DNA of 47,040 bases from Bacteroidales bacterium (GTDB lineage: Bacteria; Bacteroidota; Bacteroidia; Bacteroidales; UBA932): positions 1-47,040 of the forward strand of contig JAKSKN010000017.1 in the NCBI GenBank assembly GCA_024401695.1, read 5' to 3'. The number at the start of each line of letters is the position of its first letter. Within the stretch, counting starts at the first letter, position 1. The position numbers were made by a program, and so were the translations under genes. This document shows, in pieces, positions 1 to 47,040 of the stretch. The notes beneath the pieces were generated by a model. That model made no database searches and had not been told where the DNA came from. It saw nothing but the letters and a program-made list of their open reading frames with translations.

Positions 1-417
1 GCCAAGAAGAACGAGCCTAACAATGCTTCTCTCTACTATGTCGAGGGTAACATCCGCTCTCAGCTTGGCGACGCCGAGAAGGCTATCGCAGCCTACAAGG
101 AGTGCAGCACCATCGATCCTAACTACGAGTATGGCTACATCGGTGAGGGTATCCTCTATTACAACCAGGCCATCGATCTCCAGGACAAGGCTCAGGCAGA
201 GCTTGACGACGCCAAGTACATGGCTCTCGTCCAGGAATTCGAGGTTGTCCTCAAGAAGTGCATCGAGCCATTCGAGAAGGCTTTCGAAGTCAGCAAGGAT
301 GACAGTGTAAAGAGCACTATCGCTGAGTACCTTAAGAACACCTACTTCCGTTTCCGCGATCAGGACGACAGCTACCAGAAGGGCTACGAGAAGTACAACG
401 AGTACATTTCAAAGTAA
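1..417 (+). CDS. TPR-repeat protein, 3' part only
   Basis: The reading frame is open from base 1 to a TAA at 415-417, so the 5' end lies outside the window; 138 C-terminal residues are present. The visible part has two tetratricopeptide-like helix pairs, with residues such as LYYVEGN..QLGDAEKAIAAYKE and YGYIGEGILYYNQAIDL, followed by a charged helical tail rich in Glu, Lys and Tyr. TPR proteins are scaffolds for protein contacts; no catalytic motif is visible here. A signal peptide cannot be judged because the start is missing. The gene ends 23 bases before a strong hairpin terminator. Partner and role are unknown. Confidence 0.8.
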   Translation, partial: AKKNEPNNASLYYVEGNIRSQLGDAEKAIAAYKECSTIDPNYEYGYIGEGILYYNQAIDLQDKAQAELDDAKYMALVQEFEVVLKKCIEPFEKAFEVSKDDSVKSTIAEYLKNTYFRFRDQDDSYQKGYEKYNEYISK

Positions 418-440
418 TCAGCAGATCTGGTTTCAAGATA

Positions 441-479
441 AAAGACAGGTCGACCGATCCGGTCGACCTGTCTTTTGTC
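441..479. terminator. Strong bidirectional hairpin terminator
   Basis: A 15-16 bp perfect stem (441-456 with 460-475) encloses a 3-nt loop. It begins with AAAGACAGG and ends with CCTGTCTTTT, so it has A-rich and T-rich flanks and can serve both converging genes: the TPR gene on + and the lipoprotein gene on -. Confidence 0.85.
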
Positions 480-495
480 TGCATAAGCCTGTGCG

Positions 496-1002
496 TCAGT
501 ATATCGGAATGACGTATGGCCCTCCTTTTCCCTTGACGTTGATGCATTTCACTTCCAGTTTTGTGCCTTTGTTCGTTTCGGCGTCGATCTCGATTGTGAG
601 TGTGCTTCCTGTCGTAAAGGCCTTGAACGTTCCGCTTTTGAAGCTTCTTGCAAAGGCTGTTTCCACACCGCTGTCCGTTCGCATTTCGATCCGGAAGTCG
701 CATGTCGAGGTCATCTGGATCGTAGTGATGTCCCACGTCTTGTCGTTGCAGTAGGCGTAGGGAACTGACATCCACAGCCTGGATTTCGTGTCGGAAGTAT
801 TGTCGCAGATTGAGTAGTAGATGCCTTCATCTTCATCGTTGTCGAAGAAATTGAAAAGTGATGCATTATAAAACTCATCATTGATCTTGATGTATGGCGC
901 GTCTGCGAAATCAGGCTTGTCTATCTTCTGGCAGGAGACTGCGCTGCAGCTCATCATGGCTGCTGCAATCATGAGCGTAACGACTCTGGAAATTCGTTTC
1001 AT
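496..1002 (-). CDS. Small lipoprotein, unknown function
   Basis: This 168-residue protein begins with a basic, hydrophobic signal sequence ending in a lipobox, SAVSC, so Cys24 is the predicted lipidated residue. The mature part is rich in beta-forming residues with alternating Thr/Ile/Glu stretches (FKAFTTGSTLTIEID, KLEVKCINVKGKG), suggesting a compact beta-sandwich. I do not recognise a named family. It is monocistronic: its promoter lies at 1041-1048, directly after the tRNA-His terminator, and it ends against the hairpin at 441-479. It is probably anchored in the outer or inner membrane facing the periplasm. Function unknown. Confidence 0.8.
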   Translation of the reverse strand: MKRISRVVTLMIAAAMMSCSAVSCQKIDKPDFADAPYIKINDEFYNASLFNFFDNDEDEGIYYSICDNTSDTKSRLWMSVPYAYCNDKTWDITTIQMTSTCDFRIEMRTDSGVETAFARSFKSGTFKAFTTGSTLTIEIDAETNKGTKLEVKCINVKGKGGPYVIPIY

Positions 1003-1040
1003 GTTGTTTTATCTAAATATATATGGTAGTCGGTCTCGGG

Positions 1041-1048
1041 CAAAAATA
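1041..1048 (-). promoter_or_regulatory. -7 box of the lipoprotein gene
   Basis: On the minus strand this reads TATTTTTG, a full match to the Bacteroidetes primary-sigma -7 element TAnnTTTG. It would place the transcript start near 1034 and leave a leader of about 30 nt before the ATG at 1002. No convincing -33 TTTG is seen at the usual distance. Confidence 0.55.
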
Positions 1049-1050
1049 AT

Positions 1051-1085
1051 AAAAAAACAAGAGGATTATCGCAATGATAATCCTC
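1051..1085 (-). terminator. Terminator of tRNA-His
   Basis: A perfect 10-bp stem, GAGGATTATC (1061-1070) with GATAATCCTC (1076-1085), has a 5-nt loop and is followed on the minus strand by TTGTTTTTTT (1060-1051). It lies 10 bases after the encoded CCA end of the tRNA gene, so it ends that transcript. Confidence 0.85.
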
Positions 1086-1095
1086 TATTTCCAGT

Positions 1096-1172
1096 TGGGG
1101 TGCGATGTGGGGCTCGAACCCACGACACCCAGAACCACAATCTGGTGCTCTACCAACTGAACTAATCGCACC
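1096..1172 (-). tRNA. tRNA-His (anticodon GTG)
   Basis: The minus strand folds as a complete cloverleaf. The acceptor stem GTGCGAT (1171-1165) pairs with ATCGCAC (1106-1100). The D arm contains AGTTGGTAGAGC, the anticodon arm CCAGA-TTGTGGT-TCTGG carries GTG, and the T arm contains GGGTTCGAGCCCC. Base 1172 supplies the histidine-specific G-1, paired with the discriminator C at 1099. The 3' CCA is encoded at 1098-1096. It has its own promoter (1189-1218) and terminator (1051-1085). Confidence 0.97.
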
Positions 1173-1188
1173 GTGTTGGAAGGGACGG

Positions 1189-1218
1189 CAAAGGTACGCA
1201 ATTTTTTGAAATATCAAA
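1189..1218 (-). promoter_or_regulatory. Promoter of tRNA-His
   Basis: The minus strand shows TTTG at 1218-1215 and, after an 18-nt spacer, TACCTTTG at 1196-1189. These match the Bacteroidetes -33 (TTTG) and -7 (TAnnTTTG) elements. The transcript would start about 10 bases before the mature tRNA. Confidence 0.7.
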
Positions 1219-1253
1219 ATACCCCTGCAAATAGCATTATCAATTTTTCTTCG

Positions 1254-1261
1254 TAACTTTG
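1254..1261 (+). promoter_or_regulatory. -7 box of the carboxyltransferase gene
   Basis: TAACTTTG matches TAnnTTTG exactly and lies 37 bases before the ATG at 1299, giving a leader of about 30 nt. It is divergent from the tRNA-His promoter. A -33 TTTG at the normal distance is not evident. Confidence 0.6.
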
Positions 1262-1298
1262 GAAGATTTCGCACATCAGCAAGAAAATAGTTAGTATT

Positions 1299-3080
1299 AT
1301 GGCAAAAGAAGTAAAGTTCTCTCTGGTTTACAGAGATATGTGGCAGTCATCCGGCAAGTATCAGCCGCGCGTCGACCAGCTTGTCAGAGTTGCTCCGGCA
1401 ATCATAGAAATGGGGTGTTTCGACAGAGTCGAGACCAACGGCGGCGCCTTTGAGCAGGTCAACCTCCTCTACGGCGAAAACCCTAACGTCTCCGTCCGCA
1501 AGTGGACGGCGCCATTCCACAAGGCCGGCATCGAGACCCATATGCTCGAACGCGGACTCAACGCCCTTCGTATGAATCCGGTCCCCGCCGATGTCCGCGA
1601 ATTGATGTTCAAGGTCAAGAAAGCCCAGGGCACCGACATCGCACGCAGCTTCTGCGGCCTCAACGACCACCGCAACCTCAAGCTTTCCGTAGAGTACGCG
1701 AAAAAAGCCGGGATGATCTCCCAGGCAGCCCTTTCGATCACCCACTCCCCTGTCCACACCGTGGAGTACTATATGGGCGTGGTTGACCATCTGGTAGAAT
1801 ACGGCACCGACGAAATCTGCCTCAAGGATATGGCCGGCATCGGCCGTCCGACCGACCTCGCAAGGCTTGTCAGCGAAATCAAGAAGAAATATCCGCACAT
1901 CAAGGTGCAGTACCACGGCCACTGCGGCCCCGGCTTCTCGCCGGCCTCAATGCTTGAGGTGGCCCGTGCCGGTGCAGAATACATCGACGTCGCCGTGGAG
2001 CCACTCTCCTGGGGCAAGGTACACCCGGATGTCATCACCATCCAGCAGATGCTCAAGGCCGACGGCTTCCTCGTCAAGGACGTCAATATGGACGCCTATA
2101 TGGAAGTCCGCTCCCTCACCCAGGAATTCATCGACGACTTCCTAGGCTACTGGATAGGCAAGACCAACTCCCAGATGACATCCCTCCTCGTCGGCTGCGG
2201 CCTCCCTGGCGGAATGATGGGCTCGATGATGGCCGACCTCACCGGTTTCAAAGCCGCCATCAACGCCTCTGAGCGCGCCAACGGCAAGCCGGAAAGCAAC
2301 CTCGACTCCCTTATGGTTCAGCTCTTCAAGGAAGTCGAATACGTATGGCCACGTCTCGGTTACCCACCGCTTGTGACCCCTTTCAGCCAGTACGTCAAGA
2401 ACACCGCACTTATGAACCTCCTCGCGATGGCCCAGAACAAGCCTCGCTTCAGCACCATAGACAAGGACACCTGGGGAATGATCCAGGGCAAGATGGGCAA
2501 CCTTCCCGGCCCTCTCGCACCAGAAATCATCGCTCTTGCCAAGGAGAAAGGGATGGAGTTCCACACCGAAAACCCTCAGGACAACTATCCTGACGAGCTT
2601 CCAAAGTTCCGCCAGATGATGAAGGAAGAAGGCTGGGACTGCGGCCAGGACGACGAAGAACTCTTCGAACTCGCCATGCACGAGCGCCAGTACCGCGACT
2701 ACAGGTCCGGCATCGCCAAGGAGCGCTTCAACAAGGAACTCGAGGACTTCCGCGCAAAGGCAGGTGCTCCGATCATCGTGAAGCGTCCTGTCGTCGAGAT
2801 GCCTGAGTTCGACATCAACGCCCTCACTGCCAAGTACCCGAAGGCCACCCCTATCCAGGCTCCAGCCAAGGGCAAGATGCTCTGGCAGGTCGATGTGATT
2901 GACGACTCCAAAGCCCCTGCAGCCGGCACCAAGGTCTCTGCCGACAAGCCTTGCGGTTATGTCCAGACCTATTACGGGATGGAGGAAGTCTTCTCCGCCG
3001 TCAACGGCAGGATCATAGCTGTCACCGCTCCTCAGGGCAAGGATGTCGCCAAGGGAGAAATCATTGCTTTTGCGGAATAA
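1299..3080 (+). CDS. Carboxyltransferase (oxaloacetate decarboxylase alpha / PycB type) without biotin lysine
   Basis: 593 residues. The N-terminal 300 residues form a DRE-TIM/HMGL-like carboxyltransferase barrel: YRDMWQS near residue 12 (compare TLRDAHQS) supplies the metal-binding Asp, ICLKDMAG near 174 the active-site Lys, and QYHGHCGPG near 204 the HxH metal ligands. A conserved PycB/OadA middle domain follows. The last 75 residues resemble a biotinyl/lipoyl domain (APAKGKM..., GTKV, VNGRIIAV, GKDVAKGEIIAF). Where the family has EAMKM, this protein has YYGMEE, so the lysine that accepts biotin appears replaced by Gly. The family moves a carboxyl group between carboxybiotin and pyruvate/oxaloacetate. 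This enzyme would need biotin on a separate carrier, or does another reaction. It stands alone between its promoter and a terminator. Confidence 0.85.
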   Translation: MAKEVKFSLVYRDMWQSSGKYQPRVDQLVRVAPAIIEMGCFDRVETNGGAFEQVNLLYGENPNVSVRKWTAPFHKAGIETHMLERGLNALRMNPVPADVRELMFKVKKAQGTDIARSFCGLNDHRNLKLSVEYAKKAGMISQAALSITHSPVHTVEYYMGVVDHLVEYGTDEICLKDMAGIGRPTDLARLVSEIKKKYPHIKVQYHGHCGPGFSPASMLEVARAGAEYIDVAVEPLSWGKVHPDVITIQQMLKADGFLVKDVNMDAYMEVRSLTQEFIDDFLGYWIGKTNSQMTSLLVGCGLPGGMMGSMMADLTGFKAAINASERANGKPESNLDSLMVQLFKEVEYVWPRLGYPPLVTPFSQYVKNTALMNLLAMAQNKPRFSTIDKDTWGMIQGKMGNLPGPLAPEIIALAKEKGMEFHTENPQDNYPDELPKFRQMMKEEGWDCGQDDEELFELAMHERQYRDYRSGIAKERFNKELEDFRAKAGAPIIVKRPVVEMPEFDINALTAKYPKATPIQAPAKGKMLWQVDVIDDSKAPAAGTKVSADKPCGYVQTYYGMEEVFSAVNGRIIAVTAPQGKDVAKGEIIAFAE

Positions 3081-3102
3081 TCCCCTCCCCTCATACTCGT
3101 TT

Positions 3103-3134
3103 ACAGCCGGCTGCTCCCCAGCCGGCTGTTTTTT
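3103..3134 (+). terminator. Rho-independent terminator
   Basis: An 11-bp perfect stem, ACAGCCGGCTG (3103-3113) with CAGCCGGCTGT (3119-3129), loop CTCCC, is followed by a T run to 3134. It lies 22 bases after the carboxyltransferase stop and separates it from the division operon. Confidence 0.92.
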
Positions 3135-3165
3135 CTTGCACGTCAATGGCAGCGTCGGCCCGGCA

Positions 3166-3201
3166 AATGTAAAAAAATGTAAATCAATGGAAGAAAATGT
3201 A
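3166..3201 (+). promoter_or_regulatory. Probable MraZ operator: four 10-bp-spaced repeats
   Basis: AATGTA, AATGTA, AATGGA and AATGTA start at 3166, 3176, 3186 and 3196, an exact 10-bp period over four units, mostly as AAATG[T/G]A with a 3-nt spacer. MraZ in E. coli is known to bind TGGGN repeats at 10-bp period, and in mycoplasmas AAAGTG[T/G] repeats, both just before mraZ. This array sits in the same place and covers the usual -33 region of the promoter at 3213, so autorepression is the likely outcome. The assignment to MraZ is inference from spacing and position. Confidence 0.75.
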
Positions 3202-3212
3202 AAAATATTTTC

Positions 3213-3220
3213 TAACTTTG
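3213..3220 (+). promoter_or_regulatory. -7 box of the division (dcw) operon
   Basis: TAACTTTG matches TAnnTTTG and lies 19 bases before the mraZ ATG, giving a short leader of about 13 nt. The -33 position carries the MraZ repeat array instead of TTTG. Confidence 0.7.
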
Positions 3221-3239
3221 TGGATGCGTATAAGAATTT

Positions 3240-3689
3240 ATGGTCACGTTCATCGGAAAATACACATCCAAGGTCGACGACAGGGGCAGACTGGTGTTCC
3301 CGGCGCCGTTCAAGGGTGCCGTACCTCCGGGGAGCGACCTGAGGTTTGTCATCAAAAAAAGTCTCTACGACAATTGTCTTGAGATGTGGTCCTACGCCGA
3401 GTGGGAACGCGAATCGGACAAAATCCGCGAGAGCCTGGATTTCTTCAACCCGGAGCACGTCAAATTCTGGAGAGAATATATGCGTGACTGCGACGTTGTG
3501 GAGCCTGACGCCAAACTCGGGCGCATCTCGATATCCCGATATCTTCTTGACGCAATCGGTGTTGACAAGGAAGTGGTTTTCTTTGGCATCAACTTCAAGA
3601 TAGAAATCTGGGCACGAGAGAAATTCGAGAGTTCACAAGTTTCTAAAGAAGATTATGTTGCCATTGCAAAAAGCCTCTCCCGCAAATAG
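3240..3689 (+). CDS. mraZ: Transcriptional regulator MraZ
   Basis: 149 residues with the two tandem SpoVT/AbrB-like halves of MraZ: GKYTSKVDDRGRLVFPAPFK at the N-terminus and DAKLGRISISRYLL followed by KEVVFFGINFKIEIW at about residues 88-120. MraZ assembles into a ring that binds short direct repeats ahead of its own operon and represses it. It is first in the dcw operon, 9 bases before rsmH, and the matching repeat array stands at 3166-3201. The ATG at 3240 is chosen because the conserved fold begins directly after it and the promoter lies immediately upstream. Confidence 0.95.
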   Translation: MVTFIGKYTSKVDDRGRLVFPAPFKGAVPPGSDLRFVIKKSLYDNCLEMWSYAEWERESDKIRESLDFFNPEHVKFWREYMRDCDVVEPDAKLGRISISRYLLDAIGVDKEVVFFGINFKIEIWAREKFESSQVSKEDYVAIAKSLSRK

Positions 3690-3698
3690 AGGGCAGCA

Positions 3699-4601
3699 AT
3701 GAGCGAATATCACAATCCCGTTCTTCTCAAGCAAAGCGTTGACGCCCTGGTCCTGAACCCGGACGGCTGCTATGCCGACGCCACATTCGGCGGAGGCGGC
3801 CACAGCCGTGAGATCATCTCCCGCCTGAGCGGGAAAGGCCGCCTGATGAGTTTCGACCGCGACGAAGACGCGCTGGGCAACGCCATCGACGACCCACGCT
3901 TCACCCTTGTCCACAACAACTTCCGATTTATCCACAATTACACCCTGCTCAACTTTCCGCAGGGTCTCGACGGAATCCTCGCCGACCTCGGCGTAAGTTC
4001 CCACCAGTTTGATACCGCGGAGCGCGGCTTCTCATTCAGATACAGCGCTCCCCTTGATATGCGAATGAACGTGCAGGGCAAAAAAACCGCTGCCGACATT
4101 GTCAATTCTTATACGCAAGAAGAATTGGAAAAAGTTCTCCGGCTCTACGGAGAGGTTGACAATTCCCGCCGGGTGGCGCAGCTCATCGTTGCAGCCCGCG
4201 CGGTCAACCCTATCCAGACAACCGATGACCTGGACAATGCCATAGCGGCTGCCCTGCCAACATTCGCTGAACACAAGTACCTCGCAAAGGTCTATCAGGC
4301 CCTCCGTATCGAGGTCAACGAAGAGATGCGCTCACTCGAGAAGTTCCTCGCGGGAGCCGCCGGATCCCTCAGACCGGGAGGCCGCCTTGCCGTCATCACC
4401 TACCATTCGCTTGAAGACCGTATGGTAAAGAATTTCATCAAGACCGGCAACGTGGAAGGCGAAGAGGTCAAGGATGTATTCGGCCGCAGCAGCGCCCCCC
4501 TGAAGGCAGTCAACCGCAAGCCGATACTGCCGGAAGAGGATGAGATAGAGACTAACACACGCGCCAGGAGCGCAAAGCTCAGGATTGCAGAGAAAGTATG
4601 A
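3699..4601 (+). CDS. rsmH: 16S rRNA m4C1402 methyltransferase RsmH
   Basis: 300 residues, the usual length. It begins with YHNPVLLKQSVDAL, then the SAM-binding signature DATFGGGGHSREII near residue 28, and has GLDGILADLGVSSHQFD, ERGFSFR..PLDMRM and GGRLAVITYHSLEDRMVKNF near 225-243, all diagnostic of RsmH (MraW). The enzyme N4-methylates C1402 of 16S rRNA in the cytosol. It is the second gene of the dcw operon, as in most bacteria. Its TGA overlaps the ATG of ftsL by four bases (ATGA at 4598), indicating translational coupling. Confidence 0.96.
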   Translation: MSEYHNPVLLKQSVDALVLNPDGCYADATFGGGGHSREIISRLSGKGRLMSFDRDEDALGNAIDDPRFTLVHNNFRFIHNYTLLNFPQGLDGILADLGVSSHQFDTAERGFSFRYSAPLDMRMNVQGKKTAADIVNSYTQEELEKVLRLYGEVDNSRRVAQLIVAARAVNPIQTTDDLDNAIAAALPTFAEHKYLAKVYQALRIEVNEEMRSLEKFLAGAAGSLRPGGRLAVITYHSLEDRMVKNFIKTGNVEGEEVKDVFGRSSAPLKAVNRKPILPEEDEIETNTRARSAKLRIAEKV

Positions 4602-4942
4602 AAACCTGGAAGATAGCAGACATATGGACCTTTATCAAGAATAGCTTCACAGCTATCCTCAAGGGCGAATTTCTGCTCCGACTGAACATCGGCAGGTATT
4701 TCGTGCACATAGTATATACCTTCTTCCTGTTTGCGATGGTCATCTGGCTCAGTCTGATGATCGAGACAAGCATGGCGAAGGTCGAGAAGAACAAGGCCAT
4801 CCTGAGGGAGCTGGAGATCCAGCACTCCCAGAAGACCTTTGAAGTCGTAAAGCTCAGCCGCCGCTCCGAAGTCGAGAGCGAGCTGAAACGTCTGGGGTCC
4901 AACATAGGCGAGCCGCAGAAGCCCGCCACGGTACTGAAGTAA
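4598..4942 (+). CDS. ftsL: FtsL-like division protein
   Basis: 114 residues: a cytoplasmic N-terminus of about 33 residues, one membrane segment (about 34-57, YFVHIVYTFFLFAMVIWLSLMI) and a periplasmic coiled-coil-prone tail rich in Glu and Lys. FtsL proteins have little sequence conservation, so the call rests on topology, size and position between rsmH and ftsI. FtsL forms a complex with FtsQ and FtsB that activates FtsWI. It overlaps rsmH by 4 bases and is followed by ftsI after 3. Confidence 0.8.
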   Translation: MKTWKIADIWTFIKNSFTAILKGEFLLRLNIGRYFVHIVYTFFLFAMVIWLSLMIETSMAKVEKNKAILRELEIQHSQKTFEVVKLSRRSEVESELKRLGSNIGEPQKPATVLK

Positions 4943-4945
4943 GTT

Positions 4946-6820
4946 ATGGCAGAACAGGTAACAAGAAAGAAGCGCGACAGGATAGGGGTTGTACTCTACC
5001 TTGTCTATATCCTTCTGCTCATAGCTTCAGTGCTGCTCATAGCCAGGATAATCCACATCCAGATATTCTTTGATCCCGGGCAGAAGATGACGGACGCCCT
5101 CACCCCGGCGAACGTCGCCAACACCGTCGACCCGGCCCGAGGCAACATCATCGACTGCAACGGCCGTCTGCTTGCAATGTCCTGCCCTATCTATCAGATA
5201 TGTATGGACTGCACCGTGCGCCGCGACAGCAATTCTCCGGAAGAGGAGGAGAAATGGCTCGACAAGGCCCGCCAGCTGAGCGCAGGTCTCTCCGAAATCT
5301 ATGGTGACAGGACGCCTGAGCAGTATTATGACCTCATCCGCGGAGCGCGCCTGTCAGGCAAGAAATACCTGAAGATAGGCAAACCTGTCGACCGCAACGC
5401 GTACAACAGGATAATAGAGCTCCCGCTCTTCTGTGAAGGGCGCTACAAGAGCGGCCTTATCGTCGAACAGGAATCCATACGCCAGTACCCGTACGGCAAG
5501 CTGGCACGCCGCACCATAGGATTCGTCCGCAACAACAAGTCCAACGTGGGCAACACCCACATCGGTCTTGAAGGCAAGTTCGATCACATCCTCCACGGCA
5601 CCGACGGCATAGAGTGGCTGCGCGTCACCGACTTCGGCCGCGTGCGCAACAGCGACAGCGTCTATACACGCGCCGTCGACGGCCAGGATCTCCGCACCAC
5701 AATCAACATCGATTATCAGGAAATCGCCGACAAGGCCCTTCGCGAGCAGATCCAGAACGAGGCTGACCTCGAAGGGGCCTGCTTCGTGCTGATGGAAGTC
5801 AGCACCGGCGCCATCCGCGCGATGGTCAACCTCTCGCGCGACAGGGACACGCACACCTTCGAGGAAATCCAGAACATGGCCATAGGCCGCAAGGGAGAGC
5901 CGGGATCCGTCTTCAAGACCGTCACCCTGATGTCTGTCCTCAACGACGGATACATCCACAGTCTCGAGGAGACTCTGCCGGCAACGAACGGAAACGTGGC
6001 CGGGACCACCATCAAGGACCCTCATATCCCCGAATTCGTCCATTCCCACCACACCAACAGGATCTCTGTCATCGACGGCTTCAAGATATCCTCAAACTAT
6101 GTCTTCGCCACTCTCGCAGTGCAGAACTACGGTGTAATCCGCAAGGGCAAGAAAGTGGATTACGAAAGGACAGAGAAGTTCCTCGGGAACATCTATGCCT
6201 ATAAGCTCGGCGATGCCTTTGACTTCGACCTGGACGGCCTTCAGACTCCGACCATCCCTAACCCGAAGACCCGCTACTGGACCGACACCGACCTCGGCTC
6301 AATCGGATTCGGATACAGCACGGAGGAGACCCCGCTTCACATACTCACTTTCTACAACGCCATCGCCAACAAGGGGAAGATGATGAAGCCTTACCTCGTG
6401 GAGGACTTTGAAGTCGACGGGAAAGTGACGACCAGACGCGGCCCTAGCATACTCACCGCCGCCGTCTGCACAAAGGCGGTAGCCGATACCATCACACGGG
6501 CCCTCAAGGCCGTAACTGAAGAGGGTACGGCAAAACGGCTGAAGGATGCGAAGTGCGCCGTCGCCGGCAAGACGGGAACCTCATTCGGCACCTACGAAAA
6601 CGGTCAGTACGTCAATGCGGCCGGTCAGCGCAAATACCAGGGAACCTTCGTCGGTTTCTTCCCGGCAGATGCCCCGCAATACAGCGTGATCTGTATGGTT
6701 TACTCCAAGCCGACCAACCAGCAGTTCCAGGGCGGCGGAATCCCCGCCCGCGCTATTAAGACAGTGATAGACAAATTATACAATATAGACCCATGCTTCC
6801 GAGAGAGTATCCAGCAATAA
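4946..6820 (+). CDS. ftsI: Division-specific class B penicillin-binding protein FtsI (PBP3)
   Basis: 624 residues: a single N-terminal membrane segment (about 14-37), a dimerisation domain starting with VDPARGNIIDCNGRLLA, and a transpeptidase domain. The active-site motifs are all present: SVFK at 321-324 (catalytic Ser321), SSN at 382-384 and KTG at 542-544. The enzyme crosslinks septal peptidoglycan with FtsW. The protein ends about 80 residues after KTG, so it lacks the C-terminal PASTA domain that many Bacteroidetes FtsI carry. Its last 28 bases overlap the start of murE. The TAA is at 6818-6820. Confidence 0.95.
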   Translation: MAEQVTRKKRDRIGVVLYLVYILLLIASVLLIARIIHIQIFFDPGQKMTDALTPANVANTVDPARGNIIDCNGRLLAMSCPIYQICMDCTVRRDSNSPEEEEKWLDKARQLSAGLSEIYGDRTPEQYYDLIRGARLSGKKYLKIGKPVDRNAYNRIIELPLFCEGRYKSGLIVEQESIRQYPYGKLARRTIGFVRNNKSNVGNTHIGLEGKFDHILHGTDGIEWLRVTDFGRVRNSDSVYTRAVDGQDLRTTINIDYQEIADKALREQIQNEADLEGACFVLMEVSTGAIRAMVNLSRDRDTHTFEEIQNMAIGRKGEPGSVFKTVTLMSVLNDGYIHSLEETLPATNGNVAGTTIKDPHIPEFVHSHHTNRISVIDGFKISSNYVFATLAVQNYGVIRKGKKVDYERTEKFLGNIYAYKLGDAFDFDLDGLQTPTIPNPKTRYWTDTDLGSIGFGYSTEETPLHILTFYNAIANKGKMMKPYLVEDFEVDGKVTTRRGPSILTAAVCTKAVADTITRALKAVTEEGTAKRLKDAKCAVAGKTGTSFGTYENGQYVNAAGQRKYQGTFVGFFPADAPQYSVICMVYSKPTNQQFQGGGIPARAIKTVIDKLYNIDPCFRESIQQ

Positions 6821-8142
6821 CCTGCGACTCACGCAAAGTCACCCCGGGCTGCCTTTTCATAGCGGTCAAGGGGGCGAACGACGACGGCAACAAATACATC
6901 GACGCCGCCATGAAAGCCGGCGCGGCCGCCTATGTCTCCACTGACAGGCTCGGTCTCGCCCGCATTGCCGACGAGTTCTACGGCCATCCCAGCGGGAAAC
7001 TGAAACTCGTGGGCATCACCGGCACCAACGGAAAGACGACGACCGTCACCCTGCTGTACAATATGATGCGCAGCCTCGGTTACGAATGCGGTCTGCTCTC
7101 AACCATAGCCAATTATGTCGGCTCGAGACGCACCGAGACCACCAACACCACCTCCGACCCTATCACCATCAACCGCCTGCTGGCCGAAATGGTTGACGCC
7201 GGATGTGAATACTGCTTTATGGAGGTCAGCTCCATCGGAGTCGAGCAGCAGCGGGTCGCATATCTGGAATTCGCCGTCGGCATCTTCTCGAATCTCACCC
7301 ACGACCATCTGGACTATCACGGGACATTCGCAGAATATCTGCGCTGCAAGAAGATGTTCTTCGACGATCTGCCGGCAAGCGCAACCGCCATCACGAACAT
7401 CGATGACCGCAACGGCGCCGTGATGGCCCAGAACACCAGAGCAAAGGTTGTGACATATTCCTGCCACAGCGCAGCGGACCATACCTGCCGCATCATCGAA
7501 GAGAGTTTCGACGGAATGCTTCTGAAGATGGACGGAATCGAGGTCTGGACAAAGCTGATCGGAGCGCACAACGCATACAACCTGCTCGCCATCTACAGCG
7601 CAGCCATCGCCCTCGGCACCCCTGTGGAGGAGGCCCTCATCGCGCTGTCCAAGCTGGAGTCTGCTCCGGGGAGGCTCGAGAACCACCGCGGCCCGCGCGA
7701 CCTCAGCGTCATCATTGACTACGCGCACACGCCGGATGCGATGGAGAACGTACTCAAGACACTGCGTGACGTTGCGCCCGAGCGCGAACTCATCTGCCTT
7801 TTCGGCTGCGGCGGCGACCGTGACAGGACAAAGCGTCCGGAGATGGCAGGGGTTGCGGAAAAATTCGCAGACAGGATATTCGTAACCTCGGACAACTCAC
7901 GTACCGAGCGCACCGAAGATATCATCGAAGACATAAAGAAGGGCTTCACGCCGTCAGGGCTTGCGAAGACCATATGCATTTCTGACCGCAGGGAAGCAAT
8001 ACGCACAGCCATTATGCTGGCACCGGAAGGCGCGACAATACTTCTGGCGGGCAAGGGACACGAGGATTACCAGATTCTCGGCACCGAGAAGCTGCATTTC
8101 GATGAAAAGGAAATTGTTGAAGAAGTGTTTAAATCCTTATAA
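6793..8142 (+). CDS. murE: UDP-MurNAc-tripeptide synthetase MurE
   Basis: 449 residues, somewhat short for the family. It has an abbreviated N-terminal UDP-binding part (CDSRKVTPGCLFIAVKG at 10-26), the ATP loop GITGTNGKTT near 75, the carbamylated-lysine region, and the C-terminal ligase domain with GCGGDRDRTKRPEM. The substrate-choice motif reads DNSRTE; the Arg in DNPR is what contacts meso-diaminopimelate in E. coli MurE, so m-DAP addition is expected although Pro is replaced by Ser. The ATG at 6793, inside the end of ftsI, is the only usable start: the frame has a stop at 6757 and no ATG, GTG or TTG between. Three bases before mraY. Confidence 0.95.
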   Translation: MLPREYPAITCDSRKVTPGCLFIAVKGANDDGNKYIDAAMKAGAAAYVSTDRLGLARIADEFYGHPSGKLKLVGITGTNGKTTTVTLLYNMMRSLGYECGLLSTIANYVGSRRTETTNTTSDPITINRLLAEMVDAGCEYCFMEVSSIGVEQQRVAYLEFAVGIFSNLTHDHLDYHGTFAEYLRCKKMFFDDLPASATAITNIDDRNGAVMAQNTRAKVVTYSCHSAADHTCRIIEESFDGMLLKMDGIEVWTKLIGAHNAYNLLAIYSAAIALGTPVEEALIALSKLESAPGRLENHRGPRDLSVIIDYAHTPDAMENVLKTLRDVAPERELICLFGCGGDRDRTKRPEMAGVAEKFADRIFVTSDNSRTERTEDIIEDIKKGFTPSGLAKTICISDRREAIRTAIMLAPEGATILLAGKGHEDYQILGTEKLHFDEKEIVEEVFKSL

Positions 8143-8145
8143 GCT

Positions 8146-9303
8146 ATGATATATCATTTAGTCGAATGGCTCAAGGAACTTGGAATTGACCTGCCGGGAT
8201 CAGGTTTGATGGGGTATCTGTCCTTCAGGGCGATGCTCGCAGCCGTGATCAGTATGATCATTTCATTCTTTGTCGGGAAAAAGATCATCGGGCTGCTCCA
8301 GAAAAAGCAGATCGGAGAGACCATACGCGACCTCGGTCTGGAAGGGCAGATGCAGAAGAAGGGGACCCCGACAATGGGCGGCGTCATCATCATCCTGTCC
8401 GTCATAGGTTCTGCCCTGCTGGTGTGCAGGCTGGACAGCATCTACACGATGCTGCTGATTGTCACGACCCTGTGGTGCGGAGCCATCGGCTTCACCGACG
8501 ACTACATCAAGGTGTTCAAGCATAAAAAGGAAGGAATGAGCGAGAAAGGCAAGCTTGTGCTGCAGTTCGGCCTGGGCCTTTTCATCGCCCTTATGTGCTG
8601 CATCAGCCCCGAGATCCATTCAGACAACCTCATCACCACCATCCCTTTCGTCAAGGCAAATGAGTTCGATTACTCGTGGCTGTCGCCATTCAAGGGCCAG
8701 CTGGGCGTCTATTGCTCCTGGGGTATCTATATGCTGATGATCATATTCGTCATCCTTGCCTGTTCAAACGGCACGAACCTCACCGACGGTATGGACGGCC
8801 TTGCTGCCGGCACATCTGCGATAGTAGGTGTCGTGATCGGCGTGATGGCCTGGCTCAGCGGCGATGCACTTGATGCCAGTTACCTCAACATAATGCACAT
8901 CCCGGGTGCCGGCGAGGTCGCGATCTTTATGTCGGCCTTCGTCGGAGCCCTTATCGGATTCCTCTGGTACAACACGTTCCCCGCCCAGGTATTCATGGGC
9001 GACACCGGCAGCCTTACCATAGGCGGAGTCATAGGCGTCAGCGCCATTCTCATCCGCAAGGAACTCCTTCTGCCTCTGCTCTGCGGAATCTTCCTGATGG
9101 AGAGTCTGTCAGTAATCATCCAGAGGACCCATTTCAAACGCACCAAGAAGAAATATGGCGAAGGACGGCGCGTCTTCCTGATGGCACCGCTCCATCACCA
9201 TTACCAGAAAAAAAACATCCCGGAGCCTCGTATAGTCACTCGCTTCTGGATTGTGGGAATATTGCTCGGAGTGGCATCACTTGCTATTTTGAAGATCAGA
9301 TAA
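8146..9303 (+). CDS. mraY: Phospho-MurNAc-pentapeptide transferase MraY
   Basis: 385 residues with about ten membrane segments. It makes lipid I by joining phospho-MurNAc-pentapeptide to undecaprenyl phosphate at the inner membrane. Family signatures are intact: KKGTPTMGG near 65-73, FTDDYIK with Asp118/Asp119, GTNLTDGMDGLA near 206, FMGDTGSL near 284 and the HHHYQKK motif near 346. It follows murE after three bases and precedes murD by one, in the classical dcw order except that murF, which often sits between murE and mraY, is absent. Confidence 0.97.
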   Translation: MIYHLVEWLKELGIDLPGSGLMGYLSFRAMLAAVISMIISFFVGKKIIGLLQKKQIGETIRDLGLEGQMQKKGTPTMGGVIIILSVIGSALLVCRLDSIYTMLLIVTTLWCGAIGFTDDYIKVFKHKKEGMSEKGKLVLQFGLGLFIALMCCISPEIHSDNLITTIPFVKANEFDYSWLSPFKGQLGVYCSWGIYMLMIIFVILACSNGTNLTDGMDGLAAGTSAIVGVVIGVMAWLSGDALDASYLNIMHIPGAGEVAIFMSAFVGALIGFLWYNTFPAQVFMGDTGSLTIGGVIGVSAILIRKELLLPLLCGIFLMESLSVIIQRTHFKRTKKKYGEGRRVFLMAPLHHHYQKKNIPEPRIVTRFWIVGILLGVASLAILKIR

Positions 9304-9304
9304 T

Positions 9305-10636
9305 ATGAGAGTCGCAGTATTGGGTGGCGGCGAGAGCGGAGTAGGTTCCGCCGTCCTGGCAAAAGTCAAGGGCTTCGATGTCTTCCTCTCAGATATGGGA
9401 GCGATCAAGCCCGAATATATCAAGACCCTGGAGGAATGGCACATCCCTTACGAGCAGGGCCGTCATTCCGAGGACCTGATCCTCAACGCCGACGAGGTGG
9501 TGAAGAGCCCGGGCATCCCATCCACGGCCCCGATGGTGCGTGCGATAGCCGAGAAGGGCATCCATATAGTGTCCGAGATAGAATTCGCATCACGTTTTGA
9601 CAGCGCGAAGAAAATCTGCATCACGGGATCGAACGGCAAGACCACCACGACATCCCTGATCTACTACCTCCTGAAGGAAGCTGGTCTGAACGTCGGTCTC
9701 GGCGGCAACATAGGCAAGAGCTACGCTATGCAGGTCGCAACCGAGAAGCACGACTACTATGTCCTCGAGATCAGCAGTTTCCAGCTTGATGACACCTACG
9801 ATTTCAGGCCCGACATCGCCATCCTGATGAACATCACGCCAGACCATCTCGACAGGTATGACCACAAGATGGAGAACTACACACTCGCCAAATTCAAGAT
9901 CACTCAGAACCTCCGTCCCGAGGATTGCTTCATATTCGACTCCGACGACAAGATTACCATAGGGCATCTCAGCAAGATCGTCCTCAAGGCAAAGATGCTT
10001 CCGTTCACACAGGAAAAGGAGGTAAGTCAGGGCGCTTTCATCCGCGACGGGAAGATTGTCCTGCGCTATGGCGAAGATGAAACCGACATTTATCTCAACC
10101 AGCTTGCGCTCGGCGGACGCCACAACATCTACAATTCAATGGCAGCCGCCCTGGCAGCAAAGGCATCAGGCATCGATGACGAGGTCATCCGCAAGTCGCT
10201 CAGGACATTCTCGCCTATCGAGCACAGGCTCGAGCCGGTGTTGAGCGTCAGGAACGTCCTCTATATCAATGATTCAAAGGCAACGAACATCGACTCGGCG
10301 TGGTATGCGCTCGAGTGCCAGACCAGCCCTGTGATATGGATTGTGGGCGGCAAGGACAAAGGCAACGACTACAGCATCCTTGACGAACTTGTAAGGAAGA
10401 AGGTCAAGGCGATCGTCTGTATGGGCGTTGACAACAGCAAGATACACGCTGCATACGAGAAATTCGGATTGCCTATGGTGGACACCGGATCTGCCGAGGA
10501 GGCGGTCCGCGAGTCCGCGAAACTCGCCAGTCCGGGCGACGTCGTGCTGCTCAGCCCTTGCTGTGCAAGCTTCGACCTCTTCGACAACTACGAGGACAGG
10601 GGCCGCAAATTCAAGGACGCAGTCAGAAAATTATAA
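9305..10636 (+). CDS. murD: UDP-MurNAc-alanine:D-glutamate ligase MurD
   Basis: 443 residues with the three Mur-ligase domains: a Rossmann-like N-terminus (VAVLGGGESGVG), the central ATPase domain with GSNGKTTTTSL near 104, GLGGNIGKSY and NITPDHLDRYDHKMENY, and a C-terminal domain with NDSKATNIDSAWYAL and IVGGKDKGNDY. It adds D-Glu to UDP-MurNAc-L-Ala in the cytosol. The ATG follows the mraY stop by one base; ftsW starts six bases after the stop. Confidence 0.97.
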   Translation: MRVAVLGGGESGVGSAVLAKVKGFDVFLSDMGAIKPEYIKTLEEWHIPYEQGRHSEDLILNADEVVKSPGIPSTAPMVRAIAEKGIHIVSEIEFASRFDSAKKICITGSNGKTTTTSLIYYLLKEAGLNVGLGGNIGKSYAMQVATEKHDYYVLEISSFQLDDTYDFRPDIAILMNITPDHLDRYDHKMENYTLAKFKITQNLRPEDCFIFDSDDKITIGHLSKIVLKAKMLPFTQEKEVSQGAFIRDGKIVLRYGEDETDIYLNQLALGGRHNIYNSMAAALAAKASGIDDEVIRKSLRTFSPIEHRLEPVLSVRNVLYINDSKATNIDSAWYALECQTSPVIWIVGGKDKGNDYSILDELVRKKVKAIVCMGVDNSKIHAAYEKFGLPMVDTGSAEEAVRESAKLASPGDVVLLSPCCASFDLFDNYEDRGRKFKDAVRKL

Positions 10637-10642
10637 GCATAT

Positions 10643-11953
10643 ATGGCAGAGACAAGAAAGACAGGCAGGCCGTTGGCCGAGAGACTTGAAGGCGACAAGG
10701 TGGTGTGGATCATCGTGATGATGCTCCTCCTCATCTCCATCGTCTGCATGTTCTCATCCACCTCCAGACTTTTGCGCGGTGATATGACAAGGCTCGACCT
10801 CGTCAAGAACCAGCTGTTCATGGTGGGTGCGGGGCTTCTTGTCATCATAGGCTGCTACAACATCAAGAACATCGGAGTGTTCCGCTGGTGTGCCAAGTTC
10901 GGATTCCTGATCTCGTTCGCTCTCCTGCTGATTCTTGACCTCCATATCAAGACTCCTTTCATCAAGGCCATCAACATCAACAACGCCTGGCGAATACTGT
11001 CGGTCGCCGGCGTGCAGATCCACGTGTTCGAGGTTGTCAAGGTTGCGATGGTGCTCTACTTCGCCTGGGCGATAGACGCCTTGAAGGAGGGCCGCCTCAG
11101 ATGGCCGGGGAAGCTGCTCTGGCAGAAAGCGGTCTATCTCTACGCACCTTTCCTCATCACCTTCGTGATGATCATCCCGGGCAGCAACTCCAGTGCCCTG
11201 TTCATCGGCGGGATAATGTTCATCGTGATCCTGCTCGGCGGAGGGAACGCCCGCGAGCTGTTCCTCCTTGCGGCAGCCGGAGCACTCATCATCGCAATAT
11301 GCGTAGGCATCTTCAAGATCTCCGACGGCAGATTCATGTCGCGCATCGGCACCGGCATCGAGCGTGTTTTTGAAGATGAAGATTGGGAGAGCCAGTTTGA
11401 GGCGGCGCCTAAAGGCAGCAAGGAGTATCAGGAAGCCCTTGACGCACTTCGGCAGCCTATCAGCGCAAAGATCGCCATCAAGGAAGGAAGGTTCCTCGGG
11501 AAGGGGCCCGGGCAGAGCACCCAAAGGTATGTCGTCCCGGATATGTCCGAGGACTATATGTACAGTTTCATTGTTGAAGAATATGGCATCTGGGGCGCAG
11601 CCCTGGTGATTTTCCTATATGTATCACTTCTTGCAAGAGCATCGCTCATAGCCCGCAACTGCGGCAGCGATGATTTCGCCAAGCTTACGGTGGCCGGTCT
11701 CTGCCTGCTCATCACAGGTCAGGCCTTCCTCCATATGTTTGTCAATGCCGACATCGGGCCGATGACCGGGCAGACGCTTCCGCTCATCAGCCACGGCAAC
11801 TCCGCCTTCCTCTGCTTCTGCCTCGCATTCGGAATAATCCTGAGCATAAGCAGGATAGCGGCCAGGAAAATCGAGAAGGAATCCCTTATGGCCGAGCCTC
11901 TTGTAGAAATGCACGAAAACCCTGAAGAAAAACCATCAAATGATGAACTATAA
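10643..11953 (+). CDS. ftsW: Septal peptidoglycan polymerase FtsW
   Basis: 436 residues, SEDS family, with about ten membrane helices. Conserved features include the N-terminal segment after a short cytoplasmic tail, the hydrophilic loop with RFLGKGPGQSTQRYVVPDMSEDYMYSFIVEEYGIWGA (about 285-320) containing the glutamates typical of FtsW, and QTLPLISHGNSAFLCF near 378. FtsW polymerises glycan strands from lipid II together with FtsI. The cytoplasmic C-terminus is acidic. The 3' end overlaps murG by 14 bases. Confidence 0.95.
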   Translation: MAETRKTGRPLAERLEGDKVVWIIVMMLLLISIVCMFSSTSRLLRGDMTRLDLVKNQLFMVGAGLLVIIGCYNIKNIGVFRWCAKFGFLISFALLLILDLHIKTPFIKAININNAWRILSVAGVQIHVFEVVKVAMVLYFAWAIDALKEGRLRWPGKLLWQKAVYLYAPFLITFVMIIPGSNSSALFIGGIMFIVILLGGGNARELFLLAAAGALIIAICVGIFKISDGRFMSRIGTGIERVFEDEDWESQFEAAPKGSKEYQEALDALRQPISAKIAIKEGRFLGKGPGQSTQRYVVPDMSEDYMYSFIVEEYGIWGAALVIFLYVSLLARASLIARNCGSDDFAKLTVAGLCLLITGQAFLHMFVNADIGPMTGQTLPLISHGNSAFLCFCLAFGIILSISRIAARKIEKESLMAEPLVEMHENPEEKPSNDEL

Positions 11954-13067
11954 AAAATTACGTGTCATTATCAGCGGCGGCGGTACCGGCGGTCACATTT
12001 TCCCGGCGGTATCCATTGCCGGCAAACTTATGGAAGTGAATCCGGAGACTGAAATCCTCTTCGTCGGAGCAGAAGGCAAGATGGAGATGGAGAAAGTGCC
12101 GCAGGCCGGATACAAGATCGTCGGACTCCCAATCGTCGGCCTCCAGAGGAAGCTGACGCTGAAGAACATAATCAATGACATCAAGGTGCCGTTCAAGGTC
12201 GTCAGCAGCTATACGATGGCCAGAAAGATCATCAAGGATTTCAAGCCGGACGTAGTTGTAGGCGTAGGCGGTTATGCCAGTGCGCCGCTTCTGTTCGCCG
12301 CCACGTCAATGAAAGTCCCTTCCCTCATACAGGAGCAGAACGGATTCGCAGGCCTGACCAACAAGATGCTCGGGTCAAAGGTCGACAGCATCTGCGTCGC
12401 ATACGACGGGATGGAGAAATTCTTCCCGAAAGAGAAGATTGTCTTCAGCGGCAACCCCATCCGTCCCGAGATGCACCGGTACAACGAGGCGGACAAGCTC
12501 CGCGGAATCAGGTTCTACGGTCTGGATGAGAACAAGAGGCACCTGCTCATCGTCGGCGGAAGCCTGGGTGCCGGCACGCTCAACCGCGCAATGAAGTCCT
12601 GGATCGAGGCGGGATGCCCGGGAGGCGACGATGTCGAGGTCCTCTGGCAGTGCGGCAAGTATTACAAGGCCGGAGTTGACGAATTTATGGCAGGACGCAA
12701 TCTTCCTCATATCCAGGCGACCGATTTCATCGGAAGGATGGACCTCGCCTACGCGATGGCGGACGTGGTGATCAGCCGCAGCGGTGCATCATCAGTCTCC
12801 GAGCTGTGCGCCACCGGCAAGGCCTCCATCTTCGTGCCGTCGCCAAACGTAGCCGAAGACCACCAGACGCACAATGCAATGGCCCTCGTAAGCAAGGATG
12901 CGGCTGTGATCGTGAAGGACGCAGAAGCCGGCAGGAAACTCCTCCCGGTCGCAATGGAGCTCATCCACGACCCGGAAAGGATCACCAGAATAGAAAACAA
13001 CGCTCTCAAGCTTGCCAAGCTTGATGCTGCGCAGACAATCGTTGACGAAGTATATAAGCTTGTATGA
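11940..13067 (+). CDS. murG: UDP-GlcNAc:lipid I transferase MurG
   Basis: 375 residues, GT-B glycosyltransferase. It begins close to the G-loop ISGGGTGGHIFPAVSIA, and has VVGVGGYASAPLLFAA near 103, QEQNGFAGLTNKML near 127, VGGSLGA near 201 and SRSGASSVSELCATGKASIFVPSP near 279. It transfers GlcNAc to lipid I, forming lipid II on the inner face of the membrane. Two adjacent ATGs (11940 and 11943) are possible; the first is used here. It overlaps ftsW by 14 bases and murC by four (ATGA). Confidence 0.96.
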   Translation: MMNYKKLRVIISGGGTGGHIFPAVSIAGKLMEVNPETEILFVGAEGKMEMEKVPQAGYKIVGLPIVGLQRKLTLKNIINDIKVPFKVVSSYTMARKIIKDFKPDVVVGVGGYASAPLLFAATSMKVPSLIQEQNGFAGLTNKMLGSKVDSICVAYDGMEKFFPKEKIVFSGNPIRPEMHRYNEADKLRGIRFYGLDENKRHLLIVGGSLGAGTLNRAMKSWIEAGCPGGDDVEVLWQCGKYYKAGVDEFMAGRNLPHIQATDFIGRMDLAYAMADVVISRSGASSVSELCATGKASIFVPSPNVAEDHQTHNAMALVSKDAAVIVKDAEAGRKLLPVAMELIHDPERITRIENNALKLAKLDAAQTIVDEVYKLV

Positions 13068-14425
13068 AAAAGTCTTATTCCCACATCTATTTCATAGGCA
13101 TTGGCGGCATAGGTATGAGCGCCATAGCCAGATATTTCAAGTTCAAGGGATACGAGGTCTCAGGATATGACAAGACACCGTCGGAATTGACCGCCGCCCT
13201 CGAAGCGGAAGGCATCCCTGTCCATTATGACGACGATATCAGCCGCATCCCGAAGAAAGTCAAGAGCACGCTTGTAGTCTATACACCTGCGATTCCAGCC
13301 AGCCTCGGCGAACTTCAATATGTACTCGACAAAGGTTACCGCGTGATCAAGCGTTCGCAGATGCTCGGAGAGATCACAGCCGGGCAGACCTGCCTCGCCG
13401 TTGCCGGCACACACGGCAAGACCACCACATCGACTCTTGTAGCGCACATCATAACCGAAAGCGGAGAGGGCTGTTCAGCGTTCCTCGGCGGCATCTCCAA
13501 GAACTACGGGACCAATATGCTGATGAGCCACACCCCTACCGTGGTCGTGGAAGCCGACGAGTTCGACCGTTCATTCCACCAGCTCCATCCCGCCATCACC
13601 GCCATCACCGCTATGGATGCCGACCACCTCGACATCTACGGCGACCTCGAGCACGTGCACGAGGCGTTCCGCAAATACGCTTCACAGGTAAGCGAAACCA
13701 TCATCCTGAAACTCGGCCTGCCGATCACTACCGATAACACGCAGGCAAAGATATTCACATATCACTTCGACAATCCCGAGGCCGATTTCCACAGCACGAA
13801 CCTGCGCCTCGACGCAATGGGATATTATACCTACGATCTCGTATATCCGGGCGGAGTTCTCACCGACATCAAGGTGGGCGCACTCGGCTGGGTCAATGTC
13901 GAGAACAGCATCGCAGCGGCAGCCGTCTGTCTCTGCCACGGTGCAGACGGGCAGAAAGTCCGCCACGCCATCGGCACGTTCGAGGGCGCGAAGCGCAGGC
14001 TTGACGTCCACCTCAACTCGCCCCGCCTCACCTACATCGATGACTATGCCCATCACCCGGCCGAACTGGCCAGCGCAATCTCGTCGATACGCAGGATATT
14101 CCCGGAGCGCAAGATAACCGGAATCTTCCAGCCGCACCTGTACACCAGGACCCGCGACTTCGCCGACGAATTCGCCGCAGCGCTCAGCCGCGTCGACAAG
14201 CTCATCCTGCTGGACATCTATCCGGCCAGGGAAGAGCCTATCCCGGGCGTCACATCACAGATAATATTCGACAAGGTCACCGCACCGGAGAAGGTCCTGA
14301 TGCGCAAGGAAGAACTTATGCCTTATCTTGAAAAGGAAAAACTTGACGTGCTCGCGACCTTCGGGGCGGGCAACATCGACAGATATATAGAGCCGATAAC
14401 CCAGTTGCTTTCACACAGGATATAG
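13064..14425 (+). CDS. murC: UDP-MurNAc:L-alanine ligase MurC
   Basis: 453 residues. Motifs: HIYFIGIGGIGMSAIA at the N-terminus (UDP-binding), AGTHGKTTTSTLVAHI near 117 (ATP loop), VVEADEFDRSF near 163, TAMDADHLDIYGD near 184 and IDDYAHHPAEL near 325. It adds the first amino acid of the stem peptide in the cytosol. Coupled to murG by a 4-base overlap and separated from ftsQ by three bases. Confidence 0.97.
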   Translation: MKKSYSHIYFIGIGGIGMSAIARYFKFKGYEVSGYDKTPSELTAALEAEGIPVHYDDDISRIPKKVKSTLVVYTPAIPASLGELQYVLDKGYRVIKRSQMLGEITAGQTCLAVAGTHGKTTTSTLVAHIITESGEGCSAFLGGISKNYGTNMLMSHTPTVVVEADEFDRSFHQLHPAITAITAMDADHLDIYGDLEHVHEAFRKYASQVSETIILKLGLPITTDNTQAKIFTYHFDNPEADFHSTNLRLDAMGYYTYDLVYPGGVLTDIKVGALGWVNVENSIAAAAVCLCHGADGQKVRHAIGTFEGAKRRLDVHLNSPRLTYIDDYAHHPAELASAISSIRRIFPERKITGIFQPHLYTRTRDFADEFAAALSRVDKLILLDIYPAREEPIPGVTSQIIFDKVTAPEKVLMRKEELMPYLEKEKLDVLATFGAGNIDRYIEPITQLLSHRI

Positions 14426-14428
14426 AGT

Positions 14429-15211
14429 ATGAACAAGATCCTCAGATATTCTCTTTCCGGAATTCTCGCCGCGGGCTTCTGCGTCGGGATGTGGTTCCTC
14501 GCGAGGGAGACCAGGAGCGAACGCGTATCCCTGGCCTGCCGCAGCCTGGAGATCACATTCCGCGACTCGCTGGAGTTCGTCTCGAAAGAGGATGTAAGAG
14601 GATTCATCAGCAACGGTTACGGGGCATATCTCGGCCAGCAGCTTGACAGCGTCAATCTCGGAAAGATCGAGAAGGTTCTGGAATCCCAGAGCGCAGTGCT
14701 GAAAAGCGAGGCGTGGGTGACTGATGACGGTGTCCTGCACGTGAGCATAACTCAGAGAGCTCCAGTTGTACGTTTCCAGAATGGCGAGGTCGGCTATTAT
14801 TCGGACGACCGTGGATTCATTTTCCCACTCCACCCGAGGTATACTGCAGATGTACCTCTGGTGGAGGGAGCCATTCCAATCGATGCCGACGGGACCTACA
14901 AGGGTATGGCCGCCACCGAGAAGGAAAGGCGCTGGATGGAAAGCGTCATCGCTCTTGTACATTATGCCTGGGACAGTCCCGAATGGAAAGGACGTTTCAA
15001 CGGCTGCCGGATCGGCGACAACGGAGATGTCATACTGCTTCCGAGCAGCGGAAAAGAGGAATTCATTATCGGCGACCTTATGGGCATCGAAGACAAATTC
15101 AACAGGATAGACAAGTATTATTCACATATTTATGCCCGCAAGGGAGACTTCTACAGCATAGTAAATTTAAAATATAAAGGTCAAATCATATGCAGGACGA
15201 AAGATATGTAG
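14429..15211 (+). CDS. ftsQ: Division protein FtsQ
   Basis: 260 residues with one N-terminal membrane segment (about 7-25) and a periplasmic POTRA/FtsQ-like domain: an ITFRDSLEFVSKEDVRGFI stretch, then LGKIEKVLESQSAVLKSEAWVTDDGVLHVSITQRAPVVRF, the typical FtsQ beta region preceding the RxP. FtsQ links FtsL/FtsB to other divisome proteins. Sequence conservation across the family is weak; the position between murC and ftsA supports the call. The 3' end overlaps ftsA by 22 bases. Confidence 0.9.
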   Translation: MNKILRYSLSGILAAGFCVGMWFLARETRSERVSLACRSLEITFRDSLEFVSKEDVRGFISNGYGAYLGQQLDSVNLGKIEKVLESQSAVLKSEAWVTDDGVLHVSITQRAPVVRFQNGEVGYYSDDRGFIFPLHPRYTADVPLVEGAIPIDADGTYKGMAATEKERRWMESVIALVHYAWDSPEWKGRFNGCRIGDNGDVILLPSSGKEEFIIGDLMGIEDKFNRIDKYYSHIYARKGDFYSIVNLKYKGQIICRTKDM

Positions 15212-16617
15212 CCTCAGCGGACCTGGGCTCAGGCAAGATTGCCATCAGCGTCGCCAAGATCGTCGGCGACGACATCCAGATCATTTACTACAAGGAGACA
15301 CCTTCTGAAGGTATCCGGCACAGTCTCGTGTTCAACCCCAAGAAGGCATCCGACTCCCTCAGGCTGGCCGTCAGGGAAGCCGAGAACGAGCTGAACATCA
15401 AGATCAGGCAGATCGTCGTAGGCCTGCCTCGCTGCGACATCCACCAGGAGGTCGCGCCCGCCCGCCTCGAACGCAGCGAACCGGACACCTGCATCACGCT
15501 CGAAGAGATCGTCGCGCTCAAGAATATGGCCCTTGACGACTACCCCCTGCAGGATGCCTCAAAAGAGGAGATCTACGGCGCCGTGGCCCAGTCGTTCTCT
15601 GCCGAAGACCTCATCAACCAGACAGAAGACGACATCACCGGAACCATCAGCGACATCCTCGAAGGCAACTTCAAGATCTTCGTCGGTTCAAAGTCGGCGA
15701 TCAAGAATATCAATATGATGTCCACCCTTGCCGAGATTGCCCTCGGACGCCAGTATTTCGTCCCTGACGCCGTAGCAAAGGCAGTCCTGACCAGCGGAGA
15801 GATGGACAACGGCGTGGCCCTCGTCGAGATCGGTTCAGGCGTCACCTCCCTCACCATCTACCATGGCGGCATCCTCCGGTACTATTATGCCATTCCTTTC
15901 GGCGGCAACATCATCACCACCGACATCAAATACGAATGCGGCTTCAAGGAGGCTCTCGCAGAGAACATAAAGCTTGCATTCGGTTCCTGCCAGCCCGACA
16001 AGCTGCAGACTATGAGCGACAAGATACTTCAGATCAACGATGAGGAAAGCGGCGGCTACGAGCATCTCTCCGTCAGCTACCTGTCACAGATCATCAACGC
16101 CCGTGCACAGGAGATCATCGAGGCGATACTCTTCCTCATCCAGGAAAGCGGCTATGCCGACAAGCTCCGCGACGGCGTGGTCCTGACCGGCGGCGGCGCA
16201 AACCTTGTCGGTCTCAGCAGCCTGTTCAAGGAAATGTCAGGATACTGCGTCCGTATGGGTTTCCCTCGCATCAGCAAATTCTGCTCGGCAGCCTGTCCCG
16301 GCGTCGGCGAGACGAGCGCAGCTGCTTCCATCGGCCTTATACTCAAAGCCAAGGAAGACAAATACATCAACTGCATCGAGGACCGTCCTGTCATTGTCAA
16401 GGACGAGGAGGCGGAAATCGAAGAGGAGATCAAGGACAGCGTATTCGACAAGAACTACGGAGTCATCGAGCCGAGCCGCGAAGGCGAAGGCAACCACAAG
16501 AAGCCAAAGAAGCCGAAGGGAAAGATCACCTGGGGCAGCAAACTGGCAAGCAAGCTCAGCAGCGCATTCGAGAGCAGCACACTGGGCAATCTTTATGATG
16601 AAATGGGAAAAGAGTAA
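15190..16617 (+). CDS. ftsA: Divisome actin-like protein FtsA
   Basis: 475 residues, longer than the E. coli protein of about 420. Actin-type ATPase motifs: VASADLGSGKIAISVAK (phosphate 1) at 8-24, VALVEIGSGVTSLTIYHGG near 204 (phosphate 2) and VVLTGGGANLVGLS near 329 (adenosine). The C-terminus has an acidic-then-basic linker (EAEIEEEIKDS..., KKPKKPKGK) leading to WGSKLASKLSSAF, a plausible amphipathic membrane-binding helix. FtsA tethers FtsZ to the membrane. The ATG at 15190 lies inside ftsQ; ftsZ follows after 12 bases. Confidence 0.95.
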   Translation: MQDERYVASADLGSGKIAISVAKIVGDDIQIIYYKETPSEGIRHSLVFNPKKASDSLRLAVREAENELNIKIRQIVVGLPRCDIHQEVAPARLERSEPDTCITLEEIVALKNMALDDYPLQDASKEEIYGAVAQSFSAEDLINQTEDDITGTISDILEGNFKIFVGSKSAIKNINMMSTLAEIALGRQYFVPDAVAKAVLTSGEMDNGVALVEIGSGVTSLTIYHGGILRYYYAIPFGGNIITTDIKYECGFKEALAENIKLAFGSCQPDKLQTMSDKILQINDEESGGYEHLSVSYLSQIINARAQEIIEAILFLIQESGYADKLRDGVVLTGGGANLVGLSSLFKEMSGYCVRMGFPRISKFCSAACPGVGETSAAASIGLILKAKEDKYINCIEDRPVIVKDEEAEIEEEIKDSVFDKNYGVIEPSREGEGNHKKPKKPKGKITWGSKLASKLSSAFESSTLGNLYDEMGKE

Positions 16618-16629
16618 AAATTCAACGTT

Positions 16630-17865
16630 ATGATAGACGACACCATAGAAGTAATCGCCCCTAGTGATTGGGTGATATCCGACGAGATCATCAAAGTCAT
16701 CGGCGTAGGCGGCGGCGGTTGCAACGCTGTAAACTATATGTTCCGCCAAGGCATCAAAGGATGCAGTTTCGTAGTCTGCAACACTGACTCACAGGCCCTC
16801 ACGGGCAGCCCGGTACCGGTCAAGATACAGCTCGGAGCCGGTCTCGGAGCCGGCACCGACCCTGTCAAGGGCCGCAATGCCGCTCTCGAAAGCCAGGACG
16901 AGATTGAAAAGGTAGTCATAGACAGCAACACCCGTATGCTCTTCATCACCGCCGGTATGGGCGGCGGTACGGGTACGGGTGCCGCTCCCGTCATCGCCAA
17001 GATGGCAAAGGAGAAGGGCATCCTCACGGTTGCGGTTGTGACCCTTCCTTTCCAGAACGAGGGCAACGAGGCGCTGACCCGCGCCATCGACGGCGTCCAC
17101 GAACTCGAGAAGAACGTTGACTCCCTGCTTCTCATCAACAACGAGAAGCTCCACGAATATTTCGGCAACCAGCTCATCCAGGATGCCTTCCCTCAGGCAG
17201 ATGAGGTTCTCTCCACCGCGGTGAGGGGCATCATCGAGATCATCAAGAAGCCGGGCTACATCAACGTCGACTTCAAGGACGTCGAGACTATGATGAAGAA
17301 CTCCGGAATGGCATTGATGGGTGCAGGCACAGGCTCCGGCGAGAACCGCATCGAAGATGCCGTAAAGGCCGCCTTCGAGTCACCTCTCCTCAACGACTTT
17401 GACCTCAAGACGGCCAAGAAGGTGCTCATCAACATCACCTGCGGTCACAACGAGCACGGCCTCACGATGGACGACCTCAACGAGATCAACAACAAGATCG
17501 ACGAATACACCGGCCGCGCCAACAACTTCAAACGCGGTCTCATCTGGGATGACGACCCTAACATCGGCGACACGGTCCGCATCACCTCAATCGTGACCGG
17601 CCTCAGATTCTCCGACATCCTCGGCCCGAACAAGGAGATAGGAAACTACATCAACATCACCAAGAGTTTCGTCTATGACCGGAAGGCCGCGGCAAGCGAG
17701 GGCATCTCGCTCGAAGACGGCGGCATACGCAAGATAGGATTCAACTCCAAGGACAACGTCCGCACATTCAACTTCGACCTCGACAAGAAGCCTCTGCTCC
17801 TTGTCAACAAGGGCGACAACCGCGCGGACATCGAGAACACACCTGCAATCAGAAGACAGCATTAA
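16630..17865 (+). CDS. ftsZ: Cell division GTPase FtsZ
   Basis: 411 residues. The GTPase core has VIGVGGGGCNAVNYM near 23, the tubulin signature GGGTGTGAAPVIA near 110, NEALTRAIDGV near 143, and the T7 loop NVDFKDVETMMKNSGMALMG near 213. After the core there is only a short linker, and the C-terminus ENTPAIRRQH is a plausible counterpart of the conserved tail peptide (DIPAFLRKQ in E. coli) that binds FtsA. FtsZ forms the Z ring. The gltX ATG starts one base after its stop, so the transcript evidently continues. Confidence 0.97.
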   Translation: MIDDTIEVIAPSDWVISDEIIKVIGVGGGGCNAVNYMFRQGIKGCSFVVCNTDSQALTGSPVPVKIQLGAGLGAGTDPVKGRNAALESQDEIEKVVIDSNTRMLFITAGMGGGTGTGAAPVIAKMAKEKGILTVAVVTLPFQNEGNEALTRAIDGVHELEKNVDSLLLINNEKLHEYFGNQLIQDAFPQADEVLSTAVRGIIEIIKKPGYINVDFKDVETMMKNSGMALMGAGTGSGENRIEDAVKAAFESPLLNDFDLKTAKKVLINITCGHNEHGLTMDDLNEINNKIDEYTGRANNFKRGLIWDDDPNIGDTVRITSIVTGLRFSDILGPNKEIGNYINITKSFVYDRKAAASEGISLEDGGIRKIGFNSKDNVRTFNFDLDKKPLLLVNKGDNRADIENTPAIRRQH

Positions 17866-17866
17866 A

Positions 17867-19393
17867 ATGAGACGCACAAGAGTAAGATTCGCACCATCCC
17901 CTACCGGACCGCTCCATATGGGCGGTGTCCGCACTGCACTATACAATTATCTTTTCGCAAAGAAGAACGGAGGCGACTTCATCCTCCGTATCGAGGATAC
18001 CGACTCGCACCGGTTCGTGCCGGGCGCCGAAGAATATATCATCGAAGCACTCCGCTGGTGCGGCATCGTGCCCGACGAGGGCGTCGATGAAAACGGGAAA
18101 GTAGTGGAAGTCGCTTCAGAGAAGCACCCTCACGCTCCGTACCGTCAGAGCCAGAGGCGCGGGATCTACCGCCAGTACGCCGACCAGCTGGTCGAAGGCG
18201 GATTTGCATACTATGCCTTCGACACATCGGAAGAACTTGAGAAGGCTCGCGCCGAAGCCGAAGCCAAGGGAGAGACATTCATCTACAACTACACCACCCG
18301 CAAGACGCTCCGCAATTCGCTCACCCTGCCGGCCGAAGAGGTTGCCAGGCTTCTTGAGGAGCGCACCGACTGGACCGTACGCTTCAAGATGCCGGAAGAC
18401 ACCGTCGTCAAGATGGACGACCTCATCCGCGGCCACATTGAAGTGAACACATCCACCCTTGATGACAAGGTACTCTGGAAACGCGCCGACGAGCTGCCGA
18501 CATACCATCTGGCAAACATCGTGGACGACCATCTTATGGAGATCACCGAGGTCATCCGCGGCGAAGAGTGGCTGCCGTCGCTGCCTCTGCACTACCTCCT
18601 CTACCAGTCTTTCGGATGGACCGGCACTATGCCGCGCTTCGCTCACCTTCCGCTTCTCCTGAAACCTGTCGGCAACGGCAAGCTCAGCAAGCGTGACGGC
18701 GACAAGATGGGATTCCCTGTATTCCCTCTCAACTGGAAGAATTCCGAAGGAGAGACATATCACGGCTACCGTGAGGACGGCTATTTCCCGGAGGCTTTCG
18801 TCAACCTTCTCGCAATGCTCGGCTGGAACCCGGGCACCGAGCAGGAACTCTTCAGCCTCGACGAGCTTGTGGAAGCCTTCTCAATCGACAAGGTCAGCAA
18901 GAGCGGTGCAAAGTTCAACCCCGACAAGGCGAAATGGTACAACAAGGAGTACCTCCGTATGAAGGACGACACCGACCTTGCGATGGCATTCATTCCTGTC
19001 CTCGCTGAGAATGGCATCAACGAAGCTTCATTCGAAATGGTCAGGGACGTTGTTGCTCTTATCAAAGAAAGGGCTACCTTTGTAAATGATTTCTGGGGCA
19101 TCTGCTGGTATCTCTTCACGGCTCCGAAGGAATTTGCAGAGAAAGATGCTGCAAAGTTCTGGAAGGAAGAAAACGTCGCAATGGCTGAAGAAGCCTTAAC
19201 CGCCACCGCTTCCGCCGAGGAGATGGAAGAGTACATCCGCACGAAGGAATGGCCTATGGGCAAGGTGATGAACTGCATCAGGCTTTCTCTCACAGGCGCT
19301 TCAAGCGGACTCGGAATCGCTGACATTATGAAATTCATCGGCCACGACGAAGCCGTGCGCCGTTTCAAATACGCAAAGGAGACTATAAAATGA
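17867..19393 (+). CDS. gltX: Glutamyl-tRNA synthetase
   Basis: 508 residues, a class I synthetase. RFAPSPTGPLHMGGVRTALYNYL gives the HIGH-type site at residue 9 onwards and KLSKRDG near 270 the KMSKS-type site. The ATG at 17867 is preferred: an in-frame ATG at 17801 would add 22 residues unlike any GltX and lie inside ftsZ. The enzyme charges tRNA-Glu in the cytosol. It starts one base after ftsZ and overlaps rpiB by four bases (ATGA). Confidence 0.96.
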   Translation: MRRTRVRFAPSPTGPLHMGGVRTALYNYLFAKKNGGDFILRIEDTDSHRFVPGAEEYIIEALRWCGIVPDEGVDENGKVVEVASEKHPHAPYRQSQRRGIYRQYADQLVEGGFAYYAFDTSEELEKARAEAEAKGETFIYNYTTRKTLRNSLTLPAEEVARLLEERTDWTVRFKMPEDTVVKMDDLIRGHIEVNTSTLDDKVLWKRADELPTYHLANIVDDHLMEITEVIRGEEWLPSLPLHYLLYQSFGWTGTMPRFAHLPLLLKPVGNGKLSKRDGDKMGFPVFPLNWKNSEGETYHGYREDGYFPEAFVNLLAMLGWNPGTEQELFSLDELVEAFSIDKVSKSGAKFNPDKAKWYNKEYLRMKDDTDLAMAFIPVLAENGINEASFEMVRDVVALIKERATFVNDFWGICWYLFTAPKEFAEKDAAKFWKEENVAMAEEALTATASAEEMEEYIRTKEWPMGKVMNCIRLSLTGASSGLGIADIMKFIGHDEAVRRFKYAKETIK

Positions 19394-19821
19394 AAATTGG
19401 AATTTGCAGCGACCACGCCGGCGTTGAATACAAGTCAAAACTGATCAGCTATCTTCTGGGCAAGGGTTATGATGTCGTGAATTTCGGTACTGACAGCACC
19501 GACAGCTGCGACTATGCAGACTTCGCTCATCCTATGGCTTATGCCATCGAGGAAGGTGAGGTCGATTGCGGCATCGCAATCTGCGGCACAGGCAATGGAA
19601 TGGCTCTTGCGCTGAACCATCATCAGGGAATCCGCGCCGGACTTGCCTGGAACAAGGACATCGCCCATCTGGTGAAGGAGCACAACAATGCCAACGTTCT
19701 TGTGATGCCTGCAAGATTTGCCAGCTATCAGATGTGCAACCTTATGGTCCGCGAGTGGCTCTCAACGGAATTCGCAGGCGGACGTCATCAGAGACGCATT
19801 GATAAAATACCTGTCAAATAA
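19390..19821 (+). CDS. rpiB: Ribose-5-phosphate isomerase B
   Basis: 143 residues, the normal RpiB/LacAB length. KIGICSDHAGVEYKSKLISYL at the N-terminus holds the substrate-binding DHAG; ICGTGNGMALALNH near 63 holds the catalytic Cys65; IRAGLAWN and EHNNANVLVMPARF follow as in the family. It interconverts ribose 5-phosphate and ribulose 5-phosphate. The last 23 bases overlap truB if that gene starts at the TTG at 19799. Confidence 0.95.
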   Translation: MKIGICSDHAGVEYKSKLISYLLGKGYDVVNFGTDSTDSCDYADFAHPMAYAIEEGEVDCGIAICGTGNGMALALNHHQGIRAGLAWNKDIAHLVKEHNNANVLVMPARFASYQMCNLMVREWLSTEFAGGRHQRRIDKIPVK

Positions 19822-20749
19822 TATCGAAGACTATCCTGAAGGGATAGTGCTGCCCATTGACAAGCCTTACAGGTGGACGTCTGCCGATGTCATCCGCAAG
19901 GTGAAGTTTGCGGCAATACGTCATTTCGGGAAGAAGAACCTGAAGGTCGGCCACGCGGGGACGCTCGATCCCCTCGCGACCGGCATTCTTCTTGTGTGCC
20001 TCGGCCCTGCCACGAAACGGGCTGAAGAACTTCAGCGCTCCGCAAAGCAGTACGTGGCCGGAGTCACCTTCGGTGCCACGACACCGTCCTATGACCTTGA
20101 GAAGGATATCGACCGGGAGTTCCCCCTGGACGGAGTGTCCGAGCGGGCCGTTCGCGAGATACTGCCGGAATTCATCGGCGAGCAGGACCAGGTCGCCCCG
20201 CTGTTCAGCGCCAAGTCGGTCGACGGCGTACGTGCATACGAGACAGCGCGAAAGCTCTACAAGGCCGGACAACTCACTGAAGAGAACAATATCCTCCAAG
20301 CCAACCGAATCAATATTTACAATCTGGAATTATTGTCTTTCGATTCCCCCGCGGCAGGAGAATTCTTTGTCTCACTTGAAGGACCCGTGTCCACCCTCGG
20401 ACACGTTAGAGGGAGGGGCCCGCTGGATACAAGTTCCGAAGGGACGCAGGAGACAGTGGGAAGGATGGAGCGAAGCGGAAGGTCATCAAGTGAGAGCAAA
20501 GAATTTTCCAAAGCGGGGGAATCGAAGAAGAACAGGATCAATGTCGCGGACATATCGGGATACAATTTACCGACGGCTATGATTCAGGTCGACTGTTCCA
20601 AGGGAACATATATCAGAGCCCTCGCCCGCGACCTGGGCGAAGCGCTCGGCAGCGGAGCCTTCCTGAGCTCGCTGCGCCGCACAAAAAATGGAGGCTTCGA
20701 CATCGCCGAAGCCCTCACTCTGGATCAAGTCATCGCCCTGCTGGACTAG
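19799..20749 (+). CDS. truB: tRNA pseudouridine-55 synthase TruB with in-frame insertion
   Basis: 316 residues from the TTG at 19799; an in-frame ATG at 19718 would add 27 unrelated residues inside rpiB, and no ATG lies closer. Motifs: LPIDKPYRWTSADVI, VGHAGTLDPLATGILLVCLG with catalytic Asp57, the YVAGVTFGATTPSYDLEKD strand and VDCSKGTYIRALARDLG near 258. TruB makes pseudouridine 55 in the T loop of tRNAs. Residues about 180-244 are an insertion rich in Ser, Gly, Arg and Glu, encoded by a 190-bp palindrome (20338-20528); without it the protein would be about 250 residues. The elements RINIYNLELL and RINVADISGY on its two sides both resemble the family strand before CSKGTYIR. The stop overlaps that of uxaC. 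Confidence 0.92.
   Translation: MIKYLSNNIEDYPEGIVLPIDKPYRWTSADVIRKVKFAAIRHFGKKNLKVGHAGTLDPLATGILLVCLGPATKRAEELQRSAKQYVAGVTFGATTPSYDLEKDIDREFPLDGVSERAVREILPEFIGEQDQVAPLFSAKSVDGVRAYETARKLYKAGQLTEENNILQANRINIYNLELLSFDSPAAGEFFVSLEGPVSTLGHVRGRGPLDTSSEGTQETVGRMERSGRSSSESKEFSKAGESKKNRINVADISGYNLPTAMIQVDCSKGTYIRALARDLGEALGSGAFLSSLRRTKNGGFDIAEALTLDQVIALLD
20338..20528. repeat. Palindromic (foldback) element inserted in frame in truB
   Basis: Arms 20338-20385 and 20481-20528 are inverted copies. About 40 of 48 positions match: TTCGATTCCCCCGC, then GGA-AATTCTTTG, then TCTCACTTGA, then GACC, with three short mismatched or gapped spots. The 95-nt centre begins with a second hairpin, CGTGTCC (20386-20392) with GGACACG (20399-20405). 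The whole unit is read through in frame with no stop. Its codons do not match any TruB domain. Whether it is mobile or dispersed cannot be told from one copy. Confidence 0.85.
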
Positions 20750-22161
20750 AAATTGAAGAAATTCCTGGCGTTGTTGTAAGACACGTCCTCCACCATCTGA
20801 CCGATAAAGTCAAGTTCCGATGACGGCAGTCTGCCGCTTTCAACATCGGCTCCAATCATATCGCACATAATGCGGCGGAAATACTCGTGACGAGGATACG
20901 AGATGAAGCTGCGGGAATCTGTGAGCATACCTACAAACCGGCTGAAGAGGCCAAGGTTCGAGACGGTCGTCATCTGCCTGCGCATTCCGTCCTCCTGATC
21001 GAGGAACCACCAGCCGGCACCAAGCTGCATCTTTCCGGGGCAGCTGCCGTCGTTGAACGTGGCGGCCATTGAAGCCATAACCTCGAAATCCTTCGGATTG
21101 AGACAATAAAGTATGGTCTTTGCAAGCCCTCCGGCCAATGTAAGCCTGTCAAAGAACTTGTGTCCGTCCACAGAAATCTGGTGGTCAAGTATTGAATCGA
21201 AACCGGCATCCGGCCCGAAATCCCTGAACATCTTCGTATTGTTGTTGCGGCTCGGACCCACGTGATACTGCTGCGTCCACCCCGCCTCGGCATCCATAAC
21301 AGCCTGGTCGTAGAGGAATGCGCTGCGGAACTTCTCGACCTCGCGAGGGCCCGGTTCGAATCCGAGGAGGACTTTCTTGAAGATGGCCTCAATCTCAAGG
21401 GCCGTATAGTCCTCGGCGTAGAACTTGTCCATACCGTGGTCGGACAGGCGGCAGCCCATCGAGGCGAAGAAATCGTGACGGACCTGAAGCGCGTCCATAA
21501 GGTCGGAGTAGGACCTTATCTCGATTCCCGAGGCCTCCCCGAGAGCGGCAAGATATGCCTTGTAGGCCTTTGGATTCTCTATCGCCATTGCCTTGTCCGG
21601 GCGCCAGGTCGGAAGAACCTTCGTTCCGAAAGGATTGTCAAGTATCATCTTGTGCCAACGGAGGTCATCGACCGGATCGTCGGTAGTGCACAATGCATCG
21701 ACATTGAATCTGCGGATGAGCGCCTGGCCGCGGAATTCGGGCAGCGCGAGCTTGGCATTGCATTCGTCGAATATCTCGCGTGCCGTCTCCGGCTTGAGGA
21801 TCTTGTCTATGCCGAACACACGGCTGAGTTCGAGATGGGTCCAGTGATAAAGCGGATTGCGCATTGCGTGCTGGATGGTATCCGCCCATTTCTCGAATTT
21901 CTCCCAGGAAGAGGTTTCGCTGCCGGTGATGTAATCTTCCGTGACACCGTTCGCCCTCATCGCGCGCCATTTGTAATGGTCGCCCGCCTTGCCGTCCACC
22001 AGCCAGAGCTGCGTGATGTCGCGGAACTGGATGTTTTCTGCTATCTGCTGCGGAGAGAGATGGCAATGATAATCGATGATCGGCATTTTGGCCGCGTGCC
22101 CGTGATACAGCTTCTCAGCCGTACCGTTGGTGAGCATAAAATCCTTGCTGATGAATGACAT
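20746..22161 (-). CDS. uxaC: Uronate isomerase UxaC
   Basis: 471 residues, full length. It has IIDYHCHLSPQQIAENI near 28 (metal-binding HxH of the amidohydrolase-like fold), LCTTDDPVDDLRWH, TWRPDKAM, DHGMDKFYAEDYTALEIEAIFKKVL, GWTQQYHVGPSRNNN and SYPRHEYFRRIMCDMIG near the end, all typical of UxaC. It converts glucuronate to fructuronate and galacturonate to tagaturonate in the cytosol. It lies 12 bases downstream of the DUF4252 gene with no visible promoter or terminator between, so it may be the last gene of that sigma-factor operon. Its TAG shares the palindrome CTAG (20746-20749) with the TAG of truB. Confidence 0.95.
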   Translation of the reverse strand: MSFISKDFMLTNGTAEKLYHGHAAKMPIIDYHCHLSPQQIAENIQFRDITQLWLVDGKAGDHYKWRAMRANGVTEDYITGSETSSWEKFEKWADTIQHAMRNPLYHWTHLELSRVFGIDKILKPETAREIFDECNAKLALPEFRGQALIRRFNVDALCTTDDPVDDLRWHKMILDNPFGTKVLPTWRPDKAMAIENPKAYKAYLAALGEASGIEIRSYSDLMDALQVRHDFFASMGCRLSDHGMDKFYAEDYTALEIEAIFKKVLLGFEPGPREVEKFRSAFLYDQAVMDAEAGWTQQYHVGPSRNNNTKMFRDFGPDAGFDSILDHQISVDGHKFFDRLTLAGGLAKTILYCLNPKDFEVMASMAATFNDGSCPGKMQLGAGWWFLDQEDGMRRQMTTVSNLGLFSRFVGMLTDSRSFISYPRHEYFRRIMCDMIGADVESGRLPSSELDFIGQMVEDVSYNNARNFFNF

Positions 22162-22173
22162 TATTTATTTGTT

Positions 22174-22665
22174 TTATAATTTTTTCATTGTCTCGCCGAC
22201 GGCCTTCTCGACTTCGGCGCGGTCCATCTTGCCGTCGAAGCAGATGAAGGTGTACTCGCCCGGTTCCTTGACGAGGAATACGAAGCTGTCAATGATCTTG
22301 TCGGTACCGGAGGTGTACATCCTGACGGTCTCTCCGTCATCCTTGGCTTCCATCAGCATCTCATATTTGCCCTTTGAAATCATCCGTTCCGCTTCGCTCT
22401 TGAGGGATGAATTTATGTCCTTGTTCTCGCTGTTTATGATGTACATACCCGTGAGGGAGCGCACGAAGGCGCCGAGGTTGAAGGACTCGCCGTCGGTTAC
22501 TTCGATGTCCGGGAGGCGGCCCATAAGGCGGAACATTGCCGGAGAGATATAGACGGCGCTGACGCCGGCCTCGTCTGAATATTTGTTGTAGATGCTCTTG
22601 CCGTCCTGGGCGAAAGCGCTTGCGGTCATAAGGATTGCCGCAGCTATGATGATGATCTTTTTCAT
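22174..22665 (-). CDS. DUF4252 protein, periplasmic
   Basis: 163 residues with a cleavable signal peptide (about 1-19, ending ASAFAQ) and a DUF4252-type body: a helix around ISPAMFRLMG, then strands EMLMEAKDDGETVRMYTSG and SFVFLVKEPGEYTFICFDGKMDRAEVEKAV. The motif EAKDDGxxVxxY is shared with the lipoprotein encoded at 23551-24078, so the two are paralogues at either end of the same sigma/anti-sigma operon. Biochemical role unknown; the family is mostly found in Bacteroidetes beside ECF sigma genes. It starts one base after the anti-sigma-like gene. Confidence 0.8.
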   Translation of the reverse strand: MKKIIIIAAAILMTASAFAQDGKSIYNKYSDEAGVSAVYISPAMFRLMGRLPDIEVTDGESFNLGAFVRSLTGMYIINSENKDINSSLKSEAERMISKGKYEMLMEAKDDGETVRMYTSGTDKIIDSFVFLVKEPGEYTFICFDGKMDRAEVEKAVGETMKKL

Positions 22666-22666
22666 T

Positions 22667-23071
22667 CTAATAAGTCCTGTTGATTGTGTTTGACATTATT
22701 TCCAAAGGCTCCTGGGAGGCGGCTTCCGCCATCTGGATTCCCTTGTCCATCTTCTGGGCTATATAATTGAAAGTCTTTTCCAATTCCGCATAGGCGGCGG
22801 CAGGATCGTCAAAGGTGTCTTTAGGGGCAGTACGCTCAGGAGCGATGAAGACAATGGCGGCGCATACTGCCACTGCCGCGAAGGCGGACACGTATGGGAG
22901 CCAGGCGAAGCGGCGCTGCGCCTTCCGCTTCGCGTCTTCAGCCGCAGCAGCGGCCTCGATCGTGGCCTTTACGCTTGCCTGAAGCCCTTCAGGGACACGG
23001 ATGCTCCCGTCGGAGGCTATCCGTTCCAATTCTTCGAAACTGATGTTTTCGATGTCTTTCAGTTCTTTCAT
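22667..23071 (-). CDS. Membrane anti-sigma-like protein
   Basis: 134 residues: a cytoplasmic N-terminus of about 55 residues (EELERIASDGSIRVPEGLQASVKATIEAA), one membrane segment (about 57-77, LPYVSAFAAVAVCAAIVFIA) and a periplasmic helical tail. The layout is that of a single-pass anti-sigma factor, and the start overlaps the end of the sigma gene by four bases (ATGA). No zinc-binding HxxxCxxC motif is present, so it is not of the ZAS type. Likely it holds the sigma factor at 23068-23547 at the membrane; this is inference from topology and position. Confidence 0.7.
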   Translation of the reverse strand: MKELKDIENISFEELERIASDGSIRVPEGLQASVKATIEAAAAAEDAKRKAQRRFAWLPYVSAFAAVAVCAAIVFIAPERTAPKDTFDDPAAAYAELEKTFNYIAQKMDKGIQMAEAASQEPLEIMSNTINRTY

Positions 23072-23547
23072 AACTGTCGCTTTATTGCCTTTCTCGCATT
23101 GCTCAGGAGGACTCTGAGAGAAGTATAGCCCAATCCTGTCTTCTCCTGGATTTCCTCGTATGACAAGCCCTGCATTGTTTTCATTTCCAGAACAGTCCGC
23201 TGACTTTTCGGAAGTTTTTCCATAGCCTTCCTTATCCTGTCGAGCTGTTCTTTGTAAATCAGTGAGTCATCTGCACGTTCATCCGTACTGACATCATCCT
23301 TCAATTCGGCGTTGGGGCGCCGGGATGCCTTGCGTATGCGGTCGATGCAGAGATTCCTCATCAGAGTGATGCAGTACGCCCCGGGGTTGTGTACCGCATC
23401 CAGAGTGTCCCTTGAGTTCCACAGCTTGACATACAGGTCCTGCACGGCGTCCTCAGCATCAGAGCGCGACTCCAGAAGGTAGTACGCAACCCTGTAGAGG
23501 CTATCGCTCAGCGGAGTGTATATGTCAGAGAACTGGCGGGCGGTCAT
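23068..23547 (-). CDS. ECF RNA polymerase sigma factor
   Basis: 159 residues with sigma region 2 (YTPLSDSLYRVAYYLLESRSDAEDAVQDLYVKLWNSRD, then PGAYCITLMRNLCIDRIRK) and region 4 (AMEKLPKSQRTVLEMKTMQGLSYEEIQEKTGLGYTSLRVLLSNARKAIKRQL). No regions 1 or 3, as in ECF sigma factors. Two bases separate it from the upstream lipoprotein gene, and the downstream anti-sigma-like gene overlaps by four. It probably directs transcription of its own operon and perhaps other genes; the signal is unknown. Confidence 0.92.
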   Translation of the reverse strand: MTARQFSDIYTPLSDSLYRVAYYLLESRSDAEDAVQDLYVKLWNSRDTLDAVHNPGAYCITLMRNLCIDRIRKASRRPNAELKDDVSTDERADDSLIYKEQLDRIRKAMEKLPKSQRTVLEMKTMQGLSYEEIQEKTGLGYTSLRVLLSNARKAIKRQL

Positions 23548-23550
23548 CTG

Positions 23551-24078
23551 CTAGTAATTGGCTTCAATGAGCTTGCCCACTGCGTCAATGCTGACGGAGC
23601 CGAACATACAGATTACCGCATCTTCGGATGGGACATAGAAGATGAAATCCTTGATCGTGGAGGCATCTTCGGAAGGCACTCCATAAATGGAAACCTTGTC
23701 ACCGTCATCCTTCGCCTCCAGGAGAAGTTCGGATCCACGCAGGCAACCCTTAAGGCTGTTCCTGAACCTATCCTTGTCAGAATCAGATGCGTCTTCGAAT
23801 TCCATCACAACCAGCCTGTCAATGCCCTCGGCGATGTTGGAAACGAGCTTGATATCCTCATCCTCCTTTGCGGCCCTCTTCATGATTGATTTTGCAATCG
23901 AGGTTCCGAGGCTTCCTATCCTGATGACGTGAAAGCCGTCCGTATGCCTGAAATCATTGACAAGGGATGCGAGCTGCCCGCTGTCGGCAACCGTCTCCTT
24001 CTTTTCACTGTTAGCCCCGCTGGCGCAACTTGTAAAGGCCACGAGACACATAAATGCAAATAGAAAAAACTTTTTCAT
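23551..24078 (-). CDS. DUF4252 lipoprotein
   Basis: 175 residues. The signal sequence ends in a lipobox (AFTSC, Cys18). The body follows the DUF4252 pattern: HVIRIGSLGTSIAKSIMKRAAKED, IDRLVVMEFEDAS, LLLEAKDDGDKVSIYGVPSED and IKDFIFYVPSEDAVICMFGSVSIDAVGKLIE. It is the first gene of the module lipoprotein-sigma-anti-sigma-DUF4252. A periplasmic sensor or target for the pair is one possibility; no function is established from sequence. It begins 41 bases after the end of the MG2-plug gene, with no clear promoter seen. Confidence 0.8.
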   Translation of the reverse strand: MKKFFLFAFMCLVAFTSCASGANSEKKETVADSGQLASLVNDFRHTDGFHVIRIGSLGTSIAKSIMKRAAKEDEDIKLVSNIAEGIDRLVVMEFEDASDSDKDRFRNSLKGCLRGSELLLEAKDDGDKVSIYGVPSEDASTIKDFIFYVPSEDAVICMFGSVSIDAVGKLIEANY

Positions 24079-24118
24079 AATATTAAAACGTTATCTGCAT
24101 TAATGACGCAGGCACTGC

Positions 24119-25795
24119 TTATTTGTTAACGTAAAATTCTTTTCTTGCGTAAATCGGCGACCCGTCAGAGGCAAGCCCTTCCACTGTGACAACGAATCTG
24201 CCTGTATATGCGGGAATTTCGACATTGAGGTTCAGGACCTCCCCGGCGGCGATATCTAGCATAGGGTGCCAAAAGGCGGTCTGTCGGTAATCGGGATAGT
24301 TTCCGCTATGCTGCAGGCCGCTGCAGGTGAATGCCACAGGCAGTGACGGTCCCTGGAAATCAACTATTCTGACATTTTGGCTGAACTCCATCGAAGGCAT
24401 ATTGCCCTTGAAGGTGACGAAGTTCACCACTCCTCCGAAAACACGCATTCCGACACCGACTACCTGCGGGAATATTTCGACGGTCTTGATCAGCGCAGGG
24501 TCATATGAGAGTATTTTCCGATGGTCAAAGACCGGGACGCCATCAAGTAGGACAAGAGTGGCGCCGTCAGCGAAATGGACTCCCTGATGAAGGTCCTGGA
24601 GCGTCACCTGAATCTCGGTCTTTCCGTTTCTCCTGCGAGTCCTGAGTTCCGCGAGGATTTCGATTATCAGCTCATCCATCGTCGGGAATCTGGTATAGTC
24701 ATCGAGGATATATGTCTTTGCAGGGGCACCGAAAGACAGATTCGGCCTGTGCGGAAGAGCCGCGAAAAGAGTATCTGAATCGAAGAGTTTCTCTATCTGG
24801 CTCGCGGTCCCGCGCTTCTGGATACGGTCAGCATATCCGGAGAAAAGTTTCAGGGGCTCGATCTCACCTGCCGGGGCGTCGACAAAAGGAGAATCCAGCT
24901 CGAAATGGCCCGGCATATATTCATCTATATTCTCAATCTCACATACAAGGTCATCGTTCCCATATATATTGCTTGTGTAGAATGAGAGCGTACCATCCTT
25001 TGCGACACCTGCTGAATACACGTTGTCGGAATTCCCCGGGGTGGAGATGAATGCGTAGTACCCCGATATGGAATCAATCTGTGCCGGGCTGAAGCCGACG
25101 ACCCTGCCGGAAATGATCTCACCTTCATATTCGGGGACGGCCTTCCTGCCGAAGCCGGTTCCCGGTTTTATGCCGGACTTGAAATCTGCAATGGATATCT
25201 GTCCGGGAGCCGCAATGCCGTCATCGTGCCATACAGAAACGCTGACCGTAGCGTCTTTGCTGCTGCTCAACTGTATTGTTGCGGAGCGGGAGGAATGCGG
25301 TTCGGTAGGCATTGCAGCCGTGACCACTCCGGTATTGACTGGTGCAGATGCGCGCGATGGTTCCTCCTTCACCACTTCCACGCCACCCGCGACACGCGCT
25401 GTGGAATACGGGTTGAACACACTGATTGTCTTTGCGAATGCGGAGTAGTCGAAATTCTCTTCGTTCTTGTCCTGTGCAGTATAGGCCAGCAGCTTGTAAT
25501 TACCTGTAGGCAGATTGGAAGGAAGGGGCATAACGGTTGCACCGCGGCCCTTGACGAGCGCGACCTTGGCCGTGCAGGCCAGGCCAGAAGACGAATGCAG
25601 CTCGATATAGGCTATGCTGCTGAAATCCGTGAATCCTCCGGTAGCCGCATCAAGGCAGAATGCCGAACACCAGACCCTGTCTCCTGCCACATAAACCTGA
25701 CGGTCCGTGGTGATATATGTCCTCTCGGACAATCCTTGCGCCGACAATACCGCAGACACAAGCAAAAGCAATGATATCGTGATTATTCGCTTCAT
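24119..25795 (-). CDS. Secreted MG2-like protein with a TonB plug-like domain
   Basis: 558 residues with a signal peptide (about 1-19). Residues 25-130 look like a macroglobulin-type MG2 domain (YITTDRQVYVAGDRVWCSAFCLD, IAYIELHSSSGLA, PSNLPTGNYKLLAYT). Residues about 390-455 resemble a TonB receptor plug (LQDLHQGVHFADGATLVLLDGVPVFDHRKILSYDPALIKTVEIFPQVVGVGMRVFGGVVNFVTFKG), but there is no beta-barrel. Such proteins are found in Bacteroidetes beside TonB receptors. It is the last gene of the operon starting at 30286, three bases after the DUF4249 gene. A periplasmic partner of the receptor at 27004-29664 is plausible but unproven. Confidence 0.7.
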   Translation of the reverse strand: MKRIITISLLLLVSAVLSAQGLSERTYITTDRQVYVAGDRVWCSAFCLDAATGGFTDFSSIAYIELHSSSGLACTAKVALVKGRGATVMPLPSNLPTGNYKLLAYTAQDKNEENFDYSAFAKTISVFNPYSTARVAGGVEVVKEEPSRASAPVNTGVVTAAMPTEPHSSRSATIQLSSSKDATVSVSVWHDDGIAAPGQISIADFKSGIKPGTGFGRKAVPEYEGEIISGRVVGFSPAQIDSISGYYAFISTPGNSDNVYSAGVAKDGTLSFYTSNIYGNDDLVCEIENIDEYMPGHFELDSPFVDAPAGEIEPLKLFSGYADRIQKRGTASQIEKLFDSDTLFAALPHRPNLSFGAPAKTYILDDYTRFPTMDELIIEILAELRTRRRNGKTEIQVTLQDLHQGVHFADGATLVLLDGVPVFDHRKILSYDPALIKTVEIFPQVVGVGMRVFGGVVNFVTFKGNMPSMEFSQNVRIVDFQGPSLPVAFTCSGLQHSGNYPDYRQTAFWHPMLDIAAGEVLNLNVEIPAYTGRFVVTVEGLASDGSPIYARKEFYVNK

Positions 25796-25798
25796 ATC

Positions 25799-27004
25799 CT
25801 ATTCGTGTGATGTCGGCCAGTCGGCCGGTTTGTTCTTCGTACCTCCCAACAGCCTGCAGTCGATGCATTCCGCAGGGCTCACCCACATATCACCTTCCAT
25901 AAGGATCTTTTGGTAAGGGCGCCAACCTCTCAAATATTTATCAAAGTATTGGTCAGGGCTGACAGCTTCCTGCTGATACTCCGGGATTTTGTCCCTGTGG
26001 TAAAAATTGTCTGTTTCCTCATCGGATATGTAAAGCCGGGCCTTCTTCGGGAACACAACGGCAATATATCCATATACCAGTTCTTCAGGATCTGTGACGG
26101 ACGAAAGGTTTCCTCTCATTGCGCTCGGGATAGGAGAGAAAAGGTCGCCCGAAGATGACGAGATGCTCTTCAGGTTCTCATAATACTTATAGCTGCCGGC
26201 GGATACCGGATAGACCGTCAGGTCGATACGGTACATCAACGAAATCTTGGTATCGTTGTGATGGAAAGTCTTGAAAGGATAGTCAACGAGTCTCGACTCG
26301 GACATCTTCTCGGTCGTGGCCAGGTTGATGCCTCTTGACTCGCTGTGTTTCCAGCAATAATATATGTTCTCCGATGCATTGAATGATGCAGTCTGTCCGT
26401 ATGGATTCATTTCCGTCGGCATGATATAATACTCCGTGGCGCGCAGATATGAAGTATATTCCCAGTCCTCTTCATAACTGTAGCGGAAATGCTGGCTCAG
26501 GCCTCCGGAATGAAGGCTCATTCTGATTGCCAGCTCGTCCTTGGCCTTGTCGACGCTGAATGAAAGGTTGTCAAGCACCATATCCCCTTCAGGTTTTATC
26601 CATTCGGAGACATATTCCTTGCCTCCGCCGGGATTCACTCCGTTGATAATGGTATTGTCAAGTACTACCCTGAGCCTGTATGAAGCAGAAGCCTGACCCG
26701 GCTCATTCTTGATATCAGTCAGATCGGCTACGCTCCGGAATTCATTGTTGACAAACTCTTCCACGGCTTCCTTGGAATATCCGTTGTCGCCTTCCACGAA
26801 AACGCGGGCCGGGATTGTCTGGCGGCTGCTGTATGGAGCATCCAGAGGCTGCACTTTGGAGATCTGGAAATATGACTTCTCACCGAGCAGAATATCCCCC
26901 TCGACCACAATGTTGTCAACCGATTTCTCCGGCATAGAGTCATATGGATATACGCAGGAAACTGCAAGCAGTGAAAGGGCGAAAATGTATATGAACTTCT
27001 TCAT
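25799..27004 (-). CDS. DUF4249 lipoprotein
   Basis: 401 residues. The lipobox LAVSC puts the lipidated Cys at 17. The C-terminal signature ECIDCRLLGGTKNKPADWP is the hallmark of the DUF4249 family, and the N-terminal IVVEGDILLGEKSYFQISKVQPLD is also typical. DUF4249 proteins are surface or periplasmic lipoproteins nearly always encoded beside a TonB receptor, probably helping it capture its ligand. The ATG overlaps the stop of the receptor gene by one base (TAATG), so the two are translationally coupled. Confidence 0.9.
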   Translation of the reverse strand: MKKFIYIFALSLLAVSCVYPYDSMPEKSVDNIVVEGDILLGEKSYFQISKVQPLDAPYSSRQTIPARVFVEGDNGYSKEAVEEFVNNEFRSVADLTDIKNEPGQASASYRLRVVLDNTIINGVNPGGGKEYVSEWIKPEGDMVLDNLSFSVDKAKDELAIRMSLHSGGLSQHFRYSYEEDWEYTSYLRATEYYIMPTEMNPYGQTASFNASENIYYCWKHSESRGINLATTEKMSESRLVDYPFKTFHHNDTKISLMYRIDLTVYPVSAGSYKYYENLKSISSSSGDLFSPIPSAMRGNLSSVTDPEELVYGYIAVVFPKKARLYISDEETDNFYHRDKIPEYQQEAVSPDQYFDKYLRGWRPYQKILMEGDMWVSPAECIDCRLLGGTKNKPADWPTSHE

Positions 27005-29664
27005 TAGAATTTCAGATTAAGATTGACATACGGGATCGGGCACGCGAAAACCGAGAGCATATAACCGTTGACTTGCGTCGTGTTGTTTGACGTGAAATAT
27101 ACCGAATATGCATTCTTCCTGCCGGTGACATTATAGACGCCGAGGGTTATGGAGAAATGCGTCAATTGCTTCAGGTAGTGGCTTGGCTCGATGATGAAGG
27201 CCGCGTCCATTCTGAAATAATCCGGGATTCTGTGTGAGTTCCTTTCTGAATAGGCAAGGACATAGGTGTTGGCGAACCAGTATTTGCCGACAGGCACGGT
27301 GATAGGGCGGCCTGTGGCATAATCTACGTTCAGCGAGAGGCTGAAACGATGGGTGAACTTGTAGTTCATCACCATCTTGAAGTCGTGCGGCTTGTCGTGG
27401 GTCGTGCTGTACCACTGACCGCCATTGATGGTCTGGCCTCCCCTTTCGCTCAGGTCACGCAACTGGGAACGGGAGTAGGTGTATGACAGCCAGCCATTGA
27501 GCTTTCCAAGATTCTTCTTCACCATGAATTCGACACCGTATGCGCGTCCCTCGGTTTCCAGAAGATAGTCAGGCAGGTCCGGATTCATCACGAGTTTCGC
27601 ACCCGGCAGATAGTCCAGGTAATGCGCCATCTTCTTGTAATATCCTTCAAGCGAGAGGTCAACCTGACCGACGGTCCAGTAAAGACCGGCAGCTCCCTGC
27701 CATCCGGTCTGAGGACGTATCCTGTCATTGCTCAGCTGCCAGGTATCCATCGGCGAGATGGAAGTATTGTTCGAAATCAGATGGATGTTCTGGCTCATCG
27801 TATTGAAACCGGCCTTGAGCGAAAGATTGTCACGGATTGAATATTTTCCGGACAGACGGACCTCGGGATAGAAATAGAACTTCTTCGGGTTCAGTGACAT
27901 ATATCCGTCGAGGCGGACACCGTATTCAAAGGCAAGCTTGTCGGTGGCACGCCAGGAATCGCTCATATAAAGCGCAAGGTCAACCGCCTTCTGCCTTTCG
28001 AGGTAGACAGGGACCACGAGCGACCTTTCAAGAAGCGGAGTATACGACCCCGGATTCAGGTTGTAATAGATGCCGTTCAAGCCATACGAAAGCGTATGGT
28101 TCCCGATGACTGACTTGAACCCGAGCTTGGCGTATCCCTGGTTGATCTTCGTGGCCATCTCGTAAGACTGAGGCTCATAATGCGTTTCCTGCAGGGAGCT
28201 TGCAAAGCTGTCATATCCTCCCACAAGGGTCATCGTGTTGCGCTCGTTGATGTGGCTTATCCACTTCACGGAAGCATTGAGGTTCGAGTACCGGAACGTG
28301 GTGTCGGTCGAAAAGCCGAAACGGTCGCGCGACCAGTAACCGGTCACGTGGAGGGAATTGTCGTCGTTGAATTTATGGGTAAGTCCGACATTCACATCGC
28401 TGAAAGAAGCCGAACCGCCGGAATAGGCGCTCTCTTCCTTCGGGATCGCCTTCAGTATCCAGTCGGAGTATGTCGTACGGCCGCCGACGATGAATGTGGT
28501 CTTCCCCTTCTTGATCGGTCCTTCGATCATAAGATTGCTGGTGAGAAGGCCGAGGCCGACGGAGCCCGTGACCTTGTTGGCGTTGCCCTCCTTGCCACGG
28601 ATGTCAAGGACAGAAGAGATGCGGCCGCCGAACTCGGCAGGGATCGAGCTTTTGTAGAGTTCGACGTCGTTGATGACATCTGCATTGAAGGACGACAGCA
28701 CGCCGAACATATGGCTCGGATTGTAGATGGTCCCCTCGTTGAAGAGGATAAGGTTCTGGTCAACGGCACCGCCACGGACATTGAATCCGGTCGCCGCCTC
28801 GCCCGCCGTCTTGACTCCCGGCAGGGTCAGGACCACCTTGAGCACGTCAGGTTCGCCGAACACTGCAGGCACCCTCTTGATGGTGGCCAGGTGTATGCGC
28901 TCGATGCCCATCCTGGCATCACGGTGCGCCGACTGGTTCTCGGCGGACACCACGGCGCCCTTGAGGGAGATGACCTTTTCCTTCATCTGCACGTCCAGGC
29001 CTCCGTCATTGTACACAACTAGGTTCAGCTTAAGGTCCTCCATAGAGTATCCGCTGAAGCAGAGGACATTCTCGCCGACAGGCAGTTCCACACGGTAGAG
29101 TCCGTTGACGTCGGTGAGAGAATATGCGCCCGTCTTTTCGTCATAGACGGACACCCCCACAAGCGGCTCGCCGCTTGAAATGTCACGTACGCTGCCTCTC
29201 ACATAGGCTTTTTTCTTGCCTGGCACGGCGCGGTCGCCGATCTCATATATCTTGTTGCGGAATGTGGCGAGCAGGTTCTCCTCCTCGTGAAGGACAGTCA
29301 TCCCGTCTTTCTCCGGCTCCTTGACTCCGCTTGAAAAATATTCAGGAGGAAGGGAGGCGACTTTGAGTGACTTGCCTGAAGTGATGAAATATGCGCCATC
29401 GTAGTTAACGACGGAATAGCCTTTTTCCTTGAGGGCCTTGAAGGCGGCGTCAGAGAAATCTTTTCGCAGGGTTTCGATGGTATATGACGCCACGTCTTCG
29501 GCATCCTTGAGGAAATAGATCGTATGCCCCAGTTCCTTGCGGAGGCAATCGACCACAACGTCCGACGGGACGCGCTTGACTGCAAGGGAATCGTTGGCTA
29601 GAAGTCTTTGCGGCAGGATCAGCGCTGCGCCGAAAAAAGCTGCCAGGATGAACTTACTTTTCAT
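27004..29664 (-). CDS. TonB-dependent outer-membrane receptor with STN domain
   Basis: 886 residues: signal peptide (about 1-23), an STN-type domain (about 30-95, VDCLRKELGHTIYFLKDAEDVASYTIETLRKDFSDAAFKALKEKGYSV), a carboxypeptidase-regulatory-like domain (about 152-235, VRGSVRDISSGEPLVGVSVYDE...DVNGLYRVELPVGENVLCFSGYSM), a plug (about 255-350, FNVRGGAVDQNLILFNEGTIYNPSHMFG) and a 22-strand-type barrel ending in aromatic NLNLKF. It imports an unknown ligand with TonB energy. The STN domain usually passes a signal to a FecR-type anti-sigma factor, but no such gene is in this operon. It overlaps the upstream gene by 11 bases. Confidence 0.92.
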   Translation of the reverse strand: MKSKFILAAFFGAALILPQRLLANDSLAVKRVPSDVVVDCLRKELGHTIYFLKDAEDVASYTIETLRKDFSDAAFKALKEKGYSVVNYDGAYFITSGKSLKVASLPPEYFSSGVKEPEKDGMTVLHEEENLLATFRNKIYEIGDRAVPGKKKAYVRGSVRDISSGEPLVGVSVYDEKTGAYSLTDVNGLYRVELPVGENVLCFSGYSMEDLKLNLVVYNDGGLDVQMKEKVISLKGAVVSAENQSAHRDARMGIERIHLATIKRVPAVFGEPDVLKVVLTLPGVKTAGEAATGFNVRGGAVDQNLILFNEGTIYNPSHMFGVLSSFNADVINDVELYKSSIPAEFGGRISSVLDIRGKEGNANKVTGSVGLGLLTSNLMIEGPIKKGKTTFIVGGRTTYSDWILKAIPKEESAYSGGSASFSDVNVGLTHKFNDDNSLHVTGYWSRDRFGFSTDTTFRYSNLNASVKWISHINERNTMTLVGGYDSFASSLQETHYEPQSYEMATKINQGYAKLGFKSVIGNHTLSYGLNGIYYNLNPGSYTPLLERSLVVPVYLERQKAVDLALYMSDSWRATDKLAFEYGVRLDGYMSLNPKKFYFYPEVRLSGKYSIRDNLSLKAGFNTMSQNIHLISNNTSISPMDTWQLSNDRIRPQTGWQGAAGLYWTVGQVDLSLEGYYKKMAHYLDYLPGAKLVMNPDLPDYLLETEGRAYGVEFMVKKNLGKLNGWLSYTYSRSQLRDLSERGGQTINGGQWYSTTHDKPHDFKMVMNYKFTHRFSLSLNVDYATGRPITVPVGKYWFANTYVLAYSERNSHRIPDYFRMDAAFIIEPSHYLKQLTHFSITLGVYNVTGRKNAYSVYFTSNNTTQVNGYMLSVFACPIPYVNLNLKF

Positions 29665-30286
29665 TTATCAGCTTTTCGGCCTTGCGGCGGCCGATCTTTA
29701 CGAGTTTATCGTTCCTGACAGTATAGTATTGGCGATAGATCATAAAACAGGTATATACATCCGAGCGATAATTCTCATCGACATATCCGATCCCCGAGTA
29801 GCCGTTGTTGTTATTGACCATATTCGAGGACAGGAATTTCGACACCCTGAAGAATATCGGGTTCTTGCCCGATTTCTTCACGGCATAGAATCCGGGCTCG
29901 GCATTGGTTATGACGCCATCCCTCTGGAGATTAAGGAACCTTTCACCTCCGATTTCGAACCATTCCACATAGTCGCGCAGGAGGTTGACCTCCACAGAAC
30001 CGACATCGGCCCTGGTAAGCAGCTGCTGCCCGTATGCATCGATATTCAGGAGGACATTGTCATAGACCCTGCCATTGAAGCACACCGAGCCGGGCTTATA
30101 GTCACGGCTGTCCCAGAAATAATGCCCATTGTAAAGGAAATTGTATTTTTTTGGCCCGGGGCCCCGGTACAGAATAGATTTCGAGCCTGCAGATTCAGCA
30201 AATACGGCATATTCCGAGGGTGTCTGGGAGATTGCCGCAAATGGAATCAGCATAAGAAACAATATGAGTATCCTGCATTTTTGCAT
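29654..30286 (-). CDS. Secreted protein of unknown function ahead of TonB receptor
   Basis: 210 residues from the ATG at 30286. An in-frame ATG at 30346 would add 20 residues before an obvious signal peptide (MQKCRILILFLMLIPFAAISQ), so the later start is preferred. The mature part is basic at the C-terminus (KLVKIGRRKAEKLINEK) and rich in Tyr, Asn and aromatic residues, with FNGRVYDNVLLNIDAYGQQLLTRA in the middle. I recognise no family. It is the first gene of the operon with the receptor, DUF4249 and MG2-plug genes, so it is probably a periplasmic accessory of that transport system. Confidence 0.75.
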   Translation of the reverse strand: MQKCRILILFLMLIPFAAISQTPSEYAVFAESAGSKSILYRGPGPKKYNFLYNGHYFWDSRDYKPGSVCFNGRVYDNVLLNIDAYGQQLLTRADVGSVEVNLLRDYVEWFEIGGERFLNLQRDGVITNAEPGFYAVKKSGKNPIFFRVSKFLSSNMVNNNNGYSGIGYVDENYRSDVYTCFMIYRQYYTVRNDKLVKIGRRKAEKLINEK

Positions 30287-30360
30287 AGAACGATATTTTT
30301 TTACGAAAATACTAAAATATATCCGTAAATTTATAGGCTGAAACAATATTTATATAGGAT

Positions 30361-31401
30361 ATGGCAAAAGTTATCACTTTCGGGGAGATAATGCTCAGAT
30401 TATCCACCCCGGGATATTTGAGATTCGCGCAGGCCAGACAGTTTGACGCCACTTTCGGAGGCGGAGAAGCCAATGTTGCAGTCTCTCTCGCGAATTACGG
30501 TATCGATACCGATTTCATCACCAGACTTCCCGACAATGACATAGCACGTTCCTGCGTGCGCGACCTCCGTTCATACGGAGTGGGTACCTCCAACATAGTT
30601 TACGGAGGCGACCGCGTGGGCATCTACTTCCTTGAGACCGGTGCCGTCGCACGCCCGAGCAAGGTCGTCTACGACCGCGCAGGCTCTTCCATCGCCACCA
30701 TCCAGAAGGGGATGATAGACTGGCCGGCCGTCTTCGCCGGGGCGGACTGGTTCCATTGGACAGGCATCACCCCAGCCCTCAGTCAGGGTGCGGCAGATGT
30801 CTGCCTGGAGGCCATACAGGCTGCGGGCAAGCTCGGCCTTACCGTCAGCTGCGACCTCAACTACCGCAAGAATCTGTGGAAATACGGCAAGAAGGCCTCT
30901 GAGATAATGCCGGCACTCGTAGAAGGATGCGACATCATCCTCGGCAACGAGGAAGACGCCGACAAGGTGTTCGGCATCAAGCCGGAAGGATTCGACGTCA
31001 CCGCCACCGGAGGCGCCATCGACCAGAAGCGATTCCAGAGTGTAGGCGAGCAGCTCATGGCCCGCTTCCCTCGCGCAAAGAAAGTCATCATCACCCTCCG
31101 CGGCTCCATCAACGCCAACCACAACACCTGGGGCGGAGTGCTCTGGGACGGCAGTACCCTCTACCAGTCGCCACGCTACGACATCACCCACATCGTTGAC
31201 CGCGTGGGCGGCGGCGACTCCTTTATGGGCGGTCTCATCTACGGCCTCCTCACCTACAAGGGCGACGACCAGAAGGCGCTGAACTTCGCCGTTGCAGCCT
31301 CCTGCCTCAAGCATACCATCTTCGGTGACTTCAACCAGGTCACCGTCAAGGAAGTCGAGAACCTTATGGCCGGTGACGCTTCCGGCCGCGTAGCACGTTG
31401 A
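30361..31401 (+). CDS. kdgK: 2-keto-3-deoxygluconate kinase (PfkB family)
   Basis: 346 residues, ribokinase fold. N-terminal [43 protein letters not shown] holds the substrate GG motif; [19 protein letters not shown] near 279-297 holds the catalytic Asp286 in the anion-hole motif, here GGGD where most have GAGD. It phosphorylates KDG to KDPG. It is the first of three genes that follow one another closely (kdgK, aldolase, hexuronate permease), divergent from the operon at 30286. No convincing TAnnTTTG box was found in the 74-base gap. Confidence 0.93.
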
Positions 31402-31405
31402 ACAC

Positions 31406-31422
31406 ACGCGAGTCACTCGCGT
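31406..31422. repeat. Short intercistronic palindrome
   Basis: ACGCGAG (31406-31412) and CTCGCGT (31416-31422) form a perfect 7-bp hairpin with loop TCA, four bases after the kdgK stop and 13 bases before the aldolase start. No T run follows, so it is not a clear terminator. It could protect the upstream part of the message or be a small dispersed repeat. Confidence 0.6.
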
Positions 31423-31435
31423 CTGTACGGAAAAT

Positions 31436-32089
31436 ATGGACAAGCAGATAATATTTGATACAATAGCGGGGACCGGGATGGTCCCGGTATTCTACAATCC
31501 CGACATCGAGATCAGCAAGAAGGTGCTCAAGGCCTGCTATGACGGCGGCGTAAGGGCTTTCGAATTCACGAACCGCGGCGACAAGGCTGCAGAGGTCTTT
31601 GCCGGACTTGCACAATATGTCAAGGACCTCCCCGGAATGATACTCGGAGTCGGCTCCATCTCATTCGGCAGGGATGCACGCAGGTTCATCAAGCTCGGCG
31701 CGCAGTTCGTCGTGAGCCCGCAGTTTGTGCCCGACGTGGTCACGGTGTGCCGCTGGCGCCGCGTTCCGTATATGCCCGGCTGCGGCACCGTATCCGAAGT
31801 CGGCCGTGCCCAGCGCGCCGGCTGCGAAGTCTGCAAGGTCTTCCCCGGCGACGTCCTCGGCCCCGCCTTCGTGAAAGCGCTCAGAGCCCCTATGCCTTGG
31901 AGCAAGATTATGGTCACCGGCGGAGTGAAGCCCGAAAAAGCCAACCTCGAGGCCTGGTTCAAAGCCGGAGTCACCTGTGTCGGTATGGGCTCCAACCTGT
32001 TCCCGAAGGACGTGATCGCCGCAGGCGAATGGGACAAGATCACCGAACTTTGTAAAAACGCATTGGAAATAATAAAAGAAGTCAGATAA
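31436..32089 (+). CDS. KDPG/KHG aldolase
   Basis: 217 residues, class I aldolase of the Eda family. FEFTNRGD gives the catalytic Glu43 and the phosphate-binding Arg47, [33 protein letters not shown] the Schiff-base Lys134, and [10 protein letters not shown] the phosphate loop; MPGCGTV takes the place of the usual PG motif. It splits KDPG into pyruvate and glyceraldehyde 3-phosphate, the step after KdgK. It lies between kdgK and the hexuronate permease, whose ATG directly follows its stop. Confidence 0.93.
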
Positions 32090-33517
32090 ATGTCAACCAC
32101 TCAACAAAAACTGATGACCAACTGGCGTTGGTGGCTCTGCTCGCTGCTCTTCGTGGCGACAACGGTCAACTACCTCGACCGCCAGGTGCTCTCCCTTACA
32201 TACGAAGAATTCATCAAGCCCCAGTTCCACTGGACCGACGCCAACTATGGCACCATCACCAGCTTCTTCTCCATCTTCTACGCCATTGCGGTCCTCTTCG
32301 CCGGCAAGTTCATTGACTGGATGGGGACGAAGAAAGGCTACCTCATCGCCATAGGCGTATGGTCCGCCGGCGCCTGCCTGCACGCGCTCTGCGGCGAAGC
32401 CACCAGCCTCATCATCGCCAAGAACGCGATGCTGGCCATCTCTACGGTATCCGTCTATCTGTTCCTCCTCTGCCGGGGCATTCTCGCCCTCGGCGAATCG
32501 GGCAACTTCCCGGCCGCCATCAAGGTGACCGCAGAATACTTCCCGAAGAAGGACCGCGCCTTCGCAACGTCCATCTTCAACGCCGGTGCATCTGTCGGCG
32601 CCCTCGCCGCCCCGCTCTGCATTCCGCCTCTTGCCGTAAAGTTCGGCTGGGAGATGGCATTCATCATCATAGGTGCGCTCGGCTTCGTCTGGATGTTCTT
32701 CTGGGCCTTTATGTATGAAAAGCCTGAAAAGAGCAGCCACGTGAATGCCGCCGAACTCGAATACATCCACCAGGACGATGCCGAGGAAGCCGCAGCCAAG
32801 GCAGCTGCAGCCGCACAGGCGGCCGAAGAGAAGACCATCCCGTTCTTCAGATGCTTCACCTTCAAGCAGACCTGGCAGTTCATCGTCGGCAAGTTCTTCA
32901 CCGACGGCGTCTGGTGGTTCTTCCTCTTCTGGGCACCGTCCTACTTCAGCAATCAGTTCAATGCCCCGGCCACCTCGACACAGGGTCAGTGGCTGATATT
33001 CACGCTTTACGCAATAGTGACGGTTGTCTCCATCTTCGGAGGCTACCTGCCTAAGATATTCGTTGAAAAGAAAGGTATGCAGCCGTACAACGGCCGAATG
33101 CTCGCAATGCTTATGTTCGCATTCCTGCCTATCGCCGCCCTCTTCGCGCAGCCTCTGGGCATCAACCTGAACACGCCCTGGTGGCCGGCCATCCTGATCG
33201 GACTGGCGGGCGCGGGGCATCAGGCCTGGAGCGCCAACCTCTATTCCACCATCGGCGATATGTTCCCGAAGAGCACCATCGCCACCATCACCGGCATCGG
33301 CACGATGGCGGGCGGGCTCGGATCGATGTTCGTTCAGAAGATCGCAGGCAACCTCTTCACCTATGCCGAGAAAGCCGGCGAAGCCTTCTCCTTCCTCGGT
33401 TTCTCAGGCAAGCCTGCAGGCTACTTCGTGATGTTCTGCTACTGCGGCGTCGCCTACCTCATCGCCTGGTTCATAATGAAGGTCCTCGTGCCGAAGTACA
33501 AACCGATAGAGGTATAA
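32090..33517 (+). CDS. Hexuronate transporter, MFS (ExuT-like)
   Basis: 475 residues with about 12 membrane helices. The N-terminal WWLCSLLFVATTVNYLDRQVLS and SFFSIFYAIAVLFAGKFIDWMGTKKGY are typical of the anion:cation symporter branch of the major facilitator family that includes ExuT; CRGILALGESGNFPAAIKVTAEYFPKKDRA contains the RxxxGxxE-type motif of the family. The central cytoplasmic loop has an Ala/Glu-rich run (about 225-245). Placed after KDG kinase and aldolase, it most likely imports glucuronate or galacturonate across the inner membrane. The ATG follows the aldolase stop with no gap. Confidence 0.88.
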   Translation: MSTTQQKLMTNWRWWLCSLLFVATTVNYLDRQVLSLTYEEFIKPQFHWTDANYGTITSFFSIFYAIAVLFAGKFIDWMGTKKGYLIAIGVWSAGACLHALCGEATSLIIAKNAMLAISTVSVYLFLLCRGILALGESGNFPAAIKVTAEYFPKKDRAFATSIFNAGASVGALAAPLCIPPLAVKFGWEMAFIIIGALGFVWMFFWAFMYEKPEKSSHVNAAELEYIHQDDAEEAAAKAAAAAQAAEEKTIPFFRCFTFKQTWQFIVGKFFTDGVWWFFLFWAPSYFSNQFNAPATSTQGQWLIFTLYAIVTVVSIFGGYLPKIFVEKKGMQPYNGRMLAMLMFAFLPIAALFAQPLGINLNTPWWPAILIGLAGAGHQAWSANLYSTIGDMFPKSTIATITGIGTMAGGLGSMFVQKIAGNLFTYAEKAGEAFSFLGFSGKPAGYFVMFCYCGVAYLIAWFIMKVLVPKYKPIEV

Positions 33518-33531
33518 GACGGAGCATATTG

Positions 33532-34011
33532 TCAATCTTTCTTCGCGCCCTCACGCAAAGTCCTGAGGGCCTTGGTAATCTGGGCGTGGACGGTATGCTC
33601 GGAGATTCTGAGCTCTGATGCGATTTCAACATAGGTCATCCCGTCACGCTTGTTCATAAGGAGTATCTCCCGCCTCTTTTCAGGAAGTTTGCCGATGGTC
33701 GTCCAGAGTTTTGCCCAGATGAATGAACGGTCCTCGGCTTCCTCATCTACAACGTCATATCCGACGCCTTCGATTCTGCTCGCATCTGTTTTTCTCAGTG
33801 TGTCAAGGCACTTGTTGTGAACCGACCTGTAAAGATATGACTTTGGAGAAGACGGGGACACCCCCTCCTGAAGCTTGTTCCAATAGGCTATGAATGATTC
33901 CTGTACCAGATCTTCCACGGCCTCCGGATCGGGGATGAACTTTGAGGCATAAAGACACAGAGGCCGGTAGTACAACCGGAACAGAGATGCTAAGTTCTCC
34001 AATTTGCCCAT
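33532..34011 (-). CDS. ECF RNA polymerase sigma factor
   Basis: 159 residues from the ATG at 34011. Region 2: FRLYYRPLCLYASKFIPDPEAVEDLVQESFIAYWNK and KSYLYRSVHNKCLDTLRK; region 4: IGKLPEKRREILLMNKRDGMTYVEIASELRISEHTVHAQITKALRTLRE. This is the usual Bacteroidetes ECF sigma linked to TonB uptake operons. An upstream ATG at 34062 would add 17 residues lacking family character. A TACTTTTG box at 34017-34024 stands directly before the chosen start, so the message may be leaderless. It closes the operon FecR-like, receptor, DUF4249, sigma. Confidence 0.88.
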   Translation of the reverse strand: MGKLENLASLFRLYYRPLCLYASKFIPDPEAVEDLVQESFIAYWNKLQEGVSPSSPKSYLYRSVHNKCLDTLRKTDASRIEGVGYDVVDEEAEDRSFIWAKLWTTIGKLPEKRREILLMNKRDGMTYVEIASELRISEHTVHAQITKALRTLREGAKKD

Positions 34012-34016
34012 ACCTC

Positions 34017-34024
34017 CAAAAGTA
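34017..34024 (-). promoter_or_regulatory. Possible -7 box of the ECF sigma gene
   Basis: The minus strand reads TACTTTTG, a full match to TAnnTTTG. Its final G lies five bases before the ATG at 34011, which would give almost no leader. It may be an internal promoter giving the sigma gene its own transcript. Confidence 0.4.
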
Positions 34025-34068
34025 CTAAATTCCGCAAAACAAAAAAAAGGACAAATCCTCACAGAAGA

Positions 34069-35256
34069 CTAATGCATCATTCTAGGGTCAATATAGCCAT
34101 CAACGTCCTCGATGATTTCTGACCGGGGAATTCCTGAATCGACATAGGAATACGCGGCCGCCCAAGGATATTTTCGTGATATGCACGCGCCGAAGATTCC
34201 AATTCCACCACTGATATTCGAATACAGATTGTCCCGTATATAAATGCTGGAAAAATCCGTGGAACCATTGATCTTGATCTGTTTGTACGCTTCCAAAAGG
34301 TACTTGTCCAGATCTTCTGATACAGTTGAGAAAACCAGGAATCCCTCATCTTCAGCTATTTCCCCCGCTTCTGCCCATATCCCATCCTGAGTTTTACAAT
34401 ATTTACCATTGAAACTTCCGGACAAATAAAACACATCGGCAGTCTCTTCAGTGAACCGGAGAAAATAATCATGCAGCGGTTTATTTGATAGTGTCGGATA
34501 CAATTCCATCGTATGGGCGGAATGATATGTCTCACCATATTTTTGCTCATATGGAAGACTTAGTTTGTATGGCGGATTCGGAGCTTCCAATGTTAATGGT
34601 ACATATACAGCATCATATGCATTTTCATTTGAGACAGGGTATGAATCAGTACATATCCTTTCTGCAAGTTCCCGTTTCCCAGTATCGGTATTATAGTTCA
34701 TTGCATAGACCCATACCGGTGACTTTGTTGAAAACAAAACATATAAATATTCCTCGTCAGGATATTCTTCACTTTCCGGCCAACTTTCATATCCCATATC
34801 GTGAAGATCATCCCAACGAATATCCCACCCGGACCAGGGCTCAATACAATTTTGAAACAAAGTATATTTGACAGAGCGAACAGCCGCACGTTCCATTGGC
34901 ATACTCTGAGTTGCCGTTATTTTGTCGTACCCGGGAACATCGATTTCAAGTCGATACGACAGGCACGGTTTTGGCGTGAACTCCAAACGCCAGTCGTTAT
35001 TCTCCGCTCTTTGAAATTCTCCAACAAACACATTGTCTTCATACAGAATGGCAGACGCCTCCGTGAGCAGCGGGGCGCTGCTCAATGAAGCCCCTTTAGT
35101 AAACGACAACCTCAGTTTCTGGACAGGATCTTCATCATTGAGAATGCATACAACAGCAACCCTAGGTTTTTCCTTGGCATCCAGAGTCACATCCTTCACA
35201 CAGGAAGAAAAGGATAATGGAATGAAACAAAAGCAGATAGCTAAGTACTTATTCAT
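34069..35256 (-). CDS. DUF4249-like lipoprotein
   Basis: 395 residues with a lipobox (LSFSSC, Cys19). It has the N-terminal DUF4249 pattern (VAVVCILNDEDPVQKLRLSFTKGASLSSA...LTEASAILYEDN) and a middle beta-rich region with YLYVLFSTKSPVWVYAMNYN, but the C-terminal CxxCRxxGG signature is absent; it ends in Met-Met-His. It lies between a TonB receptor and an ECF sigma gene, as expected for a receptor-associated surface lipoprotein. Base composition is visibly richer in A and T than the neighbouring genes, perhaps a later acquisition. Confidence 0.75.
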   Translation of the reverse strand: MNKYLAICFCFIPLSFSSCVKDVTLDAKEKPRVAVVCILNDEDPVQKLRLSFTKGASLSSAPLLTEASAILYEDNVFVGEFQRAENNDWRLEFTPKPCLSYRLEIDVPGYDKITATQSMPMERAAVRSVKYTLFQNCIEPWSGWDIRWDDLHDMGYESWPESEEYPDEEYLYVLFSTKSPVWVYAMNYNTDTGKRELAERICTDSYPVSNENAYDAVYVPLTLEAPNPPYKLSLPYEQKYGETYHSAHTMELYPTLSNKPLHDYFLRFTEETADVFYLSGSFNGKYCKTQDGIWAEAGEIAEDEGFLVFSTVSEDLDKYLLEAYKQIKINGSTDFSSIYIRDNLYSNISGGIGIFGACISRKYPWAAAYSYVDSGIPRSEIIEDVDGYIDPRMMH

Positions 35257-35278
35257 AGTCTTTCATATAGTAATATAT

Positions 35279-37561
35279 TTAGAATGATATTCTATAACTC
35301 AGGTTAGGCATTATCGGGAGGAGAGCCATTTCTTTCCAGGATTCAGTATTTGTGTCGTAATAGAGCATAAACGGATTGAAGTGGTTTGTAACATTGCAGA
35401 TACTGAGATTCAGCGTATGGTCCACTTTGCCTGTCTTGAAATTGAACTGATACCCCAGATCGAGCCGGATGACTGTCGGCATATGGTAGTTGTTGATTCC
35501 TGAAAAGAAATCGGCTTCAAAGTCTGTTCCGAGGAACGGCATCTTGTATGTTTCCGCAGCACCGTTCTCCCATCCGCCGCTCTGAAGGATGAGCGTTGCC
35601 GTCAGGCCCTTCCACTGTGCGGTTGCGTTCAAGACGTGGAGGCGGTCAAAGCGCGCGTGGAACGGAGCGCCGTCGTAAAATGACGGAAAATCCTCTCGTG
35701 TAGTTTTGGACAATGTATATGAGACGCGAGCATACCAGTCACCCTTCGCGTACTCATATAGTGCCTCCAGACCATATGACCGGCCATTCCCCAGTTCAAC
35801 ATCCTGCTCCCACGTCGACAGAGCACCGGAAAACAGGGCTTGAGAATATTTGTAGTATATCAGGTTTTCCAATCTCTTGTAAAATCCTCCAATGGAAATG
35901 GAATGCGCCCCAAATTCCCCCGCAAAATTCACACTGCCCTGTTCAGACGACTCCGGCAACACACTTTCGCCCGTAGGCACAATCATATCAAGTGACCAGC
36001 CTATAGGCAGGCCCTCAAGGGTATGATAGTACTGGAACATCTTATCATATGTTGCTTCGAAGGCGAAATGTTCAGCAATGTTCCACTTAAGCGATAATCC
36101 ATATTCGGGATTTGTATGCTTGCCGGGAACAACACGGAACGGCTTGGCGAGACCCTCTGTGGGGAGAAGGTCATAGTTCCTGAAATGATTCAATCGAAAC
36201 GCGCCCTTGACATACAAGTGATCCGGGATTTTGAATTCACCTTGCAGCCACCCTGTTGCAAGCAGCGTGTTTATGCTTCTGGTTTCTTCTCCAACCTGTC
36301 CCGGAGCAAAAGTGGCATAACGGAGGTTGATGCCTTCGCCCAACGTGAAACGACCATTTAGAAACGCGTGGCTGAGTCCGGTCTTCAAACCATATTCCGT
36401 CAGATTGGACTGCAGGGACAGATGATTATCCGTCTCTCTGAAAGTCTTATCCTGCTTCTGTTGGGAACCGTATTTGTTTATTGATGCCGTTACATCGAAT
36501 TTCGTGATGTCGCCTTCCCATCGGTATCGCAGCATTCCAACCATATTGTTCCAGCCCATAACCTCGTGGGAGGAATCCGGAGTGTCGAAGCCATAGTTGT
36601 CTATGCTGCCGAGGAAAGAGGCATCAAGGGTGTGGCGCGAAGTTATTTTATATTGCAATTTTGCATAAGCGTCACCGACGGTTGCCTTGAAATTATCCAG
36701 ACCGCTGAGGATTGAAGGCAATGCTCCGCGTACCGCCTTATATTCAAGGCTGAGCGGGGAGATGCGCGCAGATACTAGATATGATAATTTATTTGAGATC
36801 GGTCCTTCCGCACTGGCACTGACAAGGAAGTTGTTGATGGCAAAGCTTGTCTGCTGCCTTTCTGAAGGAGCCTTGGATACAATGCGAAGATGGGCCGAAG
36901 TGAAGTTGCTTTCAGCGCCATCGAAACCGCCTTTGCTCAATGCCGCACTCTCCATAACCTGCGAAGGGACAATGGTTGTCAGGCCGAGGATATGGGCGTA
37001 GCCATAGACCGGCACATCATCCAGAGAGAAAAGGTTGTTGCCCGAGTTCCCTCCGCGGACATACATCGCCGTGGCTCCGTCGGCGCCCGTGGTCACGCCC
37101 GGCATTGCCTGTGCCCAACGGATGGGGTCGCCCTCGCCAAGGGGCGAAATTATCCCCCTTATGCCTTCGAGTCCGGTCTGCAAATGTCCGATACTGCGGT
37201 CCAGCCGCTTTGTATCAGTCTTCACCGCTGCCAGAAGGGTGTCCGCATCCGGCACTCTGTCGGATATGGTAGCATAAATTTCAATTGGAATTTCCGGCTT
37301 CGCGGCCGTCAGAACAACGAACTGTTTTCTCTTTTCCCAAACGATGCCCGAGCCCTTGAAAAGGCTGGCCAGGTTATCGTCAAGACTGCCTCTGGACAGG
37401 CTCCGCCCATTATATGGCGAATCGACAGGCAGCGACGGGTCGTACACGAAATTGATTCCGTGCCGGTCGGCTATCTGCACCATCCCGTCCTTTATGGTCA
37501 TCTGTGCCAAGACCGGGATAGAGAGAACGATGCCCAATATGACTGTCAGCAGTCTTCTCAT
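35279..37561 (-). CDS. TonB-dependent receptor with N-terminal STN domain
   Basis: 760 residues: signal peptide (1-19), a short secretin/TonB N-terminal (STN) domain (about 22-90, MTIKDGMVQIADRHGINFVYDPSLP...ASLFKGSGIVWEKRKQFVVL), a plug (about 140-230, MYVRGGNSGNNLFSLDDVPVYGYAHILGL) and a beta-barrel ending LSYRISF. There is no carboxypeptidase-regulatory domain, unlike the receptor at 27004-29664. The STN domain normally contacts a FecR-type regulator; such a gene lies directly upstream with a 4-base overlap. The imported ligand is unknown. Confidence 0.9.
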   Translation of the reverse strand: MRRLLTVILGIVLSIPVLAQMTIKDGMVQIADRHGINFVYDPSLPVDSPYNGRSLSRGSLDDNLASLFKGSGIVWEKRKQFVVLTAAKPEIPIEIYATISDRVPDADTLLAAVKTDTKRLDRSIGHLQTGLEGIRGIISPLGEGDPIRWAQAMPGVTTGADGATAMYVRGGNSGNNLFSLDDVPVYGYAHILGLTTIVPSQVMESAALSKGGFDGAESNFTSAHLRIVSKAPSERQQTSFAINNFLVSASAEGPISNKLSYLVSARISPLSLEYKAVRGALPSILSGLDNFKATVGDAYAKLQYKITSRHTLDASFLGSIDNYGFDTPDSSHEVMGWNNMVGMLRYRWEGDITKFDVTASINKYGSQQKQDKTFRETDNHLSLQSNLTEYGLKTGLSHAFLNGRFTLGEGINLRYATFAPGQVGEETRSINTLLATGWLQGEFKIPDHLYVKGAFRLNHFRNYDLLPTEGLAKPFRVVPGKHTNPEYGLSLKWNIAEHFAFEATYDKMFQYYHTLEGLPIGWSLDMIVPTGESVLPESSEQGSVNFAGEFGAHSISIGGFYKRLENLIYYKYSQALFSGALSTWEQDVELGNGRSYGLEALYEYAKGDWYARVSYTLSKTTREDFPSFYDGAPFHARFDRLHVLNATAQWKGLTATLILQSGGWENGAAETYKMPFLGTDFEADFFSGINNYHMPTVIRLDLGYQFNFKTGKVDHTLNLSICNVTNHFNPFMLYYDTNTESWKEMALLPIMPNLSYRISF

Positions 37562-38022
37562 CTCTCGATCGTTATTTCAATGGACAGAGCCGTCTCAATC
37601 AGGGACACGATAAAATCGATGTCGTCATCCGGGAATGTTGCAGTAAGATGCTTGTCCGTCTGTCCGGTGGTGAGAGTGCAGTAATAGTATGAGGAGAGTT
37701 CAGCCAGCACGTCCGCTATCGGGGCGTCATCGTAAACGAATTCGTGAGTAACGGCTACGTCCGGATTGAGGACAACAGTTTCCTGCGGCCGAGGCTCCAC
37801 CTGATGCCTTTCATTTATTGTAGATACTATCCCAATGCCTGCGGCGAATGCAATCGCCACAGAAGCGGCAGCCGCCGCGGCTGTAGTCCACCAACGGCGC
37901 CGACGTCCGGCCTCCGACGCCGCAGCCTCGTTGAATCTGGCTATCGCCTTCTTGGTGTCAAACCTTTCCTTGTCATACCTGGATGCTACAAAGCGCAGGT
38001 CTTCTTCGTTGAATTCAGTCAT
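37558..38022 (-). CDS. Short FecR-like transmembrane regulator
   Basis: 154 residues: a cytoplasmic N-terminus with basic RRRRWW just before one membrane segment (about 46-66), then a periplasmic part ending in a DUF4974-like fold (HEFVYDDAPIADVLAELSSYYYCTLTTGQTDKHLTATFPDDDIDFIVSLIETALSIEITIER). The central FecR domain found in ordinary FecR proteins is missing; those are usually over 300 residues. It is the first gene of the operon and overlaps the receptor gene by four bases. Likely role: anti-sigma factor for the ECF sigma at 33532-34011, reading the STN domain of the receptor. Confidence 0.72.
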   Translation of the reverse strand: MTEFNEEDLRFVASRYDKERFDTKKAIARFNEAAASEAGRRRRWWTTAAAAAASVAIAFAAGIGIVSTINERHQVEPRPQETVVLNPDVAVTHEFVYDDAPIADVLAELSSYYYCTLTTGQTDKHLTATFPDDDIDFIVSLIETALSIEITIER

Positions 38023-38045
38023 AGTAAAATGTTCTTCTCACTACT

Positions 38046-38129
38046 ATGACGCAGAAGTTTCAAGAAGTGGCTACTCTATGTGCAAAAAAAGAAGGTGACT
38101 TTGAGACCGTTCTGAGCAAGTTGCTATAA
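38046..38129 (+). other. Possible 27-residue small ORF
   Basis: ATG at 38046 to TAA at 38129 encodes MTQKFQEVATLCAKKEGDFE and a further seven residues (TVLSKLL). It is divergent from the FecR-like gene and ends 14 bases before the hairpin at 38144-38180, which could end its transcript too. No family recognised; it may be chance or a gene remnant. Confidence 0.25.
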
Positions 38130-38143
38130 CTCAATAAAATAAA

Positions 38144-38180
38144 CGAAATGACCCCTCTGAATTTCGTGGGGGTCATTTCG
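38144..38180. terminator. Hairpin terminator of the arylpyruvate operon
   Basis: A perfect 12-bp stem, CGAAATGACCCC (38144-38155) with GGGGTCATTTCG (38169-38180), loop 13 nt. On the minus strand TTTATTTTATT follows, so it ends the operon 44191-38239; it may act on the + strand as well. Confidence 0.8.
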
Positions 38181-38238
38181 CGTAATTATTGTTATATCAG
38201 TTACTTCCACAGAACACCTTATCTTTGACTCTTCTTTT

Positions 38239-38667
38239 TTATGCCAGCTTCGAGAGGTCTTTCTCTTCGAAGTATTTAAGCTTGTTGTCAAGTATGACCT
38301 TGGTTGCCTTCTCGGCGTTGTCGGTGCGGAAGATCAGCACGCCCTTGCCGCCGAGGAGGAAGGAATAGAGGTATGCGATGCTGATGCCTTCGCGCGAAAA
38401 GAGTTCGATGGCGTCGGCCGCACGACCGGGCTCATCATCCAGTTCGATGGCGAAGACGTCGCAGAGAGACACTGCGACTCCTGCCGCCTTCAGGACCTCA
38501 TAAGCTTTAGCAGGGCTGCTGCAGATGATGCGGCAGATACCATATTCGGCAGTGTCGGCAATCGTCGATGCTATAAGCTGGATACCTTCATCTTTCAAAG
38601 TCTTGAGAACCTTGACAAGGGTACCTGATTTATTCTCAATAAAGATAGAAAGTTGATTTACTGTCAT
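38239..38667 (-). CDS. Tandem ACT-domain protein
   Basis: 142 residues made of two ACT domains: VNQLSIFIENKSGTLVKVLKTLKDEGIQLIASTIADT (1-70) and VFAIELDDEPGRAADAIELFSREGISIAYLYSFLLGGKGVLIFRTD (71-142). ACT domains bind small ligands, most often amino acids. Such a free-standing protein next to phenylacetate-CoA ligase is a frequent arrangement in Bacteroidetes and anaerobes. Here it is the last gene of an operon for arylpyruvate/arylacetate metabolism, so an aromatic amino acid or related acid is the likely ligand. The start is 13 bases after the ligase gene. Confidence 0.88.
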   Translation of the reverse strand: MTVNQLSIFIENKSGTLVKVLKTLKDEGIQLIASTIADTAEYGICRIICSSPAKAYEVLKAAGVAVSLCDVFAIELDDEPGRAADAIELFSREGISIAYLYSFLLGGKGVLIFRTDNAEKATKVILDNKLKYFEEKDLSKLA

Positions 38668-38680
38668 AATTATGGCTGGT

Positions 38681-39997
38681 TTATTGGTATTGTTTTCTTA
38701 AATCTTTTACGCGGACAGCCTTGCCTTCTGACTTAGGGAGGGAGCCCTTTGGTACGAGACGCACCTTCGGAGTGATGAGTATCTCATCGCGGAGCTGACG
38801 GGTGATCTCCTTCTCAAGGCGCTGGAGTGCACCGTAATCGTCGATGAACATATCACTGAGTTCAACTTCAACTGTCATAGCATCGTTGTCGTCGAGAGTC
38901 TCGAGCGTGATGAGATAGTCGGAAGCAAGCTCCTTGAACTGCATAAGGATGGTCTCGATCTGAATAGGGAAGATATTCACACCCTTGAGGATGATCATAT
39001 CGTCAGAGCGTCCCTTCATACGGTCGAGGCGCTTATGCTGGCGGCCGCAAGGGCAGTCGCCCGGCAGGATGCGGGTGAGGTCGCGGGTGCGGTAACGCAG
39101 GAGCGGCATCGCCTCGCGGTTGATGGTTGTGAGCACGAGTTCGCCGACTTCTCCGTCAGGAACCGGTTCGAGGGTGTCGGGGTTGACGATCTCCACGATA
39201 TAGTAGTCCTCCCAGATGTGGAGGCCGTTCTGCTCCTTACATTCGAAGGCAACGCCCGGGCCGCACATCTCACTCATTCCGAATGAATTGTACGCCTTGA
39301 CGCCGAGCATGTTCTCGATGCGCTTGCGGGTGTCTTCGGAGTGAGGCTCGGCACCGATGACGAGTGTCTTGAGCGCAAGGTCGCGGCGTGGGTCGATGCC
39401 CTGCTCGCACATCACCTCATAGAGACGGGCCGCATACGACGGGATGGCGTGAACCACCGTGGTGCGGAAATCCTTGAAGAACTTGAGCTGGCGGAGGGTG
39501 TTGCCGGCAGCGGCCGGAACGGTAAGCATTCCAAGGCGCTCGGCGCCATACTGGAAGCCAAGTCCGCCTGTGAACATTCCGTAGCCGGAAGTGTTCTGGA
39601 AGACATCTTCAGGACGGCAGCCGACCATATAGAGGCAACGCGCAACGGCGTTGGCCCACTGCTCAAGGTCACGCTGGGTATGAAGGACCACGGTAGGATT
39701 GCCTGTAGTACCGGAAGAAGAGTGCAGACGCACGCACTTGCTCAGAGGCACTGATGCAATGCCGAAAGGATATGTGTCACGAAGGTCCTGCTTGGTGGTG
39801 AAAGGAATCTTCCTGAGATCATCGAGAGATGTGATGGAAGACGGCTTGATGCCTATGGAATCAAGACGCTCGTGGTAGAACCTGGAGCCTGCATAACAGT
39901 GCTCCACTGTATGCTGCAGGCGTTCCAACTGAAGATTTTCAATCTCGGCGCGGCTCAGCGCCTCAAACTCGGGGTTGTAAAATTCGCTGCTGCTCAT
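38681..39997 (-). CDS. Phenylacetate-CoA ligase, second copy
   Basis: 438 residues, ANL superfamily, PaaK family. LHSSSGTTGNPTVVLHTQ near 91 is the ATP/AMP loop, NSFGMSEMCGPGVAFEC near 237 the A5-type motif, YRTRDLTRILPGDCPCGR near 302 the conserved hinge, and KGSLPKSEGKAVRVKDLR at the end the acyl-adenylate lysine region. It joins phenylacetate or indoleacetate with CoA, using ATP, or runs in the reverse direction. The ATG overlaps the stop of the first copy by four bases; the two copies are homologous along their whole length. Confidence 0.92.
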   Translation of the reverse strand: MSSSEFYNPEFEALSRAEIENLQLERLQHTVEHCYAGSRFYHERLDSIGIKPSSITSLDDLRKIPFTTKQDLRDTYPFGIASVPLSKCVRLHSSSGTTGNPTVVLHTQRDLEQWANAVARCLYMVGCRPEDVFQNTSGYGMFTGGLGFQYGAERLGMLTVPAAAGNTLRQLKFFKDFRTTVVHAIPSYAARLYEVMCEQGIDPRRDLALKTLVIGAEPHSEDTRKRIENMLGVKAYNSFGMSEMCGPGVAFECKEQNGLHIWEDYYIVEIVNPDTLEPVPDGEVGELVLTTINREAMPLLRYRTRDLTRILPGDCPCGRQHKRLDRMKGRSDDMIILKGVNIFPIQIETILMQFKELASDYLITLETLDDNDAMTVEVELSDMFIDDYGALQRLEKEITRQLRDEILITPKVRLVPKGSLPKSEGKAVRVKDLRKQYQ

Positions 39998-41304
39998 TGT
40001 ATCTTTCGGTTATCTATGACAAATTTACTCTTTCCTTCGCTTCTTGCAAGCGTTCCGGGCTGCTTGACTTCAACTTTCGCCGAGATGCTGAGCACGCTCT
40101 TGAGCTTGGCGGCTATTTCCTTTTCAAGACGGATGATAGGCTCGAAGGTATCAAAGCCCGATGCGAAGAACTCCTGACGCATCTCAACCTGGACGGTGAG
40201 CTTGTCAAGATTGTTCTCTCGATCCACGACGAGAAGATAGTGAGGCGCGCACTCAGGCATACTCAGGATGACGCTCTCGACCTGACTCGGGAATACGTTG
40301 ATACCACGGATGATGAGCATATCGTCGCTTCTGCCGAGGAGACGGCCCATCTTGACGGAAGTGCGTCCGCAGGAGCAAGGTTCGTCATACAGGGTGCAGA
40401 GGTCGCGTGTACGATAGCGAAGGAGAGGCATACCTTCCTTGGTGAGCGTGGTGAACACGAGCTCGCCGGACTCGCCGTATGGAAGCGGTTCAAGGGTGTC
40501 AGGCGATATTATTTCAGGGAAGAAATGGTCTTCGTTGACGTGTGAGCCGTTCTGTTCTTCACATTCATAGCTGACGCAAGGGCCCATTATCTCGCTGAGA
40601 CCGTAGAGGTTGTATGCCTTTATCCCAAGCTTTTCCTCAATTTCCTTCCGCATATTCTCCGTCCAGGGCTCAGCGCCGAAGACGCCCACGCGAAGCTTGA
40701 TATCGTCCTTGGTGATACCAAGTTTCCCCATCGTTTCAGCAAGGTGGAGTGCGTAGGAAGGAGTGCAGGCGATGCCGGTGACTCCGAGGTCACGCAGAAG
40801 CCTGATGTGCTTCTCGGTGCTTCCGGTTGACGCCGGGAGAACTGAAGCGCCGAGCGCTTCCACTCCATAATGCACGCCGAGGCCGCCGGTGAAGAGACCG
40901 TAGCCGTAGGCGACGGAGAAGATGTCCCCGCGTGTGATGCCGTATGCTGAAAGGCAGCGCGCCATACATCCGCTCCAGATTCCGATATCCTTGCGGGTGT
41001 AGCCGACGATGGTCGGGTTGCCGGTGGTGCCGGAGGATGCGTGGATGCGGATGATCTCGCTCTGAGGAGCCGCCATCAGGCCGAACGGATAATTGTCGCG
41101 TATGTCCTGCTTGGTGGTGAAAGGCAGTTTGACTATATCGTCGATAGAGCGGATGTCATCCGGCTTTATGTCCATCTGCTGCAGTTTGTTGCGGTAGAAC
41201 GGGACATTGTGATATGCATAGTCCACGATCTTATGCAGGCGCTCACCCTGAAGGATGCGTCTGTTCTCGCGGGACATGCACTCTTTGGTTTCGTTCCAGA
41301 TCAT
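39994..41304 (-). CDS. Phenylacetate-CoA ligase, first copy
   Basis: 436 residues, PaaK family. IHASSGTTGNPTIVGYTRKD near 91, NLYGLSEIMGPCVSYECEEQNGSHVNEDHFFPE near 236, YRTRDLCTLYDEPCSCGR near 301 and GTLARSEGKSKFVID at the C-terminus. A paralogue with the same architecture follows directly, so the operon carries two ligases that may differ in acyl preference (for example phenylacetate versus indoleacetate or hydroxyphenylacetate). It lies three bases after iorB. Confidence 0.93.
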   Translation of the reverse strand: MIWNETKECMSRENRRILQGERLHKIVDYAYHNVPFYRNKLQQMDIKPDDIRSIDDIVKLPFTTKQDIRDNYPFGLMAAPQSEIIRIHASSGTTGNPTIVGYTRKDIGIWSGCMARCLSAYGITRGDIFSVAYGYGLFTGGLGVHYGVEALGASVLPASTGSTEKHIRLLRDLGVTGIACTPSYALHLAETMGKLGITKDDIKLRVGVFGAEPWTENMRKEIEEKLGIKAYNLYGLSEIMGPCVSYECEEQNGSHVNEDHFFPEIISPDTLEPLPYGESGELVFTTLTKEGMPLLRYRTRDLCTLYDEPCSCGRTSVKMGRLLGRSDDMLIIRGINVFPSQVESVILSMPECAPHYLLVVDRENNLDKLTVQVEMRQEFFASGFDTFEPIIRLEKEIAAKLKSVLSISAKVEVKQPGTLARSEGKSKFVIDNRKIQ

Positions 41305-41307
41305 AAG

Positions 41308-41874
41308 CTATTTGCTTCCGAGGTCAAAACATTTCAGATTGGCTTCAACCACGGCTTCGCCCTTGGCGGCGAAGATGGTCTTGATGGCCTCGCGCAGTTG
41401 GGCCGCATCGAGGATGCCGAGGTGGGCCGCAACCGCACCGAGAAGAACCATATTGGCGCCTTTCGGATTGCCTGCCTCGAGGGCAAGAGCGTCAATGTCA
41501 AGTTTGAACACCTTCGGCTGGCTGTCAAGCTCTGCCTGCAGGGCCGTCTCATCCGGATAGTTCGGTATATTCACGAAAGGCTTGGATGATGTGATGATCA
41601 CACCGTCTTTCGAAAGATATGGCAGATAGCGGAGAGCCTCCATCGGCTCCATCGAAATGATGACGTCGGCGCCGCCCTTGGCGATAAGGTCGCTCCAGAT
41701 CGGCTCTGTGCTGAGGCGGAGGTTGCTCTGCACGTCACCTCCGCGCTGGCTCATTCCGTGTACTTCGGCCTGCTTGAGCTGGAGACCCGCCCGTGTGGCG
41801 GCCTCGCCGATTACGGTGGCGATAGAGAGGATTCCCTGTCCGCCGACTCCGCAAAGAATTATATCAGTCTTCAT
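41308..41874 (-). CDS. iorB: Indolepyruvate oxidoreductase subunit beta (IorB)
   Basis: 188 residues from the ATG at 41874, the gamma-type domain of 2-oxoacid:ferredoxin oxidoreductases. It begins with TDIILCGVGGQGILSIATVIGEAA, then LKQAEVHGMSQRGGDVQSNLRLS and MEPMEALRYLPYLSKDGVIITSSKPF. An upstream in-frame ATG at 41904 lies inside iorA and adds ten atypical residues; the start at 41874 gives an ATGA overlap with the iorA stop. With IorA it converts arylpyruvates to arylacetyl-CoA plus CO2, or the reverse. Confidence 0.93.
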   Translation of the reverse strand: MKTDIILCGVGGQGILSIATVIGEAATRAGLQLKQAEVHGMSQRGGDVQSNLRLSTEPIWSDLIAKGGADVIISMEPMEALRYLPYLSKDGVIITSSKPFVNIPNYPDETALQAELDSQPKVFKLDIDALALEAGNPKGANMVLLGAVAAHLGILDAAQLREAIKTIFAAKGEAVVEANLKCFDLGSK

Positions 41875-43421
41875 TTCTTGTGTCTTTTTAGGGTCTGGAG
41901 GCATTCGCGTCTCGGGATGATGACGGAAACGCCCTTGTAGTTGATTTCCTCACGGAGGATGCGTGTGATTTCAGGCATGTTTGCAGGGAGCGGAACAACC
42001 ACGTGGAGATGCTCGGGCTCGACGCCGAGACCAAGGCAAATCGCCTCGAACTTGGATGTTCCCGCACTGTCCTGACCACCGGTCATAGCCGTGGTGAGGT
42101 TGTCGGAGATGATGACCGTGATGTTGGCGTGGTCGTTGACTGCGTCAAGTAGACCGGTCATACCCGAATGTGTGAAAGTGGAGTCGCCGATGACTGCGAT
42201 TGCAGGGAAGAGTCCCGCATCGGCGGCACCCTTGGCCATTGTGATGGATGCGCCCATATCTACGCAGCTCGCAAGCGCGCTGAATGGAGGGAGGGCGCCA
42301 AGAGTATAGCAGCCGATGTCACCGAAGATGCGCGCGCCGGGGAATTCGGCGGCGACTTCATTGAGAGCCTTGTAGACATCGCGGTGGCCGCATCCCGGGC
42401 AGAGCTGCGGCGGGCGAGGGGCGAGGCACTGCGCTTCGGCAAGTGCCTCCGAAGGCTTGATGCCGAGAGCGGCGGCAACGCTGTCCGGAGTGAGTTCTCC
42501 GGTACGCGGAAGTGCACCTGTAAGGCGTCCGGCGACCTTGTAGTCAACACCCAGAAGCGCACGCACGTCCTGTTCAACGACAGGCTGGCCATCTTCTACC
42601 ACAAGTATCTTTGAGCAGCGGGCTGCAAGATAGCGGACCGCGCTCTGAGGGATAGGATATTGGTTGATCTTCAGAATCGAGGCTTTCGGAGCGGCTTCCT
42701 TTACATAATTGTAACCGATGCCACAGGCGATTATGCCGAGCTTGCCCTCGCCCTCGATGGCAGCAGCACGCTCGCTCTCGTCGAGGATGTCCTTCTGCTT
42801 GTCGATGAGCTCGGCGTATTTCCTGCGGGCGATTGCAGGCAGGAGCACCCAGCCGCGGTCATTCGCCGGGCGGAACTCATTCTGCGCACGCTCCTCGCCG
42901 ACCTCGACAGCAGCGCGCGAGTGCGCGAGACGTGTGACGACGCGGAAAAGAACCGGCAGCTTGACTCTTTCTGACAGTTCGAATGCCTTGCCTATCATAT
43001 CATACGCTTCCTGCTGGCAGGACGGCTCAAAGATCGGAACCATTGCGAACTTGCCGTAGAAACGGGAGTCCTGCTCATTCTGGGAAGAATGCATCGACGG
43101 ATCGTCGGCAGCCAGGACCACGAGTCCTCCTTCGACTCCGGTGATGGCGGAGTTCACGAATGCGTCGGCACAAACGTTCATACCCACGTGCTTCATACAT
43201 ACCAGAGCACGCTTTCCGGCATAAGACATACCGAGAGCCGCTTCCATTGCGGTCTTCTCATTTGTACACCAGCGGCTGCGGATTGCAGGCGCGTATTTCT
43301 GAATAAACTCGGTAATCTCGGTGGACGGGGTACCGGGATATGCATAGACGCCGGAAAGACCGGCGCGGATGGCACCCAACGCGACAGCTTCGTCGCCGAG
43401 CAACAATTTCTTTTCTGCCAT
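41871..43421 (-). CDS. iorA: Indolepyruvate oxidoreductase subunit alpha (IorA), without ferredoxin domain
   Basis: 516 residues. N-terminal pyrimidine-binding half: LLLGDEAVALGAIRAGLSGVYAYPGTPSTEITEF; C-terminal TPP half: LCPGCGHRDVYKALNEV near 344 and GDIGCYTLGALPPF..., AVIGDSTFTHSGMTGLLDAVNDHANITVIISDN near 405-440. The IorA family usually continues with a C-terminal segment carrying Cys for two 4Fe-4S clusters; here the protein ends PRRECLQTLKRHKK with no Cys cluster. Electrons must therefore reach ferredoxin by a separate protein or another path. It lies two bases after the nitrilase gene. Confidence 0.93.
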   Translation of the reverse strand: MAEKKLLLGDEAVALGAIRAGLSGVYAYPGTPSTEITEFIQKYAPAIRSRWCTNEKTAMEAALGMSYAGKRALVCMKHVGMNVCADAFVNSAITGVEGGLVVLAADDPSMHSSQNEQDSRFYGKFAMVPIFEPSCQQEAYDMIGKAFELSERVKLPVLFRVVTRLAHSRAAVEVGEERAQNEFRPANDRGWVLLPAIARRKYAELIDKQKDILDESERAAAIEGEGKLGIIACGIGYNYVKEAAPKASILKINQYPIPQSAVRYLAARCSKILVVEDGQPVVEQDVRALLGVDYKVAGRLTGALPRTGELTPDSVAAALGIKPSEALAEAQCLAPRPPQLCPGCGHRDVYKALNEVAAEFPGARIFGDIGCYTLGALPPFSALASCVDMGASITMAKGAADAGLFPAIAVIGDSTFTHSGMTGLLDAVNDHANITVIISDNLTTAMTGGQDSAGTSKFEAICLGLGVEPEHLHVVVPLPANMPEITRILREEINYKGVSVIIPRRECLQTLKRHKK

Positions 43422-43423
43422 TT

Positions 43424-44191
43424 CTATTTCTTGAATTCAAAGTCGTCGGCGTCGTCGAGGACAGGGAATTTCTTGCCATATTCCTCAAGATGCTTCAGAT
43501 CCACTATACCAGTAATCAAACCTTCAGTATTGTCCGGCACGGCTTCCAGCGTGTCACCGTACGGATCTATAAACGCCGTGCCGCCCGTATATTCGCAGAC
43601 AGGGTCGGAACCGGTTCTGTTCGCTGCAAGCACATAACACTGATTCTCTATCGCACGCGCACGGAGAAGCGTGTCCCACGCAAATCGGCGCGGCTTCGGC
43701 CAGTTGGCCACGATGAGCATCGCGTCGTAGTCTCCGCGGTTGCGAAGCCATACGGGAAAACGCAGGTCGTAGCACACTGCAAGCAGGATGCGTACGCCTT
43801 TGTATTCCACTATCTTCCTTTCGCTGCCGGCATTGAAACGGTGATGCTCGCCGCCGTACTTGAAAAGGTGACGTTTGTCGTACTGGACGAAAGTGCCGTC
43901 CGGACGGACAAAATAAAGTCTGTTGACAAGTTTGCCGTCGCCAGAGTCGAGGGCGACGCTTCCGGCGAATGCCGCATTGAACTCAGCCGCCTTTCGTTTC
44001 ATCCACTGAAGGGCAACGGACGGTTCTTTCTCTACCACTGCGTCTTCCTGGGTAGCGAATCCAGTGGTGAACATTTCGGGGAGAACATACAGATCTGCGC
44101 CCTGAGCGCCGGCCAGCAACTTGTCAAGATGCTGGACATTCTGCTCGGGCGAGCCCCACAGTATGTCCTGTTGAATTATGGTAACCTTCAT
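43424..44191 (-). CDS. Nitrilase-family amidase, omega-amidase type
   Basis: 255 residues, C-N hydrolase fold. The catalytic triad is visible: Glu39 in VLPEMFTTGF, Lys106 in YDKRHLF and Cys140 in LLAVCYDLRFPVW. The pattern PEMFxTGF with YDKRHLF and CYDLRFP is that of the YafV/NIT2 omega-amidase branch, which hydrolyses 2-oxoglutaramate, the product of glutamine transamination. First gene of the operon with IorA, IorB, two PaaK ligases and an ACT protein, under the promoter at 44211-44242. The pairing suggests glutamine-dependent transamination of arylpyruvates; that link is inference. Confidence 0.88.
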   Translation of the reverse strand: MKVTIIQQDILWGSPEQNVQHLDKLLAGAQGADLYVLPEMFTTGFATQEDAVVEKEPSVALQWMKRKAAEFNAAFAGSVALDSGDGKLVNRLYFVRPDGTFVQYDKRHLFKYGGEHHRFNAGSERKIVEYKGVRILLAVCYDLRFPVWLRNRGDYDAMLIVANWPKPRRFAWDTLLRARAIENQCYVLAANRTGSDPVCEYTGGTAFIDPYGDTLEAVPDNTEGLITGIVDLKHLEEYGKKFPVLDDADDFEFKK

Positions 44192-44210
44192 TATACTATA
44201 CTAACTTTCA

Positions 44211-44242
44211 CAAATATAGTAAATGCGGTTCCATTATCCAAA
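44211..44242 (-). promoter_or_regulatory. Promoter of the arylpyruvate operon
   Basis: The minus strand has TTTG at 44242-44239, a 20-nt spacer, then TATATTTG at 44218-44211. Both elements match the Bacteroidetes consensus TTTG-N19/20-TAnnTTTG. The transcript would start near 44204, 13 bases before the amidase ATG. Confidence 0.8.
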
Positions 44243-44253
44243 CAAAGACAGCG

Positions 44254-44628
44254 TCAATTCGATGCGCTGCGTGTCCGGAGTACGGGGACCGTGCAGGCCG
44301 CGGTTATGAGAATCGCGGCAGCCAGCAGGAACCAGGTCCTATAAGTCATCAGGAACACGAAGAAACTGCTGTCAAGCAAAAGGTAGAACTCTCCGAATGT
44401 GGCAGGGGCGAGAAGGATGAACGCGGCCAGGAGACCGCCGACGACTGCTCCGGCAACAAGGGCGATGAACAACACCCTGCGGTACTTGTGGATCTGACGC
44501 TCGTGATACACCTTGACATCTTCAACCACATCCAGCTTCTCGTTGAGCGAAGCCATAAAATCGGCGCTGTCAGTCAGTTCCGGCTGATAGTCACTCAGTA
44601 ATTCTTTGATTTCAAGATCTTCTTTCAT
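44254..44628 (-). CDS. Membrane anti-sigma-like protein
   Basis: 124 residues: an acidic N-terminal cytoplasmic part of about 50 residues (KEDLEIKELLSDYQPELTDSADFMASLNEKLDVVEDVKVYHERQIHKYRR) and two membrane segments (about 52-71 and 97-115). It overlaps the ECF sigma gene by 17 bases. Size, topology and coupling indicate an anti-sigma factor; no HxxxCxxC zinc motif is present. It is the last gene of the DUF2807 operon. Confidence 0.68.
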   Translation of the reverse strand: MKEDLEIKELLSDYQPELTDSADFMASLNEKLDVVEDVKVYHERQIHKYRRVLFIALVAGAVVGGLLAAFILLAPATFGEFYLLLDSSFFVFLMTYRTWFLLAAAILITAACTVPVLRTRSASN

Positions 44629-45109
44629 AGCTCATCAATGTCTTTAAATGTTCGCGCCCGCGCGAGAGATGTGATTTGATTGTCCCTTCAGGGATGCTCA
44701 GGATTGTCGAGATTTCCTTTATCGGCCGGTCTTCCATATAGAAGAGCAGGATAACGGCCTTTTCATTCGGAGGAAGTTTCTCTATGGCCGCGTAGAGGTC
44801 CTGATGTTCGAAGCGGGAGTCAGCGCGGCTGTCATCGGCCAGGTTCTGCGCTTCAGGGGATGTCTCGTCAATGGTATTCGGCTTTTTCTTCCTGACGTAA
44901 TCAATGAAGCAGTTGTAGGCTATCCTGTACAGCCAGGTGGAGAACTTGACGCGCGGAATATAGTCTGCCGAGGCGACGTAGGCCTTCACGAGCGCGCTTT
45001 GCGCGAGGTCATCGGCTTGCGCCCTGTCACCCCCGCACAAAGCGAGGAGGAACCTTCTCAGACCCTCCTGCTCTGCAGTCACGTTCTTTATGAACTCCTC
45101 GCGTGTCAC
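44612..45109 (-). CDS. ECF RNA polymerase sigma factor
   Basis: 165 residues. Region 2: LRRFLLALCGGDRAQADDLAQSALVKAYVASADY, FSTWLYRIAYNCFIDYVRKKKP; region 4: AAIEKLPPNEKAVILLFYMEDRPIKEISTILSIPEGTIKSHLSRGREHLKTLM. It belongs to the ECF class coupled to small membrane anti-sigma proteins, one of which overlaps its end. It sits six bases after a DUF6249-like membrane gene. Confidence 0.92.
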   Translation of the reverse strand: MTREEFIKNVTAEQEGLRRFLLALCGGDRAQADDLAQSALVKAYVASADYIPRVKFSTWLYRIAYNCFIDYVRKKKPNTIDETSPEAQNLADDSRADSRFEHQDLYAAIEKLPPNEKAVILLFYMEDRPIKEISTILSIPEGTIKSHLSRGREHLKTLMSYERRS

Positions 45110-45115
45110 TTGAAA

Positions 45116-45556
45116 TTACTCGTCAAGCTTGTATTTCTTTCCGACAAAGAATGTCAGGACCTTGCCAAGTCCAACGGCGAAAAATACGGAGCCGGGGATA
45201 ATCGTGACCCACTCGGTGATTCCGGTGGTAAGACCGATTATGATGAAGGCAAGGCCGATCAGACCGACGATGCAGCCACCCTGGAATTGGTCTTTGGCAG
45301 ACTTCTTGGCCTGGGACTTGATTTCATTCCTGGCCTCGTCCCCAACTGCATTTTTATAATCGTTGTTTGCCGTCATTTCTTCAGGTCTAACGCCTTTTTC
45401 AAGCGCGGCAAGATAGCGCTGGGTTCTCAATTCTTCGGTACGCTTTCTGGCGGACATCACCAGTGCTACGATGGTAATCGGAAGTGCGAAGCATAAAAGA
45501 GACACTACCAGAAGGTCTTCCAGATCGTACCAGTTGATTGCAAGTAACTCACTCAT
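45116..45556 (-). CDS. DUF6249-like membrane protein
   Basis: 146 residues with three hydrophobic segments: about 13-34 near the N-terminus, and 92-110 and 113-135 close together near the C-terminus, separated by a charged stretch (SARKRTEELRTQRYLAALEKGVRPEEM). The phrase RYLAALEKGVRPEE is characteristic of Bacteroidetes DUF6249 proteins encoded beside ECF sigma genes. Function unknown; inner-membrane location expected. It lies between the DUF2807 gene and the sigma gene. Confidence 0.65.
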   Translation of the reverse strand: MSELLAINWYDLEDLLVVSLLCFALPITIVALVMSARKRTEELRTQRYLAALEKGVRPEEMTANNDYKNAVGDEARNEIKSQAKKSAKDQFQGGCIVGLIGLAFIIIGLTTGITEWVTIIPGSVFFAVGLGKVLTFFVGKKYKLDE

Positions 45557-45579
45557 TGTAAATATGTTTTAGTAATCGA

Positions 45580-46356
45580 TTATCTATTGAATCTCACTGA
45601 ACCCGAGCCTGAGATATGACTCTCGAGCCCACCTGTCGCAAGTTTGCCGGAGATGTTGCCCGAACCGGAAATCGAAGCATCAACAACACCTGTAACCTCT
45701 CCGTTCAGTTCCATTCTTCCGCTGCCGGAAATACGTAGGTCGACATCTCCGTCAGCATAAAAATTCTCGATATCAACGTTTCCGCTGCCGGAAATCCTGA
45801 AGGAAGCGTCCTTGCACTTGAGAGACTCGGCTTCGATCCTGCCGCTGCCGGAAATGGAGAAATCAAAATCACAGCAATTTATTACGCCAATCTTGAAGAT
45901 ACCGCTGCCTGACGAGGAATAGGATATATCAGAATTTGACTTATGTCCCTTGTCATCAATAAAGTTGCCGCTGCCTGACTTGGAAACCGACACAATGTCT
46001 GGAGAATAGACAGTGACGCGAAGCACAAGAGAATTGTATCTGCCGTCCTGCAGCTTGACAGTCAGAGTAGCGCCTGAAACTTTAGTAATAAGTTTCTCGA
46101 CATCTTCCTTACGACCTTCTACAAGCACCTTGGATTCATCGGACTGCACATAATACACGTTAAACGGACCTGAAATGGCAAGTCTGTCGAAAGAGTCCAT
46201 ATTACGAAACTCAGAAAAGTCAATACCTTTCTCAGTATAGTTTCCGACGAGAGTCACACCGGAATTCTTAAAAATCCTGATACCCTTTCCTTCACCTGCG
46301 AACATACAGGAAGTAGCAATCAACGCGATCAAAATTGAAGTAAAAATCTTTTTCAT
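45580..46356 (-). CDS. DUF2807 (head-GIN) secreted beta-helix protein
   Basis: 258 residues with a signal sequence (about 1-20; SCMFAGEG contains a possible lipobox at Cys17). From about residue 55 it shows the DUF2807 pattern FDRLAISGPFNVYYVQSDESKVLVEG, followed by eight turns with the repeated element SGSG (SKSGSGNF, SSSGSGIF, SISGSGRIE, RISGSGNVD, RISGSGRME, SISGSGNIS, HISGSGSVR), each about 18-22 residues, as in a parallel beta-helix. First gene of the sigma/anti-sigma operon. Proposed adhesin- or stress-related role in Bacteroidetes; exact function unknown. Confidence 0.88.
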   Translation of the reverse strand: MKKIFTSILIALIATSCMFAGEGKGIRIFKNSGVTLVGNYTEKGIDFSEFRNMDSFDRLAISGPFNVYYVQSDESKVLVEGRKEDVEKLITKVSGATLTVKLQDGRYNSLVLRVTVYSPDIVSVSKSGSGNFIDDKGHKSNSDISYSSSGSGIFKIGVINCCDFDFSISGSGRIEAESLKCKDASFRISGSGNVDIENFYADGDVDLRISGSGRMELNGEVTGVVDASISGSGNISGKLATGGLESHISGSGSVRFNR

Positions 46357-46449
46357 AATATCACTTTTTATATTGTTATCGAATCATCTTTCGCAATATA
46401 AACGGAACATCATATCCAAAGGTTGCAATAATATACAAAAAAAACAATT

Positions 46450-46499
46450 TCGGAGCGAAGCGACAAAGCCCCTTCCTGGGAAGGGGTTTGGGGTAGGGT
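46450..46499. repeat. Intergenic candidate dispersed repeat with palindrome
   Basis: Contains CGGAGCGAAGCG and an 8-bp palindrome CCCCTTCC-TG-GGAAGGGG (46469-46486) followed by TTTGGGGTAGGG. The 11-mer GGAGCGAAGCG also occurs in the truB insertion (20467-20477). It sits between the rRNA operon end and the DUF2807 operon and codes for nothing recognisable. Confidence 0.4.
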
Positions 46500-46525
46500 A
46501 GTTGACCACAGGCAGCTGACGCTGT

Positions 46526-46547
46526 TTTTATGCCGACAGGCATAAAA
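46526..46547. terminator. Second hairpin after the rRNA operon
   Basis: TTTTATGCC (46526-46534) pairs perfectly with GGCATAAAA (46539-46547), loop GACA. With the A/T-rich ends it may be a back-up terminator for the rRNA operon on the minus strand. Confidence 0.5.
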
Positions 46548-46550
46548 TGA

Positions 46551-46584
46551 GAATGCCCGGCTGGATTCGTCCAGTCGGGCATTC
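46551..46584 (-). terminator. rRNA operon terminator
   Basis: A 14-bp stem (46551-46564 with 46571-46584, one G-T pair) begins six bases after the end of 5S rRNA on the minus strand and is followed by TCATTTTATG. Position and strength suit the end of the rRNA transcript. Confidence 0.7.
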
Positions 46585-46589
46585 GAAAA

Positions 46590-46699
46590 GCGGCAGCTGC
46601 CTACTCTCCCACTTGGTGTAGCAGTACCATCGGCTCCGGTGTGTTTAACTTCTCTGTTCGGGATGGGAAGAGGTGGGACCACACTGATATAACCACCGC
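46590..46699 (-). rRNA. rrf: 5S ribosomal RNA
   Basis: The minus strand shows the conserved 5S core GGTCCCACCTCTTCCCATCCCGAACAGAGAAGTTAAACAC... and GCCGATGGTACTGC...GTGGGAGAGTAGG. Helix I pairs GCGGTGGTT (from 46699) with AGCTGCCGC (to 46590), which sets the ends; about 110 nt. Confidence 0.95.
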
Positions 46700-46749
46700 A
46701 GTATTTTACTTGAGAGAGATCCTTCCGGTAAAGACGTCCGGCTACAAAA

Positions 46750-47040
<291 letters not shown>

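Follow-up and report, generated by a model that had tools for sequence, protein, structure and literature searches.

The truB gene in a 47,040-nucleotide stretch of Bacteroidales DNA (the window) is interrupted, with its reading frame kept open, by a long imperfect palindrome. What is this palindrome, how could it have come to lie within a gene for a tRNA-modifying enzyme, and where do its two arms come from?

A palindromic insert in truB

The original prediction placed imperfect inverted repeats, matching at about 40 of 48 positions, around a centre with its own 7-bp hairpin and described the unit as translated in frame upstream of the CSKGTYIR motif of TruB. The palindromic insert is confirmed. 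Its arms are real and match at 36/41 positions by local alignment (41 nt at 73% in ungapped pairing), the central hairpin pairs 20386-20392 with 20399-20405, and the frame runs through the unit ahead of CSKGTYIR. Counted together with the ACC/GGT ends of the core, the arms occupy 20339-20385 and 20481-20526; all other parts are given in Table 1. Folded as RNA, positions 20330-20536 reach -98.3 kcal/mol against a mean of -62.3 for 200 dinucleotide shuffles (z -8.1, none as low), and on both strands the element folds better than shuffled sequence (z about -8). Two other palindromes of the window, at 436-480 and 46551-46584, have 21- and 15-nt arms and short loops and are possibly terminators.

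Table 1. Positions in the window of truB, of the palindromic element and of its parts.
Feature	Coordinates	Strand	Evidence and remarks
truB (tRNA pseudouridine-55 synthase) reading frame	19802..20749	+	Pfam TruB_N, TruB_C_2; NCBIfam TIGR00431; AlphaFold2 model; start codon unsettled within this frame
truB element, whole imperfect palindrome	20339-20526	+	arms 44 + 43 nt, core 101 nt
Left arm, 44 nt	20339..20382	+	contains GCAGGAGAATTC at 20354-20365
Core, 101 nt	20383..20483	+	covariance model R1, 84.4 bits, E 1e-19 (this copy is one of the 8 used to build R1); other genome copies
Core hairpin 1, 7 bp, loop 20393-20398	20386..20405	+	covariation, helix 2 in alignment A3
Pseudoknot strand a, CCCTC	20394..20398	+	pairs with 20409-20413
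Pseudoknot strand b, GAGGG	20409..20413	+	partner of 20394-20398
Core hairpin 2, CCC...GGG around a tip of variable length	20419..20460	+	helix 4; position read from sequence
Core hairpin 3, GCGAAGC mini-hairpin	20470..20476	+	helices 5-6; variants exist
Right arm, 43 nt	20484..20526	+	outer 26 nt (20501-20526) align with native sequence of the empty allele

A TruB protein scan of named genomes, of which the best 80 of 224 loci were kept, allowed the insert to be compared with its relatives. An AlphaFold2 model computed with 37 of these 80 relatives as input assigns pLDDT values below 50 and no secondary structure to residues 186-239 of the 315 modelled (about 20357-20518), and values of at least 90 to 181 of the remaining 261 residues. 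The disordered stretch sits between the strands 165-181 and 258-265, so that the insert would form a floppy loop ahead of CSKGTYIR. Mapping the insert on a structure model, as the original prediction suggested, thus places it in a low-pLDDT loop devoid of secondary structure, a region that is not conserved protein. Among the best 80 of 224 loci, 15 have at least one core match inside the truB match, and one of them has two; both orientations occur, and at two of these 15 loci the match is weak (E 0.002-0.004). Insertion at the truB loop is recurrent, and the loop varies within the genus; it is missing from six truB loci of other families. In one truB gene (L367, 2081-2245), two element cores stand in tandem.

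The closest of these best 80 of 224 loci, L333, has a truB that is 86% identical outside the insert (652/758; 464/536 + 188/222) and its site is empty, with 47 nt where the window has 188. That all close TruB orthologues might share the insert, which would have pointed to an ordinary protein segment, is therefore contradicted by the nearest one, and the simplest reading is that the insertion took place on the window's own lineage. In net terms the site has gained 141 nt (47 codons), equal to the 101-nt core plus 40 nt, about one arm. The predicted read-through in frame stands, but the predicted size of about 65 residues does not, because the empty allele already has 47 nt at this place.

A dispersed family with a conserved folded core

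The truB insert belongs to a family of short, mobile palindromes found in the source genus. A covariance model built from eight copies detects 13 copies (E <1e-3) in the window's own genome of 2.65 Mb. Of 61 genomes of the genus, 54 have matches at E up to 0.1, the number per genome being 0 to 51; one 8-contig genome has 39 copies and another genome 48. The core is about 70-125 nt long and stands in either orientation, both in spacers and in frame within loops of housekeeping proteins. Further copies of the palindrome, expected from the original prediction, were thus found in its own genome and in relatives, and so was the expected spread through genes and spacers, copies lying both inside and outside long open frames. 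A copy was counted as lying in such a frame when the frame had at least 200 codons, was open through the element and extended at least 20 codons on each side, which is not gene calling. By this measure 9 of the 13 own-genome copies are in long open frames, as are 10/13, 11/14, 11/15 and 12/15 copies in four relatives, 15/30 in G043, 6/30 in G016 and 6/18 single copies from other genomes. The 80 open-frame copies use five of the six frames, the sixth being used in one case; we estimate that open frames at the G+C content of the core are unsurprising by themselves. Host genes in the own genome include folC, argS, ispG, truB and mtaB-like, uvrA-like, ThiF-family and arginase-family genes; the sequence of the uvrA-like locus ends inside the gene, and in a nitroreductase-family ORF the element may precede the true start. 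The element is apparently a piece of selfish DNA that spreads without disrupting the frame. BLASTN with 20330-20536 gave no match in phages and plasmids, one exact-pattern scan of viral_contigs gave none, and no paper describing the family was found in a literature search whose coverage excluded most subscription papers and preprints.

The core folds in a characteristic way. Alignment A3 holds 94 cores (92 distinct rows) from 89 chosen loci and was fitted to the hairpins of the covariance model; the pseudoknot is absent from the model and so was not fitted. In A3 hairpin 1 is paired in 94.9%, hairpin 2 in 94.2% and the pseudoknot, formed by the hairpin-1 loop with a downstream GGG-rich strand, in 99.3%. 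Both variable pairs of the pseudoknot covary, the 92 rows containing 2 exceptions: columns 15-29 read UA in 41 rows, GC in 38 and AU in 13, and columns 16-28 read CG in 48, UA in 42 and other combinations in 2. The covariation score of the pseudoknot is 0.335, compared with 0.119 when shuffled and at most 0.057 with slid partners. The count of further pair types in A3 is not above that of shuffles (182/500 as high). The element ends mostly in ACC...GGT, and these closing pairs are paired in just 63.8% of A3 cells. The core thus has a conserved single-strand fold of three hairpins and a pseudoknot.

One host gene deserves separate mention. As read by eye, the loop of murB occupied by the element in G053 and G050 carries REP-like TGTCATTCCGAGCGAAGTCGAGGAATCTC-type repeats in other species (L242 about 3387-4063; orthologues in G005, G054, G067, G003 and G073), and by this inspection it is a permissive loop common to different repeat families. 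In G053 murB, two element copies (L242 3602-3686 and 4096-4189) share one 468-codon open frame.

Locus-specific arms and their possible origin

The original prediction proposed comparing copies for shared ends. The arms differ from copy to copy, and the core is what the copies have in common. Each arm pairs with its own partner at a score of at least 12 in 76 of the 91 copies with enough flank, compared with 7 of 1036 comparisons between arms of different copies and 0 of 86 far-flank controls taken 400 nt away (maximum 8). When pairs with identical cores are compared within a genome, 8 of 9 agree at 5 or fewer of 10 outer-arm positions, although the nine pairs share members and are not independent; G014 provides the clearest case of identical cores with different arms. 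This analysis omitted single copies from other genomes. In G016, 15 copies (L139-L153) together with L157 form one block with similar arms and near flanks, which was excluded from the identical-core, mismatch and internal-loop analyses and kept in the 91-copy pairing test. Arms are also shared by L419, L423 and L431 in G014. Copies close to truB but not within it were uninformative about arms. Nearly every copy examined has inverted arms on its flanks that are particular to its locus, around a shared core. In genomes with the cleanest arms pairing ends after about 24 nt, whereas other genomes have a second stem beyond a purine-rich internal loop (positions 20-28).

Comparison of orthologous copies gave a picture of how cores and arms change. 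Ten chosen ortholog pairs with 252 arm pairs contain 5 compensatory double changes and 14 other changed pairs that are uncompensated; for the G008/G015 pair, only the right flank could be aligned. All five double changes are transversions at both positions, so that no single G.U intermediate is available. At one site (G008:C13:60201 and G015:C25:9652) the element stands in opposite orientations, and at site E3 G053 has an element where G005 has an inverted remnant. At G053:C17 and its G005 orthologue the arms are shared and the core hairpin is not, and a second core in G053 matches that of G053:C17 exactly over 94 nt. Core conversion is thus possible, and identity of the cores is by itself no proof of new arms. 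At one pair of orthologous sites in sister species (G005:C32:928-1023 and L458 about 70-180) the arms differ and one core is truncated and inverted, an apparent case of arm rewriting. At L243 9513-9596 (= L224), a truncated core is followed directly by the right arm (TTAATGCCTGTTAT ... ATAACAGGCATTAA).

Mismatches within the arms are strand-asymmetric. On the element's own strand, across 141 of 178 copies (short-flank, weak-arm and repeated-arm copies having been dropped), G.T outnumbers A.C by 123 to 67 and A.G outnumbers C.T by 157 to 28. The bias flips on the sense strand of the host gene (G.U 35, A.C 77), so the asymmetry tracks the element rather than the mRNA. Such a bias suggests that a folded single strand (RNA or DNA) is a selected form, and hence that some mobilising process would recognise it.

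The source of arm sequence is best seen at truB. The left arm of the window contains GCAGGAGAATTC, the exact reverse complement of GAATTCTCCTGC, a match equalled in 3 of 5000 shuffles; GAATTCTCCTGC occurs once in L333, on the right side only, in the native right flank. The outer right arm aligns with this native flank, the portion inside the end repeat being weak when taken alone (194/5000 shuffles as good). L333 also has a short inverted repeat of 11/12 nt at the arm ends, TTCGATACCCC / GGAGGAATCGAA, which could be the spot where a folded-back strand rejoined its template. The hallmark of a template switch, a reverse-complement copy nearby with return at local homology, is seen at this one locus, window against L333. 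No direct target-site duplication is visible by eye in the window/L333 alignment, which is one empty/filled pair. At murB site E2 of G053, the right arm includes LTP codons that most aligned relatives have, with their reverse complement forming the left arm, which may lend partial support to template switching. The outer right arm in folC reads NAEMIP and is native by local alignment to solved FolC, a result no more than suggestive of an arm derived from native sequence. One 3-kb G016 locus, compared with 400 genomes, is at best 80% identical to another genome, and therefore offers no recent empty site.

The length gained was also measured in other comparisons. Beyond the core, the gain is 34 nt for L335 against L341 (38 residues longer), 17 nt at G005:C165 and 27-33 nt at E5; at E4 it is 60 nt, nearer two arms. 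Ten non-truB sites gave 47 comparisons with coreless relatives, a tally that omits two poorly anchored comparisons and relatives with a core or a lengthening repeat, and in these the smallest gain is 2 nt, the largest 62 nt and the median about 35 nt. The arms at the ten sites are mostly 24-27 nt long, and some relatives have other loop repeats; the gain therefore lies between one arm and two. A rule of core plus one arm fits well at truB and E5 and loosely elsewhere. On these comparisons, the arms appear to be built at least partly from target DNA and not carried along.

We consider a mobile core whose arms arise by fold-back template switching on the local flank to be the leading reading, with slightly better than an even chance of being correct. 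The core would enter a new site through replication-linked copying, a step inferred from the failure to find a partner transposase. The ends of the core, AACC...GGTT, are complementary and would let the growing strand fold back, and the polymerase would then copy its own flank as the reverse complement. Copying would end once the strand re-annealed with the original template, at a short inverted repeat already present there, giving a product of core plus inverted flank copy. The same hairpin might later provoke more template switches, by which arms would be repaired or rewritten and the core flipped, and the insertions that survive would be those in frame, in floppy loops or in spacers. Against fold-back stand a G053 site (contig 34) with arms but no core, the G053:C17 core that looks converted between unchanged arms, the G014 trio with shared arms, the above-chance likeness of outer arms around near-identical cores, gains that are not reliably one arm, the modest pairing of the ACC/GGT closing pairs that fold-back needs (63.8%) and the 14 uncompensated arm changes. 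A purely mutational account also does not predict the strand-asymmetric mismatches or the purine internal loop. Both the fold-back reading and the movement itself are what we infer from sequence comparison. The fullest version, with the pseudoknotted core alone as the element, inverted repeats rebuilt at each site by replication fold-back, no transposase of its own and selection on the folded strand, is tentative and, taken whole, on the improbable side.

Alternative explanations and known systems

The foremost alternative is a palindromic element of MITE or REP type mobilised by a transposase, with arms that are terminal inverted repeats evolving fast under a pairing constraint. In 43 pairs with near-identical cores, mean arm identity is 0.74 over the inner 6 nt, then 0.51, and 0.44 in the outer part, which is still above chance; this gradient and the arms shared by some copies are as expected for such terminal repeats, and the asymmetric mismatches and conserved purine internal loop suggest that a folded strand is selected. 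It is harder to reconcile with the largely different outer arms in 8 of the 9 identical-core pairs from the same genome, and with the host origin of part of the window's left arm. Copy number also does not follow Y1 transposases (PF01797). These occur in 32 of the 61 genomes and show no correlation with element copy number (Spearman 0.09, p 0.48); they are absent from 6 of the 12 genomes with at least 20 copies, three of these six genomes being less than 80% complete. Y1/RAYT was accordingly rejected as a partner, since copy number does not track Y1 across the 61 genomes, and we regard the transposase-mobilised reading as doubtful. The genome of the window has one Y1 (IS200-like) match at G000:C70:20115-20468, with an E value of 8e-41, by far the strongest in the 61 genomes.

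Alternatively, the core might prefer the centre of pre-existing palindromes, so that the arms would belong to the target. G053 contig 34 has both arms as a bare palindrome that lacks a core, at a site filled in the orthologous G005:C165, and a short inverted repeat (11/12 nt) marks the arm ends in the empty L333 allele. That allele does not form a long palindrome, however, and long palindromes are improbable within truB, murB or folC. A scan of 766 kb of G053 gave 51 palindromes, compared with none in 240 kb of Markov-resampled sequence; by our own reading of 45 of the 51, about 17 belong to one separate repeat and 4 to another, and many others are terminator-like, so locus-specific bare palindromes appear rare. 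At contig 34, loss of the core seems to us likelier than a pre-existing palindromic target, and the pre-existing-target explanation as a whole is unlikely. G053 also has a separate repeat family, a dispersed AATCCTCGTTC...GAACGAGGATT palindrome (for example at L473 1681, L441 2823 and L451 6936).

A structured RNA gene or cis-regulatory RNA, selected at each locus and non-mobile, would account for the strong covariation and the pseudoknot. It is very improbable given copies in unrelated protein genes, in both orientations and five of six frames, given relatives that are empty at these sites, and given the lack of any match to Rfam covariance models at E up to 1 in six element loci. An ordinary variable TruB loop that is self-complementary by chance has practically no prospect of being right, for although the loop does vary in the genus, the same DNA core in folC, argS, ispG, uvrA-like and mtaB-like genes and outside genes refutes it.

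Returning to the mobile core with arms made by fold-back, the element is unusual both for its conserved pseudoknotted core and for its arms, which seem to derive at least in part from the target. Protein-coding palindromic elements are spreading in a large genus of gut Bacteroidales, including in genes of central metabolism and translation, and provide many natural experiments on how palindromes originate, how pairing is kept up and how proteins tolerate them. They offer a testable case of a selfish sequence that might spread by provoking template switching while neither encoding nor borrowing a classical transposase. Such insertions can supply new disordered protein segments, as the loops of truB, murB and the aminotransferase indicate.

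Several known systems invite comparison. Integron attC sites and IS200/IS605 hairpins are recognised in folded single-stranded form, and their structure is better conserved than their sequence. In attC sites the ends are conserved and the middle is variable; the element is the opposite, with a conserved middle and variable ends. Template switching at quasi-palindromes is described in two papers as producing reverse-complement copying, arm homogenisation and spacer inversion (PMC8794818, PMC8604942). Those switches are local mutations, whereas the ones proposed here coincide with a dispersed conserved core. Mitochondrial genes of Nematomorpha contain perfect coding inverted repeats that are gained and lost, and the authors of that study discuss repeat conversion or template switching as explanations (PMC6649704). 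In those repeats conserved protein is encoded by both arms and there is apparently no shared mobile core, unlike in the element.

REPs resemble the element in being dispersed palindromes, some of them intragenic. The CGTC type has no known transposase, is partly intragenic, includes RPE-4 and RPE-6, and consists of a single 8-9 bp stem with a 4-5 nt loop and a CGTC tag, as described in one study (PMC3733652). Like this type, the element has no dedicated transposase that we found; it differs in its three hairpins, pseudoknot, long variable arms and ends of mostly ACC...GGT. Unlike GTAG REPs with their REPtrons (RAYT), the element is not associated with Y1 by copy number, and unlike MITEs it has no constant terminal inverted repeats.

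Copies within one family of Rickettsia palindromic elements (RPEs) share their palindrome sequence, a feature not found in the element, in which the core is shared and the arms differ. RPEs are short palindromic repeats inserted into numerous unrelated genes, in frame in a sizeable share of cases, and R. conorii has 44 RPE integrations with many in-frame fusions, as reported in one study (PMC10969869). The element is similar in lying in frame within unrelated genes, 9 of the 13 own-genome copies being in frames of at least 200 codons. It differs in belonging to another phylum, in its locus-specific arms that are partly host flank, in its pseudoknotted core and in its use of five of six frames. 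The analogy with RPEs drawn in the original prediction is supported in behaviour, a resemblance judged from published descriptions; on that basis the element looks closest to RPEs in what it does, and looks like a separate family.
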